A stretch of 13,855 nucleotides of DNA from Deltaproteobacteria bacterium. Its GTDB lineage: Bacteria > Desulfobacterota > Desulfobacteria > Desulfobacterales > Desulfatibacillaceae. Shown one piece after another: positions 1 through 13,855 of the stretch. The notes beneath the pieces are model-generated. The model was given only the letters and a program-made list of their open reading frames with translations, did not search any database and was not told the DNA's origin. The stretch is from contig JAFDHW010000018.1 of the NCBI GenBank assembly GCA_019308705.1, positions 1 to 13,855 of the forward strand, read 5' to 3'. The position numbers and the translations under genes are program-made. Position 1 is the first letter of the stretch, and every line of letters begins with the position of its first letter.

Positions 1-140
1 ATTCGGGCAAAATTGTTCACCCTTCGGGCTCGCCCGATTTCCGCGCTGGCCGCGTTATCGGGGCTCGGCGTACCAAAGTACGCCTTCACCCCTCTAGCCT
101 TGCCAGCACGGAAAGCAGGCTTCGTGAATAATCCGGGTTA
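1..140 (-). repeat. Structured dispersed repeat, copy 1 (left end outside window)
   Basis: This is a non-coding, GC-rich, highly foldable segment downstream of ctpA. Read on the minus strand it begins TAACCCGGATTATTCA (140 back to 125) and ends with CGAAGGGTGAACAATT near 26-11. Both blocks recur, close together, at 12941-12980 on the plus strand, so this is a repeat family. Internal foldback includes a perfect 7-bp stem GGCGTAC/GTACGCC at 67-73 and 78-84 with loop CAAA, and CGGGC/GCCCG at 25-29 and 32-36. The window starts with ATTC, which matches the last four bases of the CCCGGATTATTC end block, so the element may have inverted ends with the other end just outside the window. No protein is encoded. 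A REP/MITE-like non-autonomous element or a conserved structured RNA are both possible. Confidence 0.6.
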
Positions 141-1544
141 GCGGGGCGATGCGGCGCTGGTCAAGAGCACGTGGCCGCGGAGGATGTCCAGGGCCGCGGC
201 GATCTGGTGGTCCTTCATGAGCTGCTCCACCTCCAGCTGGCCGTAGACCCGGTCTGCGTCCTCCCCGGACCCGTTCCCGGTCTTTTCATCCCCGTTCTTG
301 GGCTTCGCGTCCTTATCCGGCTCCTTGGCCCCGGCGTCCGGCCCCACCTCGGGCTGTTCGGCGTCCAGGTGGTTCTGGAGGTCCTTTTCCGTCACCCAGG
401 GATATACCTCCTTCTGGGCCTCTTCCTCCTCCGGCCGGTCGAATCCTGCCTTCAGCTCGATGTCCGGCTTGATGCCCTCGGCCTGGATGCTCCTGCCGGA
501 AGGCGTGTAGTACCGGGCCACGGTGAGCTTCACGCCGTAGCCGTTCCTCAGATGCTCCACGGTCTGCACGGAACCCTTGCCAAAGCTGGTGGAACCCACC
601 ACCAGGGCCCGGCGGTGGTCCTGGAGCGCGCCTGCGAGGATCTCCGAGGCGCTGGCGGACCCGGCGTTGATGAGCACCACCATGGGCGCGGAAAAATCAT
701 CGCCGTCCTTGTGGGCCTTGTACACCTCGGTGTGGCGGCCCAGCCGGCCCTTGATGGTTACGATGTCCCCTTTATCCAAAAACAGGTCCGACGCGCTCAC
801 CGCCTGGGAAAGCAGCCCGCCGGGGTTGTTCCTCAAATCCAGGATAAGTCCGAGCAGGGGATGGTTTTCTTCCAGCTCCTTTAGCGCTTTCTTCAAGTCA
901 CCGGTGGTGGAATCGCGGAAATTGGTGATGCGCAAGTACCCGTAGCCCGGGGCCAGGGTGGTGGCCCGGACGCTGTGGATGGGGATGATATCGCGGACTA
1001 AGGTGAAATCCTTGGGCTTTTCGAACGAGTCACGGTAAATGGTGAGGGTCACGGGCTGGCCCTTGGGGCCGCGCATCTTTTCCACGGCCTCCCAGAGCTT
1101 CATTTCCTGGGTGGATTCCCCGTCCACCTTGAGGATGTAATCCCCGGCCCTTATGCCCGCCTTGTGGGCGGGGGTGCCCTCGATGGGGGCCACCACGGTG
1201 AGAATCCCGTCCTTGAAGGCCACGACGATGCCAAGGCCGCCGAATTCGCCCTTGGTGTCGAACTGCAGTTCCTTGAACGCCTCGGGCGGCATGAAGGAGC
1301 TGTGGGGGTCCAGGGAACTCAGCATGCCGTGGAGCGCGCCCTCGATGAGCTTGTCCGTGTCCACGGGATCCACATAGTTTTCCTGTACCAGTTCGATGAC
1401 CTCGGAAAACATCTTGAGATGCTCATAGGCCGAGACGCCCTGGGCGAACAGCGTTTTCTGGGCGCCCAGGAGCACCAGAACGGCTGCTATGGCGGCAAGG
1501 AGAATCCCGAAGGTCGCCCGCCGGTGGGTGCGCAAAAAGGCCAT
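138..1544 (-). CDS. ctpA: S41 family C-terminal processing protease (CtpA)
   Basis: This is a periplasmic serine protease of the tail-specific/C-terminal processing family, 468 residues. An N-terminal signal or anchor segment (about residues 12-34) is followed by an alpha-helical region with the family stretch ending SSLDPHSSF, a PDZ domain (about 97-172) for binding substrate C-termini, and the protease core (about 195-365). The catalytic Ser/Lys pair is visible as S298 in GSASASE and K323 in FGKGS, 25 residues apart as expected. LDLRNNPGG (235-243) is another family signature. A charged, low-complexity linker (about 370-430) precedes a short helical tail. The start is set by a strong ribosome site directly ahead and by abutting the envC stop. 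The stop codon lies in the edge of the flanking repeat. It is the last gene of the ftsEX-envC operon. A role in trimming or degrading cell-wall hydrolases or their activators is inferred from context. Confidence 0.95.
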   Translation of the reverse strand: MAFLRTHRRATFGILLAAIAAVLVLLGAQKTLFAQGVSAYEHLKMFSEVIELVQENYVDPVDTDKLIEGALHGMLSSLDPHSSFMPPEAFKELQFDTKGEFGGLGIVVAFKDGILTVVAPIEGTPAHKAGIRAGDYILKVDGESTQEMKLWEAVEKMRGPKGQPVTLTIYRDSFEKPKDFTLVRDIIPIHSVRATTLAPGYGYLRITNFRDSTTGDLKKALKELEENHPLLGLILDLRNNPGGLLSQAVSASDLFLDKGDIVTIKGRLGRHTEVYKAHKDGDDFSAPMVVLINAGSASASEILAGALQDHRRALVVGSTSFGKGSVQTVEHLRNGYGVKLTVARYYTPSGRSIQAEGIKPDIELKAGFDRPEEEEAQKEVYPWVTEKDLQNHLDAEQPEVGPDAGAKEPDKDAKPKNGDEKTGNGSGEDADRVYGQLEVEQLMKDHQIAAALDILRGHVLLTSAASPR

Positions 1545-2696
1545 CTAGCTCCCCTTTCTCAACCAGAGACCAGGGTCTAGGGGTTTCTGGTGGTGCCGGA
1601 GTTCGAAATAAAGCCCCGGGCCCGACAGGGAACCCGTGTCCCCCACCGTGCCCACCACTTCTCCCGATTCGACCGGGTCTCCCTCTTTCTTGAACAGATC
1701 CTCGGCATGGGCGCACACGGTGAAGTAGCCGTCCCCATGGTCGATGATCATCATGTTTCCATACCCGGAAAACCAACCCGCGTAGGCCACCCTGCCCTTG
1801 TGGACGGCGCGGATGAGATCCCCGGCTTTTGCCTGGATGCGGATGCCGCTTCGAAACTGAGTGGTTCCCGTAGCCGGGTCGGTGAAGGGACCGAAGCCCT
1901 CGGCGACTTCTCCCCCTTCCACGGGAAAAGGCAGTAAGCCCTTGAGCGCGGGCAGGCCGCCCCGGGTTCCCTCTCCCCGGCCCTCGCGGGCGGCGAGGGT
2001 CTCGGCGAGTCTTTCGGCCGCCTCCTGAAGCGATTTTAAGGCGGCGGCGGCCAGGTCCCTGTCCTGGCGGATGAGGGCCAAAAGCTCCTGCTTTTGGGCC
2101 CGCTGCTGTTTCCTGGCGGCAAGCTCTTCGGCAAGATCCGCTTTTAGAGTAGTAAGCTCTTGTTTCTTCCGGCGCAAGTCCCGCCGGGTACGGACAAGGT
2201 CCTCCTGCTTTTGGGCCAGCTCGGAAAACAGCCTGGCGTCGGCTTCCAGGATGTGGGACAGGGCGCGCTGGCGAACGGCCATGCCGTAGACCGAATCCGC
2301 GGAAAACAGCACGGGCGCGGTGCCGGTTCTGCCCAGACGGTAATAGGCGGCCAGGCGCTTTCCCGCGGCGGCGCACAGCCCGGGCAGGGACGCCTCGATT
2401 GCCGCCAGCTCCTTTTGGTTGCGCCGGATGGAGGCGTTGACTTCGCGGATGGCCTTTTCCGTCTTGCGCACGCGGGCTTCTGCTTGGGCCGCGGCCTTTT
2501 GCACGGCCTCCAGCTCGGCCGCCAGATCCTTTTCCTGCATGGTGAGACGTTCGATTTCGGCCTTGGTCTCGCCGATGCGCTCGTTGATCAGTTTCTGCTG
2601 GCTGGAAAAGGAGGAGGGCGAAGGCCAAGCCACGGCCAAGAGTACCACCGCGAAAGCCAAAAGAAAACAGCTTGTTGGAAAACGCCGGGAAGTCAT
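1545..2696 (-). CDS. envC: EnvC-like murein hydrolase activator, degenerate LytM (M23) domain
   Basis: This is an exported 383-residue protein. A hydrophobic signal segment spans about residues 8-24, then come long coiled coils (about 33-100 and 140-237) and a C-terminal LytM/M23-fold domain (about 255-380). The fold is recognisable from GYGNMMIIDHGDGY, the VGDTG turn and the FELR strand. The zinc ligands of active M23 peptidases are gone: the HxGxD motif reads R282-S-G-I-R286 and the HxH motif reads G361-L-Y363. It should therefore not cut peptidoglycan itself but activate amidases, as E. coli EnvC does under control of FtsEX. The gene overlaps the ftsX stop by four bases (ATGA) and abuts ctpA. 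GAGGGAAG just ahead of the ATG can serve as its ribosome site. Symbol assigned by fold, degeneracy and operon context. Confidence 0.9.
   Translation of the reverse strand: MTSRRFPTSCFLLAFAVVLLAVAWPSPSSFSSQQKLINERIGETKAEIERLTMQEKDLAAELEAVQKAAAQAEARVRKTEKAIREVNASIRRNQKELAAIEASLPGLCAAAGKRLAAYYRLGRTGTAPVLFSADSVYGMAVRQRALSHILEADARLFSELAQKQEDLVRTRRDLRRKKQELTTLKADLAEELAARKQQRAQKQELLALIRQDRDLAAAALKSLQEAAERLAETLAAREGRGEGTRGGLPALKGLLPFPVEGGEVAEGFGPFTDPATGTTQFRSGIRIQAKAGDLIRAVHKGRVAYAGWFSGYGNMMIIDHGDGYFTVCAHAEDLFKKEGDPVESGEVVGTVGDTGSLSGPGLYFELRHHQKPLDPGLWLRKGS
1549..1556 (-). promoter_or_regulatory. Strong ribosome binding site of ctpA
   Basis: AAGGGGAG on the minus strand lies inside the last codons of envC, four bases before the ctpA ATG. 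The ATG immediately follows the envC TAG stop, so the site fixes the start and suggests translational coupling. Confidence 0.7.
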
Positions 2697-3583
2697 CTTC
2701 CCTCGCCGGGACGGACAAAGGTGAGGGCTGCGCCCGCCAGGCCCGTGGCGCAGGCCAGCACAAGGCCCGCCGCCGCGGCCCAGGCCGGCAGAAACCGGGG
2801 GGAGAATCCTCCCAGGACCATGGAACCGGACATCCCGGAGGCGGCCGCCGCGTAGAGGATGGCCAGGAGGGCCAGGGCCAGCAGGCCGCCGGCCAGGCCC
2901 TGGAACGCGCCCTGGATGTAGAAGGGCGCGCGGATGAATCCTTCGGTGGCGCCCACCAGCCGCATGATGCTGATCTCCTCGGCCCGGTTGTAGAGCACCA
3001 GGCGGATGGTGCTGGCGGTGATGAACACCCCGGCCACCAAAAGCAAAATCCCCAGGGACAAGGCGAACACGCGGAACAGCCTCACGAACACCTCGAACCG
3101 GGAGAGCCAGGCCTGGCCGTATTCCACGTCCGCCACCCCGGGGATTTCCCCGGCCATGCGGGCCGCGGTGCGCACCACTTCCGCGCCCAGGGAAAGGTCC
3201 ACGGTAAGCTCGTAGGCGTCGGGCAGGGGGTTTTCCTCAAGCCCCTCCAGCACCCCGGCCTGGGCGCCCAGCTGGCCGGACAACTCCTCGAGCGCGCGCT
3301 TGGCGGAGATGAAGTCCACGGCGGTCACCCCGGGAATCTTCTCCAGGGCGGACCCGATGTCGCCCCCGGCCTCGTCCGCGGCTCCGTCCTCGAGGTAGAC
3401 CATGATCCGGGCGTTGTCGTGCCAGCGCTCCATGAGGGCGGAGAGGTTTTCCAGGGCCAGGGCAAAGGTCCCGGAAAGCAGGAAGATGAGCCCGATGGTG
3501 GAGGCGGCCAACACGTGCAGGCCAAGGTTTTCCCGCACGTCGGCAACAGCCCGGTAAAAGTGATTGGCGGCCATCCGCATCAT
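2693..3583 (-). CDS. ftsX: Cell division ABC-type membrane protein FtsX
   Basis: This is a 296-residue inner-membrane protein with the FtsX layout: a short cytoplasmic N-terminus, TM1 (about 22-44), a periplasmic domain (about 50-165) expected to contact the EnvC-like coiled coil, then TM2 (168-192), TM3 (220-247) and TM4 (266-290). The family stretch between TM2 and TM3 is clear (TIRLVLYNRAEEISIMRLVG). It carries no ATP site and is the partner of FtsE. The open frame continues far upstream, but that part is the ftsE region in another frame. The start is placed at the ATG overlapping the ftsE stop (ATGATG), with a second Met immediately after. It overlaps envC by four bases, so the three genes are probably translated in a coupled manner. 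Confidence 0.95.
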   Translation of the reverse strand: MMRMAANHFYRAVADVRENLGLHVLAASTIGLIFLLSGTFALALENLSALMERWHDNARIMVYLEDGAADEAGGDIGSALEKIPGVTAVDFISAKRALEELSGQLGAQAGVLEGLEENPLPDAYELTVDLSLGAEVVRTAARMAGEIPGVADVEYGQAWLSRFEVFVRLFRVFALSLGILLLVAGVFITASTIRLVLYNRAEEISIMRLVGATEGFIRAPFYIQGAFQGLAGGLLALALLAILYAAAASGMSGSMVLGGFSPRFLPAWAAAAGLVLACATGLAGAALTFVRPGEGR

Positions 3584-4299
3584 TGGCCGAACCCCGCCAT
3601 GTCCGGGTCCTCGCGCCCGGTATCCAGCACCAGGCTGCCCGCCTCCAGGGAAAGGATGCGGGAAGCGCGCCTGAGCAGGCTTTCGTCGTGGGTGGCGAGA
3701 AGGACGGTGCCGCCCTGGGCGTTGAACCCTTCCAAAAGGTCCAGCACCAGTCCCGCGGACGCGGAATCCAGGTTCCCCGTGGGTTCGTCGGCCAGGACCA
3801 CCGCGGGGTTTCCGCACAACGCCCGGGCCACGGCCACCCGTTGCTGCTCGCCGCCGGAAAGCGCCGGCGGATAAGCGTTCATGCGGTCTTCCAGCCCCAC
3901 CCGGGAGAGCACGTGGCGCACCTTTTTCTTGATGTATTTTTTGTCCGCGCCGATGGCCAGAAGCACCAAGGCCACGTTCTCGTACACGGTGCGGGTGGTG
4001 ATGAGCTTGTAGTCCTGGAACACCACGCCGATCTTGCGGCGGAAATAGGGCATGCGCTTTTTGTTGATGCGGGAAAGGTTCATGCCCTGGATGAGAATCT
4101 GGCCCTCGGTCATGGGCTCGGCCATGTACAGGAGCTTTAAAAGGGTGGTCTTGCCCGCGCCGGACGGCCCGGTCAAAAACACGTACTCGCCCCGGAAAAC
4201 GTCCAGGGTCACGCCGGTCAGGGCGGCCTTGGATCCGTAGTACTTGCCCACGGAAAACATGCGGATGATGGGGTCGGTATTGCTGTCGTGCTCGTCCAT
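3580..4299 (-). CDS. ftsE: Cell division ATP-binding protein FtsE
   Basis: This is a 239-residue ABC ATPase that pairs with FtsX. Walker A is GPSGAGKTT (44-52), the Q-loop glutamine is Q95, the signature is LSGGEQQ (147-153), Walker B is VVLADE (167-172) followed by PTGNLD, and the H-loop is H204 in ATHDES. The order and length match FtsE. The first 10 residues (MDEHDSNTDP) precede the usual first beta strand and extend beyond typical FtsE. Met14 is a less likely start because it falls inside that strand. No strong ribosome site is seen before 4299. It is the first gene of the minus-strand operon, with pyrE diverging from it across about 280 bp. Confidence 0.95.
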   Translation of the reverse strand: MDEHDSNTDPIIRMFSVGKYYGSKAALTGVTLDVFRGEYVFLTGPSGAGKTTLLKLLYMAEPMTEGQILIQGMNLSRINKKRMPYFRRKIGVVFQDYKLITTRTVYENVALVLLAIGADKKYIKKKVRHVLSRVGLEDRMNAYPPALSGGEQQRVAVARALCGNPAVVLADEPTGNLDSASAGLVLDLLEGFNAQGGTVLLATHDESLLRRASRILSLEAGSLVLDTGREDPDMAGFGQ

Positions 4300-4453
4300 G
4301 CAAAATGCGTCCGATTGACCCGGGGCCGCGCCCTTGGTATAGGGTCAGGGCATTGCCGGGGAGTGCCGCACCCGGTTTTTCCCGGCCGCGGGAGCCCCTG
4401 CCGGCCGCCGTTTTACAAGAAAACACCAGGGCTTCTTCCAAACGGCGTCCGCG

Positions 4454-4499
4454 GGGGCTTTCGATGACCACCCCGGTTCTCCCGGTTTTTCAAAGCCCC
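4454..4499 (+). promoter_or_regulatory. Possible stem-loop in the ftsE/pyrE divergent leader
   Basis: The 280-bp divergent region 4300-4579 must hold promoters for ftsE and pyrE. GGGGCTTT (4454-4461) and AAAGCCCC (4492-4499) form an 8-bp stem around a 30-base loop that contains a repeated CCCGGTT. A TATAAA at 4546-4551 could be a -10 box for pyrE but lacks a good -35 partner. If transcription starts upstream of 4454 the hairpin would be in the pyrE leader. It is weak evidence for regulation. Confidence 0.25.
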
Positions 4500-4579
4500 A
4501 AAGTATTTGCAGGGAAAGAAGAGAACCGACGAGGCTTTCCGCCGTTATAAAGAAACCCGCCGGACAAGGCAACCTGCCC

Positions 4580-5158
4580 ATGGAAAAAACCGAGGCCATG
4601 AAGGCCGAATTGATCGACCTGTTGTGCGAAAAATCCGTGAACGTGGCCGACGAGCCGAAATTCAAGCTGGTGTCCGGCCGCATGAGCGATTTTTACGTGA
4701 ACTGCAAGCCCACCACCCTGCACCCGAGGGGCATGTACCTGGTGGGGCACCTGGTCATGGAAACCCTTTCCGACCTTTCCTTCGCGGGCATCGGCGGGCT
4801 CACCTTCGGCGCGGACCCCGTGGCCGTGGCCGCATCCTTCGCCTCGGGGCTCATCAACCGGCCGGTCACGGCCTTTTCCATCCGCAAGGAGCCCAAAAAG
4901 CACGGCACCGGCGCGTGGCTGGAGGGAGACCTTTCGCCCGGAGACCGGGTGGTGGTGGTGGACGACGTGGTGACCACGGGCGGCTCCACCATCAAGGCCA
5001 TAGCCCGCGCCAGGGAGGAGGGCCTGGAGGTGGCGGCGGCCGTCATCCTGGTGGACCGCGAGGAAGGCGGCATGGAAGCGGTGCGAAAGCACGTCCCGGA
5101 CGTCCGGGCCATCATCACCCGCACCGAACTGCTGAGAAGGTTCCGACAACGGCGGTAG
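4580..5158 (+). CDS. pyrE: Orotate phosphoribosyltransferase
   Basis: This enzyme makes orotidine 5'-phosphate from orotate and PRPP in de novo pyrimidine synthesis, in the cytoplasm. The 192-residue length is normal for the family. The PRPP-binding signature [14 protein letters not shown] lies at 124-137 and the mobile catalytic loop RKEPKKHG at 102-109. An N-terminal helix and [16 protein letters not shown] (28-43) fit the orotate side. The start is at 4580 with AAGG about 10 bases upstream; the Met at 4598 has a GAGG too close to be better. It stands alone as a plus-strand gene, divergent from ftsE and convergent with the hydrolase, with hairpins after its stop. Confidence 0.95.
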
Positions 5159-5170
5159 CCGGCCCTCAAA

Positions 5171-5205
5171 GGGAATGCAAGCATTCCCGGACCGGAAGGT
5201 TTTTT
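5171..5205 (+). terminator. Candidate pyrE terminator hairpin
   Basis: GGGAATGC and GCATTCCC form a palindrome at 5171-5188, realistically a 7-bp stem with loop CAAG, 12 bases after the pyrE stop. A run of six T follows at 5200-5205. The T run is 11 bases away from the stem, so it is not a textbook terminator. Confidence 0.35.
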
Positions 5206-5219
5206 GGAAGGGGGCGTAA

Positions 5220-5250
5220 GGGGGAGACCTTTTTTCAAAAGGTTTCCCCC
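5220..5250. terminator. Strong bidirectional hairpin between convergent genes
   Basis: Bases 5220-5233 pair with 5237-5250: GGGGGAGACCTTTT, loop TTC, then AAAAGGTTTCCCCC. The stem is 14 bp with a single G-T pair. It sits between the pyrE stop and the hydrolase stop six bases beyond, so it can end transcription from both sides. Hairpins of this G-run/ACCTTTT type are, from memory, frequent after genes in sulfate-reducing deltaproteobacteria. Confidence 0.8.
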
Positions 5251-5255
5251 CTGCT

Positions 5256-5981
5256 TTATCCCAGCCTCTCCACGAACCAGTCCGCGGCCTGTTTCACGAA
5301 TTGCTCCTGGTGGGGAAGGCGGCTCATGGCGTGATCGCCGTGGGGAAAGATGACCATACCCTTGGGCTCGGCCAGGCGCTTGTGGATGCCGCGGCCGTGG
5401 GATACGGGCACGACGGCGTCGGCCTCGCCGTGGAACACCAGCACGTTTTGCAGGGGGATGGAACCTGCGGCCAGAAGGTCCAGGCTGTTCATTTCCTCGA
5501 AAAATTTTTCGGACAGGGTGGTCACCCTTGGGTCTTCGGCCAAAAGCCCGGCCAGTTCCCGGCCCCGTGCGGGAGGGGCGTTCACCACCACGGCGGCCGG
5601 GGGCGGCCGCATGGACAGGGCGGCGGTGATGACCGCGGCCGCGCCCAGGGAGCTGCCGAACAGCCCCCGTTTTTCCCCCAGCCCGGGCTGGGTATGGAGA
5701 AACTCCAGGGCGGAGAGCAGGTCCTGGACCCTGCCGGACAGGGTGGTGGCCTCGGTGAACTCGCCGTCCGAGGCGCTGCACCCGCGGTGGTGGAACCGCA
5801 GAAACGCCACCCCGCGCGCGCAGAGCTCCTCGGCCAGGGCCTTCTGCTTGGGAGAGTCCCCATCCGCGAACAGCCCGTGGCTGCCCACCACCACGGGGGC
5901 GTCCTCCGCCTCCGGCAGGTGCAGGACGCCGTTTAGCACATAATCGTCCGAAACAAAGAAGACCTCTTTTTCCCGGCTCAT
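5256..5981 (-). CDS. Alpha/beta hydrolase (serine hydrolase, esterase/peptidase-like)
   Basis: This is a 241-residue cytoplasmic hydrolase with the alpha/beta fold. The oxyanion-region SHG follows strand 3 (34-36), the nucleophile elbow is G109-S-S111-L-G113, the acid is probably D188 in GEADAVVP, and the catalytic histidine is H217 in GDH. FHHRGCSASDGE (63-74) resembles the loop of prolyl-oligopeptidase-type and acyl-esterase-type small hydrolases. Substrate cannot be told. The frame is open upstream to 6083, but the residues before MSREKE look non-coding, so the start is placed at 5981. The upstream GGGA is too close to be a good ribosome site, which leaves the start uncertain. It is convergent with pyrE and divergent from rlmD across 155 bp. 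Confidence 0.85.
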   Translation of the reverse strand: MSREKEVFFVSDDYVLNGVLHLPEAEDAPVVVGSHGLFADGDSPKQKALAEELCARGVAFLRFHHRGCSASDGEFTEATTLSGRVQDLLSALEFLHTQPGLGEKRGLFGSSLGAAAVITAALSMRPPPAAVVVNAPPARGRELAGLLAEDPRVTTLSEKFFEEMNSLDLLAAGSIPLQNVLVFHGEADAVVPVSHGRGIHKRLAEPKGMVIFPHGDHAMSRLPHQEQFVKQAADWFVERLG

Positions 5982-6136
5982 GGTCCCGTTCGCTTGATAG
6001 GAGATTGTCGCGGCATTATGGTGGATGTTCCACGGCAACCCTCTCCGGGTCAAGAGGCGGGGTAAGGAATATCCCACACCCATGCGCCGGGGCCGGGCTT
6101 GCCTTTCTTCCCGAACGGCCGGGAGCGGAATCCTTG

Positions 6137-7525
6137 ATGTCCCTGAAAAAGAAGCAGATCCTTGAACTCGCCATCGAGGGAGCGGCCTTCGGCGCCCTGG
6201 GCGTGGCCCGGGTGGACGGCATGGCCGTGTTCGTGGAGGGCGCGGTGCCCGGCGACGTGGTGTCCGCCGTGGTCATCAAGAAGAAAAAGGCCTGGGCGCG
6301 GGCCCGCACCCTGGAGGTGCTCACCCCCTCGCCGGACCGGGTGGAGCCCCCATGCCCGTGGTCCCGCTGGTGCGGGGGGTGCAAGTGGCAGTTCTTGGAT
6401 TACGAAAAGCAGGTGCGGTACAAGGCCGCCCAGGTGGCCGAGTCTTTGGAGCGCATCGGGGGCCTGTCCGGGTTCGATATGCTGCCCCCCATTCCGGCCC
6501 CGGAGATCTGGGGCTACCGGAACAAGATGGAATTCTCCTGCGCGGACCGGCGCTGGCTTCTGCCCGAGGAACTGGGCGAAGGCGGCCCGCCCAAGGAGTT
6601 CGCCCTGGGGCTCCACGTGCCCGGCACCTTCGACAAGGTGCTGGACATTTCCCGCTGCCTGCTCCAGACCGAGGAGGCCAACGCCATCCTGGCCACGGTC
6701 CGCGAACGCGTCCTCGCCTCCGGCCTGCCCGCCTATGGCCTGCGCACCCACGAGGGCTTCTGGCGTTTCGTGGTCATCCGCCGGTCCGTGGCCGAGGACC
6801 GCTACCTGGTGAACCTGGTCACCGCGTGGGAGGAGACGCCTGTCCTTTTCTCCATGGCCGAAAAGATCATGGAAGCCCACCCCTCCATCGCTGGGGTGGT
6901 GAACAACGTGTCCGCCAAGAAATCCGGCGTGGCCGTGGGCGACTACGAAATCCCCCTGGCCGGCTCCCCCACCCTGGTGGACGCCATCGGCCCCTTCCGG
7001 TTCACCGTGTCGGCCAACTCCTTTTTCCAGACCAACACCCGCCAGGCCGAAACCCTCTACGGCGTGGTCTCGGACTTCGCCGCCCTCACCGGCTCCGAAC
7101 GCGTCCTGGACCTGTATTCCGGCACCGGCACCATCCCCATCTGGCTGTCGGCGGACGCAGGGGAAGTCCTTGGCGTGGAGCTCGTCGAAAGCGCGGTGAA
7201 GGACGCGGTCGAAAACTGCGTGCAAAACGGCGTGGACAACTGCAAGTTTCTCCTGGGAGACATCCGCGACGTGCTGCCCTCCCTGGATTTCACCCCCGAC
7301 GTCCTGGTGGCGGACCCCCCGCGCTCCGGCATGCACCCCAAGGTCGTGGCCGCCATCAACAACCTGGCTGCGCCCAAGGTCGTGTTCGTGTCCTGCAACC
7401 CCGCCACCGCCGCCCGGGACCTCGCCCTCATGAGCGACACCTACCGCATAAAAACCGTCCAACCCCTGGACATGTTCCCCCACACCCACCACGTGGAAAT
7501 GGTGGCCCTGCTGGAGAAGAGGTAG
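6137..7525 (+). CDS. rlmD: 23S rRNA (uracil-5-)-methyltransferase RlmD
   Basis: This SAM-dependent RNA m5U methyltransferase of the TrmA/RumA family has 462 residues. It starts with a TRAM RNA-binding domain (about 1-62). Four cysteines fit the [4Fe-4S] site of RlmD: C73, C79, C82 (PCPWSRWCGGC) and C174 (SRCLLQ). The catalytic domain has FFQTN (296-300), the SAM motif DLYSGTGTIP (325-334), VADPPRSG (391-398) and the catalytic Cys C420 in FVSCNPAT. The likely target is U1939 of 23S rRNA, by family. RlmC/TrmA-like alternatives are less likely because of the TRAM domain plus cluster cysteines. The start at 6137 has GGGAG 11 bases upstream; the frame is open 132 bp further, but that stretch is not conserved-looking. 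Confidence 0.93.
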   Translation: MSLKKKQILELAIEGAAFGALGVARVDGMAVFVEGAVPGDVVSAVVIKKKKAWARARTLEVLTPSPDRVEPPCPWSRWCGGCKWQFLDYEKQVRYKAAQVAESLERIGGLSGFDMLPPIPAPEIWGYRNKMEFSCADRRWLLPEELGEGGPPKEFALGLHVPGTFDKVLDISRCLLQTEEANAILATVRERVLASGLPAYGLRTHEGFWRFVVIRRSVAEDRYLVNLVTAWEETPVLFSMAEKIMEAHPSIAGVVNNVSAKKSGVAVGDYEIPLAGSPTLVDAIGPFRFTVSANSFFQTNTRQAETLYGVVSDFAALTGSERVLDLYSGTGTIPIWLSADAGEVLGVELVESAVKDAVENCVQNGVDNCKFLLGDIRDVLPSLDFTPDVLVADPPRSGMHPKVVAAINNLAAPKVVFVSCNPATAARDLALMSDTYRIKTVQPLDMFPHTHHVEMVALLEKR

Positions 7526-7890
7526 GGAGAGGAGGACGCCGGCCGGGTAACGATGCCCTTTGCCGGCCCCCCCTTGCACCTGCTGTATCATGTATTAATC
7601 TTTCCCGGTGAGGGCGGGCCGGGGTCGTGGAAGGCCCGCCTTGGCGGACAAAACCATACGATTTCGCGTGCTTGGCAAGTCAAGTCGCGTTCCGGCCCCA
7701 CCTTCGCCGACAGGATTTTGTAAGAGCGGCCGGTGGGGGTTACCTACCGTCTCCCCTCCCGCTCCCGGTGGGAAAACGCCCGGTTTCTGCCCTCCGAGAG
7801 GGCCATGGGACGAACAGGTTGAGGATGCTGTAAGCCGATACAACGCCAATAAATACGTTGACATAGGTTGATTCTGGAGTTTTCGGGCAA
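7526..7890. other. 365-bp intergenic region with several hairpins
   Basis: No convincing gene is present; short open frames on both strands have proline/glycine/arginine-rich, chance-like products. Foldbacks: GCCGGC at 7538-7543 and 7562-7567 (loop 18); GGCGGGCC/GGCCCGCC at 7613-7620 and 7633-7640 (loop 12); GGTGGG/CCTACC at 7732-7737 and 7743-7748 (loop 5, one G-T pair); GCCCTC/GAGGGC at 7789-7794 and 7798-7803 (loop CGA). The first two may end rlmD transcription, although no T run follows. The last two would be in the leader of the RelA-like gene. The final 100 bp is AT-richer and should contain its promoter, but I cannot assign -35/-10 boxes. Confidence 0.5.
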
Positions 7891-9387
7891 ATGGGACGAG
7901 ATTCTCTGGAATTGGCTGATGACAGCCTATTTATTGACAAAATCCAACGCACGTTCGAGGCGGCTGACGCCGACCTGCTGACCCGGGCGCACGCTTTTTC
8001 TTCGAAAAAAGCATGCAATGGTAATTCAACAGGTTACAAGGCCGCCAATCTGCTTCTTGCCCAGGACGCCGACGCGATCACCATCGCCGGCGCCCTATTG
8101 GCCCCTCTTTTGTGGCAAGGCCTGGCCGATTCCGATGCTATCCTGGAACGCTTCGGGCCGCTTGTCGCCGCCACGATCGAAGGCCTGAGCGCATCTTTTA
8201 ATCCCCGCGCAGGCACGCATCCACGCCAAAGGGGAAACATCCATGTCCTGTTGGCGTCCATGGACGGCGTTCCCCGCAGGGCCATCCTGTTCATCACCTT
8301 TCGCCTGTTGGCTTTGGAATACGCGACCGGTTCGCATGAGGCGGCCGCCCGGGAGATGGCCCGGGAAACCCTCGATCTCCTGGTGCCCATCGCCAACCGC
8401 CTGAGCTTAGGCGACCTGCGGCGCCGGTTGGAGGATACCTGCTTCCGCATCCTGGACCCGGCGGGCTATGCATACCTGAAGGAAAACGTCGCCCCGATCC
8501 AGGCCGAGGATGACAAGTGCCTGGAAATCCTGCTGCAAGGTGTCCATCAACTGCTGGAAAACAACGGCATTGCCGGGCGGATCCAGGGCAGGACCAAGAG
8601 CCTTTACGCCATTCACCGTAAAATGACGCGCACGGGCAAGACGCTGGAAGAGATCATGGACCGCGTAGGCTTGCGGGTGATCGTGGCGTCGGTACCCGAG
8701 TGTTACACGGTCCTGGGCTTGTTGCACACCCATTTCAAGCCGATTCCAGGCACTTTCGACGACTACATCGGCCTTCCCAAGGACAACGGCTACCAGTCCT
8801 TGCACACGTGCGTCTACCCCGTGCGCGAAATCTCCCACAAACCCATCGAGTTTCAAGTGCGCACCGAGTTGATGCACATGGAGGCCGAGCACGGCACGGC
8901 GGCCCATTGGCGGTACAAAAACGAGGCGGCGGCCGTAGAGCGCGACCATCAGCGGGCGCAATGGATGAAAGGGCTCGTGCGCCAGCACCAGCAGGCGAAC
9001 AGCAACGAGGCGTTTATCGAACTGCTGCACCGGCAGGTGTTCCAGGATCATCTGGTGGTTTTTGGGAACGGCGGCCGCATCGTCCGCCTGGCCGAAAAGG
9101 CCACGGTCCGGGATTACCTGACCATTACCAACATCGAGGTTCCCGAAGGCTCGGTTGTGAAAGTAAACGGTCAGGCCGCCGCCTTGGATCGCCTTCTCCG
9201 GGATGGGGATTCTATAGAGGTCCTGGCCGGTGGCGTCCCGGCCGGTCCCGGCGCGGGGAAAGCCCGTGATGCCGACAGCCTCTTCGGCCGCGGCGCGCGG
9301 CATCCATCCGGCGGGAATTCGAACGGCACGGCGCCTGCGGGTTTCCCTCCCTTCCCGGACAAATCACAGGAGAACAAACATGCTTGA
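7891..9387 (+). CDS. Short RelA/SpoT homologue: dead HD, (p)ppGpp synthetase, TGS
   Basis: This is a 498-residue RSH protein predicted to transfer pyrophosphate from ATP to GDP/GTP. The N-terminal HD-like domain (about 20-190) has lost its metal ligands: the first His is Y49 and the HD pair is A71-P72, so no hydrolase activity is expected. The synthetase domain (about 225-345) keeps GRTKSLYAIHRKM, D257, NGYQSLHT (299-306) and E320 in EFQVRT. At the position of the RXKD (bifunctional) or EXDD (RelA) motif it has T288-F-D-D291, RelA-like in its two aspartates. A TGS domain follows (about 386-447), then a Gly/Pro-rich tail of about 50 residues. The helical, zinc-finger and ACT domains of full RelA/SpoT are absent. 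GGAG precedes the start by 12 bases. It overlaps the next gene by 8 bp, suggesting coupling. Confidence 0.88.
   Translation: MGRDSLELADDSLFIDKIQRTFEAADADLLTRAHAFSSKKACNGNSTGYKAANLLLAQDADAITIAGALLAPLLWQGLADSDAILERFGPLVAATIEGLSASFNPRAGTHPRQRGNIHVLLASMDGVPRRAILFITFRLLALEYATGSHEAAAREMARETLDLLVPIANRLSLGDLRRRLEDTCFRILDPAGYAYLKENVAPIQAEDDKCLEILLQGVHQLLENNGIAGRIQGRTKSLYAIHRKMTRTGKTLEEIMDRVGLRVIVASVPECYTVLGLLHTHFKPIPGTFDDYIGLPKDNGYQSLHTCVYPVREISHKPIEFQVRTELMHMEAEHGTAAHWRYKNEAAAVERDHQRAQWMKGLVRQHQQANSNEAFIELLHRQVFQDHLVVFGNGGRIVRLAEKATVRDYLTITNIEVPEGSVVKVNGQAAALDRLLRDGDSIEVLAGGVPAGPGAGKARDADSLFGRGARHPSGGNSNGTAPAGFPPFPDKSQENKHA
9368..9373 (+). promoter_or_regulatory. Ribosome binding site of the GT-glycosidase fusion
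   Basis: AGGAGA lies inside the last codons of the RelA-like gene, six bases before the ATG at 9380. It decides the start, since the frame is open further upstream. Confidence 0.7.
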
Positions 9388-11671
9388 ACCCGGTAAATAC
9401 CCCCATCCCAAAAAGATCGCGTTGATCGGCAATTACCTGCCGCGCCAGTGCGGCATCGCCACCTTCACGAACGATCTGCTGACGGCCCTGTCCGGCGAAA
9501 ACCCCGGCGGGGAACATTTCGTCGTGGCCATGAACGATATTCCCGAGGGATATCGGTATCCAAGCCAGGTGCGGTTCGAGATCAAGCAGCGGGTCCTGGA
9601 GGAGTACCGGTTGGCGGCGGATTTTTTGAACATGAACCGGGTGGAGGTGGTTTGTCTTCAGCACGAATTCGGGATTTTCGGCGGCGAGAACGGCGCCCAC
9701 ATCCTGGATTTGCTCGGCAGCTTGCGCATGCCCCTGGTGAGCACCCTGCACACAGTGCTTCAAGCGCCGACGCCCGGCCAGATGGCCGTGACCAAGCGCA
9801 TCGCCCAACTCTCCGACCGCCTGGTGGTGATGAGCCGCAAGGCGGAACAGCTTCTCCAAGAAGTCTACGGCGTTCCGGCCGAAAAAATCGCCATGATCCA
9901 CCACGGCATTCCCGACGTGCCGTTCGTCGATCCCAATTTCTACAAGGACCAATACGGGGTCGAGGGCCGCAAAGTGATTCTGACCTTCGGGCTGCTTTCT
10001 CCCGGCAAGGGCATCGAGACGATGATCGACGCATTGCCGGCGGTGGTCAAAGAGCATCCGCAAGTCGTATACATCGTGTTGGGCGCGACCCATCCCCACG
10101 TGAAAAAGCAACAAGGGGAATCCTACCGCCTTTCGCTTCAGCGCCGCTCGAGGGAACTGGGCGTCGGGGACCATGTGATCTTTCACAACCGCTTCGTCGA
10201 CTTGAAAGAGCTGTGCGAGTTTCTCGGAGCGGCGGACATCTATGTCACGCCCTATCTGAACCAGGAGCAGATCGTCTCGGGAACCCTGGCCTACGCCCTG
10301 GGCAGCGGCAAGGCGACGGTTTCCACCCCTTACTGGTATGCCGAGGAGATGCTGGCCGAGGGCCGCGGCCGGATCGTGCCCTTCCAAGACCCGGCGGCCT
10401 TGGCCGCCCAGGTCAACGACCTCTTCACCCACGAAGTGGAGCGGCACGCCATGCGCAAGCGGGCCTATACCTTTTGCCGGTCCATGGTCTGGAAGGAGGT
10501 GGCGCGGCAGTACCTCGATGTTTTCAGCCAAGTCAAACGGGAAAGGGAAAGCGCCCCGAGGCCCGTTTTCCGCGCCAGGACCATGGCGTCCGTCCCGCGT
10601 GAAATCCCGCAGCCGAAGCTGGATCACATCATCCGCCTCACAGACGACGTGGGCATTTTGCAACACGCCAAGTTCATCGTGCCGGACCGCTATCACGGCT
10701 ATTGCACGGACGACAACGCCAGGGCGCTGATCGCCGTGCTGATGGCGCGCGACATGCTGGCCGACGGAGAAGCCATCACCAATTTGGCCTGCACCTATAT
10801 CAGCTTTCTGCACCACGCCTTCAACGAGGAAAACGGCCGGTTCCGCAATTTCATGGGGTACGACCGCAGGTGGCTGGAAGAAGCCGGCTCCGAGGACAGC
10901 CACGGACGTGCGATATGGGGGCTGGGCCAGGCGGTGGCCCTGGCGAAATCGGAGGACATCCGGGCGGCGGCCCAGGCGGTGTTTGAAAAGGCGCTGCCCG
11001 CCGTGGCGGATTTCGTCTGGCCAAGGGCCTGGGCCTTTGCCCTGGTCGGCATCCATGCCTATCTGAGCAAGTTCGGCGGCGACAGCGAGGTGCGGCGTAT
11101 CCGTGAAAAGCTGGCGAACAAGCTGTTGCGCCTGTACCGCGACAACGCCTCCGACGACTGGCCCTGGATCGAGGACAAGCTGACCTATGCCAACGGGAAA
11201 ATACCCCAAGCCCTGATCCTGTCCGGCCGCTGGCAGGACAAGGAGGAGATGCTCGACGCGGGGCTTCGCAGCCTGGAATGGCTTATGGAGATCCAAACCG
11301 ACCCCAAGGGGCATTTCGTGCCGGTGGGCAACAAGGGCTGGTATGTCCGTGGCGGCGAAAAGGCGCGTTTTGATCAGCAACCCATCGAGGCGCTGGATAT
11401 GATCGAGGCCTGCCGCGAGGCCTACGAGGCGACCAGCGACGCCAAGTGGTTCTCCCACGCCCAGCGCTGCCTGGAGTGGTTCCTGGGCCGAAACGACTTG
11501 AACGCGCCCCTGTACGACCACAAGTCCGGCGGTTGCTGCGACGGCCTGCAGGCCGACGGCTCCAACCGCAACCAGGGCGCGGAGTCGACCCTGGTCTGTT
11601 TTCTGTCGCTGCTCGCCCTCAATCAAATGCGCGGCCGTCAGATCTCGGTGGAGGCCACGGCTACGGCATAG
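9380..11671 (+). CDS. GT-B glycosyltransferase fused to an (alpha/alpha)6 glycosidase-like domain
   Basis: This 763-residue protein has two domains. The N-terminal GT-B glycosyltransferase (about 10-385, GT4-like) has the start motif NYLPRQCGIATF (18-29), the acceptor-side QHEFGIFGG (94-102), and the donor-side FGLLSPGKGIE (203-213). Where most GT4 enzymes have EX7E it reads E296...SGTLAYAL, so the second Glu is Ala. A linker (386-410) leads to a repeated alpha-helical domain (about 411-755) resembling six-hairpin glycosidases, with acid-rich motifs GYCTDDNAR (440-448), SEDSHGRAIWGLG (504-516), DDWPWIEDKLTYANG (592-606), FDQQPIEA (664-671) and NQGAEST (731-737). It has no signal peptide, so it is probably cytoplasmic. 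It could build a glycan and trim or hold it. The sugar is not known; the GH130 neighbour suggests mannose. Confidence 0.85.
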   Translation: MLEPGKYPHPKKIALIGNYLPRQCGIATFTNDLLTALSGENPGGEHFVVAMNDIPEGYRYPSQVRFEIKQRVLEEYRLAADFLNMNRVEVVCLQHEFGIFGGENGAHILDLLGSLRMPLVSTLHTVLQAPTPGQMAVTKRIAQLSDRLVVMSRKAEQLLQEVYGVPAEKIAMIHHGIPDVPFVDPNFYKDQYGVEGRKVILTFGLLSPGKGIETMIDALPAVVKEHPQVVYIVLGATHPHVKKQQGESYRLSLQRRSRELGVGDHVIFHNRFVDLKELCEFLGAADIYVTPYLNQEQIVSGTLAYALGSGKATVSTPYWYAEEMLAEGRGRIVPFQDPAALAAQVNDLFTHEVERHAMRKRAYTFCRSMVWKEVARQYLDVFSQVKRERESAPRPVFRARTMASVPREIPQPKLDHIIRLTDDVGILQHAKFIVPDRYHGYCTDDNARALIAVLMARDMLADGEAITNLACTYISFLHHAFNEENGRFRNFMGYDRRWLEEAGSEDSHGRAIWGLGQAVALAKSEDIRAAAQAVFEKALPAVADFVWPRAWAFALVGIHAYLSKFGGDSEVRRIREKLANKLLRLYRDNASDDWPWIEDKLTYANGKIPQALILSGRWQDKEEMLDAGLRSLEWLMEIQTDPKGHFVPVGNKGWYVRGGEKARFDQQPIEALDMIEACREAYEATSDAKWFSHAQRCLEWFLGRNDLNAPLYDHKSGGCCDGLQADGSNRNQGAESTLVCFLSLLALNQMRGRQISVEATATA

Positions 11672-11704
11672 CAAGGTCTTGGATGCAACGGGAGATAACG
11701 GCGC

Positions 11705-12931
11705 ATGACAAACAACCCCATCGTCATGATCAGCTCCTATCCGCCCAGGCTGTGCGGCATCGCCACCTTTTGCGAGGAGGCGCGGGAGTTCATTCAAAAG
11801 GCCAACCCGGACCGCGAGGTGCTGGTCATCAGCCACATCGACGGCGGGGGAGAAGGGGTGTTTCCCATCATCGACCTGCAACGGTCCGACTGGTGGAAGC
11901 CCGTGGCCGAAAAAATCGAGAAACTGGACCCCTACGCCGTTCATATCGAGCACGAGTACGGGCTTTACGAATACAAGGACCAGCGAGGCATAGGGGACGG
12001 CAACGACGGATTTCTCGACCTGCTGGAGGCCATCGGCAACTTTCCCATCGTGGTGGAGCCCCATACCATCCACGGACGGCTGCGGGATTTCGAGGCGGAT
12101 TTTATTTATAAGTTGACCCAGCGAAGCCATGTGGTGCTGTTCAAGTGTCATTACCAAAAGTGGCGGCTGGACTGGACGTTCCAGGGCAAGGGGTGGCCCA
12201 CGCCGCGCAACATCATGGTGGTGCCCCACGGCGCGCGCCCGGACAAGCGCTGGGGCGTGCATGAAATACCGGCGCTGCGAAAAGAATTCGGGCTGGAAGA
12301 GATCGGGCTGGCCGACCACGTGGTGGGAATGATCGGGTGGATTCAGTCCAACAAGCGCTGGGACATCCTGATTTCCATGTGGGAGGATATCCATAACGAG
12401 ATCAAGTCGCTCAATGGCCAGGATTGGGACCTGCTGGCCGCCGGCGCCATGCGCGACCCGAATCACCGCAGGGATTACGAGGATTGGAAGTCGGGTGTCC
12501 AGGTCCTGGCCGGCAAGGGACTGGCCCATTACCACGAGTTCATTCCGCGGGGCGACGACTATTACAAAATAATGGCGGTCTGCGATTTCATCGTCCTGCC
12601 CACCATCGACGAAACCCAGTCCGGCACCCTGGCGCGCATCATCGCGCTGAACAAACCCTATATCACCACCGCGCCCATGGAAGGGCTGACCGCCCAAACC
12701 TTGGAAAGCGAAGGCGGCCTGTTGTTCACCACCAAGAAGATGCTGCGCCGGAAGGTGATCGAGCTGGCGACGAATGAGACGCTGCGCCTGGAGTTGGGTG
12801 AAAACTTGAAACGCTACCTCGATAATGTGGTCTGCTGGGAAGTGGTGGCCCGGCAGTACAACGAGGCCTACAAGCTGGCGCGCAAGGCTGCCAACTCCGG
12901 CCGGCCCGTTGTCTTGGACCTGGAATTTTAA
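11705..12931 (+). CDS. Second GT-B glycosyltransferase, related to the upstream GT domain
   Basis: This 408-residue protein is a probable cytoplasmic glycosyltransferase. It shares motifs with the N-terminal domain of the preceding gene: SYPPRLCGIATF (11-22), EHEYGLYEY (82-90), SGTLA (306-310) and a C-terminal WEVVARQY (378-385). It therefore probably arose by duplication or belongs to the same subfamily. Nucleotide-sugar binding is expected in the second half (VGMIGWIQSNKRWD, 207-220; DFIVLPTIDETQSG, 294-307). As in its paralogue, the second Glu of the GT4 EX7E motif is absent. It has no membrane segment or signal peptide. GGGAG lies 10 bases upstream of the ATG, and 33 bp separate it from the fusion gene, so one transcript is likely. 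Donor and acceptor cannot be read from the sequence. Confidence 0.82.
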   Translation: MTNNPIVMISSYPPRLCGIATFCEEAREFIQKANPDREVLVISHIDGGGEGVFPIIDLQRSDWWKPVAEKIEKLDPYAVHIEHEYGLYEYKDQRGIGDGNDGFLDLLEAIGNFPIVVEPHTIHGRLRDFEADFIYKLTQRSHVVLFKCHYQKWRLDWTFQGKGWPTPRNIMVVPHGARPDKRWGVHEIPALRKEFGLEEIGLADHVVGMIGWIQSNKRWDILISMWEDIHNEIKSLNGQDWDLLAAGAMRDPNHRRDYEDWKSGVQVLAGKGLAHYHEFIPRGDDYYKIMAVCDFIVLPTIDETQSGTLARIIALNKPYITTAPMEGLTAQTLESEGGLLFTTKKMLRRKVIELATNETLRLELGENLKRYLDNVVCWEVVARQYNEAYKLARKAANSGRPVVLDLEF

Positions 12932-12940
12932 ACCGGGGCG

Positions 12941-12980
12941 TAGCCCGGATTATTCAGGAGTTCGAAGGGTGAAAAATTCA
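12941..12980 (+). repeat. Shortened copy 2 of the 1-140 repeat
   Basis: TAGCCCGGATTATTCA (12941-12956) matches the minus-strand TAACCCGGATTATTCA of copy 1 at 15 of 16 bases. GAGTTCGAAGGGTGAA and the bases after it (12958 onward) match copy 1's other end block at about 20 of 25. About 90 bp present between the blocks in copy 1 is missing here. It lies 10 bp after the glycosyltransferase stop, in the 122-bp gap before the GH130 gene. CCGGG/CCCGG (12933-12937 and 12944-12948) can form a small hairpin at its edge. Confidence 0.6.
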
Positions 12981-13053
12981 GCGGAAGGTGTGATCAAAAG
13001 TCCGGGTCCGAATAGCGATAGAAACGCAAGGTGCAAAGCGAGGAATGCGATAG

Positions 13054-13855
13054 ATGAGTGACGCGAGATTCAACGAGCTGTTCATACGGCACAAAGACAA
13101 CCCCGTCATCCGGGCCGAGGATATCCCCTACCAGGCTAATTCGGTGTTCAACGCCGGCGTCGCCCAAGTCGATGGAGAGACTTTGTTGCTGATGCGCGTG
13201 GAGGACCGCCGGGGCCTTTCCCATCTTACGGCGGCCCGAAGCCGGGACGGAATCACCGGCTGGCGCATCGATGCAAGGCCCACGCTTTCCTCCAGCCCGG
13301 AAAGCCATCCCGAGGAGATCTGGGGGATAGAAGATCCCCGCATCACACGCATCGAGGCCCTGGATTTGTGGGCCGTGGTGTATACGGCCTATTCCATGTA
13401 CGGCCCGCTGGTTTCCCTGGCCACCACGCGGGATTTTAAAACCTTCGAGCGCAAGGGCATCGTCATGCCGCCCGAAGACAAGAACGCGGCGCTGTTCCCG
13501 GTGCAGTTCAACGGCCGCTGGGCCATGCTTCATCGGCCGGTTCCCGGATTCGCCGAGGTCGGCGCGCATATCTGGATCTCCTTCAGCCCGGACTTGAAGC
13601 ATTGGGGCGACCATCAGATACTCCTGCCCGCCCGCAAGGGCGGCTGGTGGGACGCCAACAAGGTCGGCCTTTCGTCGCCGCCGCTACGCACCGAAAAAGG
13701 CTGGTTGATCCTCTACCACGGCGTTCGCAACACGGCCGGAGGCTGCATCTACCGCCTGGGTCTGGCCCTTCTGGACCTGGAAGACCCGACCCGTCTGCTG
13801 GCCCGGTCCGACGAATGGGTTTTCGCGCCGGAAGAAGACTACGAGGTGATCGGCG
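13054..13855 (+). CDS. GH130 beta-mannoside phosphorylase/hydrolase (3' end cut by window)
   Basis: The first 267 residues of a five-bladed beta-propeller GH130 enzyme are present; the family is usually 300-350 residues, so the C-terminus is missing. The catalytic Asp is D94 in GIEDPRIT, with upstream LLMRVED (45-51) and NSVFNAG (29-35) in the sugar site. AALFPVQFNGRWAMLHRP (145-162), WISFSPDLKHWG (174-185), NKVGLSSPP (202-210) and LYHGV (220-224) are family signatures. R161, K203 and H222 are basic residues where phosphorylases bind phosphate, which favours reversible phosphorolysis of beta-mannosides to mannose 1-phosphate over hydrolysis. The linkage cannot be told. It starts at 13054 with AGGA about 10 bases upstream, 122 bp after the glycosyltransferase and downstream of repeat copy 2. 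Confidence 0.9.
   Translation, partial: MSDARFNELFIRHKDNPVIRAEDIPYQANSVFNAGVAQVDGETLLLMRVEDRRGLSHLTAARSRDGITGWRIDARPTLSSSPESHPEEIWGIEDPRITRIEALDLWAVVYTAYSMYGPLVSLATTRDFKTFERKGIVMPPEDKNAALFPVQFNGRWAMLHRPVPGFAEVGAHIWISFSPDLKHWGDHQILLPARKGGWWDANKVGLSSPPLRTEKGWLILYHGVRNTAGGCIYRLGLALLDLEDPTRLLARSDEWVFAPEEDYEVIG

Follow-up and report, generated by a model that had tools for sequence, protein, structure and literature searches.

Gene content of the window and a putative mannose operon

The stretch of DNA analyzed here, hereafter the window, comprises 13,855 nucleotides of contig JAFDHW010000018.1, from a member of the Desulfatibacillaceae (genome G000). Four genes occupy its right-hand part: a variant RelA/SpoT homologue (RSH), two glycosyltransferases (GT1 and GT2) and a GH130 enzyme (Table 1). 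Their strand, order and spacing had been proposed by an earlier sequence-only reading and agree exactly with the coordinates, and the four-gene arrangement is more than chance.

Table 1. Features of the window, with positions counted from its first nucleotide.
Feature	Position	Strand	Description
RumA/TrmA-like gene	6134..7525	+	Left island boundary; backbone common to same genus and family
Remnant of XRE/HTH_3-like regulator gene	7624..7807	+	Decayed short gene, two pieces
Hairpin around RSH start codon	7847..7936	+	Conserved, imperfect; 33 pairs
Alternative terminator-like stem-loop	7914..7927	+	Inside hairpin 3' arm; followed by U-rich stretch
Variant RSH gene	7891..9387	+	498 aa; Pfam and residue comparison
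GT1 gene	9380..11671	+	763 aa; 8-bp overlap with RSH (spacing -8)
GT2 gene	11705..12931	+	Second GT4-type glycosyltransferase; 33-bp gap after GT1
GH130 gene	13054..13855	+	Mannoside phosphorylase-like; 122-bp gap after GT2; cut by contig end

Pfam domains were found above cut-off in all four proteins: RelA_SpoT (1.4e-35) and HD_4 (5.9e-09) in the RSH, GT4-type domains in GT1 and GT2, and Glyco_hydro_130 (3.9e-39) in the fourth. GT1 had been described as a fusion of a glycosyltransferase and a glycosidase. The first part stands, as a GT4-type domain spans residues ~1-386; the second does not, as the C-terminal half matched no Pfam family at E <= 0.001, and nothing but a weak sequence match of residues 603-749 to PDB entry 7tem (E 7e-6) offers a lead. 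The window's GH130, although well above the PF04041 cut-off (134.9 bits versus 26), falls under those of two NCBIfam equivalogs (206.7 versus 550 and 180.1 versus 450 bits for this protein, which the contig end truncates). The second GH130 of G122, although complete, likewise stays under them, at 241.8 and 206.6 bits.

In the fullest relatives, G122 and G707, the operon further encodes a phosphomannomutase (PMM), a fusion of a GT with a cupin of the mannose-6-phosphate-isomerase type, another GH130 enzyme and a GDP-mannose pyrophosphorylase (GMP). The fullest island, that of G707, reads RSH-GT1-GT2-PMM-GH130-GT/cupin-GH130-GMP-HSP20-HSP20-Cpn60. In our best reading, a mannose glycan make-and-recycle operon is the commonest cargo of RSH islands.

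A variant RSH and its clade

The RSH protein comprises a pseudo-HD region (~1-210), a synthetase domain (~210-350) and a weak TGS/ThiS-like end (396-445; ThiS-like match of 21.5 bits, under the cut-off of 22.5). The synthetase match to PF04607 (122 bits against a cut-off of 27) places it in the RSH superfamily. Beyond residue ~450, no Pfam or NCBIfam profile matched helical, zinc-finger/CC or ACT parts, and TIGR00691 reached 277 bits against a cut-off of 499, short of a full RelA C-terminus. The hydrolase motif is gone: H-D occurs in none of 30 aligned rows, the two positions holding A in 28 and P in 25, which speaks against a bifunctional Rel/SpoT. A small alarmone synthetase (SAS) is ruled out by the N-terminal HD_4 match, so the description of the protein as a "short" RelA-type synthetase gives way to that of a truncated long RSH with a degenerate HD domain.

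Synthetase positions K236, D257, R262, Y301, E320, Q322, R324 and H339 are invariant in 30/30 rows, with Y301-T306 and T325 likewise kept; K236, D257, R262, Y301, E320, Q322 and R324, together with R234, are taken to correspond to known catalytic and nucleotide-binding residues. Elsewhere in the motifs, 27/30 rows keep G233 and 29/30 keep each of R234, S237, F321, A338 and W340; T235, V259, L261, V323, H334 and T336 vary. All 30 rows carry T-F-D-D, with the acidic D-D of RelA and T rather than E as first residue. Nonsynonymous divergence lies well below synonymous divergence, most strongly in the synthetase part (dN 0.04-0.18; 28 pairs, 8 genes; dS 0.39-2.9 where estimable). Judged by these rates, the variant RSH is under purifying selection and the synthetase domain is its most constrained part.

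By its domains and residues, the protein is a truncated long RelA/SpoT homologue with a degenerate hydrolase domain and intact synthetase motifs. It looks unable to degrade (p)ppGpp yet should make it. Long RSHs are activated by the ribosome, and the missing domains suggest that this one is probably ribosome-independent. Having lost both the hydrolase site and the C-terminal ribosome-reading domains, it would be expected to make alarmone without a stalled ribosome, leaving breakdown to the housekeeping Rel.

In a tree with 32 other RSHs, the variants form one 17-row clade with 100/100 support; three rows under 330 aa were left out (the variants of G211 and G147, and the Rel of G333). Score and frame length served to separate the variant from ordinary Rel, and 119/120 RSH rows could be typed. 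At thresholds that can miss broken or diverged copies, the variant is patchy (12/389 class genomes, E <= 1e-90) and GT1 commoner (70/389, E <= 1e-150). A contig scan for RSH loci returned ordinary Rels almost exclusively; the useful loci were L032, on the same contig as G656, and L033. Cultured bacteria that carry the variant include Desulfobacter hydrogenophilus and Desulfopila sp. IMCC35008. A PF04607 search also found a housekeeping Rel in 17/18 variant genomes. The exception is the source genome, G000, where nothing besides the window's RSH matched PF04607. We rejected the idea that this RSH is by nature the organism's only one; an assembly gap is likelier, since the same-genus G001 and 17/17 other variant genomes possess a Rel.

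GT1 directly follows RSH on the same strand in 13/19 loci across eight families, often with an overlap of a few bases, so the adjacency is no one-genus accident. It reaches beyond close relatives, as the sequence-only reading had asked to see, and bears out its link between a putative alarmone synthetase and a mannose glycan make-and-recycle operon. An apparent RSH-GT1 protein fusion in G136 and G038 was rejected, as the coordinates put the two in different frames. Elsewhere the RSH clade adjoins OtsB-OtsA (trehalose), MoxR/Bat (once with Cpn60) or HSP20-CMAS. The RSHs of G226 and G122 share 84% identity, yet the fetched 20 kb of G226 holds no mannose genes. Conversely, GT1 with GH130 also occurs without any nearby RSH, and none lay near GT1 in 16 hand-picked, non-random RSH-less GT1 loci (13-20 kb each).

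An HSP20, Cpn60, Ots or GH130 match lies within 9 kb at 18/18 variant loci versus 1/78 ordinary Rel loci, a contrast favored by the choice of queries (from variant loci) and controls (mostly other phyla), uncorrected for kinship among the 18 loci and computed with G236, on a 3.5-kb contig, left out. Within the same distance, HSP20 occurs at only 6/18 variant loci and Cpn60 at 4/18. Some copies are interrupted, namely the RSH of G333, G147 (which carries a frame break) and G775, and the GT1 of G238; together with the variant's rarity, this indicates that the RSH gene is dispensable.

Island borders, transfer and the start-codon hairpin

Between G122 and G707, housekeeping Rel is 50% identical, whereas RSH (87%), GT1 (89%) and six other island proteins (87-94%) are far closer, which shows horizontal transfer. 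The same-genus G001 keeps the divergent hydrolase-RumA pair that borders the island (63% and 76% identity); its 12.3-kb contig shows no island gene, and its genome yielded neither the RSH variant nor GT1 at the thresholds used. A mis-binned contig was rejected, since G001 has this pair too and G004, G005 and G007 likewise have both genes together. Type I restriction genes lie in the flanks of G707, an HNH gene in those of G101 and, in G122, a weak match to a transposase. No plasmid or phage copy of the RSH clade was found: no record reaches 60% identity, and the matches listed (best 20 of 50 and best 20 of 31) are at most 34% identical to the RSH.

An element of ~90 nt around the RSH start codon is alignable in nine loci and folds as one hairpin in eight, the exception being G147; this shared fold suggests translational control of RSH. 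In the predicted structure, the start codon sits in the apical loop and a weak Shine-Dalgarno-like stretch in a helix. Pairing reaches 93.3% of 297 cells versus 30-49% when slid, and the sense strand is more stable than the antisense in 9/9 loci; shuffle controls were mononucleotide in one run and dinucleotide in another. Covariation lends the hairpin no support, since column shuffles match the observed pairing in 258/500 cases and the covariation score in 315/500, and no two-sided change occurs among the aligned loci. Without G147, 25 changed cells keep pairing and 9 break it; transitions keep pairing in 19/23 cases versus 41/66 expected. The hairpin model found no copy in 8 of the 17 remaining variant genomes (in one of the eight, the contig breaks off where RSH begins), and its match in G775 is weak (E 0.005). 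Region 7400-8200 gave no Rfam match up to E 1. A simple RNA thermometer was rejected, as modeling of five sequences between 10 and 45 C left the ribosome site largely paired, with hardly any change.

Terminator-like sites, including the stem-loop in the 3' arm, are not commoner than in shuffles (8 versus a mean of 6.9), and promoter and terminator scans stayed at chance level. In G707, G333 and G101, the HTH core of the upstream regulator gene can be read openly ahead of RSH; the Pfam assignment of this gene comes from the G707 copy.

Interpretation and related systems

With moderate confidence, we read the RSH as a hydrolysis-dead, probably ribosome-independent alarmone synthetase leading mobile stress-tolerance islands. 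The first gene would encode a (p)ppGpp synthetase that descends from a long RSH and is monofunctional, and would stand at the head of a horizontally mobile island. The window's cargo would be a mannose glycan cycle: the GTs would build a mannose glycan, expected to be a beta-mannan, from GDP-mannose, and the GH130 phosphorylases would give back mannose-1-phosphate, the substrate of the GDP-mannose pyrophosphorylase that fuller copies contain. HSP20s and what would be a second GroEL come after the glycan genes in the fullest of them. The start-codon hairpin would probably keep synthetase translation low until a signal arrives; stress would then elicit a local alarmone pulse that slows growth, and the glycan and chaperones would protect the cell. 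In B. subtilis, heat raises (p)ppGpp, which PMC7098656 describes as having a part in thermo-resistance.

The sequence-only reading went further: by way of GDP-mannose supply, either the alarmone or an RSH that senses guanine nucleotides would have specific control over how the mannose glycan is made and reused. The frequent RSH-GT1 adjacency and the GDP-mannose genes of fuller operons would suit this idea; however, it is weakened by the swapped partners of the RSH clade, by the mannose-free surroundings of the closely related G226 RSH, by the far wider distribution of GT1 and by the 16 GT1 loci without RSH, and we consider it unlikely. We give similarly little credence to the RSH being a mere passenger, functionally untied to islands that gather stress and mobile genes. 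Its patchy distribution, its interrupted copies and the restriction, HNH and transposase-like sequences in the flanks are what hitchhiking would leave, but its regular same-strand place before GT1, with short or overlapping spacing in eight families, the purifying selection upon it and the stress genes beside those non-GT1 copies that could be examined speak against it.

RSH folds are reused, and some RSH relatives serve as a scaffold or as a pyrophosphokinase with another target. Such a role, without alarmone synthesis, would agree with the diverged N-terminal half and the TGS-like end under the Pfam cut-off. We find it a little less probable again, given the synthetase residues kept in all 30 rows, K236 and H339 among them, and the strong constraint on the synthetase domain.

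The island-leading synthetase that we favor suggests that, in some bacteria, a stress alarm and its protective genes arrive together as a single unit. A bolder version, offered tentatively, is that a mobile island may carry its own second-messenger synthetase, a ribosome-independent, hydrolysis-dead RSH that could command one protective cargo as well as another (mannose glycan, trehalose, small HSPs, chaperonin), and that a new class of start-codon hairpin may keep it shut and open on stress, so that alarmone and protection would be gained and switched on jointly.

Several known systems share parts of this arrangement. Rel/RelA, above all beta- and gamma-proteobacterial RelA, also combines intact synthetase motifs with a degenerate HD. 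The window's RSH, in contrast, ends after a weak TGS-like stretch, forms a separate clade and is a second copy beside the housekeeping Rel, in mobile stress islands. The Sphingobium plasmid module groL-ManC-M6PI-GT1-GH130-PMM (NZ_CP022747), on a plasmid typed as conjugative, contains a GT1 homologue (46.6% identity) and likewise GH130, GDP-mannose genes and GroEL; it differs in having no RSH and no second GT annotated, and belongs to the Alphaproteobacteria. The transmissible locus of stress tolerance (tLST) of enterobacteria is a horizontally moved stress island with small HSPs; to our knowledge, its gene content differs from that of the RSH islands and includes no alarmone synthetase.

RelA is described as having an acidic EXDD where others have RXKD (PMC3153485), comparable to the TFDD stretch here. 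The same source reports RshD, a second copy of Rel that four delta-proteobacteria have and that may be a xenologue (Atkinson 2011, PMC3153485). Like the window's RSH, RshD is a second long RSH of possible horizontal origin in related bacteria; compared by description only, it is labeled [HS] and is not named among the truncated forms in that account. The Thermoanaerobacter cluster around Teth514_1786-1789, for which GDP-mannose salvage was proposed, holds two beta-1,2-mannoside phosphorylases, a mannose-1-phosphate guanylyltransferase and a GT4 (PMC4264767). It resembles the fuller islands in placing two GH130 beside a GDP-mannose pyrophosphorylase and a GT4 but differs by its ABC importer and GH5, and RSH, HSP20 and chaperonin are absent among the 12 ORFs that this source names. 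Open-licence literature on GH130/GT/HSP20, stress islands, GDP-mannose operons and RSH with Desulfobacter yielded no description of the island; one text (PMC10490939) names spoT beside ridA and recG.

According to PMC3153485, the core long RSHs have little tendency to move horizontally. If our reading is true, a truncated RSH travelling with chaperone, compatible-solute and glycan genes would mean that mobile stress islands are able to extend the stringent response. It would also connect (p)ppGpp, proteotoxic stress and a mannose glycan in Desulfobacter relatives, in a way open to direct testing.

Variant RSH and the island in the window

The 13,855-bp window is an entire contig of a 2.84-Mb MAG. 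Its right part holds a row of genes encoding a truncated long RelA/SpoT homologue (variant RSH), two GT4-type glycosyltransferases (GT1, then GT2) and a mannoside phosphorylase-like enzyme (GH130), and the spacings along it, -8, 33 and 122 bp, are as the sequence-only reading gave them. No phosphomannomutase lies between GT2 and GH130. To the left, the hydrolase-RumA pair recurs within the genus at 63% and 76% identity, and three further genomes of the family retain it as well, so the contig is part of its genome. In the same-genus genome G001, the DNA match runs through the end of RumA and stops there, and island genes (variant RSH with its cargo) are absent from the remainder of the matching contig; thus, the RSH block seems to have been added to the genome.

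Coordinates of features in the window and in compared loci
Sequence	Feature	Position	Strand	Remark
Window	S41 peptidase, M23 peptidase, FtsX + FtsE	left of 7525	-	ordinary-looking; S41 and FtsX named by eye, others by Pfam
Window	PyrE, alpha/beta hydrolase, RumA-like methyltransferase	left of 7525		ordinary-looking; named by Pfam
Window	XRE/HTH_3-like gene	7624-7807		decayed
Window	start-codon element	7847-7936	+	
Window	variant RSH	7891-9387	+	498 aa
Window	GT1	9380-11671	+	763 aa, GT4
Window	RSH-GT1-GT2-GH130	7891 to contig end	+	GH130 cut by end
L143	variant RSH and, after it, MoxR-DUF58-VWA-BatA/BatD-type genes	5296-17315		Cpn60 in between
L147	variant RSH and, after it, MoxR-DUF58-VWA-BatA/BatD-type genes	9038-18375		
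L145 (G238)	GT1 split by inserted DNA	9413-16147		insert of ~4 kb
L210 (G085)	partial start-codon element and apparent first variant RSH codons	9340-9401		~130 nt upstream of Cpn60
L195 (Sphingobium plasmid NZ_CP022747.1)	groL-ManC-M6PI-GT1-GH130-PMM, then response regulator	5280-14163		plasmid typed conjugative

The window protein aligns with long RSHs across residues 51-455 and contains both HD_4 and RelA_SpoT domains. Among 30 homologues (50-100% identity), the hydrolase motif is lost, with A/S/V and P/Q/A/K at the two HD positions, while the synthetase residues K236, D257, R262, Y301, E320, Q322, R324 and H339 are invariant and R234 is kept in 29. The substrate stretch reads T-F-D-D in all 30 and is acidic, comparable to the EXDD motif reported for RelA (PMC3153485). 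The TGS-like end of the window protein scores under the Pfam cut-off and no domain is matched C-terminal to it; judged from the sequence, the protein thus lacks the portion through which RelA/Rel reads the ribosome. dN is far under dS, most strongly in the synthetase part (dN 0.04-0.18 in 28 pairs of eight genes; dS 0.39-2.9 for pairs with a converged estimate), and the 17 variant rows in the tree form a single clade (support 100/100) separate from 32 other RSHs. An ordinary second RSH, the housekeeping Rel, was also found by PF04607 search in 17/18 variant genomes; the exception is the window's MAG, where none was found genome-wide. This is probably a gap, and same-genus G001 has one. The variant frame is interrupted in G333 (L146), G147 (L152) and G775 (L165), through assembly error or decay.

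Distribution and genomic setting

Variant RSH is patchy, occurring in 12 of 389 class genomes and in four further genomes of a 395-genome phylum sample, whose six matches include the window itself and one 798-aa ordinary Rel. It is present in 4/46 genomes of the family of G707, two of them additional, and in 2/30 of the family of G101; with Desulfopila sp. IMCC35008, the total is 19 loci. In 13 of these, across eight families, the next gene downstream is GT1 (the window's G000, G122, G238 with GT1 interrupted, G101, G333, G211, G136, G038, G147, G707, G774, G775 and G445). An independent sign of linkage is that the RSH and GT1 protein clusters have 19 contig sizes in common among the rows listed, and 0-2 at shifted sizes. 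The fullest operons, in G122 and G707, read RSH-GT1-GT2-phosphomannomutase-GH130-GT with mannose-6-phosphate-isomerase cupin-GH130-GDP-mannose pyrophosphorylase, continuing in G707 with HSP20-HSP20-GroEL.

Between G122 and G707, housekeeping Rel is 50% identical, whereas variant RSH reaches 87%, GT1 89%, and GT2, PMM, both GH130s, GT3 and GMP 87-94%. Between G122 and G238, of one genus, Rel is 95% identical and the variant only 69%. These contrasts indicate horizontal transfer of the island. G333 and G707 are sisters in the tree for the variant, and the Rel of G707 groups with those of G760, G774 and G775, the Rel of G333 having been dropped as too short. In the island flanks, G707 has type I restriction genes, G101 an HNH gene and G122 a sub-cut-off transposase match. 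Before RSH in G707, G333 and G101, a short XRE/HTH_3-like gene retains an open frame through its HTH core; the gene is decayed in the window and in G238, and absent at the other 13 of 18 loci examined.

A shared element at the RSH start codon

About 90 nt around the RSH start are common to nine loci and precede three cargos: GT1, Cpn60/Bat (G226) and OtsB-OtsA (G656). Synonymous codon identity, counted among shared residues in six intact genes, is 0.88 over the first ten codons, the top of 45 blocks (runner-up 0.81), falling to 0.76 over the second ten and 0.60 over the remainder. RNAalifold predicts a single long hairpin whose loop contains the start codon, and 8/9 single folds agree; the G147 element, diverged in its 5' arm, has no such fold. 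Pairing holds in 93.3% of 297 cells, against 30-49% in slid controls. With G147 omitted, 25 changed cells keep pairing and nine break it, and transitions preserve pairing in 19/23 cases (expected 41/66). The hairpin shows no two-sided changes and column shuffles match the observed data, so covariation gives no support. The sense fold is stronger than the antisense in all nine (in G147 by 1 kcal only), with dinucleotide z of -4.6 to -1.1. Seven of the nine elements rank outside the most stable half of 50 surrounding tiles, or close to the middle of the ranking (tiles of equal or greater stability, per locus: 17, 40, 36, 31, 11, 26, 44, 28 and 31); stability itself is thus not unusual for these variant genes.

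Trained on the nine loci, a covariance model gives one match per genome at RSH (weak in G775), none in 8 of 17 other variant genomes, and an additional match in G333 at chance level (E 0.84). Rfam yielded no match, and the folding model showed no thermometer behaviour. G085 holds a partial copy upstream of Cpn60; beside it is what seems to be a leftover of the RSH N-terminus, and the variant RSH gene itself is no longer present there. We regard the element as a likely candidate for a translational hairpin.

Cargo and proposed role

The sequence-only reading had proposed that a local alarmone, or a guanine-nucleotide sensor, controls synthesis and reuse of a mannose oligosaccharide or storage glycan; other neighbours count against a mannose-only role. 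In G656, OtsB-OtsA (trehalose) follows RSH, with three HSP20-like genes on the opposite side; MoxR/DUF58/VWA/Bat genes follow it in G226 (assigned by domain scan, with Cpn60 in addition) and G253 (by similarity). Desulfopila has HSP20 and CMAS after RSH, G760 has HSP20-like, GH15 and GT-like genes nearby, and the 3.5-kb contig of G236 is without GT1. HSP20, Cpn60, Ots or GH130 matches lie within 9 kb at 18/18 variant loci and 1/78 ordinary Rel loci, a contrast favoured by omitting G236, by drawing queries from variant loci and by controls mostly from other phyla.

GT1 stands out for extraordinary conservation and wide occurrence: every one of the 8000 scored candidates matches at E <= 1e-3, the best 120 with at least 72% identity across at least 93% of the length, and it occurs in 70/389 class genomes (E <= 1e-150). 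Its C-terminal half matched no Pfam family. Among 16 RSH-less GT1 loci selected by hand, none had RSH in the stretch fetched and five had HSP20 or Cpn60. The mannose module is therefore tied to chaperones in its own right, and stress modules may or may not be headed by RSH. The Sphingobium plasmid module resembles the island in its chaperone and mannose genes but, unlike it, is without RSH.

GH130 enzymes of this kind are described as reversible, with alpha-mannose-1-phosphate, and in Thermoanaerobacter a GH130 pair next to GDP-mannose pyrophosphorylase and GT4 is interpreted as GDP-mannose salvage (PMC4264767). In B. subtilis, (p)ppGpp rises on heat and contributes to thermo-resistance (PMC7098656). 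Our searches of open-licence literature found no published account of such an island, and we rate it as a known protein kind, RSH, in a new genomic role. Combined with the neighbouring genes, this chemistry and the heat-raised alarmone suggest, as the best reading, a putative stress alarmone synthetase together with protective cargo.
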